DNA from: Candidatus Cacconaster equifaecalis
Lineage (GTDB): Bacteria > Bacteroidota > Bacteroidia > Bacteroidales > UBA932
Reading direction: 5' to 3'
Length of the DNA stretch: 46,872 bases
Assembly: GCA_018064445.1 (NCBI GenBank)
Contig: JAGHVE010000011.1
Location: forward strand, 1 to 46,872
The notes under the pieces are model-generated. The model did no database searches and was not told the origin of the DNA. It worked only from the letters and a program-made list of their open reading frames with translations. The position numbers and the translations under genes are program-made. Below are positions 1 to 46,872 of the stretch, piece by piece. Position 1 is the first letter of the stretch. Every line of letters begins with the position of its first letter.

Positions 1-141
1 GCCCTCATCACGAGGGTGCTGGGGCAATGGTCCGACAATGGAAATCTGGGGCTGGGCTTCGCGATGATGAGCGTTGTCATCATAATCTCCCTGGCGCTTC
101 AGATATTCGTTCTCAAGCCCACTACGGACAATCAGGAGTAA
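1..141 (+). CDS. C-terminal end of an integral membrane protein, possibly an MFS-type transporter (partial)
   Basis: The frame is open from the first base and stops with TAA at 139-141, giving the last 46 residues of a protein that starts outside the window. They contain one clear hydrophobic segment (about residues 18-38, ending ALQIFVL) followed by a short polar tail, KPTTDNQE. A membrane helix followed by a short cytoplasmic tail fits the end of a multi-pass transporter such as an MFS permease, but no family-specific motif is visible, so the family is a guess. It runs towards ruvA, and the two stop codons are only 5 bp apart, so the genes are convergent. Confidence 0.55.
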   Translation, partial: ALITRVLGQWSDNGNLGLGFAMMSVVIIISLALQIFVLKPTTDNQE

Positions 142-146
142 TCTTC

Positions 147-743
147 TTACAGCATTTTCAACGCCTTCTTTATCAGGGCCTCGATAGTGATGTCGGGGGT
201 CTGCTGAAGGATGGCGGAAAGAACCTTTTCAACGGCAGGCCTTGAGAAACCGAGAAGCACAAGGGCGCTGCGGGCCTCCTCCCTGACGGCGGAATCCCCT
301 CCGACAGCGGCCATAACCGGCAAATCTCCGACAGCGGTCTTGTCAATCTTGTCCTTCAGCTCCAGAATTATGCGCTGGGCGCTTTTGAGACCGATGCCCT
401 TGACGGCCTTGAACCGGCCCGTGTCTCCTCCGAGGATGGCGGAGCGGGTTTCGTCGGCGGTCATTGAGGAGAGAATCATCCTCGCGGAGCCTGCACCGAT
501 GCCACTGACAGAAATAAGTTGCTGGAAGACAGCTCTTTCATCCTTAGTGAAAAATCCGAACAACTGTTCGTCATCCTCTCTGAGGTGATGGTGCGTGAAC
601 AGTTTCACCTCCTGTCCGGCGAGGGACTGGAGAGGGGAGAAGGTGGTCAGCGAAATGGCGAGTTTCCAACCTACGCCGCAGGCCTCGACAATCGCTTCGG
701 CAGGTGATATTTCGGTCAGAATGCCCTTGATATATTCGTACAT
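147..743 (-). CDS. ruvA: Holliday junction branch migration protein RuvA
   Basis: RuvA binds four-way DNA junctions as a tetramer and loads the RuvB motor for branch migration in recombinational repair. The 198-residue protein has the family length (about 190-205). It begins MYEYIKGILTEI, the typical OB-fold N-terminus (about 1-63). Helix-hairpin-helix segments follow (about 70-130, including SVSGIGAGSARMIL and VKGIGLKSAQRIILELKDK), and the C-terminal RuvB-binding domain (about 150-198) includes LVLLGFSRPAVEKVL. The ATG at 743 is preferred over an in-frame TTG three codons upstream because it matches the family start. It is divergent from sufS. ruvB and ruvC are not in the window. Confidence 0.96.
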   Translation of the reverse strand: MYEYIKGILTEISPAEAIVEACGVGWKLAISLTTFSPLQSLAGQEVKLFTHHHLREDDEQLFGFFTKDERAVFQQLISVSGIGAGSARMILSSMTADETRSAILGGDTGRFKAVKGIGLKSAQRIILELKDKIDKTAVGDLPVMAAVGGDSAVREEARSALVLLGFSRPAVEKVLSAILQQTPDITIEALIKKALKML

Positions 744-770
744 ATTGTCCAATATTTTTGTAAAAATAGT

Positions 771-778
771 TATTTTTG
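771..778 (+). promoter_or_regulatory. Bacteroidota -7 element for sufS
   Basis: TATTTTTG matches the TAnnTTTG consensus. No good TTTG is seen about 19-20 bp upstream, so the -33 element is weak. The element ends 8 bp before the sufS ATG, so the 5' leader would be only a few bases. Confidence 0.5.
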
Positions 779-786
779 CCGGATAT

Positions 787-2013
787 ATGAAAACAGAAGA
801 GATACGCGCTCAATTTCCCGGACTCACCCGTACTGTTTACGGGAAGAGACTCGTGTATCTTGACAATGCGGCGACTTCCCAGAAGCCTCTCAGCGTCCTC
901 CGGATGCAGGATTCCCTCTGCCGGGAGGCCTGCGGCAACGTCCACAGGGGTGTCCACAGGCTCAGCATCGACGCCACCGCCGCATACGAGGAGGGTCGCC
1001 GGGCAGTCCGCGATTTCATCGGGGCCCGCTCAACTGAGGAGATAATCTTCACTTCGGGGACCACCGCTTCATTCAATCTCCTGGCACACAGTTTTGTATC
1101 ACGATATGTGGGCGAAGGGGACAAGATTCTGATATCGGAGGCCGAGCATCATTCCAACATCGTTCCCTGGCAACTTGCCTGTGCGGCAGCCGGGGCCACG
1201 ATTGACGTGGTGAGGGTGGATGACAGGGGAGTCCTCGATATGGACGAGCTGTCGCGGAAACTGGACGGGCGGGTCAAATTGCTCTCAATCACCCAGATAT
1301 CCAATGTCCTCGGGGTAATCAATCCCATAAGGGAGATAATCTCCGCAGCCCACGCGAAGGGAATTCCGGTTGCGGTTGACGGGGCTCAGGGGATAGTGCA
1401 CCTGCCGGTGGACGTCTCGAAGTTGGACTGTGATTTCTATGCGTTTTCCGGACACAAGATATATGCCCCAACAGGGATTGGAATCCTGTATGGGAAAAAG
1501 GAATATCTTCAGGAGATGCCTCCGTATATGGGAGGAGGGGATATGGTGGAGACCGTCACCTTCGAAAAGACGACATACGCCCCCCTGCCTCTGAAATTTG
1601 AGGCGGGAACTCCCAATTTCGTCGCGGCATCCTGTCTGAAGCCGGCCCTTGAATTTGCTGCCGCCGTCAATTCCGACGGAGAGGCGGAGTCCTGCCGGAA
1701 AAATCATCTGGATTATCTGATGGATGAGTTGAAGAAGATGAAGGGACTGCATATCTTCGGGAACCCTGAAGCTCCGCAGCTCAAAGCCCCCGTCATAAGT
1801 TTCACGGTGGATGGCACTCATCCCTCCGACCTGGCCCAGCTGCTGGACAAGATGGGGATAGCGGTACGCAGCGGCCTGCTCTGTGCGGAACCTGTGGTGA
1901 GAAGATTTTCCGAAACGGGAATGGTACGGGTTTCGCTCGCCCCTTACAATACGATGGAAGAGTGCCGGGCTTTCGTCGACGGCCTGACCAAAGCGGTGAA
2001 AATGTTGATATGA
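787..2013 (+). CDS. sufS: SufS-type cysteine desulfurase
   Basis: PLP enzyme that removes sulfur from L-cysteine and passes it as a persulfide to SufE for Fe-S cluster assembly. The 408-residue protein has the SufS (group II) length. It has the N-terminal YLDNAATSQKP motif, the PLP lysine K224 in AFSGHK, and the reactive cysteine C366 in RSGLLCAEP, close to the corresponding E. coli positions (226 and 364). The ATG at 787 is chosen because MKTEEIRAQFPGL is the usual beginning; a longer in-frame extension reads into ruvA and is spurious. The stop overlaps the sufE start as ATGA. sufBCD are not in the window. Confidence 0.95.
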   Translation: MKTEEIRAQFPGLTRTVYGKRLVYLDNAATSQKPLSVLRMQDSLCREACGNVHRGVHRLSIDATAAYEEGRRAVRDFIGARSTEEIIFTSGTTASFNLLAHSFVSRYVGEGDKILISEAEHHSNIVPWQLACAAAGATIDVVRVDDRGVLDMDELSRKLDGRVKLLSITQISNVLGVINPIREIISAAHAKGIPVAVDGAQGIVHLPVDVSKLDCDFYAFSGHKIYAPTGIGILYGKKEYLQEMPPYMGGGDMVETVTFEKTTYAPLPLKFEAGTPNFVAASCLKPALEFAAAVNSDGEAESCRKNHLDYLMDELKKMKGLHIFGNPEAPQLKAPVISFTVDGTHPSDLAQLLDKMGIAVRSGLLCAEPVVRRFSETGMVRVSLAPYNTMEECRAFVDGLTKAVKMLI

Positions 2014-2426
2014 AAACGATTAAGGAGATAGAAGAGAGCATAGTCGAGGAATTTTCCCTCTTTTCCGACTGGATGGAGAAGTACGAATATCTGATCGAGT
2101 TGGGGAAGGAGATGCCCCTGATCGATGAAAAGGAGAAGACGGAGGAGAATCTGATAAAGGGCTGCCAGTCGAGAGTCTGGCTCTCCTGCGAGAAAAGGGA
2201 CGGATTGCTTTTTTTCAGAGCCGACAGCGACGCAATCATCACGAAAGGAATGATTTCGCTGCTGCTCAGGGTGTTCAACGGCCAGAAGCCGGAGGATATC
2301 CTCTCCGCCGACCTGGATTTCATCGATGCGATATCCCTTCGTGAGAACCTCTCCCCCACACGTGCCAACGGACTTGTCTCGATGATAGATAAAATCAGGA
2401 ATTATGCAGACGCCAACCGCTCTTGA
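2010..2426 (+). CDS. sufE: SufE sulfur acceptor
   Basis: Accepts persulfide sulfur from SufS and stimulates its turnover. The 138-residue protein has the family size. The acceptor cysteine is C52 in IKGCQSRVWL, matching E. coli SufE C51. The C-terminal half keeps the FRADSDAIITKG...LLLRVFNGQ pattern and the SPTRANGL segment. Translation starts at the ATG inside the sufS stop (ATGA), implying translational coupling. The last 23 bases overlap the next gene. Confidence 0.95.
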   Translation: MKTIKEIEESIVEEFSLFSDWMEKYEYLIELGKEMPLIDEKEKTEENLIKGCQSRVWLSCEKRDGLLFFRADSDAIITKGMISLLLRVFNGQKPEDILSADLDFIDAISLRENLSPTRANGLVSMIDKIRNYADANRS

Positions 2427-2718
2427 AGCTGACATAAAACACGCTCTGAGGTCCGTATTCGACCCTGAAATTCCGGTCAACGTCTATGATTTGGGACTGA
2501 TTTACAAAATTGACGTCGACAAGGACAACGCCGTTGCGATAGATATGACTCTCACGGCACCGAACTGCCCCATTGCAGATCAGGTTGTGGAGATGGTGCA
2601 GGAGGCGGTCAGGGACGTTCCCGGGGTGACGGACGTCAGAGTCAATCTGGTGTTCGATCCGGAATGGACCAAGGAGATGATGAGCGAGGAGGCTATGCTG
2701 GAGCTGGGGTTGCTATGA
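2404..2718 (+). CDS. Stand-alone DUF59/MIP18-family Fe-S assembly protein (SufT-like)
   Basis: The 104-residue protein is a single DUF59 (MIP18) domain, a family whose members help mature Fe-S proteins. It shows the hallmark FDPEIPVNVYDLGLIY (about 19-34) and TLTAPNCPIADQV with the conserved C55, then VRVNLVFDPEW near the end. It overlaps sufE by 23 bp and folK by an ATGA, so it belongs to the suf run. The mrp gene in this window lacks an N-terminal DUF59 domain, so this protein may supply the missing domain in trans (inference). Confidence 0.9.
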   Translation: MQTPTALEADIKHALRSVFDPEIPVNVYDLGLIYKIDVDKDNAVAIDMTLTAPNCPIADQVVEMVQEAVRDVPGVTDVRVNLVFDPEWTKEMMSEEAMLELGLL

Positions 2719-3128
2719 TTTGCCTGCTGCTTGGAACGAACCTCGGGGAGAGGGAGAAAAATCTTGCCCGGGCACGGACTCTGCTGACAGAAAAGTTGGG
2801 GGTGGTTCTGCGGTGTTCCGGGATAATGGAAACGGAGGCTGTGGGTTTTGACGGGGCCGACTTCCTGAACCAGGCTGTCTGCTTCGAGAAGGAGATGGAC
2901 CCTTTCGACCTGCTCGGAGTGACGCAGGCCTGCGAGGCGGAGATGGGACGAGCGCCGCACGCCGCCGAGTACGACAGGGAAGGGAACAGAATATACAGGG
3001 ACAGAATCATTGATATAGACATACTGACGTTCAATGATTTGCAAATATGCACGGAGAGGTTGGCGCTGCCTCACCCCCAGGTGTGGAGCCGCCCGTTCGT
3101 GGAAGAATTGATGAAACAGTTGAAATAA
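2715..3128 (+). CDS. folK: 6-hydroxymethyl-7,8-dihydropterin pyrophosphokinase
   Basis: Transfers pyrophosphate from ATP to hydroxymethyl-dihydropterin, the step before dihydropteroate synthase in folate synthesis. The 137-residue protein starts MICLLLGTNLGEREKNL, the typical xxxLGSNLGDRxxxL opening with T in place of S. It contains the RDRIIDIDILTFND box, with the two Mg-binding aspartates of the DxD pattern, and the LPHPQVWSRPFV motif. The start at 2715 lies within the preceding stop (ATGA). An in-frame upstream extension only reads through the DUF59 gene. Confidence 0.93.
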   Translation: MICLLLGTNLGEREKNLARARTLLTEKLGVVLRCSGIMETEAVGFDGADFLNQAVCFEKEMDPFDLLGVTQACEAEMGRAPHAAEYDREGNRIYRDRIIDIDILTFNDLQICTERLALPHPQVWSRPFVEELMKQLK

Positions 3129-3141
3129 AAAACATAAGACA

Positions 3142-4689
3142 ATGACACAGGAAGAAGTTTTTAAAAATCTGATTGCACACGCCAAGGAATACGGATTCAT
3201 CTTTCCTTCAAGCGAAATCTATGACGGATTGAGCGCCGTTTACGACTACGGACAGATGGGCGTTGAGATGAAAAACAACATCAAACGCTACTGGTGGGAG
3301 GCAATGGTGCATCTGAACGACAATATCGTCGGAATTGATTCTGCCATTTTCATGCATCCCCGTATCTGGGAGGCCTCAGGACACGTCGGAGCATTCAATG
3401 ACCCTCTGATTGACAACAAGGATTCCAAGAAAAGATATCGTGCCGATGTCCTGATTGAGGAATATCTTGCAAAACTCGAGGAGAAGATGAACAAGGAGGT
3501 CGAAAAGGGCCGCAGGAAATTCGGAGAGGCCTTCAACGAGGAGCAGTTCCGTGCGACCAATCCCAACGTCCTTCGCGTGAAGACCAAATATGACGAAGTT
3601 CACGCAAGGATGACGAAAGCCCTCAACGACAATGATTTGAACGAGCTTCGCCAGATTATCGTCGACTGTGAGATCGCCTGTCCCGTCAGCGGAACGAAGA
3701 ACTGGACGGATGTCCGCCAGTTCAACCTGATGTTCAGCACCCAGCTCGGCAACGTGGACGGCGGTGTGGGGACAATATATCTCCGTCCCGAAACGGCGCA
3801 GGGTATTTTCGTGAATTTCCTGAACGTCCAGAAAACGGGCCGTATGAAGATTCCTTTCGGAATCGCCCAGATCGGCAAGGCTTTCCGCAATGAGATAGTC
3901 GCCCGTCAGTTCATCTTCCGCATGAGGGAGTTCGAGCAGATGGAGATGCAGTTCTTTGTCCGTCCCGGCGAGGAGATGAAATGGTTCGAACAGTGGAAGA
4001 AGACCCGTCTTGCCTGGCACAAGGCCCTTGGGCTGGGAGATGAGAAATACCGTTATCACGACCACGAGAAACTGGCCCACTACGCAAATGCGGCCACCGA
4101 TATCGAGTTCGAGTTCCCGTTCGGATTCAAGGAGCTTGAAGGCATCCACAGCCGCACGGATTTCGACCTTGGACAGCACCAGAAATTCAGCGGAAGGAAA
4201 ATCCAGTACTTCGATCCCGAGACCAACGAAAGCTACACTCCGTATGTAATCGAGACTTCCATAGGTCTGGACCGTACTTTCCTGGCAATCCTGTCATCCT
4301 CATTCTGCACGGAAACTCTTGACAACGGAGAGGAGCGTGTTGTCCTCAGACTTCCCGCCTGCATCGCCCCCGTCAAGCTTGCAATCCTTCCCCTTGTCAA
4401 GAAGGACGGACTTCCCGAAAAGGCCCGCGAGATTATGGACGAACTGAGGTTCGATTTCAACTGCCAGTATGACGAGAAGGACTCCATCGGCAAGAGATAC
4501 CGCCGTCAGGATGCAATAGGCACCCCTTACTGCGTCACTGTCGACCACGACACTCTGACCGACGGATGCGTGACTCTGCGTGACCGCGACACGATGTCTC
4601 AGGAGAGAATTCCGATTGAAAACCTCCGCGGAATCGTTTCAGGCAAAGTGGGTATGGCTCCTCTTTTCAAGCAGATTCATAAAATCTGA
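3142..4689 (+). CDS. glyS: Glycyl-tRNA synthetase, dimeric single-chain type
   Basis: Charges tRNA-Gly with glycine. The 515-residue protein is the alpha2 class II form, as in Archaea, eukaryotes and many bacteria, not the two-subunit GlyQ/GlyS form. It begins FKNLIAHAKEYGFIFPSSEIYDG-like. It has IYLRPETAQGIFVNF, motif 2 starting at FRNEIVARQ (about residue 248) and motif 3 IGLDRTFLAIL (about 374-384). The C-terminal anticodon-binding domain includes LPACIAPVKLAILPLVKK. It lies 13 bp after folK. The glycine-cleavage gene gcvH follows but has its own promoter. Confidence 0.96.
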   Translation: MTQEEVFKNLIAHAKEYGFIFPSSEIYDGLSAVYDYGQMGVEMKNNIKRYWWEAMVHLNDNIVGIDSAIFMHPRIWEASGHVGAFNDPLIDNKDSKKRYRADVLIEEYLAKLEEKMNKEVEKGRRKFGEAFNEEQFRATNPNVLRVKTKYDEVHARMTKALNDNDLNELRQIIVDCEIACPVSGTKNWTDVRQFNLMFSTQLGNVDGGVGTIYLRPETAQGIFVNFLNVQKTGRMKIPFGIAQIGKAFRNEIVARQFIFRMREFEQMEMQFFVRPGEEMKWFEQWKKTRLAWHKALGLGDEKYRYHDHEKLAHYANAATDIEFEFPFGFKELEGIHSRTDFDLGQHQKFSGRKIQYFDPETNESYTPYVIETSIGLDRTFLAILSSSFCTETLDNGEERVVLRLPACIAPVKLAILPLVKKDGLPEKAREIMDELRFDFNCQYDEKDSIGKRYRRQDAIGTPYCVTVDHDTLTDGCVTLRDRDTMSQERIPIENLRGIVSGKVGMAPLFKQIHKI

Positions 4690-4709
4690 ATGAATTTATT
4701 ACAAAATAG

Positions 4710-4740
4710 TTGGATATTGGCAGATTATTAACTACATTTG
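4710..4740 (+). promoter_or_regulatory. Promoter of gcvH (Bacteroidota type)
   Basis: TTGG at 4710-4713, then 19 bp, then TACATTTG at 4733-4740, close to the TTTG / N19 / TAnnTTTG consensus. The gcvH ATG at 4765 would leave a leader of about 20 bases. Confidence 0.7.
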
Positions 4741-4764
4741 TATGTTGAATTTGGAAGAAAAGTA

Positions 4765-5139
4765 ATGAATACACCTGCTGAGTTGAAATATACGCAAGAC
4801 CACGAATGGGTCAGGGTTGAAGGGGACGTGGCTGTCGTCGGTATCACGGATTTTGCGCAAAGTGAATTGGGAGATATCGTGTTTGTTGACATTCAGACAG
4901 AGGGTGAGACTCTTTCAAAGGGTGACGTGTTCGGTACGATAGAGGCTGTCAAGACGGTTGCAGACGCATATATGCCTGTGTCCGGTGAAGTGGTTGAAGT
5001 CAACGCCGGATTGGACGGTGCCCCCGAGAAAGTCAACAGCGACCCTTACGGAGAGGGTTGGATGGTAAAGATCAAGTTTTCCGACGCTTCGGAGTTTGAT
5101 ACTCTTCTGTCTGCTGAGCAGTACGAAGAAATAATCTGA
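4765..5139 (+). CDS. gcvH: Glycine cleavage system H protein
   Basis: Lipoyl carrier that shuttles the aminomethyl group between the P, T and L proteins of glycine cleavage. The 124-residue protein has the family length. It starts with the usual [13 protein letters not shown] segment and carries the lipoyl lysine K63 in [33 protein letters not shown] near the C-terminus is also typical. The ATG at 4765 fits the family start; an earlier in-frame codon at 4738 falls within the promoter. gcvP and gcvT are not in the window. Confidence 0.96.
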
Positions 5140-5163
5140 TTTGTAAATCAAATGTGATGTGTT

Positions 5164-5197
5164 CAAGGGGGCTAAGCGAATGGCCCCCTTGGTTTTT
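5164..5197 (+). terminator. Rho-independent terminator (or attenuator) between gcvH and ychF
   Basis: CAAGGGGGC at 5164-5172 pairs perfectly with GCCCCCTTG at 5183-5191 (9 bp, 10-nt loop), and five T follow at 5193-5197. It ends only 12 bp before the ychF ATG. No TAnnTTTG element lies between hairpin and start codon, so ychF may depend on read-through. Confidence 0.85.
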
Positions 5198-5209
5198 AGA
5201 GAGATAGAT

Positions 5210-6313
5210 ATGTCATTGAAATGCGGAATAGTAGGATTGCCCAACGTCGGCAAGTCCACTCTGTTCAACTGTATCAGCAGTTCCAAGGCTCAGGCCGCCA
5301 ATTTCCCATTCTGTACAATCGAACCCAACATAGGGTCGACGGTCGTTCCTGACGAGCGGCTGAATGTCCTTTCCGAGATATGCAATCCCAAGCGGACAAT
5401 CCCGGCAACTGTCGAGATTGTGGACATAGCGGGACTTGTCAAGGGGGCCAGCAAAGGTGAGGGTCTTGGGAACCAGTTCCTTGCCAATATCCGTGAAACT
5501 GATGCAATCCTCCACGTCCTGAGGTGTTTTGACGATGAAAACGTGACACACGTCGATGGGAGCGTGGACCCTGTCCGTGACAAGGAAATCATCGATATGG
5601 AACTGCAAATCAAGGATCTGGAAACAGTTAACAACAGGATTGCCAAGGTTCAGAAACAGGCTCAGACAGGAGGGGACCGGGAGGCGAAGAAAGCCCTCGA
5701 CCTGCTGCTGAAATATCAGGCTGTTCTTGAAAAGGGGCATAATGCCCGCGAGGTTGCCGTTGAGACACCGGATGAGAAACGTCTGGCGAAGGAGTTCTGC
5801 CTGCTGACCTGCAAGCCTGTGATGTATGTGTGCAACGTGGACGAGGCTTCCGCAAAGGAGGGGAATTCATACGTAGAGGCAGTCCGCAAGGCCGTCAGCG
5901 GTGAGGAAGCACAGATTCTTGTGATAGCCGCAAAAATCGAATCCGAGATAGCCGAGCTTGAGGATTATGAGGAGAAACAGATGTTCCTTCAGGAGATTGG
6001 ACTTGAGAGGAGCGGACTGGAAAGACTTGTCCAGGGTGCATATTCATTGTTGAATCTCCAGACATTCTTCACGGCCGGTGCCGACGAATGCCGGGCCTGG
6101 ACTATCAACAAGGGGGACAAGGCCCCTCAGGCCGCGGGTGTCATCCATACTGATTTCGAGAAGGGGTTCATCAGGGCAGAGGTCATAAAGTATGAGGATT
6201 TCGTCTCTCTCAAGAGCGAATCCGCCTGTCGTGCCGTCGGAAAACTCTACAGTCAGGGAAAAGATTATGTGGTTGCTGACGGAGATATCATGCATTTCCT
6301 CTTTAATGTGTAG
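5210..6313 (+). CDS. ychF: Ribosome-associated ATPase YchF (OLA1 family)
   Basis: Obg-related P-loop NTPase that hydrolyses ATP and associates with ribosomes. The 367-residue protein matches the usual 363-367. It has the P-loop GLPNVGKST (9-17), the G3 DIAGLVKGAS box, and NVDE (about 209-212) in place of NKxD, the change that gives the family ATP preference. It ends with the C-terminal TGS domain, including GFIRAEVIKYEDF and VADGDIMHFLFNV. The start at 5210 (MSLKCGIVGLPNVG) is the family start. A longer frame from 5159 would read through the terminator hairpin and is rejected. Confidence 0.95.
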   Translation: MSLKCGIVGLPNVGKSTLFNCISSSKAQAANFPFCTIEPNIGSTVVPDERLNVLSEICNPKRTIPATVEIVDIAGLVKGASKGEGLGNQFLANIRETDAILHVLRCFDDENVTHVDGSVDPVRDKEIIDMELQIKDLETVNNRIAKVQKQAQTGGDREAKKALDLLLKYQAVLEKGHNAREVAVETPDEKRLAKEFCLLTCKPVMYVCNVDEASAKEGNSYVEAVRKAVSGEEAQILVIAAKIESEIAELEDYEEKQMFLQEIGLERSGLERLVQGAYSLLNLQTFFTAGADECRAWTINKGDKAPQAAGVIHTDFEKGFIRAEVIKYEDFVSLKSESACRAVGKLYSQGKDYVVADGDIMHFLFNV

Positions 6314-6321
6314 AAATTTCT

Positions 6322-6329
6322 TATTTTTG
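6322..6329 (+). promoter_or_regulatory. -7 element upstream of the tandem-SGNH lipoprotein gene
   Basis: TATTTTTG matches TAnnTTTG and lies just after the ychF stop, 28 bp before the ATG at 6358. A matching -33 TTTG is not apparent. Confidence 0.5.
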
Positions 6330-6357
6330 TCCCGAAATTGATATATCATAACAGAAC

Positions 6358-7689
6358 ATGAAAAAAATTCTATTGGCATTTGCTTTCGCTGCGACGATGT
6401 TGACCGCCTGCAGGGAGAAGGGCACAAATCTGGAACCTGTATCGGAACCGACGTGGTACAGCGATGAAGGTTACAGCAAGAGCATCATTTCGATGTATGA
6501 AGATTTTCCCATCTGGCAGGATAATGTGGTGATGATGGGAGACAACTATATCCACAAGGCCCCGTGGTCCGAGTTCTATGCGGACACCACTTTCAAAAAC
6601 AGGGGTGTGAGCGCCATCGGTGTGGAGCACGTGCTCTGGCAGATAGACGGGGTTGCCTCTTCAAAACCCGCAAAAATTTTCATCCAGATAGGAAACACCG
6701 ATATCGACAGGGGCGCTGCCGCCGCCGATGTGGTGAACGGAATCTGCAAGATATTTGACAGGGCCCGCAAGATATCTCCCGAAACACAACTTTACTTCAT
6801 CTCTCCAGTTTCACGTGGAGACGAAGGGGTGAAGGCCGCTGTCGGACAGGTCAACAAGTCAATGCAGGAATATGCGGGAAAGGGCCTCTTCACGTTTGTT
6901 GACGTCAATTCCGCATTGCAGCAGGGTCTTGCCGACGGTTCTTTCAGCACAGACGGGGGATATTCCCTCAATGGTGCAGGATATGAGGCTTTTGCCGCCG
7001 CTCTCGACACTTATTCAGGCAAGAACCACCAGAACAGGGCCGCTGACGGAGCGAAGCAGGGAGAATCAACCTATCACAAGACCAGGGCATCGGTATATCG
7101 CAGCATTGCCAGAACGGAGGGTCCGTGCCTAGTGATGCTTGGAGCCAGCATAGTCGAAGGCGGCCTGTGGAACGAACTGTTCCCGTTCTCTCATACCTAC
7201 AACCGTGGAATAAGCGGTGACAAGACTGATGATATTCTTGACAGAATCGCTGACGTCAAGGCTATGGCTCCTGACAAGATATTCCTTCAGGTGGGAAGAA
7301 ATGATATGGGAGGAAAGGAGACGATCGACGTGGCCGAGTGTTGGACCAAATATGAAAAGTTAATAAAGGAAATCAAGAAGGAGTTGCCCGAAACGGACTT
7401 ATATGTCCAGAGCGTGTTCCCTGTAGGCAGACAGGTCGAGTACTGTGACCAGTTCAATGCGGCGGCGCAGCAGCTCAACAAACTTCTCGAGGCGGGAGTG
7501 GAGCGCTACGGATATTTCTATCTGGATATCTGGTCCGTTCTTGCCGACGAACAGGGATATATGAAGGAGGAATATTCATACGACGGAGTTCACCTCGTTG
7601 CCGACGGTTATTTCAAGTGGGCTACAGTCTTGCTTGAAGGCGGTGGAGCAAGGCTTATGGTATTCGACAAACAATTTCAAAATAAATAA
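6358..7689 (+). CDS. Lipoprotein with two tandem SGNH/GDSL hydrolase domains, the first apparently inactive
   Basis: A 443-residue predicted lipoprotein: signal peptide with lipobox LTAC, lipid cysteine C18. Two SGNH-like domains follow. Domain 1 (about 40-225) has GDN (61-63) where block I would have GDS, IGNTDI where GxND is expected, and DGGYSLNGAGY near 198-208 with no histidine at the block V position. Domain 2 (about 235-440) keeps a block I serine in MLGAS (S264), the block II glycine in NRGISGD, block III GRND (313-316) and block V DGVH (D409, H412), so its triad is intact. The family hydrolyses esters, often acetyl groups on glycans or lipids; the substrate here is unknown. It lies 6 bp upstream of aspS and may be co-transcribed with it. 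Confidence 0.85.
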   Translation: MKKILLAFAFAATMLTACREKGTNLEPVSEPTWYSDEGYSKSIISMYEDFPIWQDNVVMMGDNYIHKAPWSEFYADTTFKNRGVSAIGVEHVLWQIDGVASSKPAKIFIQIGNTDIDRGAAAADVVNGICKIFDRARKISPETQLYFISPVSRGDEGVKAAVGQVNKSMQEYAGKGLFTFVDVNSALQQGLADGSFSTDGGYSLNGAGYEAFAAALDTYSGKNHQNRAADGAKQGESTYHKTRASVYRSIARTEGPCLVMLGASIVEGGLWNELFPFSHTYNRGISGDKTDDILDRIADVKAMAPDKIFLQVGRNDMGGKETIDVAECWTKYEKLIKEIKKELPETDLYVQSVFPVGRQVEYCDQFNAAAQQLNKLLEAGVERYGYFYLDIWSVLADEQGYMKEEYSYDGVHLVADGYFKWATVLLEGGGARLMVFDKQFQNK

Positions 7690-7695
7690 GGAAAA

Positions 7696-9459
7696 ATGTA
7701 TCGTTCTCATAATTGTGGAGAGTTGCGTATCGGGGACGTTGGCCGGAGCGTGACGCTTGCGGGTTGGGTGCAGAAGGCCCGCAAAATGGGAGGAATAAGT
7801 TTCATTGACATTCGTGACCGTTACGGCATCACCCAACTCAGGGTGGACGAATCCTGTTCCGCTTCTGTGGCTGAGGTGGCGGCTTCTCTGGGAAGAGAAT
7901 TTGTCATTCAGGCAACGGGAGTGGTTGAGGAGCGTCAGAGCAAGAATGACAAACTGGATACGGGCGACATAGAGATCCGCCTTACGGAATTGAAGGTGTT
8001 GAACGCTTCCCAGACACCTCCCTTCACAATCGAGGACGTGTCGGACGGTGGTGAGGAGCTCAGGGCCAGATACCGCTATCTTGACCTTCGCCGCAATCCT
8101 TTGAAGAAAGCGCTGATGCTTCGTCACAGAATGGCCGTCGAGGTTCGCAATTATCTTGACAAGCAGGGATTCCTCGAGATAGAGACACCGTTCCTCATCA
8201 AATCGACGCCCGAGGGCGCACGCGATTTCGTGGTTCCCTCCAGAATGAACCCCGGAGAGTTCTATGCATTGCCACAGAGCCCCCAGACTTTCAAGCAACT
8301 TCTGATGGTTGCCGGGTATGACAGATATTTCCAGATTGTCCGTTGCTTCCGCGACGAGGACCTGAGGGCTGACCGCCAACCGGAATTCACGCAGATAGAC
8401 TGCGAGATGAGTTTCGTGGAGCAGGAGGATGTCCTGAATCTGTTCGAAGGTATGATGAGGCATCTGTTCAAGGTGGTCTGCGGAGTGGATATCGCACCGA
8501 AACTTCCCAGAATGACGTGGTTCGAGGCTATGGACCGTTACGGCAGCGACAAGCCGGACATCCGCTTCGGAATGGATATTTCCGAGGTGACATCGCTTGT
8601 TCAGGGGAACGGATTCTCCGTTTTCGACAGCGTGCCCTATATCGGAGCCATTGCGGTTCCCGGTGCGGCGGAATATACCCGTAAGCAGATAGATGAACTT
8701 ACGGAATGGGTAAAACGCCCTCAGGTCGGTGCCAAGGGGCTTGTGTATATCAAGATGAACGCGGACGGAATCAAGTCCAGCATAGATAAATTCTATACAG
8801 CGGAGCAACTTCAGGCAGTTGCCGCAAAGGTCGGCGCGAAGACCGGGGACCTCATTCTGATCCTCTGCGGACAAAAGAGAAAGACCCAGACCCAGCTCGG
8901 CGTACTGCGTATCGAAATGGGAAACCGTCTCGATCTGCGGGATCCCAAGGTGTTCGCTCCCCTTTGGATTGTCGATTTCCCTCTTCTGGAGTGGGATGAC
9001 GAGACACAGCGTTTCTATGCGATGCATCACCCCTTCACGGCTCCGAAACCGGAACACCTCGAATTGTTCTATTCGGACAAAAAGGAAGACCTTGAGCAGG
9101 TCTGCGCGAATGCATACGACTTCGTTCTCAACGGCACTGAACTCGGAGGCGGGTCCATCCGTATCCACGAGGCGGACGTCCAGCAGAGAATGTTCGACGT
9201 GCTTGGAATCTCCCGTGAGGATGCAGAGTACAAGTTCGGGTTCATAATCAACGCTTTCAAGTTCGGGGCACCTCCCCACGGAGGTCTTGCCTTCGGTTTC
9301 GACAGGGTATGCGCATTGTTCGGAGGGCAGGAGACCATACGTGATTTCATCGCGTTCCCCAAGAATAACGTGGGTCGCGACGTGATGCTCGACGCCCCTT
9401 CAAAAATCGACGATGCCCAGATGGATGAATTGTTCCTAAAATCAACAGCCAATGAATAA
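7696..9459 (+). CDS. aspS: Aspartyl-tRNA synthetase
   Basis: Charges tRNA-Asp. The 587-residue protein has the bacterial AspRS length. It has an N-terminal OB anticodon-binding domain ([20 protein letters not shown]), motif 2 [18 protein letters not shown], the insertion (GAD) domain typical of bacterial enzymes, and motif 3 ending [15 protein letters not shown]. Whether it is discriminating or also charges tRNA-Asn cannot be decided from the window, since no gatCAB or asnS is present. The last 8 bp overlap the following lipoprotein gene. Confidence 0.96.
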
Positions 9460-10285
9460 GATAGTATCAGCACTGTTCGCGGCGGCGGTCGTTCTTGCAT
9501 CCTGCAACAGTCAGCCTCAGGCTGCGGTGGAGACTCCTTCCACCAGAGGGTCCCAGGATTTCAAGATCGGTGTGGCCGGATTCACTTACCGCGAATTCTC
9601 AATCGAGCAGACTTTGGAATATCTCAAGAGTCTGGAAGTCAAATATTTTTCCGTCAAGGACTGGTGGCTGCCACTTGATGCGACTGCCGGACAGATGGAG
9701 CAGTTCAAGGCAAAATGCGCCGAATATGGAATAGAAGGATATATACTCGGGCCCATCTATATGCACAGCGAGGAGGAAGTTGACCGTACTTTCGACTATG
9801 CCGCCAGATATGGGGCTCCGATGTTCATCGGCGTTCCCGATTATGCCTTGATTGACTATGTCATCGAAAAGGTGGCACAGACCGGTATCAAAGTGGCTAT
9901 CCATACCCACGGCCCAGACGGAGCCGATTTTCCCGATATCCGCAAGATTGTCGAACTGGTCAAGGACCCTTCCCTCGGTGTCGGGTGCTGCATGGATCTG
10001 GGACACTCCGTCCGTATGGGGTATGACATCGCCGAGGACATCGTGACCTACAAGGATTGGATTTATGATATCCATATAAAGGACGAGACTTCCGCCTCTC
10101 CGGAGGGACAGACCTGGGAAATGGGCCGTGGAGTGATTGATTTCGTGGCTGTCGTCAAAGCCCTGAGGGAGATAAATTATCAGGGGGTCCTTTCCCTTGA
10201 GTTCGAAAAGGACGGGGACAACCCCCATCCCGGTGTAGCCGAGAGCATAGGTTATCTTCGCGGTGTGCTTGATGCCGTCAGATAG
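9452..10285 (+). CDS. Sugar phosphate isomerase/epimerase-like TIM-barrel lipoprotein
   Basis: A 277-residue lipoprotein: lipobox LASC, lipid cysteine at 18 followed by NSQPQ. The mature part resembles the xylose-isomerase-like (AP endonuclease family 2) TIM barrel. It has [14 protein letters not shown] at the first strand, [29 protein letters not shown] and a terminal [14 protein letters not shown] with the ES-IGYLR helix that ends many such proteins. The D-x-GH, HxKD and LEFE residues sit where the barrel's metal ligands usually lie. Exported homologues are common in Bacteroidota and generally uncharacterised; sugar or inositol derivatives are plausible substrates. It overlaps aspS by 8 bp. 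Confidence 0.85.
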
Positions 10286-10312
10286 TTGGAAGTTATTATA
10301 AAAATATTTTTA

Positions 10313-10320
10313 TACCTTTG
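10313..10320 (+). promoter_or_regulatory. -7 element upstream of tRNA-Gln
   Basis: TACCTTTG matches TAnnTTTG and ends 10 bp before the tRNA, placing the start site a few bases upstream of the mature 5' end. No convincing -33 element was found; the nearest, TTGG at 10286, is 23 bp away. Confidence 0.6.
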
Positions 10321-10330
10321 CAATTCTGAT

Positions 10331-10401
10331 TGAGATATGGTGTAATGGTAGCACTACTGATTTTGGTTCAGTCAGTAGAGGTTCGAATCCTCTTATCTCA
10401 A
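10331..10401 (+). tRNA. tRNA-Gln (anticodon TTG)
   Basis: The acceptor stem TGAGATA (10331-10337) pairs with TATCTCA (10394-10400), with discriminator A at 10401. The anticodon arm ACTGA/TCAGT encloses the loop TTTTGGT, giving anticodon TTG (UUG, Gln). The T arm AGAGG/CCTCT encloses TTCGAAT. No CCA is encoded. The total of 71 nt is normal for tRNA-Gln. Confidence 0.96.
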
Positions 10402-10562
10402 CAATATAACTGATTTATTGCACAAATGGAACCTCCGAGTCGCAATTCTATGCCCCTGGAACCGTCTTCAAGTGACGCGTTCCCGTCGGTGTGCAATAAT
10501 ATCCCCAAACGTAATTCATATCTCCCGCCTGTGTCAGAAAGTTGCAGGCGCGGGGTCTTTTT
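10402..10562 (+). ncRNA. Unidentified structured RNA or leader with terminator, between tRNA-Gln and the PPTase gene
   Basis: This stretch has no credible ORF but nested complementarity. TTATTGCAC (10415-10423) pairs with GTGCAATAA (10491-10499), 9 bp. Inside it CCGA (10435-10438) pairs with TCGG (10486-10489). Inside that a hairpin forms from GGAAC (10458-10462) with GTTCC (10479-10483), continued by GTC (10464-10466) with GAC (10474-10476). A linker follows, then the terminator-like hairpin at 10524-10562, 11 bp from the next start codon. An aptamer-like domain plus a terminator next to a start codon suggests a riboswitch or attenuator. A small RNA processed from the tRNA transcript is the alternative. 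I could not match it to a known family. Confidence 0.4.
10524..10562 (+). terminator. Terminator/attenuator hairpin directly before the PPTase start codon
   Basis: CGCCTG (10526-10531) pairs with CAGGCG (10545-10550), and CC/GG extends the stem beyond a single bulged C at 10551. TTTTT follows at 10558-10562. The next ATG is at 10574, with no TAnnTTTG element between. Confidence 0.75.
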
Positions 10563-10573
10563 ATAATCCATAT

Positions 10574-11212
10574 ATGGCACTTTATCTACAAAAAGAACTG
10601 GAAAACGGAGCAAAAATCTATGTCTGGGATATGACGGAAACGGAAGAGGAACTTCTGGCGACCACATCTGTCCCCGATGATGAGTTGGAGGAATTGTCCT
10701 ACATCAAGGGAGAATCCCGCAGACGCGAGAAACTTGCCACAAGGGCATTGCTGAACACGATTTTCCCTGAAAAACTCTATCTGGGGCATCACGACAACGG
10801 CAAGCCGTACCTTCACAACACGGCGGTTGAGATCAGCATCACTCACGACAACCGTTTTGTCGCCATCATCGTCCATCCTGATGAGGACCTTGGCATTGAC
10901 ATAGAGAGTCTCGACAGGGATTTCTCGGTGGTGGAGAAGAAGGCTCTCAGCGAAGATGAGATAGAGGACCTGGATGATAAGAAGAAAAACCTCCAGCTTG
11001 CAATCTACTGGTGCGCCAAGGAGGCCATCTTCAAGAGAATGTCCCTCAACGGAGTGGATTTCGCCGAGCAGATAGAGATTGACAAGTTCAATCCTCACGA
11101 AGACGGTGAACTTGACGCGACTTTCATCCACAAGGATGGCACCGAGATGGAGTTCGAACTGGGATATGAAGTTTTTGAAGGCCACGTAATGGTCTGGGTA
11201 CCAAACAAATAG
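10574..11212 (+). CDS. 4'-phosphopantetheinyl transferase superfamily protein
   Basis: Transfers the phosphopantetheine arm of CoA to a serine of carrier proteins. The 212-residue protein has the Sfp-type size and motifs: GKPYLHN (the GKP box), ISITHDNRFVAII (substrate-binding SxSH-like segment), the Mg-binding GIDIE (107-111), and WCAKEAIFK (146-154, the WxxKEAxxK box). The ATG at 10574 gives the normal N-terminus; an upstream in-frame extension would read through the terminator hairpin. It lies 3 bp upstream of tyrS. Whether it serves the fatty-acid ACP or a dedicated carrier protein is not clear, since no carrier gene is present. Confidence 0.9.
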   Translation: MALYLQKELENGAKIYVWDMTETEEELLATTSVPDDELEELSYIKGESRRREKLATRALLNTIFPEKLYLGHHDNGKPYLHNTAVEISITHDNRFVAIIVHPDEDLGIDIESLDRDFSVVEKKALSEDEIEDLDDKKKNLQLAIYWCAKEAIFKRMSLNGVDFAEQIEIDKFNPHEDGELDATFIHKDGTEMEFELGYEVFEGHVMVWVPNK

Positions 11213-11215
11213 AAT

Positions 11216-12508
11216 ATGAAGAATTTTGTAGAAGAATTGAAGTGGAGGGGTATGATCCACGATATCATGCCCGGTACTGAGGAAGAACTGATGAAAGGGC
11301 CTGCGGGTGCGTATGTCGGAATAGACCCTACGGGAGATTCCCTGCATATCGGGCATCTGGTCAGCATTATGATATTGAAGCATTTCCAGAATTGCGGGCA
11401 CAAGCCGTTCGCACTTGTGGGAGGGGCGACCGGAATGATAGGCGATCCCTCGATGAAATCGCAGGAAAGAAATCTGCTTGACGAGAAGACCCTTGCACAT
11501 AATGTCGAATGTATCAAGAAACAGCTTTCGAAATTCCTTGATTTCGAATCTTCAGCCCCGAACAAGGCGGAACTTGTGAACAACTACGACTGGATGAAGG
11601 ATTACACTTTCATCAATTTCACAAGGGATATCGGAAAGCTGATAACCGTCAACTATATGATGAGCAAGGATTCCGTGAAGAAGCGCCTCAGCCGTGAATC
11701 GACGGAAGGAATGTCCTTCACCGAGTTCACGTACCAGCTTCTTCAGGGCTACGATTTCCTCTATCTCTACAAGAACAGGGGAGTCAAGCTCCAGCTCGGC
11801 GGGGCGGACCAGTGGGGGAACATCACCACAGGTACCGAACTTATCAGGAGAAGTCTCGGAGGAGAGGCTTTCGCGTTGACCTGTCCCCTGATCACCAAGG
11901 CTGACGGCGGCAAATTCGGCAAGACGGAGAAGGGTAACATCTGGCTCGATCCGGAAAGGACCTCTCCCTATCAGTTCTATCAGTTCTGGCTGAACGTATC
12001 CGACGCGGATGCCGAGAAATATATCAAGATATTCACTATGCTTGACAGGCAGACCATAGAGTCGGCCATAGAGGAGCACCAGGCCTGCCCCGAACAGCGT
12101 CTTCTCCAGAAACTGCTTGCGAAGGAGATAACGACAATGGTCCACAGCGAACAGGATTATGAGAATGCGGTCGCCGCATCACAGATGCTCTTCGGCAAGG
12201 GAACTTCCGAGGCGTTGAAGGCACTGGATGAGAAAACTTTCCTGGACGTTTTCGACGGAGTTCCCCAGTGGAATCTTTCAAAGGAGAACCTTCCCTGCGA
12301 CATCATCGAGATGCTTGCAGTCAGGACGGACATCTTCCCCAGCAAGGGAGAATGCCGCAAGATGATTCAGGCCGGCGGCTTGAGCATCAATAAGGAAAAA
12401 GTCTCTGACATTGCCCTTCAACTCGGGCAGGAACATATTCTGGACGGCAAGTACATTCTTGTCCAGAGGGGGAAGAAGAATTACTATATTCTCAAATTCA
12501 ACAACTGA
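11216..12508 (+). CDS. tyrS: Tyrosyl-tRNA synthetase
   Basis: Charges tRNA-Tyr; class I synthetase. The 430-residue length fits the bacterial TyrRS with a C-terminal S4 domain. It has the HIGH signature in [12 protein letters not shown], the tyrosine-binding YQLLQGYDF and [10 protein letters not shown] segments, and the KMSKS-equivalent KFGKTEKGN. The S4-like RNA-binding domain starts at about residue 365 with [15 protein letters not shown]. It starts 3 bp after the PPTase gene and ends 10 bp before rbfA, so the three probably share a transcript. Confidence 0.96.
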
Positions 12509-12518
12509 CACATATCCG

Positions 12519-12863
12519 ATGGAACAGGAGAATACAAGACAACTGAAGGTTGCCCGTCAGATTCAGAAGGATCTGGCGGAGATAATCCGCGGTAAGGGGA
12601 TGGCGGCCTATGACGGGGCTCTGGTTTCCGTCAGCGGAGTCAAACTGAGTCCCGATCTGTCGAGCGCACGGGCATACGTCAGCATATTTCCTTCTTCAAA
12701 GGCTGAGGCGGTGTTGAAAAAAATAGAGGAAGAGACACCCAGGCTGCGTGGAGAACTGGGAAGAAGGGTGGCCAAGCAGCTGAGGATAGTGCCTGAACTC
12801 TCTTTCTTTATAGACGACAGCCTCGACTATGTCGAGCACATTGATGAGTTACTGAAGAAATAG
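12519..12863 (+). CDS. rbfA: 30S ribosome-binding factor RbfA
   Basis: Late 30S subunit maturation factor that binds 16S rRNA near helix 1. The 114-residue protein shows the family pattern: TRQLKVARQIQKDLAEII at the N-terminus, VSVSGVKLSPDLSSARAYVSIF in the KH-like core, and LRIVPELSFFIDDSLDYVEHIDELL at the end. ATG at 12519 is chosen; a longer frame from 12411 overlaps tyrS and is rejected. Confidence 0.95.
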   Translation: MEQENTRQLKVARQIQKDLAEIIRGKGMAAYDGALVSVSGVKLSPDLSSARAYVSIFPSSKAEAVLKKIEEETPRLRGELGRRVAKQLRIVPELSFFIDDSLDYVEHIDELLKK

Positions 12864-12870
12864 CTTCTGA

Positions 12871-14094
12871 GTGCAGATAGCCGATTTCATAGCGCGACGA
12901 TATCTTTTTGCCCGGAAATCGATGGGGGTCATCAATATAATATCCCTGATTTCGGCACTTGGGATAGCAATCGGCTGTGCGGCTCTTGTGATAATTCTGT
13001 CAGTTTACAACGGGTTCGATTCCATTGTCGTCCAGTTGGACAAATCGCATACCGCCGATATTCTGATTACGCCCGTTTCGGGCAAAAGTTTTTCCCTATC
13101 TTCCGAAGGCTTCGACGAGTTGAGGAAAGAGAGCGCAGTGAGGGCGTTCTGCGGTGTGGTGCAGGAAAACGTCTTTCTTCAGTATGACCGGAATCACGGT
13201 ATCGCGGTTGCGCGAGGAGTTGATTCAATATATCAGGAAGTCACTTCTCTCAAGAACCGTATCGTTGAAGGCGAGTTTTCCCTGAATTTCGGGGAGGTGC
13301 CCCAGGCGGTGGTGGGAAGGGGTTTGGCCTCGGCAATGGGAATCAGGACGGCATTTCTTACCCCGCTGGAAGTCTATTTTCCTTCCCGTACCCGTGATGT
13401 GGATCTTCTGAATCCGGCATCCAGCCTCAGGCAGGCCAAAGTGTTCCCTTCCGGAATTTTCTCGATTGACCAGGATTTTGACAGCAGATATATATTCCTG
13501 CCGGTGGGATCTCTCCGGCAGTTGCTGGAATATGATGAAAATGAGGTTTCTTCCGTAGAACTGTTCCTCAATCCGGAGGCGCTCTCTTCCAAGGGTATCG
13601 CCACTTCCCGGATTTCCCGTCATATCAAGACTCTGGTGGGGGAAGGGTTTGAGGTAAAAGACAGCAGGCAGCAGAATCCGATGTTGTACAAACTGCTGCT
13701 GTACGAGAAGATAGCGATATATCTCATATTGCTTTTCGTAATAATCATAGTATCTTTCAATATCTTCAGCAGTCTGTCTCTCCTTATTATAGAAAAGGGG
13801 GAGGATATTCATATTCTCCGCGCAATGGGGACGGACAACCGGACGGTCAGCAGAATCTTCGTTCACGAGGGATGGTTCATCAGCCTGATCGGGATTGTGG
13901 CCGGGGTGGCGGCAGGTCTGGCCGTCTGCCTTGCACAACTGAAATTCGGGTTTGTCAAGATGCCCGGAAATTTCATCGTGACGGCATATCCGGTCGTCAT
14001 CAAGTGGACTGACATTGTTCTGACGGCTGTCCTTGTGGGCGGTATCGGCTATGCCGCCGCGCTTCTCTCGAAAAAATTCGCAAAAAAAGAGTAA
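12871..14094 (+). CDS. LolE/FtsX-type ABC transporter permease (lipoprotein release)
   Basis: A 407-residue inner-membrane permease of the MacB/LolCE type. The beginning, FIARRYLFARKSMGVINIIS, is the conserved N-terminal segment. One helix follows (about 21-45), then a large periplasmic domain (about 46-270), then three helices with the FtsX core (about 275-400, including EDIHILRAMGTDNRTVSRIF). In the Lol system such permeases extract lipoproteins for the outer membrane together with LolD. The start is GTG at 12871; no better ATG is near. A lolD-like ATPase gene is encoded separately at 28512-29162 on the other strand. It follows rbfA by 7 bp. Confidence 0.88.
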   Translation: MQIADFIARRYLFARKSMGVINIISLISALGIAIGCAALVIILSVYNGFDSIVVQLDKSHTADILITPVSGKSFSLSSEGFDELRKESAVRAFCGVVQENVFLQYDRNHGIAVARGVDSIYQEVTSLKNRIVEGEFSLNFGEVPQAVVGRGLASAMGIRTAFLTPLEVYFPSRTRDVDLLNPASSLRQAKVFPSGIFSIDQDFDSRYIFLPVGSLRQLLEYDENEVSSVELFLNPEALSSKGIATSRISRHIKTLVGEGFEVKDSRQQNPMLYKLLLYEKIAIYLILLFVIIIVSFNIFSSLSLLIIEKGEDIHILRAMGTDNRTVSRIFVHEGWFISLIGIVAGVAAGLAVCLAQLKFGFVKMPGNFIVTAYPVVIKWTDIVLTAVLVGGIGYAAALLSKKFAKKE

Positions 14095-14099
14095 AATTA

Positions 14100-14129
14100 T
14101 TTGCATATAATAAAAAAGAATTATCTTTG
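14100..14129 (+). promoter_or_regulatory. Promoter of the fimbrial operon
   Basis: TTTG at 14100-14103, 18 bp, then TATCTTTG at 14122-14129, close to consensus; the ATG is at 14147. A near-identical block, AATTATTTGCAT at 14095-14106 and AATTATCTTTGCAT at 14119-14132, occurs as a direct repeat covering both elements. Confidence 0.75.
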
Positions 14130-14146
14130 CATTAAAATTGTTTAAG

Positions 14147-14710
14147 ATGATTCGAAGGGGAGTGCTGTTGTTGGTGGCGTTGTTATGTGGGGTGAGAGCC
14201 GAGGCCCAGAGGGTATCCATTTCTACCAACATTCTGAATTGGGCAGATCTTGCAACAATCAATGGTGAATTTTCTTTTGCGGTAGCCAGGCACGTGAGCC
14301 TGAGCGCAATGGGCCAGTACAACAACTGGAACTTCGGTTCCGTGGAGAAGGGCAATCCCTTTCAGGACCATGTCCGCGGAGGGGCTTTCGGAATGCGTTA
14401 CTGGACGTGGAACGTCTTCTCCGGATGGTGGTTCGGCCTCAATGCAAGGTGTGAGGAGTACAACCGGGGCGGTTTTTTCGGGAAGATGGAGACCGAAGAG
14501 GGGTTCGCCTTCGGAGGCGGGCTTTCCGTAGGATACTCCCGTATGCTCTCCCGTCACTGGAATCTTGATTTCGGCATCGGAGGTTGGTGTGGCGGCAAGA
14601 ACTGCACCACCTACGCCTGCCCGCGATGCGGGGCAATCATCGACAAGGGCAGGAAGTTTTTCGTGATGCCTTCTGCAGATACGCAGGTTTCAATCGTTTA
14701 CATATTCTAA
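14147..14710 (+). CDS. DUF3575-type outer-membrane protein, first gene of the fimbrial operon
   Basis: A 187-residue protein with a cleavable signal peptide (about 1-21, ending AEAQ). The mature part is rich in alternating hydrophobic and aromatic residues and ends VSIVYIF, typical of an outer-membrane beta-barrel strand. The opening RVSISTNILNWADLATINGEFSFA-like pattern matches DUF3575 proteins, which in Bacteroidota usually sit at the head of fimbrial loci. CPRCG and other cysteines near residue 160 are unusual for a periplasmic protein and could form a disulfide. The ATG at 14147 is chosen over a TTG at 14138. Function is unknown; surface assembly or anchoring of fimbriae is inferred from context. 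Confidence 0.8.
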   Translation: MIRRGVLLLVALLCGVRAEAQRVSISTNILNWADLATINGEFSFAVARHVSLSAMGQYNNWNFGSVEKGNPFQDHVRGGAFGMRYWTWNVFSGWWFGLNARCEEYNRGGFFGKMETEEGFAFGGGLSVGYSRMLSRHWNLDFGIGGWCGGKNCTTYACPRCGAIIDKGRKFFVMPSADTQVSIVYIF

Positions 14711-14720
14711 GGACACTGGT

Positions 14721-16685
14721 ATGAAGAGGATATTGGCATTGCTATGTGCCGGTCTCTGCATCATTGCGTGCGGAACCCAGAAAAAGGTTACAAGAATCCG
14801 CAAGGAGTCCACCGGGGTGCAGATATCACTCCCCAGGGAAAAGGAGGTGCAGTTCCGCGACATAAAGTCGGACTATCGTCCCGCCGATACGCTGACGGTC
14901 GTGGATATGGACGGCCACCAGCAACTGATAATGAACGCCATCAGGGATGACGAGACGGGCGAGATGGTAGCTACGGAGACCATAGAGGCCGCGATGGTCA
15001 CGGCCCGCTTCCGCAATGTCGCCGAGCGTCACGGAAAGGTGGACATAGAGTTTCAGATACGTGTTCCCCACGACCTTTTTGACCCCGCCTGGCAGATAAG
15101 ATTCTATCCCCGGATGGTCGTCCTTGAGGATACTCTCAATCTTGATCATATTCTGATAACCGGCAACCAGTACCGGCGGGAGCAGGACAAAGGGTATATG
15201 AGGTACCGCAGGTTCATGGAGAGCATAGTCACAGACTCCACGGAGTTCATACATATCGGCCAGTTCGAGCTGTTCATCGAGAGGAACATACCTGCCCTCT
15301 ATATGTTCAAGCAGGATTCCTCGTATGTCATGGACGAGCAGTTCGAGAGCTGCTTCGGCGTGGATGAGGAACAGGCGATAGAGCATTACACCAACAAGTT
15401 CCGGCGCTGGTTCAACAACTGGAAGAAGGACAACGTGGAGGTGATGTACCGCCGCTACATAAAGAGCCCCATCGTCACGGACCACCTCAAGCTGGATACC
15501 GTGATACAGGCGATGAACGGGGATTTCATATACAATTACACGCAGACGATACAGACAAGGCCGAAATTGCGGAAGGTGGAGGTTTTTCTTTCGGGGGACA
15601 TCTACGAGCAGGAGAGACATATCTACGGCATTCCGCAGGCGGAGCCCCTGACCTTCTATATCAGCAGCCTGTCCGCATTCGTTGACAATACGGAAAGGTA
15701 CCTCAGCCGGATTCTAAGCCGGAAGGTGGAAGAGAACACGGCCTGCTACATAGAATTCAAGGCTGGCTCCGATGCCGTGATTGACACGATGGGCAACAAC
15801 GCTCCGGAGATAGACAGAATCAAGGGTAACCTGGCGAGCCTTGTCCGCAACACGGAATTTGATCTGGACTCCATCGTGGTTGTTGCCTCCGCATCACCGG
15901 AAGGAACGTATTCCTTCAACAGGAATCTCTCGTCCAGGAGGGGTGCCGGCGTGAGCCGCTACTTTGAATCATATGTCAGGCGCTATGTAGATTCATTGAA
16001 GAGAGAAGAGGGATTCCGTTTCAATCTCGACGAGGAATATAATGGCGGAGGAACTCTGGAGGCTTCGGATATCCGGTTTATCTCCCATTCGGAGCCGGAA
16101 AACTGGAGGATGCTCGACGCCCTTGTGAGGAACGACGTCGTGATGGACGACGGGGACAAAGAGGAATATTTCTCCCACGAAGGTATGGAACCGGATGCCC
16201 GCGAGGCTGCGATGCGTTCCGACCGTCAGTACAAGTATTACCGGGAGGTCCTTTATCCCAAGGTCCGCATCGTGAAGTTCGCCTTCCATCTGCACCGCAA
16301 GGGAATGATTCAGGACACTGTCCTGACAACGGTCCTTGACACCGCGTATATGAACGGTGTGCAGGCGATACGCGACCGCGATTACGAAAAGGCGATAACG
16401 CTGCTGCGCCCGTACAATGATTATAACACAGCAATCGCTTACTGCTCAATGGATTACAATGCCAGTGCGATGGCTGTTCTTGAAAAACTCGAGCGTACCG
16501 CTCCCGTAAACTATATGCTTGCTGTACTGCATAGCCGCAAGGGAGAGGACAGGGAGGCCGTGGAATGCTATCTGCGATCCTGCCAGCAAGACCCGTCATA
16601 CGTGTTCCGCGGGAACCTCGACCCGGAGATCAGCGCCCTGATAAAGCAGTACGGGCTCAACAAGGAGGAATATACCGAAGAATAA
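14721..16685 (+). CDS. OmpA-like lipoprotein with C-terminal TPR-like region, fimbrial operon
   Basis: A 654-residue lipoprotein: lipobox IIAC, lipid cysteine C17. The N-terminal half (about 30-330) resembles the uncharacterised domain found with DUF3575 in Bacteroidota fimbrial loci, but I cannot name it firmly. About 340-425 is an OmpA-like domain: SIVVVASASPEGTYSFNRNL followed by SSRRGAGVSRY matches the xxGxASPEGxxxxNxxLSxRRAxxV signature and would contact peptidoglycan. About 545-640 is TPR-like (GVQAIRDRDYEKAITLL, LAVLHSRKGEDREAVECYL). It follows the DUF3575 gene by 10 bp. A periplasmic or outer-membrane scaffold for fimbrial assembly is a reasonable inference. Confidence 0.8.
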   Translation: MKRILALLCAGLCIIACGTQKKVTRIRKESTGVQISLPREKEVQFRDIKSDYRPADTLTVVDMDGHQQLIMNAIRDDETGEMVATETIEAAMVTARFRNVAERHGKVDIEFQIRVPHDLFDPAWQIRFYPRMVVLEDTLNLDHILITGNQYRREQDKGYMRYRRFMESIVTDSTEFIHIGQFELFIERNIPALYMFKQDSSYVMDEQFESCFGVDEEQAIEHYTNKFRRWFNNWKKDNVEVMYRRYIKSPIVTDHLKLDTVIQAMNGDFIYNYTQTIQTRPKLRKVEVFLSGDIYEQERHIYGIPQAEPLTFYISSLSAFVDNTERYLSRILSRKVEENTACYIEFKAGSDAVIDTMGNNAPEIDRIKGNLASLVRNTEFDLDSIVVVASASPEGTYSFNRNLSSRRGAGVSRYFESYVRRYVDSLKREEGFRFNLDEEYNGGGTLEASDIRFISHSEPENWRMLDALVRNDVVMDDGDKEEYFSHEGMEPDAREAAMRSDRQYKYYREVLYPKVRIVKFAFHLHRKGMIQDTVLTTVLDTAYMNGVQAIRDRDYEKAITLLRPYNDYNTAIAYCSMDYNASAMAVLEKLERTAPVNYMLAVLHSRKGEDREAVECYLRSCQQDPSYVFRGNLDPEISALIKQYGLNKEEYTEE

Positions 16686-16718
16686 ACTATTTATCAATTG
16701 CTTAACAAACATTTAATT

Positions 16719-17744
16719 ATGAAAAAAATCATTTACACGTTGGCAGCCTTGACGTTGGTATTATGCACTGTTGCTTGCAATAAGAGCCTTGACACCGTTG
16801 AAGTCACAGGGGATGAAAACAAATCAAAGCTCATCGTCAACATCAAGGGATTCCCTGCCGCAAGTCCATCCGATGATACCGTCAAGTCTTTGACTAAGGG
16901 AGAGGGAGATACGAAGTATCAGACCACTGTTGAAAAAAAGGTTTCACAGGTTGACATAGTCATTTATGACGAATCAGGCGCGAAGGAATGGAACAGACAT
17001 TTCGACGGTGCGCCAATGTCGCATCAACTCATCACAGGCTTGACGGAGGGAGCTAAAACCGTTGCCGTGCTCGCCAATTACACTCTAGATTCTGTACCTG
17101 CCACCATTACTGCATTCAAGGAGACTTTGACGTCCCTTGCGGACAACAGCCGCGATAACTTCGTAATGGTCGGAGTGGCTGAAGGGACGGCCGGTACCGA
17201 TCCGGAACCTGTCAGCTTGAAACTTGTCCGTGTAGCGGCGAAGGTTTCTGTTACCGGTAACATCATCACCGCCTGGGAAGGAGAAGCTCCGGAGTCTTTC
17301 GATATTACGGACATATATTTGGCCAACGTTGCGGTCGCCTCTGATTTCGATTATGACGGCTCCTCCGGACCGGAAATCAATTTGCGTTCAACCGTTGAAT
17401 TGGTGGCAGACTCCCTGTACAATGATTTCACCGTTGCTGTGAAGAAGAATTGGACAGATGGAGATCAATTCAACGGAGGCGTGGATTTCTATGCGTATCC
17501 GAACTCTGATGATGTCCGCACCTGTGTGATGATAAAAGCCCTGTATGATGGACGTGTCACATATTATCCTCTTGTCATCAATCAGCCGATTGCTCAAAAT
17601 ACTCTTTACAGAATAGGTGATATAACCATTACCTGCGAGGGCTGCGAGAATCCTTGGGATGAGTTTTCGAAGATCAGGGTGTTCTTTGACATTGAGGTAG
17701 CCGATTGGGATTACAAGGAGATTTATCCCGAATATACATTTTAG
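16719..17744 (+). CDS. FimA/Mfa1-like major fimbrial subunit (stalk fimbrillin 1)
   Basis: A 341-residue lipoprotein precursor with lipid cysteine C20 (TVAC followed by NKSLD). Type V fimbrillins are exported as lipoproteins, lose their N-terminus to a protease, and polymerise by donor-strand exchange. The N-terminal domain contains VSQVDIVIYDESG and a FVMVGVAEG segment. The C-terminal domain ends VADWDYKEIYPEYTF, the expected terminal strand with V-x-x-W. T59-K60-G61, 40 residues after the lipid cysteine, matches a tripeptide found in all structural subunits here and is a candidate cleavage site. The start at ATG 16719 fits the signal peptide. Its position just before the anchor gene mirrors mfa1-mfa2 order. 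Confidence 0.85.
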   Translation: MKKIIYTLAALTLVLCTVACNKSLDTVEVTGDENKSKLIVNIKGFPAASPSDDTVKSLTKGEGDTKYQTTVEKKVSQVDIVIYDESGAKEWNRHFDGAPMSHQLITGLTEGAKTVAVLANYTLDSVPATITAFKETLTSLADNSRDNFVMVGVAEGTAGTDPEPVSLKLVRVAAKVSVTGNIITAWEGEAPESFDITDIYLANVAVASDFDYDGSSGPEINLRSTVELVADSLYNDFTVAVKKNWTDGDQFNGGVDFYAYPNSDDVRTCVMIKALYDGRVTYYPLVINQPIAQNTLYRIGDITITCEGCENPWDEFSKIRVFFDIEVADWDYKEIYPEYTF

Positions 17745-17766
17745 CCAATCTTTGAAGCTGCTTTTC

Positions 17767-18555
17767 ATGAAACGTTTCTGCCACATAACTCTTCTGCTGC
17801 TGGCGACGGCATCCTGTTCCGTCAAGGAAATCAGGGATGACTGTCCCTGCTATTTTGGTCTGACGGTAACTTTCCAGAACGATTCCATTTTTCAGAATGG
17901 AAACGCATGGTGCGGCATTTTTAACGAGGACGGCTCTCTGGCTGAAGGAAATGTCCTTTCAGAGATGAACGTGCGGGATACGACAATGTCTTACCGGATT
18001 GACCCGAGAAGGACGGTCTCTGCCGTGGCTTCCAGCAGGGAGGTTGTAGCGGGAAAGGTTACCGTCCCCCTCGGAAGCGAGATGACGAAACTTTCTGCCT
18101 ACAGGCAGGATTTCGTCTGCACCTCCGAATTCGTGGACGGAGTCATTGACAGGCAGGACAAGCAATACTGTACATTGGATATTCATCTGACCGAAGCGGC
18201 GATGCCGTTCGCTTCGCAACTGGTCATCCGCATCGAGGCCCCTTATAACGGGACATCATTCCCGTCGATGGAGGCGCATTCCGGAGAGTTCCAGTATAAG
18301 GCGGTATTTGACGCCAGTGGACGCGTATCCATACGTATTCCCCGGCAGGGTGCCACCGGTGCGAGGCTTTCAGTGCAAAAATTGAACGCCTTTTCTGCGA
18401 CTTATGATCTCTATGGCGATATGTCGATGTCCGGTTATGACTGGAACAGGGCCTCAATGGAAGATTTTTCGTTTCCTGTCGGGCTCAATTCCACTACGGG
18501 TACCATCGAGATTCCCGACTGGACTCCAATTGAATTAGGTGACTATGAATTTTAA
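17767..18555 (+). CDS. FimB/Mfa2-family fimbrial anchor subunit
   Basis: A 262-residue lipoprotein with lipid cysteine C16 (ATASC), followed by SVKEIRDDCPCYFGLTVTF. A cysteine, then a DDCPCY-type segment and a beta strand, is the recognisable start of the Mfa2/FimB family, whose members cap and anchor fimbriae in the outer membrane and control their length. It ends IEIPDWTPIELGDYEF, again a W-containing terminal strand. Unlike all six structural subunits of the operon, it has no T-K-(A/G) tripeptide after the lipid cysteine, consistent with an anchor that keeps its lipid. The ATG at 17767 gives a normal signal peptide; a TTG five codons upstream is rejected. Confidence 0.82.
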   Translation: MKRFCHITLLLLATASCSVKEIRDDCPCYFGLTVTFQNDSIFQNGNAWCGIFNEDGSLAEGNVLSEMNVRDTTMSYRIDPRRTVSAVASSREVVAGKVTVPLGSEMTKLSAYRQDFVCTSEFVDGVIDRQDKQYCTLDIHLTEAAMPFASQLVIRIEAPYNGTSFPSMEAHSGEFQYKAVFDASGRVSIRIPRQGATGARLSVQKLNAFSATYDLYGDMSMSGYDWNRASMEDFSFPVGLNSTTGTIEIPDWTPIELGDYEF

Positions 18556-18584
18556 TACACAACTCAAACAAAAATCAACAAAAG

Positions 18585-19460
18585 ATGAAACGCTATTTTA
18601 CACAGGCGCTTTGCGCCGTAACTCTCATCGGTCTTGTTTCCTGCCAGAAGGAAGACCATTTCACAATCAAGGATTCAACAAGGGAATCTCTTACCAGGAT
18701 GACATTCGGCGTCAAGGGCGATGGTCTCAAGATGGCTGTAAGCACCAAGGCTGAAGTTGTATCCGAAGTCAATAATGTGTATTGGATGGCTACCGGCGGT
18801 ACTGTCGGCACGGACACTTTGGTACATGAGCCTCAGAGTGTTTCTCTAAGTGAAGCCGAGGATAGTTTCAATACCGGCAAATACTGGCCTTCAGAAGATA
18901 TTGACTACAACTATTACGTCTCCAACGTTCAGTTCTCGTGGGATTCCGGAGCGGCCACCATTGAGGCATCCAACGAGACGGATATTGTGGCGGGCATTGC
19001 GGAGGCGGCTTACAAGAGCAGTCCTGAAGTGACCGTGGATCATATCTTCTGCCGTACAGGGGCCCTGACGCTTGAGGCGCAGGAAGGCTACGAACTGGTT
19101 GGTACAGCCATCTGGAAGATACAGAGTAATGAAAGCACGGGCACTGCAGGTGCCTATAATATCGGTACTAAAGAATGGAGCAATGTCTCCGCTCTGTCCC
19201 GGGAGGTTTTCACCAGCGAGTCCGACCTTTATCTGATTCCCGGTTCATATAATATCGAGATTACCTATACGTTGAAGAAAGGCAACTTCCAGAAGGAGTA
19301 CACTAAGGCTGCCGACGTTGAACTCAATGTTGGTAAAGTCAATAACATCAAGGCAACCGCTCACGTAGGCGATGACGGTGCCGAAGAGATTGTCTTCTCC
19401 GTTTCCGTTACCCCTTGGGAAGATGAAGACGTAGTAATAGAACAGAGTGACTTAAAGTAA
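18585..19460 (+). CDS. Fimbrillin-family lipoprotein (accessory subunit 1)
   Basis: A 291-residue lipoprotein with lipid cysteine C20 (LVSC) followed by QKED, which fits the C-x-K-(D/E)2 surface-export signal described for Bacteroidota lipoproteins. The body matches the Mfa-like fimbrillin pattern: KYWPSEDIDYNYYVSNV, a DIVAG segment, LIPGSYNIEITYTLKKG, and a terminal strand with VTPWEDED. A candidate maturation site is T54-K55-A56. Part of its layout (YWPSEDxDYxxYxSNV, then a DxVxG-like segment and a LNVGKVNNIKA strand) recurs in the 989-residue protein at 23053, so the two are probably related. Confidence 0.82.
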   Translation: MKRYFTQALCAVTLIGLVSCQKEDHFTIKDSTRESLTRMTFGVKGDGLKMAVSTKAEVVSEVNNVYWMATGGTVGTDTLVHEPQSVSLSEAEDSFNTGKYWPSEDIDYNYYVSNVQFSWDSGAATIEASNETDIVAGIAEAAYKSSPEVTVDHIFCRTGALTLEAQEGYELVGTAIWKIQSNESTGTAGAYNIGTKEWSNVSALSREVFTSESDLYLIPGSYNIEITYTLKKGNFQKEYTKAADVELNVGKVNNIKATAHVGDDGAEEIVFSVSVTPWEDEDVVIEQSDLK

Positions 19461-19474
19461 AGAAACGAAAAGTT

Positions 19475-20380
19475 ATGAAAAGATACAGTACTTTGATGAT
19501 TTGTCTGGCAGTCCTCTTTGCTTCCTGCAACAAGGAGGATGCAGGTATGCGGTCTTTTACCGGTGAAGATTTTTCTTTCTCCGACAAGGCCATCATATTC
19601 GCTGATGATTTTGTGGTTACAAAGGCTTATGCCGAAAATACCGCCGAGCAGGTGCGTGAGGGCGGATTCAATGCTGCCTGCCTTGCGGGCGATGCGACAG
19701 TCTTCAACGAGAAAGTGGAGTATGACGGATTGTCATCCGCTTACAGAACCAAGTCGAAGGCATATTATTATCCTTCTTCCGGGAAAGTTGATTTTTTCTG
19801 CGTCTTCCCTTCCTCCAATACCATAGGAAAAAATGGTGGCGAAGTTACGTTGTCCTATGCCCAGAACTCCGGCACAGACCTTCTGGTTGCAAGACGTACA
19901 GGAATAGGCGCATCCGATACGGCTGTTGTAATCAGTTTCGATCATGCCCTATCATTGATTCATTTCAAGGCTGAAGGTTCGGACGATGCCTTGACATATA
20001 AGGTGAAATCAGTTTCAATAAACGTTCCGGACGGTGGCGTATTCAGTTACAATGATTATGAGTGGTCTCCGTCAACAGATTCTACTGCCGAAATTTACAG
20101 TTCCCGGGTTGTTACGCTCGACGGTCTCACGGAGATACCCGGAGCCGTAGTATTTGTCCCGTGTGAACCTGAAATCAGTGTCCAGTGGGATATTTATTAT
20201 GGAGACATCCCGATAGAGTCACGTGATGAGACCAGATTTCTTGGCAGCGCTCTAAAGATGGGAGAGGAATGTACCGTTACGTTGATGCTTCCCGGTACGG
20301 ATTCGGAAAAGATGGACTTTGACATTGTCGTTACTCCTTGGGATTCAACGGAGCGCGATTTGACCTTTAAATCAAAATAA
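19475..20380 (+). CDS. Fimbrillin-family lipoprotein (accessory subunit 2)
   Basis: A 301-residue lipoprotein with lipid cysteine C18 (FASC) followed by NKED, fitting the C-x-K-(D/E)2 export signal. The body has the typical fimbrillin segments KAYYYPSSGKVDFFCVFPSS, a DLLVARRTG strand, FDHALSLIHFKAEG, and a terminal VTPWDSTERDLTF. T49-K50-A51 is the candidate maturation site. The same YYYP / DLLVA / FxHALSxIxxK architecture appears in the N-terminal domain of the gene at 21447, so these two are close paralogs. Confidence 0.82.
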   Translation: MKRYSTLMICLAVLFASCNKEDAGMRSFTGEDFSFSDKAIIFADDFVVTKAYAENTAEQVREGGFNAACLAGDATVFNEKVEYDGLSSAYRTKSKAYYYPSSGKVDFFCVFPSSNTIGKNGGEVTLSYAQNSGTDLLVARRTGIGASDTAVVISFDHALSLIHFKAEGSDDALTYKVKSVSINVPDGGVFSYNDYEWSPSTDSTAEIYSSRVVTLDGLTEIPGAVVFVPCEPEISVQWDIYYGDIPIESRDETRFLGSALKMGEECTVTLMLPGTDSEKMDFDIVVTPWDSTERDLTFKSK

Positions 20381-20388
20381 CTTCTTAT

Positions 20389-21435
20389 ATGCAAAATTTG
20401 TTCTATTCTTTTGTCTTTTCTCTTCTTGCGGTTGCTTTTGTTTCCTGCAACAAGGATGAATTGTCTTCAAAGAGAGATTCCTCTGCTGACAAGATAGGAT
20501 GTGTGTTTTATCTTAAGGGTATCTCAGATGGAATTGTGACAAAAGCCGTTGGAATGGAGTCCGGAGAAGAAGGCCTTGAGGATGAAAAGGCGGTCAAGAG
20601 CCTGCAGATATATGTATTCAGGGCTGACAGCAGTCTTGCGGCGTCACGCAATGTGATGAATTCCAAAAGTCTGAAACTTGACGTGAATGTCGGTACGGGC
20701 TATTCCATTTACGCAGTCTGCAACGAGGAGAACTGGACCTCTTCTATCAAAAGAATCTCCGATCTTGAGGAAAAAGAGACGGTTCTTCTCAGCACTGATG
20801 AGGGTGCGTCTTCGTTTGCGATGCAGGGAAAGATAGAAGATCAGACCATTTCCTCTGAAAACAGGGAATTCAGCATTGAGGTGGTGCGTCGTGCCGCCAA
20901 GGTCGTGGTCCGGAAGATTACCAACAATCTTCCGGAGGGTGACATAATCATTGAAGGTATCTATATCTCCAATGTCGTCACAAACTCCTGTATGTTTTCG
21001 GACGCATTGCCCAATGCTCCCGTCTGGGTCAATCAACTCGGTGTTTTTGATGGACTATCCGCCCTCAATTGGTTCGGAGACAAATTCGAGACACCCGTGT
21101 CTGTTGCCAACGGACAGGCGTATGAGACTGCACATACCTTCTATGCCGCCGCAAATCCGACAGCGACGGATGAGCACAGTATTGACAAGTTCTCTTCCCG
21201 ATATACAAGGATCGTCATCAGGGCTGACATAGGAGGTACGATATACTATTACCCAATCAGTTTCAAAAACGAAATTCCGGAACTGACAGCCAACGATTAT
21301 ATCGACATAAAGAACATTAATATCAAGCACTTGGGTTCTGATAATCCTGAAACTCCGGTGACAATCGGGCAGGACGTGACCGTATCGGTTGAAGTGAAGG
21401 ACTGGAACAGGGTAGAGCATACGATTGAATTTTAA
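20389..21435 (+). CDS. FimA/Mfa1-like fimbrial subunit (stalk fimbrillin 2)
   Basis: A 348-residue lipoprotein precursor with lipid cysteine C20 (FVSC) followed by NKDE, fitting the C-x-K-(D/E)2 export signal. T51-K52-A53 is the candidate maturation site. The N-terminal domain has AVKSLQIYVFRADSSLAASRN and a VRRAAKVVVRKI strand, both typical of FimA/Mfa1-type subunits. The C-terminus ends VKDWNRVEHTIEF, comparable with VADW...YTF of stalk fimbrillin 1. Having two stalk-like subunits in one operon suggests either a minor subunit near the tip or alternative stalks. It starts 8 bp after the previous gene. Confidence 0.82.
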   Translation: MQNLFYSFVFSLLAVAFVSCNKDELSSKRDSSADKIGCVFYLKGISDGIVTKAVGMESGEEGLEDEKAVKSLQIYVFRADSSLAASRNVMNSKSLKLDVNVGTGYSIYAVCNEENWTSSIKRISDLEEKETVLLSTDEGASSFAMQGKIEDQTISSENREFSIEVVRRAAKVVVRKITNNLPEGDIIIEGIYISNVVTNSCMFSDALPNAPVWVNQLGVFDGLSALNWFGDKFETPVSVANGQAYETAHTFYAAANPTATDEHSIDKFSSRYTRIVIRADIGGTIYYYPISFKNEIPELTANDYIDIKNINIKHLGSDNPETPVTIGQDVTVSVEVKDWNRVEHTIEF

Positions 21436-21446
21436 TGAACCTTATT

Positions 21447-23030
21447 ATGAAAAAATACTTTTTTTTAGCGGCGGCAGTGGTATTACTGACCTCCTGTCAG
21501 AAATCTCTCAACGAAACTGATTCTATCCGCCGTGAAATCCGTCTGGGGCTCTCGGCGATAGAATACGAGACGAAAGCTTTCGTGGAATCTACAAACAGCA
21601 GTCTGCAGTCCAACGGCTTCAAGGCCGCAGTTGTCATAGATGCTGATAATAGCACGATGTTCAATAAAGCAGTGGTCTACAGTAACGGTGCTTACATCGT
21701 ACCCGGGGAGCGCTATTATTTTCCCAATGAAGGTACGGTGTCTTTTTACGGAATATATCCTGCCGATGAATTGATCTCAATCGCCGCTGACGGCAAGGCT
21801 TCAGTCTCTTATACTCATAACTCTGATGATGACCTCATCGTGGCAAAAAAGAATGGCGTCGCAAGTCAGAGCGATGCCGTGGCATTGGAATTCGAACATC
21901 TGTTGTCCCAGGTTTCTATCAATGTAAAAACCGAAGATCCGGATATTGTCTGCAAACTTCACGAGTTATCCATCAATGACTCCAAAGGAGGAATATATAG
22001 TTTCGTTGACAGTACATGGACTTTAAATGATAACAAGGCAAAGTATATTTTTTACAGCAATACCGGTGGACAGACTGTAACTACGACAGCATCTGCGGTG
22101 GGTTCTGCAATAAGCTTAATGCCCGGAGAGGTTTCCCTTAATGTATTATGGAAGTGTTACAGCAAAAATGGACAACGGTTACTCAGTAACAATGATGTAA
22201 CAATTCCTGTAACGCTAACCAAGGGAAAGCGCACAGCAATTTCTTTATTGCTTCCTGCCAAAGCTTCGGAAGCCAAAGTCTCATCCAGTGTCAAAGCCTG
22301 GAATGACGAAAGCCGGAATCTTACTGCGGAAACTCCTTATTTTCCGGAACTGCTCACAAGCGTATTCACGGTCAATGCGTCAAATAAAAAGGTAAAATTC
22401 ACCAAGGGGAATCTCTTCTGGAATGGCAGTGAATTCCGCTGCGAGGAACAGCAATATCACTATCGCGATGTTTGGGATGACACGCATATCGATCACTTTT
22501 ACTGGAGCAGTGATGCAAGGGTGGCGATAGCACCTTTCTACAGTGACGCGTTGACTGAATTCGGCATTACTCCAGGTAAAACTGAGACATTCTTCGCTGC
22601 CGACGGCGGAGCGTTCGAAGGACTGACCGTGCTCAGCAGTGATGAATGGCAGTATATTTTTAATCACGGTCTTGCGAAAAATTCGTCTTCAAAGTACAAG
22701 ATAATCATCAATGGAAAGAATTGCGTTGTCCTAAAACCCGACGGATTCAACGGAACAGTGGCAGACAGTTATACTGCCTCCGAATGGGCTGATGCGGAGT
22801 CTGAATTCGGACTTCTTGCCCTTCCTATGGCAGGCATTCGTTTTCAGAAGGATATTAGTTCGCCCGGCATCAGTGCCGCTTACTGGTCGACTACGCATAA
22901 CGGCAATGAACCCACTGATTTATGGATAGATCGAGCTCCCTTCTCTGAAGACAACTTTGGCCCGAACTACGGAGGCCTCCCTACCCAACGCCACAATGGC
23001 AATAGTGTCCGCCTAGTACAGGTTCAGTAA
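21447..23030 (+). CDS. Fimbrillin with C-terminal C-type-lectin-fold-like domain (probable tip adhesin)
   Basis: A 527-residue lipoprotein with lipid cysteine C17 (LTSC) and candidate maturation site T42-K43-A44. Residues about 20-295 are a fimbrillin domain (RYYFPNEGTVSFYGIYPAD, DDLIVAKKNG, VKAWNDESRNL). Residues about 305-527 match a domain common in Bacteroidota surface proteins: a KKVKFTKGNLFWNG strand, LTVLSSDEWQYIFN, FGLLALPMAGIR, AAYWSTTHNGN, and a final NGNSVRLVQVQ. The last part is the core of a C-type-lectin-like fold, the fold used for ligand binding and, in some relatives, for diversification by retroelements. No reverse transcriptase is in the window. The ATG at 21447 is preferred; one at 21435, overlapping the previous stop, is possible. 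Confidence 0.78.
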   Translation: MKKYFFLAAAVVLLTSCQKSLNETDSIRREIRLGLSAIEYETKAFVESTNSSLQSNGFKAAVVIDADNSTMFNKAVVYSNGAYIVPGERYYFPNEGTVSFYGIYPADELISIAADGKASVSYTHNSDDDLIVAKKNGVASQSDAVALEFEHLLSQVSINVKTEDPDIVCKLHELSINDSKGGIYSFVDSTWTLNDNKAKYIFYSNTGGQTVTTTASAVGSAISLMPGEVSLNVLWKCYSKNGQRLLSNNDVTIPVTLTKGKRTAISLLLPAKASEAKVSSSVKAWNDESRNLTAETPYFPELLTSVFTVNASNKKVKFTKGNLFWNGSEFRCEEQQYHYRDVWDDTHIDHFYWSSDARVAIAPFYSDALTEFGITPGKTETFFAADGGAFEGLTVLSSDEWQYIFNHGLAKNSSSKYKIIINGKNCVVLKPDGFNGTVADSYTASEWADAESEFGLLALPMAGIRFQKDISSPGISAAYWSTTHNGNEPTDLWIDRAPFSEDNFGPNYGGLPTQRHNGNSVRLVQVQ

Positions 23031-23052
23031 CTCCATTGATCGGATAATATAA

Positions 23053-26022
23053 ATGAAACGTTTTTTCATCCTTACAACTTTCTTGATGACCTTTACAGGT
23101 TGCCAGTCTGTCAATTCAAATGTGACGGACATCTCTCCTGAGGCCCAAGGCCGTGAGTCCCTCAAGGCGATAGAGTTCTCCATAAGGGACACCTCCGCCA
23201 CGAAGGGCCCGTTTCCGGTAACGTCGCTCTCGCTATTCAACGTGACGGCCACTACAGGTTCTACGGGCAGTGAGACTTCAAAGCTCTCCAATGTTGTGTT
23301 CGAAAAGAAGAACAGTGTGTCCAGGAGCGACGCCGTATGGCCCTCGTCCGACCCCGGGTATCACTTCTATGCCTCCAACGTGGCGATGACTCATAATGCG
23401 TCCGGCCAGAGCGTGACGATATCCTCCATTGACAAGGACGTCGTCTGCGCATATCTTGCCAGTCCGAGTTACAAGGTGAAGAATGACTTGACGTTCAACC
23501 ATATCCTCGCGAGGGTAGGGACGGTGTCTTTCACCAACCTCGACCTCTGTTCCAACGTCAGTCTCTCGATGAAGTACAGCGGAAGTGGCACGTACAATCT
23601 CAGGACCGGGGTTTGGTCTTCCGTGGGAAGCCAGTCCACGAAGGAACTGACGACATCGGACAACGACTTCTGGATCATTCCCGGAACGTATGATGCGACG
23701 CTGACGTACAATGACGCCAACGGCAATCCGCAGAGCAAGTCCTTAAGCCAGAACTTTCTTGCGGGAAAGGTCAACAACATCAGCGCGAAGCTTGACGGCA
23801 GCGTTGTCGTCAAGACGGAGGATGAATACGAGGCCCCGACGTTCGAACTCGGGACAATAAGCGACGTTCCGGCGGGAGGAGGGGATTCCGGCACTCCTTC
23901 AGTGACCTCCATAGGCCAGCGCAAGAGGGTGAAGAAAACCCTTGCTGACGGGACGGTGAAGTACGACCCCGACTGGACGGCCGAGAGCAGTCCTAATTAT
24001 ACAATCCAGTATGGTAAGACCCTTGCATCGTTGTCGGACAACTGCCCGTCCTACCACGGAAATAATCTCGGCACTACGGCGAAGGCTCGGACGAAACTCG
24101 GTGACGTCTACGTGAGGGTTAAGATAGGGGACAAGACCACCGACAAAAATCTCACAGTATATCAGGCGGCCAACGCCCGTCACAAGGGTCAGACGGCCGA
24201 AAAGAATCATACGAGGACCGGTTCTGTTTCTTATGGCAGCAAGGAATACTATGGTGACATAAAGTGGGGGAACAAGGAATACGGAAGTGAATATTACAAA
24301 AATACCACTACTGGTTCAGAGGTTCAGGATGACGATACATATGGTGATTGGTCAACTTACAGCACGTCTACGGATAAGTATGACTATGCCGTATCGTTTG
24401 CCACGACGAGCTGGAGTCCCGGAGCGGTGGGAACCAGCAAGTCAAATTCCGTGACGGCTTATCACTATGAGAGGGATAAGTATGAACAGCGCCGTCCGGT
24501 AACGCACCACTATCATACTCCGTACACGGACCATTATTATAAGGATTGGACCAGGACGGGCTCAAGGGATTATACCCGTTCCGCATCCCAGAAGTGCAAC
24601 TACATCGAATACCGTACGGATAAGTTTGATTCCGGTGCGACGGAATATGTGGAGGAGAGCAAAAGCCATACAGAGTATTGGACGGACTATGGAACGAATT
24701 ACAGTTATGATTCGGACAGCGGCAGCGATTGGGTCAGGGATGCTTCCGGCAGTACGTCACGTACCTCTGATGGCGGATATGACTATCAGACCACTTACGG
24801 CTCAGGAAGCAAGGTAACGGATTATCCGACTCCTTCATCCAACAAGGGTTGGCTGTCATATTCCGGAAACACGATGAGCGTTTCTGCCAACAGCTCAACA
24901 AGTTCAAGATATGGTACGTTGAGTGTGTCCAACGGCCCGGCAAGTGCCAGTTGCTCTGTGTCTCAAGGGAAAAACCAGCAGACAGGTTCATCGAAGGAGA
25001 CCGAAACCGATGATTCAGGGTCAAGGACATCAGACACCGATTACTGGGTGATGATCAACGGCAGCACAAGCTCTTCCGTTGATGTATCAGCCGATGCCGG
25101 AAGCGTTGCGGTGAATGTGACGGCAGGGCATAAGCATACGGTGCAGCCGCAGATAAAAACACGTACACGTACAAAATATACCTGGGAGGTTGGAGACCCG
25201 ACATATGGTTCGTGGAGTTCTTGGTCAGGTTGGTCAGACTATGGTGACCCTACGGTTACGTATCCTTCAGATACACCTGCGTTGTCTTCCGACAAGACTT
25301 GGTTGTCGACAAATGGTTCTTACAGTGCCAATACAAGTACATCTTCTTCCCGTTCTGCCAAAATCACAGCAGCGGTAAAAGTTAGTTATTCGACGAAAGC
25401 CTCGGCTACCCTGACGGTCAATCAGGCAAAGAAAGAATTGACTTTATCAAGTATTGCAATCTCTGTGACAAGCAGTTCAATTCTTGCAGGCCAAAAAACG
25501 TCATATAAGGTAACAGCGACATATTCCGATAAGTCGACAGCCGACATCACTTCCAGTGCCACAGTAACCTCCAGCAATTCCTCCATGCTGAGCGTCTCCG
25601 GTGGAAATGTCCAGTCGAACAAGAAGATAGGTTGCCTCGGTACTTTCACTCTGACTGCTTCTTATGGTGGTCAGACAGCCTCAAAGGATGTAACTGTCAA
25701 CACTGACTATAAGTCCGATGATATCAAACTTTCGTGGAGCAGTGATGTCGGGCGTTCAGGAGAAGCATCCAGCGGCAGTGTCAGCGGATATGTAAAACGA
25801 AATTACGATAGCCAGGTTACTGTTTCATTTAAAGGAAATCTCAAAACAAGTAACAATGATACCTATTCTGCATCAAACGGTTTGATAGAATTCTATTGTG
25901 ATGGTCGTAAGGCATCCACTTCACAGACATACAGTTCCCAGGATGGCGATAGAGAAACATATGAAATGAGATACCTCGGAGAGGTAATCAAGTCATGGTC
26001 TATCAGATGGGACGGTCAGTGA
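23053..26022 (+). CDS. 989-residue multidomain fimbrillin-like surface lipoprotein
   Basis: Last and largest gene of the fimbrial operon. Lipid cysteine C17 (FTGC) is followed by QSVNS, and T50-K51-G52 is the candidate maturation site. Residues about 40-250 form a fimbrillin domain (VWPSSDPGYHFYASNV, WIIPGTYDATLTYND, FLAGKVNNISAKL). Three Ig-like/BACON-type modules follow, ending in LTVYQAAN (about 370), ASCSVSQGK (about 640) and ATLTVNQAKK (about 795); the last two are clearly duplicated. Between them lie Tyr/Ser/Asp/Thr-rich stretches (about 380-585) and a SWSSWSGWSDYG segment (about 718-729). Residues about 797-890 look like a Big_2 domain, and an Ig-like end ends at WSIRWDGQ. A long tip or stalk adhesin is inferred; no enzymatic motif is visible. 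Confidence 0.78.
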   Translation: MKRFFILTTFLMTFTGCQSVNSNVTDISPEAQGRESLKAIEFSIRDTSATKGPFPVTSLSLFNVTATTGSTGSETSKLSNVVFEKKNSVSRSDAVWPSSDPGYHFYASNVAMTHNASGQSVTISSIDKDVVCAYLASPSYKVKNDLTFNHILARVGTVSFTNLDLCSNVSLSMKYSGSGTYNLRTGVWSSVGSQSTKELTTSDNDFWIIPGTYDATLTYNDANGNPQSKSLSQNFLAGKVNNISAKLDGSVVVKTEDEYEAPTFELGTISDVPAGGGDSGTPSVTSIGQRKRVKKTLADGTVKYDPDWTAESSPNYTIQYGKTLASLSDNCPSYHGNNLGTTAKARTKLGDVYVRVKIGDKTTDKNLTVYQAANARHKGQTAEKNHTRTGSVSYGSKEYYGDIKWGNKEYGSEYYKNTTTGSEVQDDDTYGDWSTYSTSTDKYDYAVSFATTSWSPGAVGTSKSNSVTAYHYERDKYEQRRPVTHHYHTPYTDHYYKDWTRTGSRDYTRSASQKCNYIEYRTDKFDSGATEYVEESKSHTEYWTDYGTNYSYDSDSGSDWVRDASGSTSRTSDGGYDYQTTYGSGSKVTDYPTPSSNKGWLSYSGNTMSVSANSSTSSRYGTLSVSNGPASASCSVSQGKNQQTGSSKETETDDSGSRTSDTDYWVMINGSTSSSVDVSADAGSVAVNVTAGHKHTVQPQIKTRTRTKYTWEVGDPTYGSWSSWSGWSDYGDPTVTYPSDTPALSSDKTWLSTNGSYSANTSTSSSRSAKITAAVKVSYSTKASATLTVNQAKKELTLSSIAISVTSSSILAGQKTSYKVTATYSDKSTADITSSATVTSSNSSMLSVSGGNVQSNKKIGCLGTFTLTASYGGQTASKDVTVNTDYKSDDIKLSWSSDVGRSGEASSGSVSGYVKRNYDSQVTVSFKGNLKTSNNDTYSASNGLIEFYCDGRKASTSQTYSSQDGDRETYEMRYLGEVIKSWSIRWDGQ

Positions 26023-26043
26023 TTTCCATTTTTATAGCTTCAT

Positions 26044-26079
26044 AAAAAAGGCGGAACTCCGATTGGAGTTCCGCCTTTT
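26044..26079. terminator. Strong bidirectional terminator between the convergent fimbrial operon and lipoprotein gene
   Basis: GGCGGAACTCC (26050-26060) pairs perfectly with GGAGTTCCGCC (26065-26075) around a GATT loop. Six A lie on the left and four T on the right, so it works for both strands. Confidence 0.95.
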
Positions 26080-26095
26080 CCTGTCAGTTCCCATT

Positions 26096-26983
26096 TCACA
26101 ATTTCAGGACCTTGTCCGCAGTGATGGGCTTTATGTCCGCGTGGCGGCCTCTTTCCTTGAAAGTTGTCACATCTGAGATTTCAGCAGGGATTTCGACTAC
26201 GTCACCTATTCCGATGCAGGAAAGCAGTTTTATCTTTTCATTGTCTCTCTTTCGGGTGATTACTGTGATGTCGTATGTTCCGTTTCCGGTATCAAGCGTC
26301 AGGGCGATGCCTTCGGTCGCGATGACCGTGCTCGAGGGGGTGAACTTTATTTCCTTGAAGATATTGCTGAAGTGCTTCATTGTCGCAAAAGGCAAGTCGT
26401 TTGTCGAAGTATCTCTGATGGAAAGTATTTTGCCGGATAAATAATAGGATCGCGATGATTCTTCTTCCTGTTTCCTGTATGTTTCATAATCTTCCGGAAG
26501 AATCGCCGTGCCTTTTGTACCACGAACCCGGAACGTGACAGGAGTCTCGATGTATCCATACGGGGAGTAGTCATACCAAGTTGTATTCCAAACGGATTGA
26601 ACGAGGTAGAACTCCAGGTCCTGAGTGTAATCCGTGTTTCCACCGTGGCCGAACAGGTAGTCATTCCTTCCGATTGTCCCGGTTTCCAGATAACCGCAGG
26701 GACAATAATCCGGATTATCTTTCGGGTTGAAATTCCGGCCGCTTCCGGTAACGGCGTCGCTTGCATCGGATATTACCGGGACATTGGTGTTGAAAGTCAC
26801 GTCAAGAGATTTTAGCCCCTCTCCCACTACATAAAGGTTCACTCCGTCAGAACGGGAGAAGGAGATGTCGGGGACGGTGTTGTCTGTTTCCACCTTTGAA
26901 GGGTAGGGATACTCGTTGGACTTGTCGCAGGAAGCGGCAATCAGAGATGCGGCAAGGGCCGCAAAGAGAAAGTTGGGTTTCAT
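26096..26983 (-). CDS. Lipoprotein of unknown function next to the fimbrial operon
   Basis: A 295-residue lipoprotein: lipobox AASC, lipid cysteine at 19 followed by DKSNEYPYPS. I do not recognise a named family. Residues about 40-165 look like an all-beta domain with a CPCGYLETG segment (about 94-102). Residues about 180-290, from YYLSGKILSIRDTS through GIGDVVEIPAEIS to KPI near the end, resemble an OB-like beta barrel, but this is only pattern similarity. It has its own near-perfect promoter and, unusually for this phylum, a Shine-Dalgarno sequence. It converges with the fimbrial operon. A role on the cell surface is plausible; a link to the fimbriae is only positional. Confidence 0.75.
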   Translation of the reverse strand: MKPNFLFAALAASLIAASCDKSNEYPYPSKVETDNTVPDISFSRSDGVNLYVVGEGLKSLDVTFNTNVPVISDASDAVTGSGRNFNPKDNPDYCPCGYLETGTIGRNDYLFGHGGNTDYTQDLEFYLVQSVWNTTWYDYSPYGYIETPVTFRVRGTKGTAILPEDYETYRKQEEESSRSYYLSGKILSIRDTSTNDLPFATMKHFSNIFKEIKFTPSSTVIATEGIALTLDTGNGTYDITVITRKRDNEKIKLLSCIGIGDVVEIPAEISDVTTFKERGRHADIKPITADKVLKL

Positions 26984-26995
26984 TATTTCCTCCTA
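26984..26995 (-). promoter_or_regulatory. Shine-Dalgarno sequence in front of the lipoprotein gene
   Basis: The minus strand reads AGGAGGAAATA immediately before the ATG at 26983. A full AGGAGG about 5 bases before a start is exceptional here; other genes in the window show no such sequence. Confidence 0.7.
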
Positions 26996-27081
26996 TTTTT
27001 AAGATTGGTTGAATACACTTGTGTTTCAGACCGTAAAAATAGAGGGGGTGTTCACGGAGCGAAAGTGGTAAAATATTTTCT

Positions 27082-27112
27082 CAAAGGTAAACACATTTAT
27101 CGTAAATGCAAA
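27082..27112 (-). promoter_or_regulatory. Promoter of the lipoprotein gene 26096-26983
   Basis: On the minus strand TTTG (27112-27109), exactly 19 bp, then TACCTTTG (27089-27082): a full match to the Bacteroidota consensus. The start site would fall near 27076, leaving a leader of about 90 bases before the ATG at 26983. The leader shows no obvious structure. Confidence 0.8.
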
Positions 27113-27147
27113 ATTACCCTTGAAAAAGATAGAAACTTTTCGCTTTT

Positions 27148-27747
27148 CTATGAGTTGGCGACGTTTGCCAATGGAGCGATGTCGCTTACGGACGTTGAAT
27201 GAATTTCCGTAAGGCAACGACCGCGGTTTCCTGAAATGTTTTCGAGCAGATCTTTCTGAGTAATCAGGAAACGGATGTTGAGGTCACAGACATCGGCAAT
27301 CTGATAGATTCTGGAGAGAAATATGTCGTCATTTTTCATCCAGTACCTCCAGTTGGAGACATTTACCCCCATCTTTGCCGTGACATCCTTGATTTTCATG
27401 TCGTATTTCCTCAGGGTCAGAGGGAGGAAACTGAGCCTGCGGAGCCTCAGGTCCCCGTTTTCGGTGGACAAATCGCTCACCTTCGTGTAAAAAGGTTCAT
27501 TCAAATCCTTCTCTTCCCGGAAAAGTTGTATCTGGAGAAGGAACCCTTCATCCTCGATGATCCGGGTAGCGTATGACAGCCTCACGTCATCGGTGCTTTC
27601 ACGGAACCAGCAATAGACTGAAGTCCGGGTGATATTCAGTTTGTCAGCGATATCCTGAGTGTCTAAATGCCGCAAAGTCATAAATTCCGTCAGGAAATCG
27701 AGGCGTTTGGGCACTCTGTCCTTGCTTTGTATACTTTTCCGAGGCAT
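27148..27747 (-). CDS. Probable transcription regulator with two tandem helix-turn-helix domains
   Basis: A 199-residue cytoplasmic protein without signal peptide. An XRE-like HTH lies at about 27-60 (DTQDIADKLNITRTSVYCWF). A second lies at about 113-160 (KIKDVTAKMGVNVSNWRYWM followed by a YQIADVCDLNIRFLI helix pattern). A basic N-terminus (MPRKSIQSKDRVPKR) precedes the first. I do not recognise a named family. Position next to the fimbrial operon and an unknown lipoprotein makes it a candidate regulator of either, but the sequence alone does not show this. The ATG at 27747 follows an AT-rich leader with a -7-like TAATTTTG. Confidence 0.75.
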   Translation of the reverse strand: MPRKSIQSKDRVPKRLDFLTEFMTLRHLDTQDIADKLNITRTSVYCWFRESTDDVRLSYATRIIEDEGFLLQIQLFREEKDLNEPFYTKVSDLSTENGDLRLRRLSFLPLTLRKYDMKIKDVTAKMGVNVSNWRYWMKNDDIFLSRIYQIADVCDLNIRFLITQKDLLENISGNRGRCLTEIHSTSVSDIAPLANVANS

Positions 27748-27767
27748 TTTTTTAAATATTTACATCA

Positions 27768-27775
27768 CAAAATTA
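27768..27775 (-). promoter_or_regulatory. -7 element of the double-HTH regulator gene
   Basis: The minus strand reads TAATTTTG (TAnnTTTG), 20 bp before the ATG at 27747. The -33 position falls inside the upstream AT-rich hairpin and shows no clear TTTG. Confidence 0.5.
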
Positions 27776-27776
27776 C

Positions 27777-27805
27777 AAAAAAATTCAAGTTGTTTGAATT
27801 TTTTT
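27777..27805. terminator. AT-rich hairpin after trmN6
   Basis: AAATTCAA (27781-27788) pairs with TTGAATTT (27794-27801). Flanking A (27777-27780) and T (27802-27805) runs extend the stem to 12 bp around a 5-nt loop. On the minus strand it lies just past the trmN6 stop and ends in a T run. Low G+C makes it a weak terminator. Confidence 0.6.
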
Positions 27806-27817
27806 AAAAAAATTGCC

Positions 27818-28528
27818 TCAGAATTTGAGATAGAAATCCCTGGTCAGGTCCTTATAGGGAGTCGTGAATCCTGTGGAGTCCTCGATGGTAAGGACAGTCT
27901 CTTCTTCAACGGAACATTCCCCTGAAGAGGCTTCCAAAAGAATGCGCTTCGGAGGATGGTTTTCAGTGGTCCTGACAAAAGTCTTTCTTGTGATGGTCAG
28001 ACCGCGGCGAATTGCTTCCCCGATGAAGGAGTCGGACTCCTGTACCGGCAGAATCACGGCAAGCCGGCCGGATGGAGAGAGATTCCGCAGAGTGCTTTCA
28101 ATAAGTTCCCGGTAGGATAGGGTGTCCGTGTGGCGCGCCGTCGAACGCCTCTGCTCCGGAGCCTTGAGGGAATTTATGAAATAGGGTGGATTGCTGACAA
28201 TCAGGTCGAAACGGCCTCTCTCCATCTTTCTGAAATCCATACATCGGACTTCAAGGCGCTCACGCCAGGGCGAGTTTCTGAAATTCAGCTCTGCCTCTTC
28301 CACAGAGACGGGGTCGATGTCAACGGCCGAGATGCGACTCCCGGCTAAGACGCTGCGCTGGGCCAGCATAAGGGCAATCACTCCGGTGCCGGTCCCGACA
28401 TCCAGAATGTCAAGGTCGCTTTTCCGAAGCCGGGTCCAGGCCCCGAGCAACACTCCGTCGGTTCCGACTTTCATTGCGGAACGTTCGTTTGCAACAGTGA
28501 ATTGCTTGAATTTAAACGAACCGGCCAT
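27818..28528 (-). CDS. trmN6: tRNA1(Val) A37 N6-methyltransferase-type enzyme
   Basis: SAM-dependent methyltransferase that in E. coli (YfiC/TrmN6) makes m6A37 in tRNA-Val. The 236-residue protein starts FKFKQFTVANERSAMKVGTDGVLLGAW, the family opening. It has the SAM-binding ILDVGTGTGVIALMLAQ (about 41-57) and the adenine-specific catalytic NPPYF (about 113-117). It overlaps lolD by 17 bp and is the last gene of the fusA2-lolD-trmN6 unit. Confidence 0.92.
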   Translation of the reverse strand: MAGSFKFKQFTVANERSAMKVGTDGVLLGAWTRLRKSDLDILDVGTGTGVIALMLAQRSVLAGSRISAVDIDPVSVEEAELNFRNSPWRERLEVRCMDFRKMERGRFDLIVSNPPYFINSLKAPEQRRSTARHTDTLSYRELIESTLRNLSPSGRLAVILPVQESDSFIGEAIRRGLTITRKTFVRTTENHPPKRILLEASSGECSVEEETVLTIEDSTGFTTPYKDLTRDFYLKF

Positions 28529-29162
28529 CTATCATCTCGACCGTGCGGTCGCACAGACGGGCAAGGTCGCGGTCGTGGGTCACCAGAATAATGGTGATGC
28601 CCAACTTGTCCCTGAGAGAAAAGAACAGACGGTGAATCTCCTCCTTCGTGCGGCTGTCCAGATTGCCTGTCGGCTCGTCGGCAAAAACTACGGAAGGACG
28701 GTTGACAAGGGCCCGGGCGATTGCCACCCTCTGCTGTTCTCCTCCGCTGAGCTCCGAAGGTTTGTGCGATGTTCTGTGGGAGAGGCCGACTGTCTCAAGA
28801 AGGGGGAGAGCCTGCTCCCTTGCCTGTTTTCTGGATTTTCCTGCAATCAGGGCCGGCAACATCACATTTTCCAGAGCGGTGAATTCCGCAAGAAGATGAT
28901 GGGCCTGAAAGACGAATCCGATTTTTTTGTTCCTGAACGAGGAGATTCCCTTGTCGGAAAGGGAGAAGAGAGAGATGGAGTCTATGGTGACGGTCCCGCT
29001 GTCGGGCTTCATCAATGACCCCATAATCTGCAGTAGCGTACTCTTCCCGGCTCCAGAGGCTCCCACAATGGCGACAACCTCTCCGGGGGCGGCGCTGAAA
29101 CAAATATCCTTCAGGACCTGGACGGTCCCGAAGGATTTGTAGATATGATCGGCTTTTATCAC
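28512..29162 (-). CDS. lolD: LolD-type ABC transporter ATP-binding protein
   Basis: A 216-residue ABC ATPase with Walker A GASGAGKST (about 33-41), signature LSGGEQQRVAIARAL (about 138-152) and Walker B VVFADEPTGNLDS. The length and the MIKADHIYKSFGTVQVLKDI start match LolD/FtsE/MacB-like ATPases; in the Lol system it drives release of lipoproteins from the inner membrane. The start is GTG at 29162, overlapping the fusA2 stop by one base (TAGTG). No permease is adjacent; the LolE-type gene at 12871 is a candidate partner. Confidence 0.88.
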   Translation of the reverse strand: MIKADHIYKSFGTVQVLKDICFSAAPGEVVAIVGASGAGKSTLLQIMGSLMKPDSGTVTIDSISLFSLSDKGISSFRNKKIGFVFQAHHLLAEFTALENVMLPALIAGKSRKQAREQALPLLETVGLSHRTSHKPSELSGGEQQRVAIARALVNRPSVVFADEPTGNLDSRTKEEIHRLFFSLRDKLGITIILVTHDRDLARLCDRTVEMIDGRFV

Positions 29163-31279
29163 TAATCTTCTTCCTGGGCTTCCGCTTCGTAAGCCTTGAG
29201 AAGTTTCTCCTGAACATCCATAGGAACCTGCTGGTAGTCAATGAATGTCTGGGTGAAAGTGGCGCGGCCTGAAGTAAGTGAACTCAGTGTGGTTGAATAT
29301 TTGTAAAGTTCGGCGAGAGGAACGCGGGCCTTGAGAATCTGGAATCCTTTTTCGCTGCCCATACCTTCCATTATGCCGCGGCGGTTCTGTAGGTCGCTCA
29401 TAACGTCGCCCACGCAGTCGCCGGGAACCATAATCTCAACCATATAGATAGGCTCCATAATCTTCGGTCCCGCATTCTTGAATGCCTCCTTGAATGCGTT
29501 ACGGCCGGCGATGATGAAGGCGATTTCCTTGCTGTCCACGGGGTGCATCTTGCCGTCATAGACGAATACGCGGATGTCGCGGGCGTATGAACCTGTAAGA
29601 GGGCCTTCCTCAAGTTTCTGTACGAGGCCTTTCTTGATTGCGGGCATGAAGTTGGCGTCGATTGCACCGCCGACAACGCAGTTGTAGAACTCCCAGCGAC
29701 CGCCCCAGGGAAGAGTGAATTCCTCTTTGGCCTTGATGTTCATAACCTGCTCCTTGCCGTCAATCTTGAACTTGGCGAGAGTGTCGACACCTTCCACGAT
29801 AGGCTCGATGAGAAGGGTCACTTCACCGAACTGACCTGCACCGCCGGACTGCTTCTTGTGACGGTATGTCGCATTTGCAACCTTTGTGATGGTCTCACGG
29901 TAAGGAATCTTCGGAGCGAAGAGTTCAACTTCAATTTTATAGTTGTTGTTGATGTTCCATTTGAGGATGTTGATGTGCTGCTCACCCTGTCCGTTGAGGA
30001 TGGTCTGCTTGAGTTCCTTGGAGTATTCCACAACCATTGTGGGGTCCTCTGCGGCGGCGCGGTTGAGAGCCTCGCCGAGTTTCTCCTCATCCTTCTCCTC
30101 TACAGCCTTGATGGCGCAGCGGTATTTTGAAGGAGGGAAAGCAATGGGAGCGACGACGTTGTCGTTTCCGGCGGCATTGAGAGTCTGGTTGATCTTGACG
30201 CTCTTCAGCTTGACCGTACATCCGAGGTCACCGGCAACGAGTTCGGTGACTTTTTCCTTCTTCTTGCCGGCTACGGCGTAGATGGCGGTGATTCTTTCCT
30301 TGGAGTCGCTGCCCATATTGATGACATCGGCACTTTCACCGATCTTGCCTGACATTACCTTGAAATAGGTCACGTCACCGAGGTGCTGCTCGAGGTTGGT
30401 CTTGTAAACGAAGAGAGAAAGGGGAGCCTTTGCATCAGCCTGAGGAGCGGGAGCTATCTCGGTGATGAATTCCATCAGTCTCTTTGTTCCGATGTCCTTC
30501 TTTGAAGAGAGGCAGACTACCGGGTAAACCTCGCCTTTTTCGAAGCCTACCTTGAATCCTTTGTGAATCTCCTCTTCGGTAAGTTCACCTGCATCGAAGA
30601 ATTTTTCCATAAGGGCATCGTCGCCTTCAGCTGCCTTTTCCATCAGTTCGGCACGAAGTTCTTCGGCCTTGCCCTGGAATTCTGCAGGGATGTCAACTTC
30701 CTCGCAGGAACCGTTTTCATCCTTGAAATGGAACATCTTCATCTTTAGGATATCGACGAAACTGTCAAATCCCACACCGGCGTTTACAGGGAACTGGATA
30801 ACTACGGGTTTGCCTCCGAAGGCCTGGTGCAGGCTGTCGAGAGTGTTGTCCCAGTTGGCTTTCTCTGTGTCAAGCTGGTTGACGGCGATGATGACGGGTT
30901 TCTTGTACTGCTCGGCATATCTTCCGTGTATTTCTGTTCCTACCTCCACACCTTGTCCGGCATTGACGAGCATTACCGCTGAGTCGCAGACGTTGAGGCC
31001 CGTGATGACGCCTTCGATGAAGTCATCGGCTCCCGGAGCGTCGATTATGTTCAGTTTGCAGTCCTTTACTTCCGCATAGATGGGTGTTGAATAGATTGAG
31101 CGCTGGTACAGCTGCTCGACTTCGGTGCTGTCAGAAGCGGTGGTCTTAGCTTCGACGGTTCCGCGGCGGTCGATGACCTTGCCTTCGAACAGAATGGCCT
31201 CGGTCAAGGTTGTCTTGCCGCTGCGGGTGCCTCCGAGAAGAACGACGTTTCTCAAGTTGGCTGTGGAGTAGTTTTTCAT
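29162..31279 (-). CDS. fusA2: EF-G paralog EF-G2 lacking key GTPase residues
   Basis: A 705-residue elongation factor G paralog with the five EF-G domains. The P-loop is intact (GGTRSGKT, 16-23). Switch I has RSIY (60-63) where EF-G has RGIT, so the Mg-binding threonine is lost. The G3 box is DAPGA (80-84) instead of DTPGH, so the catalytic histidine is an alanine. The G4 box is NQLD (134-137) instead of NKxD. A paralog with such changes, EF-G2, has been described in Bacteroides as a GTPase-deficient translocase needed for gut colonisation; this gene is its likely orthologue. Domain IV and V segments (GRNAFKEAFKNAGPKIMEP, RRGIMEGMGSEKGFQILKA) are present. It begins the fusA2-lolD-trmN6 unit and has its own promoter. 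Confidence 0.9.
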   Translation of the reverse strand: MKNYSTANLRNVVLLGGTRSGKTTLTEAILFEGKVIDRRGTVEAKTTASDSTEVEQLYQRSIYSTPIYAEVKDCKLNIIDAPGADDFIEGVITGLNVCDSAVMLVNAGQGVEVGTEIHGRYAEQYKKPVIIAVNQLDTEKANWDNTLDSLHQAFGGKPVVIQFPVNAGVGFDSFVDILKMKMFHFKDENGSCEEVDIPAEFQGKAEELRAELMEKAAEGDDALMEKFFDAGELTEEEIHKGFKVGFEKGEVYPVVCLSSKKDIGTKRLMEFITEIAPAPQADAKAPLSLFVYKTNLEQHLGDVTYFKVMSGKIGESADVINMGSDSKERITAIYAVAGKKKEKVTELVAGDLGCTVKLKSVKINQTLNAAGNDNVVAPIAFPPSKYRCAIKAVEEKDEEKLGEALNRAAAEDPTMVVEYSKELKQTILNGQGEQHINILKWNINNNYKIEVELFAPKIPYRETITKVANATYRHKKQSGGAGQFGEVTLLIEPIVEGVDTLAKFKIDGKEQVMNIKAKEEFTLPWGGRWEFYNCVVGGAIDANFMPAIKKGLVQKLEEGPLTGSYARDIRVFVYDGKMHPVDSKEIAFIIAGRNAFKEAFKNAGPKIMEPIYMVEIMVPGDCVGDVMSDLQNRRGIMEGMGSEKGFQILKARVPLAELYKYSTTLSSLTSGRATFTQTFIDYQQVPMDVQEKLLKAYEAEAQEED

Positions 31280-31322
31280 TTTGTATAAACGTTTGTTTTA
31301 TTGAGTACTAAGGTATAGTTTG

Positions 31323-31354
31323 CAAATATAAAAAAATCCTTTCAATCTGCCAAA
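31323..31354 (-). promoter_or_regulatory. Promoter of fusA2
   Basis: On the minus strand TTTG (31354-31351), 20 bp, then TATATTTG (31330-31323): near-perfect consensus. The -33 element and part of the spacer lie inside the 3' end of mrp. The leader to the ATG at 31279 is about 38 bases. Confidence 0.8.
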
Positions 31355-32238
31355 CGTGAGGCCGCATCTTTCATGGCATCGAAAACGGGGCCGTCGGAAA
31401 GGGCTGCGGGATTGCCCTCGTCGCCTCCTTCCCTGACACTCTGGACGAGGGGAATTTGGCCCAAAAGGGGAATACCGTATTTTTCAGCCATCTCCCTGCC
31501 TCCGTCCTTGCCGAAGATGTAATAACGGTTTTCCGGAAGTTCTGCCGGAGTGAACCACGACATGTTTTCGATTATACCATATATCGGCTTGTCAATCTGA
31601 GGGTTGCGGAACATATTGACACCTTTTTCCACGTCGCTCAGCGCTACGGCCTGCGGAGTGGTGACGATAATCGCCCCGGTCATCGGGATATCGTGTACCA
31701 GAGAGATATGTATGTCCCCGGTTCCGGGAGGAAGGTCAATCAGCAGATAGTCGAGTTCTCCCCATTCTACCTGAAGAATCATCTGCTTGAGGGCATTACA
31801 GGCCATCGGGCCGCGCCAGATGAGGGCCTGTTCCCTTTTTGCGAAATAACCGATGCTCATCCACTTCACCCCGAATTTCTCTATCGGGACAATGATTTCC
31901 TTGCAATCGTCTGTCAGGGGTTCGGTTGGAGGGAGGGGCTCTCCCATTTCGTCGAAGACGTCCACCCGTGGAACCATTCCTTCCGTGCCGGTCATCTTCG
32001 GGATGGACGGGCCGTAGACGTCCGCATCGGCAAGCCCGACCTTGTAGCCCATACGGGCAAGGGTCACGGCGAGGTTGACTGCCACGGTGGATTTGCCTAC
32101 ACCTCCTTTCCCGGAGGCCACGGCAATGATTTTTCCTACTTTTTCAAGTTGTTCCATACCCAGTTCAAGCGGCCTCTTCCTTGGCTGCGGTTTGGGCTGG
32201 TTGGGGTTGTACGGGGCTTTTATTTCATTCGGGTTCAT
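31342..32238 (-). CDS. mrp: Mrp/ApbC-type P-loop ATPase, Fe-S carrier, without N-terminal DUF59 domain
   Basis: Dimeric P-loop ATPase that carries Fe-S clusters to target proteins. The 298-residue protein starts MNPNEIKAPYNPN and goes quickly to the deviant Walker A SGKGGVGKST (about 41-50), then LADADVYGPSIPKM, LLIDLPPGTGD and NMSWFTPAELPENRY. Usual bacterial Mrp (about 360 residues) has an N-terminal DUF59 domain that is missing here; a stand-alone DUF59 protein is encoded at 2404-2718. No CxxC is seen near NMSWF. ATG 32238 is chosen; a longer frame would run over the promoter. Confidence 0.9.
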   Translation of the reverse strand: MNPNEIKAPYNPNQPKPQPRKRPLELGMEQLEKVGKIIAVASGKGGVGKSTVAVNLAVTLARMGYKVGLADADVYGPSIPKMTGTEGMVPRVDVFDEMGEPLPPTEPLTDDCKEIIVPIEKFGVKWMSIGYFAKREQALIWRGPMACNALKQMILQVEWGELDYLLIDLPPGTGDIHISLVHDIPMTGAIIVTTPQAVALSDVEKGVNMFRNPQIDKPIYGIIENMSWFTPAELPENRYYIFGKDGGREMAEKYGIPLLGQIPLVQSVREGGDEGNPAALSDGPVFDAMKDAASRLAD

Positions 32239-32242
32239 ATTG

Positions 32243-32250
32243 CAAAGATA
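32243..32250 (-). promoter_or_regulatory. -7 element of mrp
   Basis: The minus strand reads TATCTTTG (TAnnTTTG). It ends only 4 bp before the mrp ATG, so the transcript would be leaderless or nearly so. No TTTG is seen at the expected -33 position. Confidence 0.6.
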
Positions 32251-32278
32251 ACAATGATTTGTGAAACTTTGCGCAAAA

Positions 32279-32293
32279 CGCGAGTCACTCGCG
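32279..32293. promoter_or_regulatory. Inverted repeat between divergent mrp and ThiL-like promoters (candidate operator)
   Basis: CGCGAG (32279-32284) and CTCGCG (32288-32293) form a perfect palindrome around TCA. It lies between the two divergent -7 elements and would cover the -33 region of the rightward promoter. It is too short and without a T run to be a terminator. Operator function is an inference. Confidence 0.35.
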
Positions 32294-32311
32294 TATGTGC
32301 AAGGAAATTCG

Positions 32312-32319
32312 TATATTTG
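32312..32319 (+). promoter_or_regulatory. -7 element of the ThiL-like gene
   Basis: TATATTTG matches TAnnTTTG and ends 5 bp before the ATG at 32325, predicting a leaderless or nearly leaderless transcript. Confidence 0.6.
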
Positions 32320-32324
32320 CAGGT

Positions 32325-33308
32325 ATGAGAACGGAAATATCATCGGTCGGAAAATGGAATATGATAGAGAAACTTCTGGCCCTCAGTGGGATGGAAGCTT
32401 CATCAACCGTGATTGAAGGGAAGGGGAGCCAGTGCTCCTGCTCCCACGCGATTCTTCTGGAGGGGGTTGACTTCGACCTTGTCTATACACCCCTCCGGCA
32501 TCTGGGTTACAAGGCTGTCCTCTATGTCCTGGGTGACCTGTACGCTTCGCTCCGCACTCCGGAGGCGCTTTCAGTGAACCTCGGTCTCTCGAAGAGATTC
32601 TGCTACGAAGACGTGGAGACCCTGTGGCAGGGGATGGTGGCCGCCTGCGGCGAGCACGGCGTAAAGAGAATTTCCCTTGACCTTAATCCTTCCGTCAATG
32701 GACTGTGCATCAGCCTTTCCGCTCTCGGTTCGCAGAAAAAGAAAGTTCTCGACAACGTCCCGCAGACAAAGAATATGGACCTCATCTGCCTGACCGGGCA
32801 CGTGGGGGCCGCCTATATGGGACTTCACATACTTGAGAGGGAGAAGGTCGCCTTCACCTCGACGAACGTGCAGCCGGAACTTGAAAAATACAAGGCTGTC
32901 CTCGGAAGTTATCTCAGCCCCGAGATAAAGAGTGACACGGTCAGCCGCTTCATTGAGGCGGGATGCATACCTTCGAAGGGATTTTTCGTTTCCAGGGGGC
33001 TCGGGGCCGCCGTCCTCCAGCTGGTGAAGGAGACAGGTCTCGGAGCCAAGATCTATCTTGACAAGATACCCATCTCCTCACAGACCTTTGCGGTCGCCGA
33101 GGAGTTGAATATGGACGCAATAACAGCCGCGATGAACGGAGGTGACGACTACAAGTTCATTTTCACGGTGCCGATTGAGAAGCACGAGGTGATTCGTCAC
33201 GATTTTCAGGATTATGACATAATAGGTCACACGGCAAAGCCCGAAGTCGGGGCCGTGATGGTCACTCCGGAAGGCGCGGAACTGGAAATCAGGGCGCAAG
33301 GATTCTGA
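32325..33308 (+). CDS. ThiL-fold (AIR synthase family) protein with degenerate active site
   Basis: A 327-residue protein, full length for Bacteroidota thiamine-monophosphate kinase (ThiL). Family features remain: MRTEISSVG start, EGVDFDLVYTPLRHLGYKA, LGLSKRF, MDLICLTGHVGAAYMGL, KIPI...TFAVAEELNMD, MNGGDDYKF and a GAELEIRAQGF end. The metal/ATP residues are gone: GDDAA is replaced by GSQCSC (34-39), the D before EGVDFDL is A42, GGDTT is replaced by LDLNP (118-122), and DxSDGL is replaced by FVSRGL (about 221-226). It is therefore unlikely to phosphorylate thiamine phosphate; a structural or regulatory role, or decay in progress, is possible. The reading frame is intact. It precedes ispE by 2 bp, which suggests co-transcription. 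Confidence 0.8.
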   Translation: MRTEISSVGKWNMIEKLLALSGMEASSTVIEGKGSQCSCSHAILLEGVDFDLVYTPLRHLGYKAVLYVLGDLYASLRTPEALSVNLGLSKRFCYEDVETLWQGMVAACGEHGVKRISLDLNPSVNGLCISLSALGSQKKKVLDNVPQTKNMDLICLTGHVGAAYMGLHILEREKVAFTSTNVQPELEKYKAVLGSYLSPEIKSDTVSRFIEAGCIPSKGFFVSRGLGAAVLQLVKETGLGAKIYLDKIPISSQTFAVAEELNMDAITAAMNGGDDYKFIFTVPIEKHEVIRHDFQDYDIIGHTAKPEVGAVMVTPEGAELEIRAQGF

Positions 33309-33310
33309 AA

Positions 33311-34075
33311 ATGTTGTTTTTCCCCAACGCAAAAATAAATCTCGGGCTGAATGTCGTGGCGAAAAGAGAGGACGGTTACCACGACATCGAGACCATATTC
33401 GTCCCTGTCCCGGGCTTGTATGACGTTTTGGAGGTCGTTTTCAGTGAAAGGAACGGATTCAGTCTGTACGGTGCATCCCTCGACTGTTCCGCCGACGACA
33501 ACCTCTGTGTGAAAGCCTGCCGGAGGATGCAGGAAAAATACGGACTTCCGCCGGTGTGGATAAATCTTTACAAGAAGATTCCCACGGGAGCAGGACTGGG
33601 CGGCGGTTCTTCCGATGCTGCATTCACAATCAAGGCTCTGGATACCCTGTTCGAACTGGGGTTGTCCGAAAAGCAGATGGCGCAGGAGGCCGCGGCTCTC
33701 GGCAGCGACTGCCCCTTCTTCATCTACAACAGACCCATGTTTGCGACCGGACGTGGTGAAGTGCTGGAAGATATCGGCATCCCTCAACTGGCCTCTCTCG
33801 AAATAAAGGTTTACCCCCAGAAAGAGTTCGTGTCGACGGCGCAGGCATACGCCGGAATCACTCCCGGCAGGCCGGAAATATCTCTGAAAGAGGCTGTCAC
33901 AAACCCCGTATCGCAATGGAAAAAGATGATTTTCAACGACTTTGAGAAAAGCGTCTTCGAAAGATTCCCCAATCTGAGAAAAGTCAAGGAAAAACTCTAC
34001 GGGGAGGGGGCTCTGTATGCCTCCATGACAGGGTCCGGTTCTGCGCTCTATTCTTTGTCCCAGAGAAGTTCGTAG
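33311..34075 (+). CDS. ispE: 4-diphosphocytidyl-2-C-methyl-D-erythritol kinase
   Basis: GHMP kinase of the MEP isoprenoid pathway. The 254-residue protein begins MLFFPNAKINLGLNVVAKREDGYHDIETIFVPV-like. It has the ATP loop PTGAGLGGGSSDAAF (about 95-109), ALGSDCPFFI, and ends with [11 protein letters not shown] (about 241-251), the third GHMP motif. The protein is slightly short at the C-terminus compared with E. coli IspE (283). The last 28 bp overlap the 3' end of rnr on the other strand. Confidence 0.93.
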   Translation: MLFFPNAKINLGLNVVAKREDGYHDIETIFVPVPGLYDVLEVVFSERNGFSLYGASLDCSADDNLCVKACRRMQEKYGLPPVWINLYKKIPTGAGLGGGSSDAAFTIKALDTLFELGLSEKQMAQEAAALGSDCPFFIYNRPMFATGRGEVLEDIGIPQLASLEIKVYPQKEFVSTAQAYAGITPGRPEISLKEAVTNPVSQWKKMIFNDFEKSVFERFPNLRKVKEKLYGEGALYASMTGSGSALYSLSQRSS

Positions 34076-36015
34076 TCCAGAACCTTCTGCTCCAGAGAGG
34101 CTCTGGTCACTCTGACGCGGACCTTGTCCCCGAGGTGGAACACCCGCCCGGAAGCTTTGGCCCTCGTGATGAAGTTCTCCTCGTCGAATACAAGATAGTC
34201 CTCCCTGATATCGCGGATGGAGACCATACCTTCGATTTTGGTAGGCTCCACCTCTACATAGATTCCCCATTCCGTCAGGCCGCTGACTGTACCGTCGAAT
34301 TCCTGCCCGACATAGTCCTGCATATATTCCACCAGCTTGTATTTCACGCTTTCCCGTTCGGCGTCAGTCGCCAGCTGCTCCCGCATCGAGGCGTACCGGC
34401 ACTTGTCCTCGTATGTCAGCTTGTCCTGGCTCTTTCCTCCCGAGGTGTAGATGTCGAGAAGACGGTGTACCATCATATCGGGGTAGCGCCTGATGGGGGA
34501 GGTGAAGTGGGTGTAGTATTTGAAGGCCAGACCGTAGTGTCCGACGTTGTCGGTACTGTAGCGGGCTCTTGCCATACTGCGAAAGGCCAGCATCTGGAGC
34601 ACGCTTTCCTCGGGCTTGCCGCGTGTTGAGGAGATAAGTGCGTTGAGACTTTTCGAGGCCACCTTTGCGGTTGAGGTGTCTCCGAGTTTGTGGCCGAAAT
34701 TCCGGGCGAAAGAGCGGAGCGACTCGAGTTTTTCAGGGTTGGGGTCCTCGTGGATACGATAGACGAAGGTCGGATCCTTCGCCTTGCATTTCCGCGCCAC
34801 GAATTCCGCCACCGTGCGGTTGGCCAGCAGCATAAACTCTTCAATCAGGAAATTGCTCTCGACGGAGATTTTCCTTACGACGTCAACCGGTTTGCCCGCA
34901 GCGTCCACAATTACCTTCATTTCAGGCCTTTCAAAGGAGATTGCACCGGCTTCGAAGCGGCGTTTCCTCAACAGCGAGGCAATGGAGTGCAGTTTGAGGA
35001 TTTCGGCGGAAAGAGGTCCTTCCCCTCCTTCGATGATTTTCTGCACCTCCTCATAGTTGAATCTGAAGTCCGACCGGATGACGGTGTGTCCGAACCAGAC
35101 ATCCCTGACCTTCGCCTTCTCGTCCATCCTGAAGACGACGCTGTAGCAGAGTTTGTCCTCCTGAGGGCGGAGAGAGCACAATTTGTTTGAAAGGGCTTCC
35201 GGAAGCATCGGGACGGTGCGGTCCACCAGATATACGGAGGTTCCGCGTTCGAAGGCCTCCTTGTCGAGGACCGAACCGGGGGTGACGTAATGTGTCACGT
35301 CCGCGATATGGACACCTATCTCGAAAAGACCGTCCTCAACGGTGCGGAAAGAGAGTGCGTCATCGAAGTCCTTGGCATCGGCGGGGTCTATCGTGAAAGT
35401 GGTGATATCCCGGAAATCCCTTCTTCCGGCAATCTCCTTTTCCGTGATTTCGGCAGAGAGTTCATCGGCCGCCTTTTCCACAGCCTCTTCAAACTTGTAG
35501 GGCAGACCGTATGCCGCAAGGATGGCGTGCATTTCGGTTTCGTTCTCCCCGGGTTTTCCCAGAACGTCCAGTATGCGTCCGCAAGGTTCAAAACTGCGGT
35601 CAGGCCAGCCGGTGACAAGGACTGAGACTTTCTGCCCGTCCGCCGGCGGCACGGGACCTTCTATCCGTATGTCGTATGGCATCGACTTGCTTTCCACGAT
35701 GGCCCAGGCCCTGTTTCCCCTGACCGCCAGAGTTCCTATATGGGGTTTGGTGCTTCTGGCGATGACATTCAGGACGGTCCCTTCCACTCTCTTTTCCAAT
35801 CCCTTGTTTTTCCGTGCGGTTACGCCGACTCTCACGGTGTCTCCGTGGAGAGCTTTTTTCACCTGTCTGACAGGGATATATATGTCATCTTCCCATCCTT
35901 CCACCTTCACGAACCCGAATCCGCTCGCCGTCATTGAAAACAGCCCGGTCACCTCTTCCAGCGTCCTTCTTTTCCTTGCGGGCTTTTTGAATTTTTTAAC
36001 TTTTTTAGTTGGCAT
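34048..36015 (-). CDS. rnr: Ribonuclease R
   Basis: 3'-5' exoribonuclease of the RNB family that degrades structured RNA. The 655-residue protein has a basic N-terminus ([17 protein letters not shown]), cold-shock OB domains ([17 protein letters not shown]), the RNB domain with catalytic aspartates in [12 protein letters not shown] (210-221), and a C-terminal S1 domain (about 575-650). It is shorter than E. coli RNase R (813) mainly because it lacks the long N-terminal HTH and C-terminal basic tail. ATG 36015 fits. It converges on ispE with 28 bp overlap and diverges from gpmI. Confidence 0.94.
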
Positions 36016-36023
36016 ATATTGTT

Positions 36024-36031
36024 TAAATTTG
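36024..36031 (+). promoter_or_regulatory. -7 element of gpmI
   Basis: TAAATTTG matches TAnnTTTG, 32 bp before the gpmI ATG at 36064. The -33 position is in a T-rich tract without a clear TTTG. Confidence 0.5.
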
Positions 36032-36063
36032 CACGTTTCAAAGGTTACAAAATTAACAAAAAT

Positions 36064-37581
36064 ATGGATAAGAAAGTATTGCTGATGATTCTTGACGGAT
36101 GGGGCGAGGGTAAAAAGGACCGCACCAACGCCATTTACACTACCGGAACTCCCGAAATAGACGCGTTGCGCGCGAAATATCCCTTCTCACACCTGTCCGC
36201 CTGCGGTCAGGACGTGGGTCTTCCCGACGGGCAGATGGGCAACTCGGAAGTGGGGCACCTCAATATCGGCGGCGGCCGTATCGTGTATCAGGACCTGGTG
36301 AAGATAAATATGGCCTGCCAGGCACATACTCTGCTGGAAAACAATGAGATAAAGAAGGTTTACGATTATGTGGGGGAAAAGGGTTGCTCTCTCCATTTCA
36401 TGGGCCTCTGCTCACACGGAGGAGTTCACAGTTCCTTGAACCATCTTTACGAATTTCTCGCGGAAGCCGCTAAAGCCGGCCTGCCCAAGGTCTTCGTACA
36501 CTGCCTGATGGACGGCCGTGACACCGACCCCAAGAGCGGAAAGGGATTCATAGAGGAACTGGAAAGCAGGATGGCTGCTACGACAGGTAAGGTGGCATCC
36601 GTATGCGGACGTTTCTACACGATGGACCGCGACAAGAGGTGGGAGAGAGTAAAGGAGGGTTATGACCTGATAGTGAACGGGAAAGGCAAGAAAGCGACCT
36701 CAGCCGTACAGGCGATTCAGGAGTCATACGACGAGGGGGTGACGGACGAATTCATCAAGCCTGTCAGCATAGTCGGAAAGGACGGCAACCCCGTCGCCAC
36801 AATCAAGGAGGGGGATGCCGTGATTTTCTTCAATTTCCGTAACGACAGGGCCCGTGAAATAACCAACGTGCTCACACAGACGGATATGCCCGATATGGGA
36901 ATGAAGACGATACCTCTCTACTACTGCTGTCTCACTCCATACGATGACAAATTCACCGGCCTGCATATCCTGTTTGACAAGGAGAACGTGCAGAAGACTC
37001 TCGGAGAGGTGGTTGCGGCTGCAGGAAAACGGCAGCTCCGCATTGCCGAGACGGAAAAATATGCCCACGTGACCTTCTTCTTCAACGGCGGCCGTGAGAA
37101 GGAATTCGAGAACGAGGACCGTATTCTCATCAACTCGCCGAAGGTTGCGACGTATGATCTCCAGCCCGAGATGAGCGCCCCTCTGGTAAAGGAGGCTCTG
37201 GTGGCCGACCTTCAGACACAGAAGCACGATATGGTGATTCTGAACTTTGCCAACGGCGATATGGTCGGGCATACGGGTGTCTATGAAGCTATATGCTCCG
37301 CAGTACGATACATCGACAGCGCAGTGGGAGAGGTTGTCCGCACAGCAAGAGCCAACGGCTACACCGTGCTGATCACTGCGGACCACGGCAACGCCGACAA
37401 CGCCGTCAACCCCGACGGAACACCGAATACGGCACACTCCCTGAACACGGTGCAGTTCATCGTGGTCGATGACGACATTAAGGAGGTAAGGGACGGACGT
37501 CTTGCCGACATAGCCCCCACCATTCTGAAACTTATGGGAATCGCCCAGCCGGCGGAAATGACAGGAACCCCTCTCGTATAA
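36064..37581 (+). CDS. gpmI: 2,3-bisphosphoglycerate-independent phosphoglycerate mutase
   Basis: Mn-dependent glycolytic enzyme that interconverts 3- and 2-phosphoglycerate through a phosphoserine. The 505-residue protein has the family length. The nucleophile is S61 in [51 protein letters not shown] and [12 protein letters not shown] carry the metal and substrate residues. The ATG at 36064 ([16 protein letters not shown]) is the family start. dnaE follows by 6 bp. Confidence 0.96.
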
Positions 37582-37587
37582 GGAATT

Positions 37588-40500
37588 ATGTCGTTCGCAC
37601 ACCTTCACGTCCATACTCAGTACTCCATCCTGGACGGTCTTTCCGATATCGGGAAACTGTTCGCGAGGTCGCGTGAAATCGGTCTGAAAGCTCTGGCTAT
37701 CACCGACCACGGCAATATGTACGGAGTGAAGGAGTTCCTCAAGCATGCCTTCAACGACAAGAACAAGGATGAGGCGGGAAACCTTATTGTCAAGCCCCTC
37801 ATCGGGTGCGAGGTGTATGTCACCAGACATTACGACCACAATCTCAAGGACCGTGACCACAGGAAATATTACCACCTGATTCTGCTTGCCAAGAACATTG
37901 ACGGCTACCGCAACCTGATGAAAATCTGCACGGAGGGACACGTCAACGGTATGTATTACAAGCCGAGGGTATCCCACGAAGTGGTGGAGAAGTATCACGA
38001 AAATCTCATCTGCTGTTCCGCCTGCCTTGCCGGGGAGATTCCTCACGCCCTTCTTGAAGGTGACATCGAAGCCGCCCGCGAGGCAATACTCTGGCACAAG
38101 AAAGTGTTTGGGGAGGATTATTATCTGGAGGTGATGCTCCATCCCACGGATGTGCCCCAGGCTAAAGATGTCCCTGAAGGTCAGCAGAAAGTCAATCCTC
38201 AGATATTCGCGCTGGCTCAGGAGTTCGGAGTGAAGGTGGTCGCTACGAATGACGTGCATTTCGTGCGGAAGGAGGATGCAGACGCTCACGACAGGCTGAT
38301 ATGCCTTACCACTAATTCGGACATAGATGATCCGGAAAGGCTGCGCTACACTCAGTCGGAGTATCTCAAGACCAGGGAGGAGATGGAGGAGTTGTTCCCC
38401 GATCATCCCGAGGTTCTGGACAACACCTGCGAGGTTGCGGACAAAATAGAAGCCTACAAGATAGACCACGATTATATTCTTCCGAAGTTCGCCATCGAGC
38501 CGGACTTCCTGAAGGAGATTGACTCTCATCTGGCGAAATATGCGGATGTCATTGAGGTGGGGAAGGACGATGCGAAGGGGAACTACCGCGGCGATGATTT
38601 CTGCAAGTCCGTGGCTTATCTCTGTCACCTGACCTACGAAGGAGCCCGTAAGAGATATGGGGAGACTCTGAACGAAGATCAGAGCGGAAGGATAGATTTC
38701 GAACTGAAAACCATCTGCAAGATGGGATTCCCGGATTATTTCCTCATAGTCCAGGACTATATCAGGGCTTCCCGCGACGCAGGCTATATGGTTGGCCCCG
38801 GAAGAGGTTCGGCGGCCGGTTCGGTTGTGGCCTACTGTTTGGGAATCACGAATCTGGACCCCATTCGTTACGACCTGCTGTTCGAGAGGTTCCTCAACCC
38901 CGACCGAATCTCGATGCCCGATATAGACGTCGATTTCGAGAATCTGCCGTTCGCCCACAGATATGTGGAGCAGAAATATGGTCTGGACCACGTCTCCCGC
39001 GTCATCACTTTCGGAACTATGCTGGCCAAGGGGGCCATCAAGGATGTGGCCAGAATCAGCCACGTCTCCATAGACGAATCCAACCGTCTCTCGAAGCTGA
39101 TTCCCGCCCGCCTTTCGGAGAAGAAAAAGAATGACGACGGTACGGTTGAGGAGAAGAACGTGAAAATCACCCTCGAAAACTGTTTCCGCCTCGTCCCCGA
39201 ACTGCAGGAGGAACTTTCCAGGGAGGGCAACGACCTCAACAGGGAGGTCCTGGATTATGCCCGTCAGCTGGAAGGGAGTGTGCGTCAGGTCGGTATGCAC
39301 GCCTGCGCCACCATCATCGGTCCGGGCAACCTGAGCGACTACATCCCCATCTGCCTCTCCAAGGACAAGGATACGGGCAAGGATGTCTGGACATCGCAAT
39401 ACGACGGACATTATATAGAGGAGTGCGGTCTGCTGAAGATGGACTTTCTCGGACTGAACACCCTTTCCATCATCCACAAGGCCCTGGACCTGATAAAGGA
39501 GTCTCACGGAGTGGATATCGACATAGAGGCCATCGACAAGGCGGACAAGGAGGTCTTTGAGTTGTACGGACGCGGGGACACCACCTCCATCTTCCAGTTC
39601 GAGTCGCCCGGAATGAGGGAGTGGCTTCAGAAACTGCACCCGGAGAGGTTCGAGGACCTGATAGCGATGAATGCTCTCTACCGTCCCGGCCCGATGGACT
39701 ATATTCCCGATTTCGTTGACCGCAAGCTCGGGGTCCAGCAGATTACGTACGACCTTCCCGAGATGGAGGAGTTCCTCAAGGAGACCTATGGGGTCACTGT
39801 TTATCAGGAGCAGGTGATGAGGCTTTCGCAGAAGCTTGCCGGGTTCACCAAGGGTGAGGCTGACAAACTCCGCAAGGCGATGGGAAAGAAGCAGATAGCC
39901 GTGCTTGAAAGTCTGAACAGCAAGTTTATGGAGGGGGGCCGGAAGAACGGGCATCCTTCCGAGATTCTTGAGAAAATCTGGAAGGATTGGCGCGCGTTTG
40001 CGGAATATGCCTTCAACAAGTCCCACGCCACCTGTTATGCTTGGATCAGTTACCAGACTGCCTGGCTGAAATGCCACTACCCTGCCGAATTCTTCGCCGC
40101 CAACCTTTGCTGCAATCTTGACAATATGGAGGAAATCACCAAAATACTGGATGATTGCCGCAAGTGGAAGATCAAACTCCTCAGCCCGGACATCAACGAG
40201 AGCCAGGCCGAGTTCACGGTGAACAAGGAAGGGAACATCCGTTTCGGCATGGCCGGAATCAAGGGTGTTGGGATGAGCGTAATCGAGGCTGTCGTGGCGG
40301 AAAGGGGAAAGGGAGGTCCGTTCAAGGACGTCTTCGATTTCGTGGAGAGGATGCCGGCCGGTTCAATCAACAGAAAGGCGTTGGAGAGTCTGGTTTTCTC
40401 CGGTGCCTTCGACAGTTTCAGCAACGTCAGCCGCGCCCAGTTCGCCTGTCCGTTGGGAAAGGATGAGACATTCCTTGACGCTGTAGTGAGATATGGCACG

Positions 40501-41295
40501 AAATATCAGAACGATTCGTTTGATGCTGGGATGAGCCTCTTCGGAGACTCGATGGAACTCAAGCCGATACGGCCTGTCGCTCCCCCCGTGGCCGAATACA
40601 ACGAGATAGAATTCCTCAAGAGGGAGAAGGAACTTGTGGGGATGTACCTGTCATCCCATCCTCTTGACAAGTTCAAGTTGGAAATCAATGAGTTCTCGAA
40701 TACGCCCCTCTCAAAGATAGAGGAGATAGAGGCCAGTTTGTCATCGGACAAGTCATTGCAGAACAGGGAGTTCTACCTTGCCGGGCTTGTGACCGAAGTT
40801 GAGGAGAGATTCACGAAGAGCGAGAACAAGCCCTGGTTCAGGATGACCGTGGAGGATTATTCGGGAAGTCACGTCTTCGCCATATCCAGCAGGGATTATG
40901 AGAATTACATCCGCTATGCGAAGGTGCATCAGTGCCTGCTGATAAAATGCGTCCCAAGGAAGAGGTTCGCCAAGGAGGGGGAGAAGGAGTCCTTTGACCT
41001 GAAGATTGCCGGAATAGGGTTCCTGTCGGATACGAAGGAGAGGTATGTCCGTGAGTTCCACGTGGTTATGCCTCTTGACAGGATAACGCCGGACTTGAGG
41101 AAGTCTCTTGCAAAGGAATTCAGGCGGCACAAGGGCACGGTCCGCCTCTATATGGATGTCCTGTTCTCTCACGACGGCCAGCAGGACAGCGTGGTCCTCT
41201 TTTCAAAGGAGACGAAGGTGAATCCCTGCTTCGAACTCTACGATTCCCTTGAAACTTTCGGCCTGAAGCACTATCTCAAGAAAGAGATCAAATAA
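37588..41295 (+). CDS. dnaE: DNA polymerase III alpha subunit
   Basis: Replicative polymerase catalytic subunit. The 1235-residue protein has the DnaE1 layout. The N-terminal PHP domain starts AHLHVHTQYSILDGL. The palm has catalytic aspartates in PDIDVDFE (D445, D447) after GRGSAAGSVVAY. Next come YQEQVMRLSQKLAGF and AFNKSHATCYAWISYQTAWL. A C-terminal OB domain (about 1060-1150) has REFYLAGLVTEVEERFTKS. It probably shares a transcript with gpmI. A 1117-codon open frame on the other strand across gpmI and dnaE is a shadow. Confidence 0.96.
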   Translation: MSFAHLHVHTQYSILDGLSDIGKLFARSREIGLKALAITDHGNMYGVKEFLKHAFNDKNKDEAGNLIVKPLIGCEVYVTRHYDHNLKDRDHRKYYHLILLAKNIDGYRNLMKICTEGHVNGMYYKPRVSHEVVEKYHENLICCSACLAGEIPHALLEGDIEAAREAILWHKKVFGEDYYLEVMLHPTDVPQAKDVPEGQQKVNPQIFALAQEFGVKVVATNDVHFVRKEDADAHDRLICLTTNSDIDDPERLRYTQSEYLKTREEMEELFPDHPEVLDNTCEVADKIEAYKIDHDYILPKFAIEPDFLKEIDSHLAKYADVIEVGKDDAKGNYRGDDFCKSVAYLCHLTYEGARKRYGETLNEDQSGRIDFELKTICKMGFPDYFLIVQDYIRASRDAGYMVGPGRGSAAGSVVAYCLGITNLDPIRYDLLFERFLNPDRISMPDIDVDFENLPFAHRYVEQKYGLDHVSRVITFGTMLAKGAIKDVARISHVSIDESNRLSKLIPARLSEKKKNDDGTVEEKNVKITLENCFRLVPELQEELSREGNDLNREVLDYARQLEGSVRQVGMHACATIIGPGNLSDYIPICLSKDKDTGKDVWTSQYDGHYIEECGLLKMDFLGLNTLSIIHKALDLIKESHGVDIDIEAIDKADKEVFELYGRGDTTSIFQFESPGMREWLQKLHPERFEDLIAMNALYRPGPMDYIPDFVDRKLGVQQITYDLPEMEEFLKETYGVTVYQEQVMRLSQKLAGFTKGEADKLRKAMGKKQIAVLESLNSKFMEGGRKNGHPSEILEKIWKDWRAFAEYAFNKSHATCYAWISYQTAWLKCHYPAEFFAANLCCNLDNMEEITKILDDCRKWKIKLLSPDINESQAEFTVNKEGNIRFGMAGIKGVGMSVIEAVVAERGKGGPFKDVFDFVERMPAGSINRKALESLVFSGAFDSFSNVSRAQFACPLGKDETFLDAVVRYGTKYQNDSFDAGMSLFGDSMELKPIRPVAPPVAEYNEIEFLKREKELVGMYLSSHPLDKFKLEINEFSNTPLSKIEEIEASLSSDKSLQNREFYLAGLVTEVEERFTKSENKPWFRMTVEDYSGSHVFAISSRDYENYIRYAKVHQCLLIKCVPRKRFAKEGEKESFDLKIAGIGFLSDTKERYVREFHVVMPLDRITPDLRKSLAKEFRRHKGTVRLYMDVLFSHDGQQDSVVLFSKETKVNPCFELYDSLETFGLKHYLKKEIK

Positions 41296-41361
41296 TTGCA
41301 GGCTGCGGCTGATAAACCGCCATTTTCGATCCCGTCAGCAGGTTCAAGGCCGAAGGTCGCG

Positions 41362-41382
41362 CGGGGTTTGGCCCGATTTTTT
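41362..41382 (+). terminator. Weak terminator after dnaE
   Basis: CGGG (41362-41365) pairs with CCCG (41372-41375) around a 6-nt loop, followed by A and six T (41377-41382). The short stem makes it weak. The rest of the 143-bp gap before rsgA holds only the rsgA -7 element. Confidence 0.45.
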
Positions 41383-41424
41383 CTGATTTCAGGCGCATAT
41401 CGAATGATATTGCCAAGGAATGAC

Positions 41425-41432
41425 TAAATTTG
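41425..41432 (+). promoter_or_regulatory. -7 element of rsgA
   Basis: TAAATTTG matches TAnnTTTG and ends 6 bp before the rsgA ATG, so the transcript would be almost leaderless. No clear -33 TTTG. Confidence 0.55.
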
Positions 41433-41438
41433 CGGATT

Positions 41439-42359
41439 ATGGAAAGTAAAGGGACAGCGACGGTCGTCAAGCACACCGGAAGCCATTATCTGCTGAGCGA
41501 ACTGCCGCAGTGGCGGCCTTTCGAGGCGGTGATACGGGGAAAACTCCGCCTGACGGGTTCCAAATCCACCAATCCGGTGGCAGTGGGGGACCACGTCACC
41601 TTCGAAGACGGGGCGATAACCGGAGTTCTGCCCAGAAAGAACTACGTCATCCGCCGCTCCACCAACCTGTCCCGCGAAAACCACATAATCGCCGCAAACC
41701 TTGACAGGGTGTTCCTCGTGATGACGGTGATTCTGCCTGAGACTAAACTTGCATTTGTCGACCGGTTCCTCGTCACCTGCGAGGCATACGGCATCTATCC
41801 CGTAATCCTGATGAACAAGATTGACCTCTACACGGAAAAAGAACTGCAGGAGCAGATGGAGTGGGTGGCGGACATCTACCGGAATGCGGGATATGAAGTC
41901 ATCGGAACCTCCACCCGCACGATGCAGGGAATCGACAGAGTGAGAGAACTTTGCAGAAACGGCGTCTGCCTCTTCAGCGGACAGTCCGGAGTGGGCAAGT
42001 CCTCCCTGCTCAAGGCGCTGGACCCGACCCTTGACCCGAAAATAGGAGAAATATCCCTCTCCCACCTCCAAGGAAAGCATACCACCACCTTCTATGAGAT
42101 GCACCCCCTCTCCGGAGGCGGTTTCGTGATAGACACCCCGGGCATCAGGGGATTCGGACTCGTCGATTTCGAGAGCGGGGAGTTGAGCAAATACTTTCCG
42201 GAGATGCTGAAAGTTATGGACAGCTGCAGGTATATGCCCTGCACCCATACCCACGAGCCGGGATGCGCCGTAAAGGAGGCTATGGAAAGAGGGGAAATTT
42301 CCGCAGAAAGATACGGCTCCTACCTCGGAATGCTGGAGGAGGAGACAAAATACAGATAA
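41439..42359 (+). CDS. rsgA: Ribosome small subunit-dependent GTPase RsgA
   Basis: Circularly permuted GTPase that checks late 30S subunit assembly. The 306-residue protein has an N-terminal OB domain (about 1-65), then the permuted order of G motifs: NKID (G4, about 127-130), then the P-loop GQSGVGKSSLLKAL, then DTPGIRGFG (G3). A C-terminal zinc-binding segment, CRYMPCTHTHEPGCAV, follows. ATG 41439 is chosen over 41430 because of the -7 element position. It is 12 bp upstream of the S41 protease gene. Confidence 0.94.
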   Translation: MESKGTATVVKHTGSHYLLSELPQWRPFEAVIRGKLRLTGSKSTNPVAVGDHVTFEDGAITGVLPRKNYVIRRSTNLSRENHIIAANLDRVFLVMTVILPETKLAFVDRFLVTCEAYGIYPVILMNKIDLYTEKELQEQMEWVADIYRNAGYEVIGTSTRTMQGIDRVRELCRNGVCLFSGQSGVGKSSLLKALDPTLDPKIGEISLSHLQGKHTTTFYEMHPLSGGGFVIDTPGIRGFGLVDFESGELSKYFPEMLKVMDSCRYMPCTHTHEPGCAVKEAMERGEISAERYGSYLGMLEEETKYR

Positions 42360-42371
42360 AAAATTGACAGT

Positions 42372-43970
42372 ATGAAAAAGTTATTGATAGCAACAGCCCT
42401 GTTTGCAACGTTCGTGCAGGCGGGCGCACAAAGCAGAAATTTCAAATTGGGACAGGCACTTGAGATACAGAGCGCTGTCCTTCAGGAAGTTGCGGACAAT
42501 TATGTCGACACGGTCGACTTCAGGAGAATGATTGACAATGGCATCAATTCGATGCTGGGCACTCTCGACCCCTATACCGTATATTTCCCCGAAGAGGATG
42601 AAGAGACCGTCCAGATGATGACTACGGGCATCTACGGAGGTGTGGGGTCCCTTATCCGGAAACTTCCGGGCCAGCCTGTCAAACTTGTCGAGCCATACGA
42701 GGGTTCACCGGCCGTCAAGGCGGGACTGGAGCCCGGAGATGAAATTGTCGCAATCGACGGGCAGAGCATTCTCGACCTGACAAGCGAGCAGGCCTCCAAC
42801 AGGATGAAGGGGCAACCCGCCACGGACGTCCGTTTCACTGTCATAAAGGGCCGCAGCGGAGACACCGTCGACGTAACGGTTACAAGAGAGAGAATCCATA
42901 TCTCCAACGTGGTCTATGCAGGGATGATTCGCGACTCCATCGGATATATCGCGCTGGACGGGTTCACTTCCAATCTGAACGAAGAAGTCAGGAGGGAATT
43001 TGAACAACTCAGGAATCAGGGGGCGAAACGCCTTGTGATAGACCTTCGCGACAATGGTGGCGGCGTTATGGAGGAGGCCATCGAAATCGCCTCCATCTTC
43101 GTGCCCAAAGGCACCCTCGTCGTCAGTTCCAAGGGACGGGCCCGCGGCAATGATATGGAATACCGGACAACGCTTGCCCCCCTGGATACGGTCATCCCTC
43201 TGCTGGTGATGATCAACAGCCAGTCCGCGTCGGCATCAGAGATTTTCGCCGGCGCGATGCAGGACCTTGACAGGGCCACCGTCGCAGGGAAGCGCTCATA
43301 CGGCAAGGGCCTCATCCAGTCCATCCGCCCGACCCCCTACAACGGAAAAGTGAAAATCACCACAGGAAAGTATTATACTCCCAGCGGCAGATGCGTGCAG
43401 GCCATCGACTACAGCCACCGCAACGAGGACGGCAGTGTAGGATTCGTCCCGGACTCCCTGAAGAAGGAATTCAAGACCCGCAGCGGCCGCAGCGTCTATG
43501 ACGGAGGAGGCATCACTCCCGACATCGAAGTTGAGAGCCCTCAGTACAGCCGTACCGCCATAGCGCTTGTTATGGGGGACATAACCGGTGACTTCGCAAT
43601 TGAATACTACAAGAAGCACCCTTCCATAGCCTCAGCCGGAGAGTTCAGGATGAGTGACGCCGATTACGAAGATTTCGTGAAATTTGCGGCCACACAGGAA
43701 TTCGATGTGCGCAGCAGCGCCCAGACGGCTCTGGACGCTCTCATCAAAGTGGCGGAGAGCGACAATCTATATGGCTCATACAAAGCTGAAATAGATGCTC
43801 TTTCCGCCAAGTTGAACCTTGACAAGGAGAGTTCCCTCCGCGCCCGCAAGGCGGAAATACTTCCTCTTGTTGAAAGGGAGATTGTCGAGAAGTACTATTT
43901 CAACAGGGCCAGCACCGTCGTTTCATTGAGGAACGACCCCCAGCTCGACGCCGCCCTCGACAAATGGTAA
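42372..43970 (+). CDS. Carboxyl-terminal processing (S41) protease
   Basis: Periplasmic serine protease of the CtpA/Prc family. The 532-residue protein has a signal peptide (about 1-20, ending AGAQ), an N-terminal helical region with NYVDTVD and LGTLDPYTVYFPEED, a PDZ domain (about 95-165, including GSPAVKAGLEPGDEIVAIDG), and the S41 core. The core has LVIDLRDNGGG, the SASASE box (S287 as nucleophile) and K312 in RSYGKGLIQ, the Ser-Lys dyad 25 residues apart. Bacteroidota homologues act on outer-membrane or periplasmic proteins; the substrate here is unknown. polyprenyl synthetase follows by 21 bp. Confidence 0.92.
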   Translation: MKKLLIATALFATFVQAGAQSRNFKLGQALEIQSAVLQEVADNYVDTVDFRRMIDNGINSMLGTLDPYTVYFPEEDEETVQMMTTGIYGGVGSLIRKLPGQPVKLVEPYEGSPAVKAGLEPGDEIVAIDGQSILDLTSEQASNRMKGQPATDVRFTVIKGRSGDTVDVTVTRERIHISNVVYAGMIRDSIGYIALDGFTSNLNEEVRREFEQLRNQGAKRLVIDLRDNGGGVMEEAIEIASIFVPKGTLVVSSKGRARGNDMEYRTTLAPLDTVIPLLVMINSQSASASEIFAGAMQDLDRATVAGKRSYGKGLIQSIRPTPYNGKVKITTGKYYTPSGRCVQAIDYSHRNEDGSVGFVPDSLKKEFKTRSGRSVYDGGGITPDIEVESPQYSRTAIALVMGDITGDFAIEYYKKHPSIASAGEFRMSDADYEDFVKFAATQEFDVRSSAQTALDALIKVAESDNLYGSYKAEIDALSAKLNLDKESSLRARKAEILPLVEREIVEKYYFNRASTVVSLRNDPQLDAALDKW

Positions 43971-43991
43971 AATTTATTAAAAATCAGCAAG

Positions 43992-44972
43992 ATGTATTCT
44001 CTTAAAGAAATAGACGAACTGGTCGCCAGGGCCGGCAGAGAGATTCTCTACAGCCGTGAGCCGTACAATCTGTATGAACCGGTCGAATATACAATGTCAA
44101 TCGGGGGGAAGAGGGTCAGGCCGAAACTCTGCCTTACGGTGTATAACCTCTTCAGTGACAGAATCGACAGTTCCGTCCTCAGTCCGGCATTCGCGCTGGA
44201 GATGTTTCACGAATTCACCCTTCTGCACGACGACATAATGGACAAGGCTCCCACTCGAAGGGGCAGGCCCACCGTCTACAAGAAGTGGAACGAGAATGCG
44301 GCGATTCTTTCCGGGGATGCGATGGCGTTCCTGTCATACAAGTACCTGGCAAAGGCTGAAAAAGACAAATTGCCACAAGTTCTTGACCTGTTCACGACCA
44401 CTGCGATAAGTATTTGCGAAGGACAGCAGCTGGATATGGATTTCGAACAGATACCGCTTATCACGATGGATGACTACCTGAGGATGATAGGGCTCAAGAC
44501 AGCCTGCCTCCTTGCCGCTTCGGCGAGAATGGGCGCGTTGCTCGGAGGGTGTGACGAAGAGTTGGGCCGAATCATATACGACTACGGATACCAGCTCGGT
44601 CTGGCCTTCCAGATAGCTGACGATTACCTCGACACTTTCGGTGACGAGAAATCTTTCGGAAAGCAGATAGGAGGGGATATCGCGTGCAACAAGAAAACCT
44701 GGCTGCTTGTGAGTGCCTTCAGGAAGGCTGACAGTGTGCAGAAAGAGGAACTGGAAAGGATTATGAAGATGGATTCCGCCTCCTGCAGGCAGGAGAAATT
44801 TTCCGCGATGAAGGATATGTACCTCCGGCTCGGGATAAAGGATGATGCGGAAAACACCATCGCCCGGTATCACAACCTGGCGGTGCAGGCCTTGGAGGAA
44901 TCTTCGCTGACGTCCGAACAGAAGGCCCGCCTTGACGAATTTGCAAAAATGCTTCTGGGCCGTGAGAAATAG
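43992..44972 (+). CDS. Polyprenyl (farnesyl/geranylgeranyl-type) diphosphate synthase
   Basis: Chain-elongating trans-prenyltransferase. The 326-residue protein has the first aspartate-rich motif DDIMDKAPTRRGRPT (about 79-93) and the second DDYLDTFGD (about 210-218), both intact, plus GQQLDMDFE. Residues before the first motif (ALEMFHEFTLLHDD) are of the short- to medium-chain kind, but product length cannot be settled from sequence. The substrate would come from the MEP pathway, of which ispE is in this window. The U32 gene overlaps its end. Confidence 0.9.
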   Translation: MYSLKEIDELVARAGREILYSREPYNLYEPVEYTMSIGGKRVRPKLCLTVYNLFSDRIDSSVLSPAFALEMFHEFTLLHDDIMDKAPTRRGRPTVYKKWNENAAILSGDAMAFLSYKYLAKAEKDKLPQVLDLFTTTAISICEGQQLDMDFEQIPLITMDDYLRMIGLKTACLLAASARMGALLGGCDEELGRIIYDYGYQLGLAFQIADDYLDTFGDEKSFGKQIGGDIACNKKTWLLVSAFRKADSVQKEELERIMKMDSASCRQEKFSAMKDMYLRLGIKDDAENTIARYHNLAVQALEESSLTSEQKARLDEFAKMLLGREK

Positions 44973-46191
44973 ATTGGAGATAATGGCCCCTGCGGGCAAT
45001 TTCGAATGCCTGAGAGCTGCAATCCAGGGCGGTGCGGATTCCGTCTATTTCGGGGTGGGACGGTTGAATATGCGCTCCCATTCCGCGAACAATTTCGCCC
45101 CGGAGGATTTGGGGGAGGTGTGCCGTATCTGCCGTGAAAACGGGGTGAAGTCATATCTGACCCTGAACATTATACTGTATGACGAGGATCTCGCCCCGAT
45201 GAGAGAGGCCCTCGACGCCGCCCGCGATGCAGGAATCAGTGCGGTCATTGCCAGCGATATGGCGGCAATCGAATATGCCCGTCAGATAGGGTTGGAGGTC
45301 CATATATCAACCCAACTCAGCATCTCCAACCGCGAGAGCCTGCGCTTCTACAGCCGGTTCGCCGACGTCATAGTCCTTGCCCGGGAACTCAATCTGGGGC
45401 AGGTCAGGGAGATAAAGGCCACCATAGACAGGGAGGGAATCTGCGGTCCTTCCGGGCGGCCTCTGCAGATAGAGATGTTCTGTCACGGCGCGCTGTGTAT
45501 GGCCGTCTCGGGCAAATGCTACCTTTCCCTGCACGAATACGGAGCCTCCGCAAACAGGGGCTCCTGCTATCAGATATGCCGCCGCGGATATGAGGTGACC
45601 GACCTTGAGACCGGGTCACAGCTGGTGGTGGACAACAAATATATAATGTCTCCCAAGGACTTGTGCACAATCGAGTTTCTTGACAAAATCATCGAAGCGG
45701 GAGTGACCGTATTCAAGATAGAGGGGCGTGCCCGCAGCAGCGAGTATGTAAGGACCGTCACGAGGGCATACAGGGATGCCGCAGATGCCGTCGAAGAGGG
45801 AAGATATACCCCGGAACTGGCCTCCGGACTCAAGGAAAAACTTTCGACAGTGTTCAACCGTGGGTTCTGGGACGGATATTATCAGGGAGCCGGGCTTGGA
45901 GAGTGGAGCGATGCATACGGCAACCGCGCAACCCGGACCAAGACATATATCGGCAAGATAACCAATTACTTCGCCAAAATCGGAGTGGCGGAGGTCACGG
46001 TCGAGACCGGTTCTTTCAGCGTCGGGGACACGATGCTCATCTGCGGCCCCACCACCGGCGTGATTGAATACAAGGTACCTGAAATAAGAGTTGACCTGAA
46101 GAACGTGCAGACAGCCTCGAAGGGCGATGTCTGCTCCATCCCCGTAAAGGAGAATCTGCGCAGGAGCGACAAAATTTACAGTTTCAAGTAA
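44962..46191 (+). CDS. Peptidase U32 family protein (TrhP/UbiU-like)
   Basis: A 409-residue member of the U32 family. The signature EMFCHGALCMAVSGKCYLS (about 171-189) is intact, with its two cysteines plus NRGSCYQICRRGY, four cysteines that bind an Fe-S cluster in studied members. The family is now known for tRNA and rRNA hydroxylation and prephenate-dependent wobble modification (TrhP, RlhA) and ubiquinone hydroxylation (UbiU/V) rather than proteolysis; the particular role here is unclear, tRNA hydroxylation most likely. The start GTG at 44962 (reading RNRLEIMAPAGNF) overlaps the upstream stop by 11 bp; ATG 44983 is the alternative. Confidence 0.88.
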   Translation: MRNRLEIMAPAGNFECLRAAIQGGADSVYFGVGRLNMRSHSANNFAPEDLGEVCRICRENGVKSYLTLNIILYDEDLAPMREALDAARDAGISAVIASDMAAIEYARQIGLEVHISTQLSISNRESLRFYSRFADVIVLARELNLGQVREIKATIDREGICGPSGRPLQIEMFCHGALCMAVSGKCYLSLHEYGASANRGSCYQICRRGYEVTDLETGSQLVVDNKYIMSPKDLCTIEFLDKIIEAGVTVFKIEGRARSSEYVRTVTRAYRDAADAVEEGRYTPELASGLKEKLSTVFNRGFWDGYYQGAGLGEWSDAYGNRATRTKTYIGKITNYFAKIGVAEVTVETGSFSVGDTMLICGPTTGVIEYKVPEIRVDLKNVQTASKGDVCSIPVKENLRRSDKIYSFK

Positions 46192-46207
46192 TTTTGTTGA
46201 AAACTTG

Positions 46208-46238
46208 TTGGCATTTAGGGATTTTTATCCTATCTTTG
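46208..46238 (+). promoter_or_regulatory. Promoter of the rpsL-rpsG unit
   Basis: TTG at 46208-46210, 20 bp, then TATCTTTG at 46231-46238. The leader to the rpsL ATG at 46292 is about 48 bases and contains a GC hairpin. Confidence 0.75.
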
Positions 46239-46241
46239 CAA

Positions 46242-46258
46242 CCCCGCAAAATGTGGGG
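46242..46258 (+). promoter_or_regulatory. Leader hairpin upstream of rpsL
   Basis: CCCCGC (46242-46247) pairs with GTGGGG (46253-46258, one G-T pair) around AAAAT. It would form at the very 5' end of the mRNA, so it might stabilise the transcript or take part in control of the ribosomal-protein operon (inference). No T run follows, so it is not a terminator. Confidence 0.45.
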
Positions 46259-46291
46259 GAAATAACATAAATAAAAGATTTACAACTATTT

Positions 46292-46675
46292 ATGCCAACG
46301 ATTCAACAATTAGTTCGCAAAGGTCGCGAGGTTATCGAAGAGAAAAGCAAATCTCGCGCACTTGATGCTTGTCCTCAGAGACGTGGTGTTTGTGTACGTG
46401 TTTACACTACAACCCCCAAGAAGCCTAACTCCGCCATGCGTAAGGTGGCCCGTGTAAGGCTGACAAATCAGAAAGAGGTCAATGCATACATCCCCGGCGA
46501 AGGTCACAACCTGCAGGAACACAGCATCGTGCTTGTTCGTGGCGGTCGTGTGAAAGACCTCCCCGGTGTACGTTATCACATCCTTAGAGGTGCGTTGGAT
46601 ACTGCTGGCGTAGAGGGCCGTACACAAAGCCGCTCCCTCTATGGCACCAAGCGTCCCAAAGCCGCTAAGAAGTAA
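46292..46675 (+). CDS. rpsL: 30S ribosomal protein S12
   Basis: S12 sits at the decoding centre. The 127-residue protein has the usual start [30 protein letters not shown] with the lysine that is altered in streptomycin resistance, and [21 protein letters not shown] short insertion relative to E. coli (124 residues) is normal for the phylum. rpsG follows by 36 bp, the conserved str operon order. Confidence 0.97.
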
Positions 46676-46711
46676 CCACCCAACATCCAAATCATTTAAA
46701 TCTTTCGAAAA

Positions 46712-46872
46712 ATGAGAAAAACGAAGCCTAAAAAGAGGATTCTACTTCCTGATCCTAAGTTTCACGATGTACAGGTAACCCGTTTCGTGAACAATCTTAT
46801 GTTGCAGGGGAAGAAGAGTATCGCGTATTCTATTTTTTACGATGCAATCGACATCATCGGCGAGAAGATGAA
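46712..46872 (+). CDS. rpsG: 30S ribosomal protein S7 (5' part, runs off the window)
   Basis: The first 53 codons are present: MRKTKPKKRILLPDPKF, then VTRFVNNLMLQGKKSIAY and FYDAIDII, matching the S7 N-terminus (E. coli starts MPRRRVIGQRKILPDPKF). S7 is the primary assembly protein of the 30S head. It is downstream of rpsL as in the str operon, where fusA normally follows; fusA itself is not in view. Confidence 0.95.
   Translation, partial: MRKTKPKKRILLPDPKFHDVQVTRFVNNLMLQGKKSIAYSIFYDAIDIIGEKM

Follow-up and report, generated by a model that had tools for sequence, protein, structure and literature searches.

The window analyzed here, a stretch of 46,872 nucleotides, carries six fimbrillin genes and that of a putative anchor, and each of the six fimbrillins has a Thr-Lys-(Ala/Gly) tripeptide in its N-terminal region. 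The locus raises the question of whether this tripeptide is the site at which the pilins are matured and, if so, which protease cuts there.

A tripeptide shared by six fimbrillins

The features concerned are as follows; residues are counted from the Met.

14721..16685, + strand: lipoprotein 5' of the fimbrial genes, weakly labelled as OmpA-like/TPR; without the site
16719..17744, + strand: FimA-like fimbrillin lipoprotein, 341 aa; PF06321 at 32.3 bits, above cut-off; lipobox Cys20
16893..16901, + strand: TKG site of the 16719 protein, residues 59-61, with VKS (56-58) as a nearby alternative; its Cys-to-Lys distance of 40 is an outlier
17767..18555, + strand: Mfa2/FimB-like anchor lipoprotein, without the site; no T[KR][AG]; CSV-E-R--CPC start as in anchors of the genus
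18585..19460, + strand: divergent fimbrillin lipoprotein, 291 aa, which joined the fimbrillin set via iterative profile search
18744..18752, + strand: TKA site of the 18585 protein, residues 54-56
19475..20380, + strand: Mfa_like_1 fimbrillin, 301 aa; PF13149 at 63.1 bits
19619..19627, + strand: TKA site of the 19475 protein, residues 49-51
20389..21435, + strand: FimA-like fimbrillin, 348 aa; PF06321 at 36.4 bits; solved FimA chains matched by the family profile
20539..20547, + strand: TKA site of the 20389 protein, residues 51-53 (13-sequence alignment)
21447..23030, + strand: Mfa_like_1 fimbrillin, 527 aa, with an extra C-terminal region; PF13149 at 67 bits
21570..21578, + strand: TKA site of the 21447 protein, residues 42-44 (13-sequence alignment)
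23053..26022, + strand: large fimbrillin, 989 aa, probable tip; PF13149 at 29.6 bits, above cut-off in the genome search
23200..23208, + strand: TKG site of the 23053 protein, residues 50-52

All six fimbrillins carry a lipobox-like Cys at residue 17-20 and, as the initial annotation had described, TKA or TKG downstream of it, although the residue numbers that it presented as counted from the cysteine in fact count from the Met. The Lys lies 40, 35, 32, 32, 26 and 34 residues past the lipid Cys in the order of the list, in agreement with the range of 26-40 given earlier, and the 17767 protein indeed lacks the tripeptide. TK was the sole dipeptide common to the six segments from Cys+15 to +47, and any common dipeptide arose in 21/5000 residue shuffles of these segments. 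The cut residue is least certain in the 16719 protein, in which the Cys-to-Lys distance exceeds the 95th percentile (35) and in which, in a pairwise alignment with the 20389 protein, TKG and VKS each fall two columns off the TKA column, so that neither aligns with it. The exact cut column of the 18585 protein is similarly uncertain.

A FimA/Mfa-like domain was found above the Pfam cut-off in four of the window's fimbrillins and, in the genome search, in the 23053 protein. The 18585 protein had no Pfam match and scored 73.6 bits to the 23053 protein. A homologue of the latter in the same-genus genome G080 (331 bits) has TKG too; size and position suggest that the 23053 protein is a tip subunit. 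The 17767 protein gave no match to a Pfam anchor family, and the label Mfa2/FimB-like rests on its position, the shared start and the initial annotation. A phmmer search with two window pilins as queries returned no solved relative, and structure models (mean pLDDT 34.5 and 42.7) were too poor for checking the two-beta-sandwich-domain fold.

Conservation of the site and the maturation reading

Iterative profiles built for this analysis recruited fimbrillins of related genomes from 497 lipoproteins, predicted by a home-made rule, in 99 loci picked around PF13149 or PF06321 matches plus the window. The strict motif T[KR][AG] occurred in 152/266 fimbrillins from 20 genera vs 5.9% of shuffled N-termini; outside the window's genome, it was found at Cys+10 to +60 in 146/260 fimbrillins vs 5.4% when these segments were shuffled. 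Among 54 fimbrillins recruited from additional genomes of genus g4, 29 had it. The strict motif was absent from the anchor set (0/27; the set includes L017_8143, which looks unlike an anchor) and from the profile set of the 14721 lipoprotein (0/33), and was present in 17/171 unrecruited lipoproteins, most of which resemble pilin starts in our judgement. A looser form of the motif discriminated poorly, occurring in 11/27 of the anchor set, 63/171 other lipoproteins and 24% of shuffles, and 21/266 fimbrillins had no loose site. In alignments of 13 sequences, Thr51 of the 20389 protein was invariant and Ala53 nearly so, and Thr42 of the 21447 protein formed one of 7 invariant columns. Thr occupied P2 in 219/245 sites, a count biased by the rule, which gave T preference and otherwise accepted S or V alone; unbiased support for Thr at P2 comes from TKA being the top-ranked tripeptide. 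The TK(A/G) pattern is not due to chance, the homologue counts being stronger evidence for this than the shuffles within the window, and the concern that the tripeptide might prove random among homologues is thereby answered.

Profile alignment placed the Lys column on residue 30, an Arg, of the Porphyromonas gingivalis FimA chain 6jzk. A second FimA chain, 6kmf, is shifted by exactly 30 residues relative to it (337 vs 367 aa; 263 vs 293), indicating that 6kmf begins right after the aligned residue. A basic residue homologous to the FimA cut was aligned for three of the six pilins, the 20389, 21447 and 19475 proteins. Given the non-chance conservation, the absence of the strict motif from the anchor set and the FimA alignment, TK(A/G) very probably marks where these type V pilins are matured, as initially proposed. 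The sections of PMC4789730 cited here describe confirmed Arg cut sites in FimA and Mfa4, suggest Lys sites for four gut pilins, place Lys or Arg at this loop, and report a product of Mfa4 R53K with the same mass as that of wild type. In the sections of PMC5789003 cited here, the anchor Mfa2 is uncleaved, in line with the maturation model, while the lack of reported tip trimming for Mfa5 counts against it.

It is improbable that the motif instead serves structure or export in the N-terminal region and stays uncut. Cleavage in this organism is a prediction, and lipoprotein export signals also sit after the Cys (PMC12632263, in the part cited here), yet the published signal follows the Cys directly whereas the motif comes 26-40 residues later. 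Moreover, the anchors, which belong to this fimbrial system and are lipoproteins too, lack the strict motif, and its column aligns with the FimA cut. According to the maturation reading, the pilin precursors would be lipoproteins that arrive at the cell surface, where a protease would cut after the basic residue in a loop past the first beta-strand. The cut would remove the lipid together with this strand, opening a groove for the donor strand of another subunit, while the anchor, having no site, would stay lipidated. The protease would most likely be the single C11 lipoprotein described below, which would recognize a basic P1, preferably preceded by Thr at P2, and would not have to be Lys-specific. 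Taken as a whole, this model of a type V pilin maturation site with a surface C11 enzyme as the most likely cutter appears probable.

Lysine or arginine at P1

The six Lys of the window had suggested a Lys-specific protease, a claim that the relatives do not bear out. Of the 245 sites assigned in relatives by the looser rule, 182 had Lys and 63 had Arg at P1, and both residues were used in 17/61 genomes with at least two sites. At the rate of the genus (77/91 Lys), six of six Lys has a 37% chance if sites are taken as independent; together with the mixed sites this led us to reject strict Lys specificity. The choice of P1 does not simply follow protein composition either, since the Lys share is 55% in the background vs 74% among the sites, with a negative slope. 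A Lys preference at the level of the species, where the sample is the 6/6 sites of its own genome, is compatible with these counts.

A dedicated Lys-specific protease, unlike the known C11 enzymes, could still be thought to mature the six pilins. The sites of G080 are likewise all Lys (7/7), and mixing of Lys and Arg within genomes was rarer than under permuted labels (17 vs 35.7 expected). However, dissimilar pilin pairs shared P1 in 79.7% of cases within a genome and in 73.2% between genomes of one genus, indicating that much of the consistency reflects lineage, and mixed genomes such as G092 (6 Lys and 3 Arg) occur in the same genus. With six Lys being unremarkable at the genus rate, we regard such an enzyme as unlikely. 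A C11 enzyme accepting both residues would be sufficient; PmC11, the C11 protease of P. merdae, accepts Arg and Lys at P1 (PMC4850288, in the part cited here). We tentatively suggest, as a possibility rather than a favoured view, that T-(K/R)-A is a C11-protease signature shared across the fimbrillins of this family of Bacteroidales, in which the preference of a surface C11 enzyme keeps Thr at P2 while Lys and Arg drift by lineage. Two genomes with C25 and no C11 found (G023 and G059) had only Arg among the pilin sites seen (3/3), which is also the residue in P. gingivalis; the count covers these two of three such genomes, the third being G008. Their relative G042 has a C11 protease and likewise an Arg site (1/1).

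The candidate protease and known systems

Among the window proteins scanned with Pfam, the annotated peptidases were S41 and U32, consistent with the earlier statement that the window encodes no candidate. To our knowledge, neither kind cuts specifically at Lys or Arg on the cell surface. The search of the genome that had been proposed did yield a putatively exported protease, while the Lys specificity expected of it found no support. The only C11 (clostripain-family) protein found in the genome is a lipoprotein encoded on another contig (C71, L041:1174-2403:-; PF03415 at 87.4 bits) that carries a lipoprotein signal, both catalytic residues (His and Cys) and an equivalent of the S1 residue Asp177, and phmmer matched it to 6mzo, 3uws and 4yec. 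It has Lys at the position of PmC11 Asp207, a suggested pocket residue, and a His-to-Cys stretch longer than in 6mzo. It scored 13.8 bits against the clostripain equivalog TIGR02806 (cut-off 550), so it is not clostripain proper, and its activation segment reads TRT, though the six pilins all have Lys. No gingipain C25 (PF01364) was found in this genome, which is 88.6% complete, and a trypsin-family search of it gave one protein, presumably HtrA/DegP-like, which is not a Lys/Arg candidate. Clostripain is described as Arg-specific. In the sections cited here, PmC11 cut Ac-VLTK better than the other two of three VLXK substrates and thetapain cut it efficiently (PMC10315481), a 2025 review has pilins cut by a surface clostripain (PMC12632263), and PmC11 showed a possible Arg preference with no activity on BOC-K-AMC (PMC4850288). 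The Lys at Asp207, the TRT segment and the Arg preference count against the pairing; on balance, the C11 lipoprotein of this genome is likely the enzyme that cuts the pilins.

C11 was found in 88/95 genomes with a PF13149 match, the only measure of fimbrillin presence in this count, and also in 31/54 genomes without one, among which FimA-type pilins do occur (e.g. G135 and G145); co-occurrence is therefore weak evidence. The C25 search took in all seven genomes that had PF13149 but no C11 and seven others including the window's own: three of the former gave a match, and C11-bearing G016 gave a weak partial one. Of 119 genomes sampled across the taxonomic order, 105 had a C25 match. Neither family was detected in four PF13149-positive genomes, G006, G007 (99% complete), G043 and G073. 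This observation, and a basic P1 that suits trypsin, would fit cutting by trypsin-like gut proteases of the host or community rather than by an enzyme of the bacterium. Trypsin would not require Thr at P2, and the prevalence of Thr there makes this source quite improbable. We also compared the self-cleavage residue of C11 with pilin P1 (Lys or Arg) in a cross-table of 68 genomes; the association (P=0.0044; 8 joint cases vs 4.15 expected) was post hoc, its regex having been chosen after the sequences were viewed. The 120 aligned C11 sequences contain a few genes taken twice, 18 sequences without a regex match were left out, and the permutation omitted genomes with equal Lys and Arg. A pre-set replication, underpowered with 18 usable of 20 genomes, 3 Arg linkers and one Arg-pilin genome, gave 0 joint cases; the idea that the C11 residue tracks pilin P1 is not supported.

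The motif would provide a simple rule to predict mature pilin N-termini in uncultured gut Bacteroidales, and the same rule would separate cut pilins from anchors. It also names C11 as the candidate protease for pilin cutting, and since the pilin consensus corresponds to the substrate on which a gut C11 enzyme performed best among those tested, this enzyme-substrate pairing is directly testable. The locus resembles the FimA and Mfa1 type V pili of P. gingivalis in its lipoprotein pilins, FimA/Mfa-like domains, homologous basic P1 and seemingly uncut anchor beside a pilin gene (PMC5789003 and PMC4789730, in the parts cited here), and differs in having Lys at P1 in 6/6 pilins and one C11 with no C25 gingipain found. 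The gut pilins 3liu, 3r4r, 4jg5 and 3up6 have suggested sites at Lys43, Lys50, Lys47 and Lys54, 24-34 residues past the lipid Cys; there, in the part of PMC4789730 cited here, sites were suggested protein by protein, whereas here a consensus over 266 pilins adds Thr at P2. The C11 lipoprotein shares PF03415, the His/Cys dyad, the Asp177 equivalent and a lipoprotein signal with PmC11, thetapain and fragipain, and is set apart from these by the Lys at Asp207 and the longer stretch between His and Cys.

The Thr-Lys tripeptide in the fimbrial gene row

The fimbrial genes of the window lie on a single strand, in a row that we infer to be one operon (tripeptide residues counted from Met):

First in the row: OmpA-like lipoprotein
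Start 16719: FimA-like pilin, TKG at residues 59-61
17767-18555: Mfa2/FimB-like anchor
Start 18585: fimbrillin, TKA at residues 54-56
Start 19475: fimbrillin, TKA at residues 49-51
Start 20389: fimbrillin, TKA at residues 51-53
Start 21447: fimbrillin, TKA at residues 42-44
Start 23053: fimbrillin, a large protein, TKG at residues 50-52

Inspection of these proteins confirmed the six tripeptides listed in the initial annotation and the lack of TK(A/G) in the anchor; the residue numbers of the annotation were correct, but they run from Met and not, as claimed, from the lipid Cys. TK is the sole dipeptide common to the N-terminal windows of all six fimbrillins, and any common dipeptide arose in 21 of 5000 shuffles of these windows.

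The 21447 protein continues for about 230 residues past its Mfa_like_1 domain (window 22344-23030). This region can be aligned, though only loosely, to the C-terminal portions of two relatives, in loci L076 and L092, and is possibly a ligand-binding tip domain.

Recurrence of the motif and the probable pilin cut site

The relatives were sampled as 99 loci around fimbrillin matches, in which 497 lipoproteins were called, the window's own included; profiles built on the mature portion of the protein then recruited 266 fimbrillins from 20 genera. In a motif-blind count of tripeptides at Cys+15 to +50 (first 40 loci plus the window), TKA ranked first, with 42 occurrences inside that interval versus 15 elsewhere. 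Of the 266 fimbrillins, 152 have the strict motif T[KR][AG] between Cys+10 and Cys+60 (108 Lys, 44 Arg, none carrying both forms), against a background of 5.9% of shuffled segments and 3.6% of windows elsewhere in fimbrillins; none of the 27 anchor and 33 OmpA-like comparison lipoproteins has it. Fimbrillins recruited from additional genomes of genus g4 carried it in 29 of 54 cases. The loose motif [TSV][KR][AGSTV] covers 245 of 266 fimbrillins but is weaker evidence, since it also occurs in 11 of the 27 anchors and 24% of shuffles. The distance from Cys to P1, the Lys or Arg before the presumed cut, has a median of 27 (5th-95th percentile 22-35).

Most of the 27 anchor-set proteins begin C-[ST]-V/I-x-E-x-R and continue with CPC or a similar sequence, with extra cysteines 9 to 11 residues past the lipid Cys; the window anchor at 17767-18555 has a start of this kind. 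Loci L083 and L088, from genomes G087 and G141, are near-identical by matching scores and N-termini.

Alignment of 13 sequences of the 20389 family showed that Thr51 is invariant and Ala53 almost so, with Lys or Arg in between, and in the 21447/19475 alignment Thr42 is among seven invariant columns. The Lys column of the 20389 profile aligns with residue 30 of FimA chain 6jzk. Chain 6kmf, which we take to be processed FimA, has 30 residues fewer, and its internal offset relative to 6jzk is likewise exactly 30, indicating that it starts directly past that residue. The tripeptide first spotted by eye is thus very probably functional: TK(A/G) is very probably one more case of the maturation site already described for type V pilins, where P1 is either Lys or Arg. 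PMC4789730 gives confirmed cut sites at FimA Arg45 (strain W83) and Mfa4 Arg53, suggests Lys sites for four gut pilins, and reports that the Mfa4 R53K product has the same mass as that of wild type.

Lysine and arginine at P1

The initial annotation had proposed a Lys-specific protease, which the relatives do not bear out: P1 is Lys at 182 sites and Arg at 63. Both residues occur in 17 of the 61 genomes with at least two sites, while 35.7 were expected from shuffled labels, indicating that genomes lean toward one P1 residue. Dissimilar pilins had matching P1 residues in 79.7% of pairs from the same genome, 73.2% of pairs from different genomes in a genus and 58.5% of pairs from different genera, which suggests that within-genome consistency mostly reflects lineage. 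Since the window's genus, own genome left out, already has Lys at 77 of 91 sites, six of six Lys has a 37% chance, assuming independent sites. There may be a Lys preference in this one species.

A clostripain-family candidate

Searching the own genome (1.7 Mb, 161 contigs, 88.6% complete) revealed no protease of the gingipain family C25; the search itself works, since across the order it gave a match in 105 of the 119 genomes sampled. A single C11 (clostripain-family) protein was found, a 409-aa lipoprotein (L041:1174-2403, minus strand, contig C71) 86% identical to that of Candidatus Cacconaster scatequi, in which both catalytic residues, His and Cys, are present along with the counterpart of Asp177. 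At the position of Asp207, proposed to bind substrate in the P. merdae enzyme PmC11, the own C11 has Lys, and this position is highly variable across 120 aligned C11 sequences. With fimbrillin presence judged by PF13149 only, C11 occurs in 88 of 95 family-sample genomes with a match and in 31 of 54 without; of the seven PF13149 genomes without C11, three have C25 (G008, G023, G059) and four have neither. In G007 (genus g8, 99% complete, three PF13149 matches) neither was found.

The linker of the own C11 reads TRT, yet all six window pilins have Lys. A post hoc link between the C11 self-cleavage residue and pilin P1 did not replicate in a pre-registered but underpowered test, and predicted structure models were unusable. 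Together, the data make the C11 lipoprotein the most likely enzyme for this site, whose P1 can be either Lys or Arg, in preference to an unknown protease specific for Lys; we put this no higher because the co-occurrence covers PF13149 only and PmC11 leans to Arg.

A surface clostripain is already said to cut pilins in PMC12632263. The T-(K/R)-A consensus and its match to C11 preference may likewise be in print, although neither was found stated in the literature searched, which lay mostly outside subscription journals. According to PMC10315481, Val at P2, the residue preceding P1, abolished cutting by PmC11, and Ac-VLTK was cleaved most efficiently of three VLXK substrates; the Thr-Lys pair of the fimbrillin consensus is the same pair as in this top substrate.
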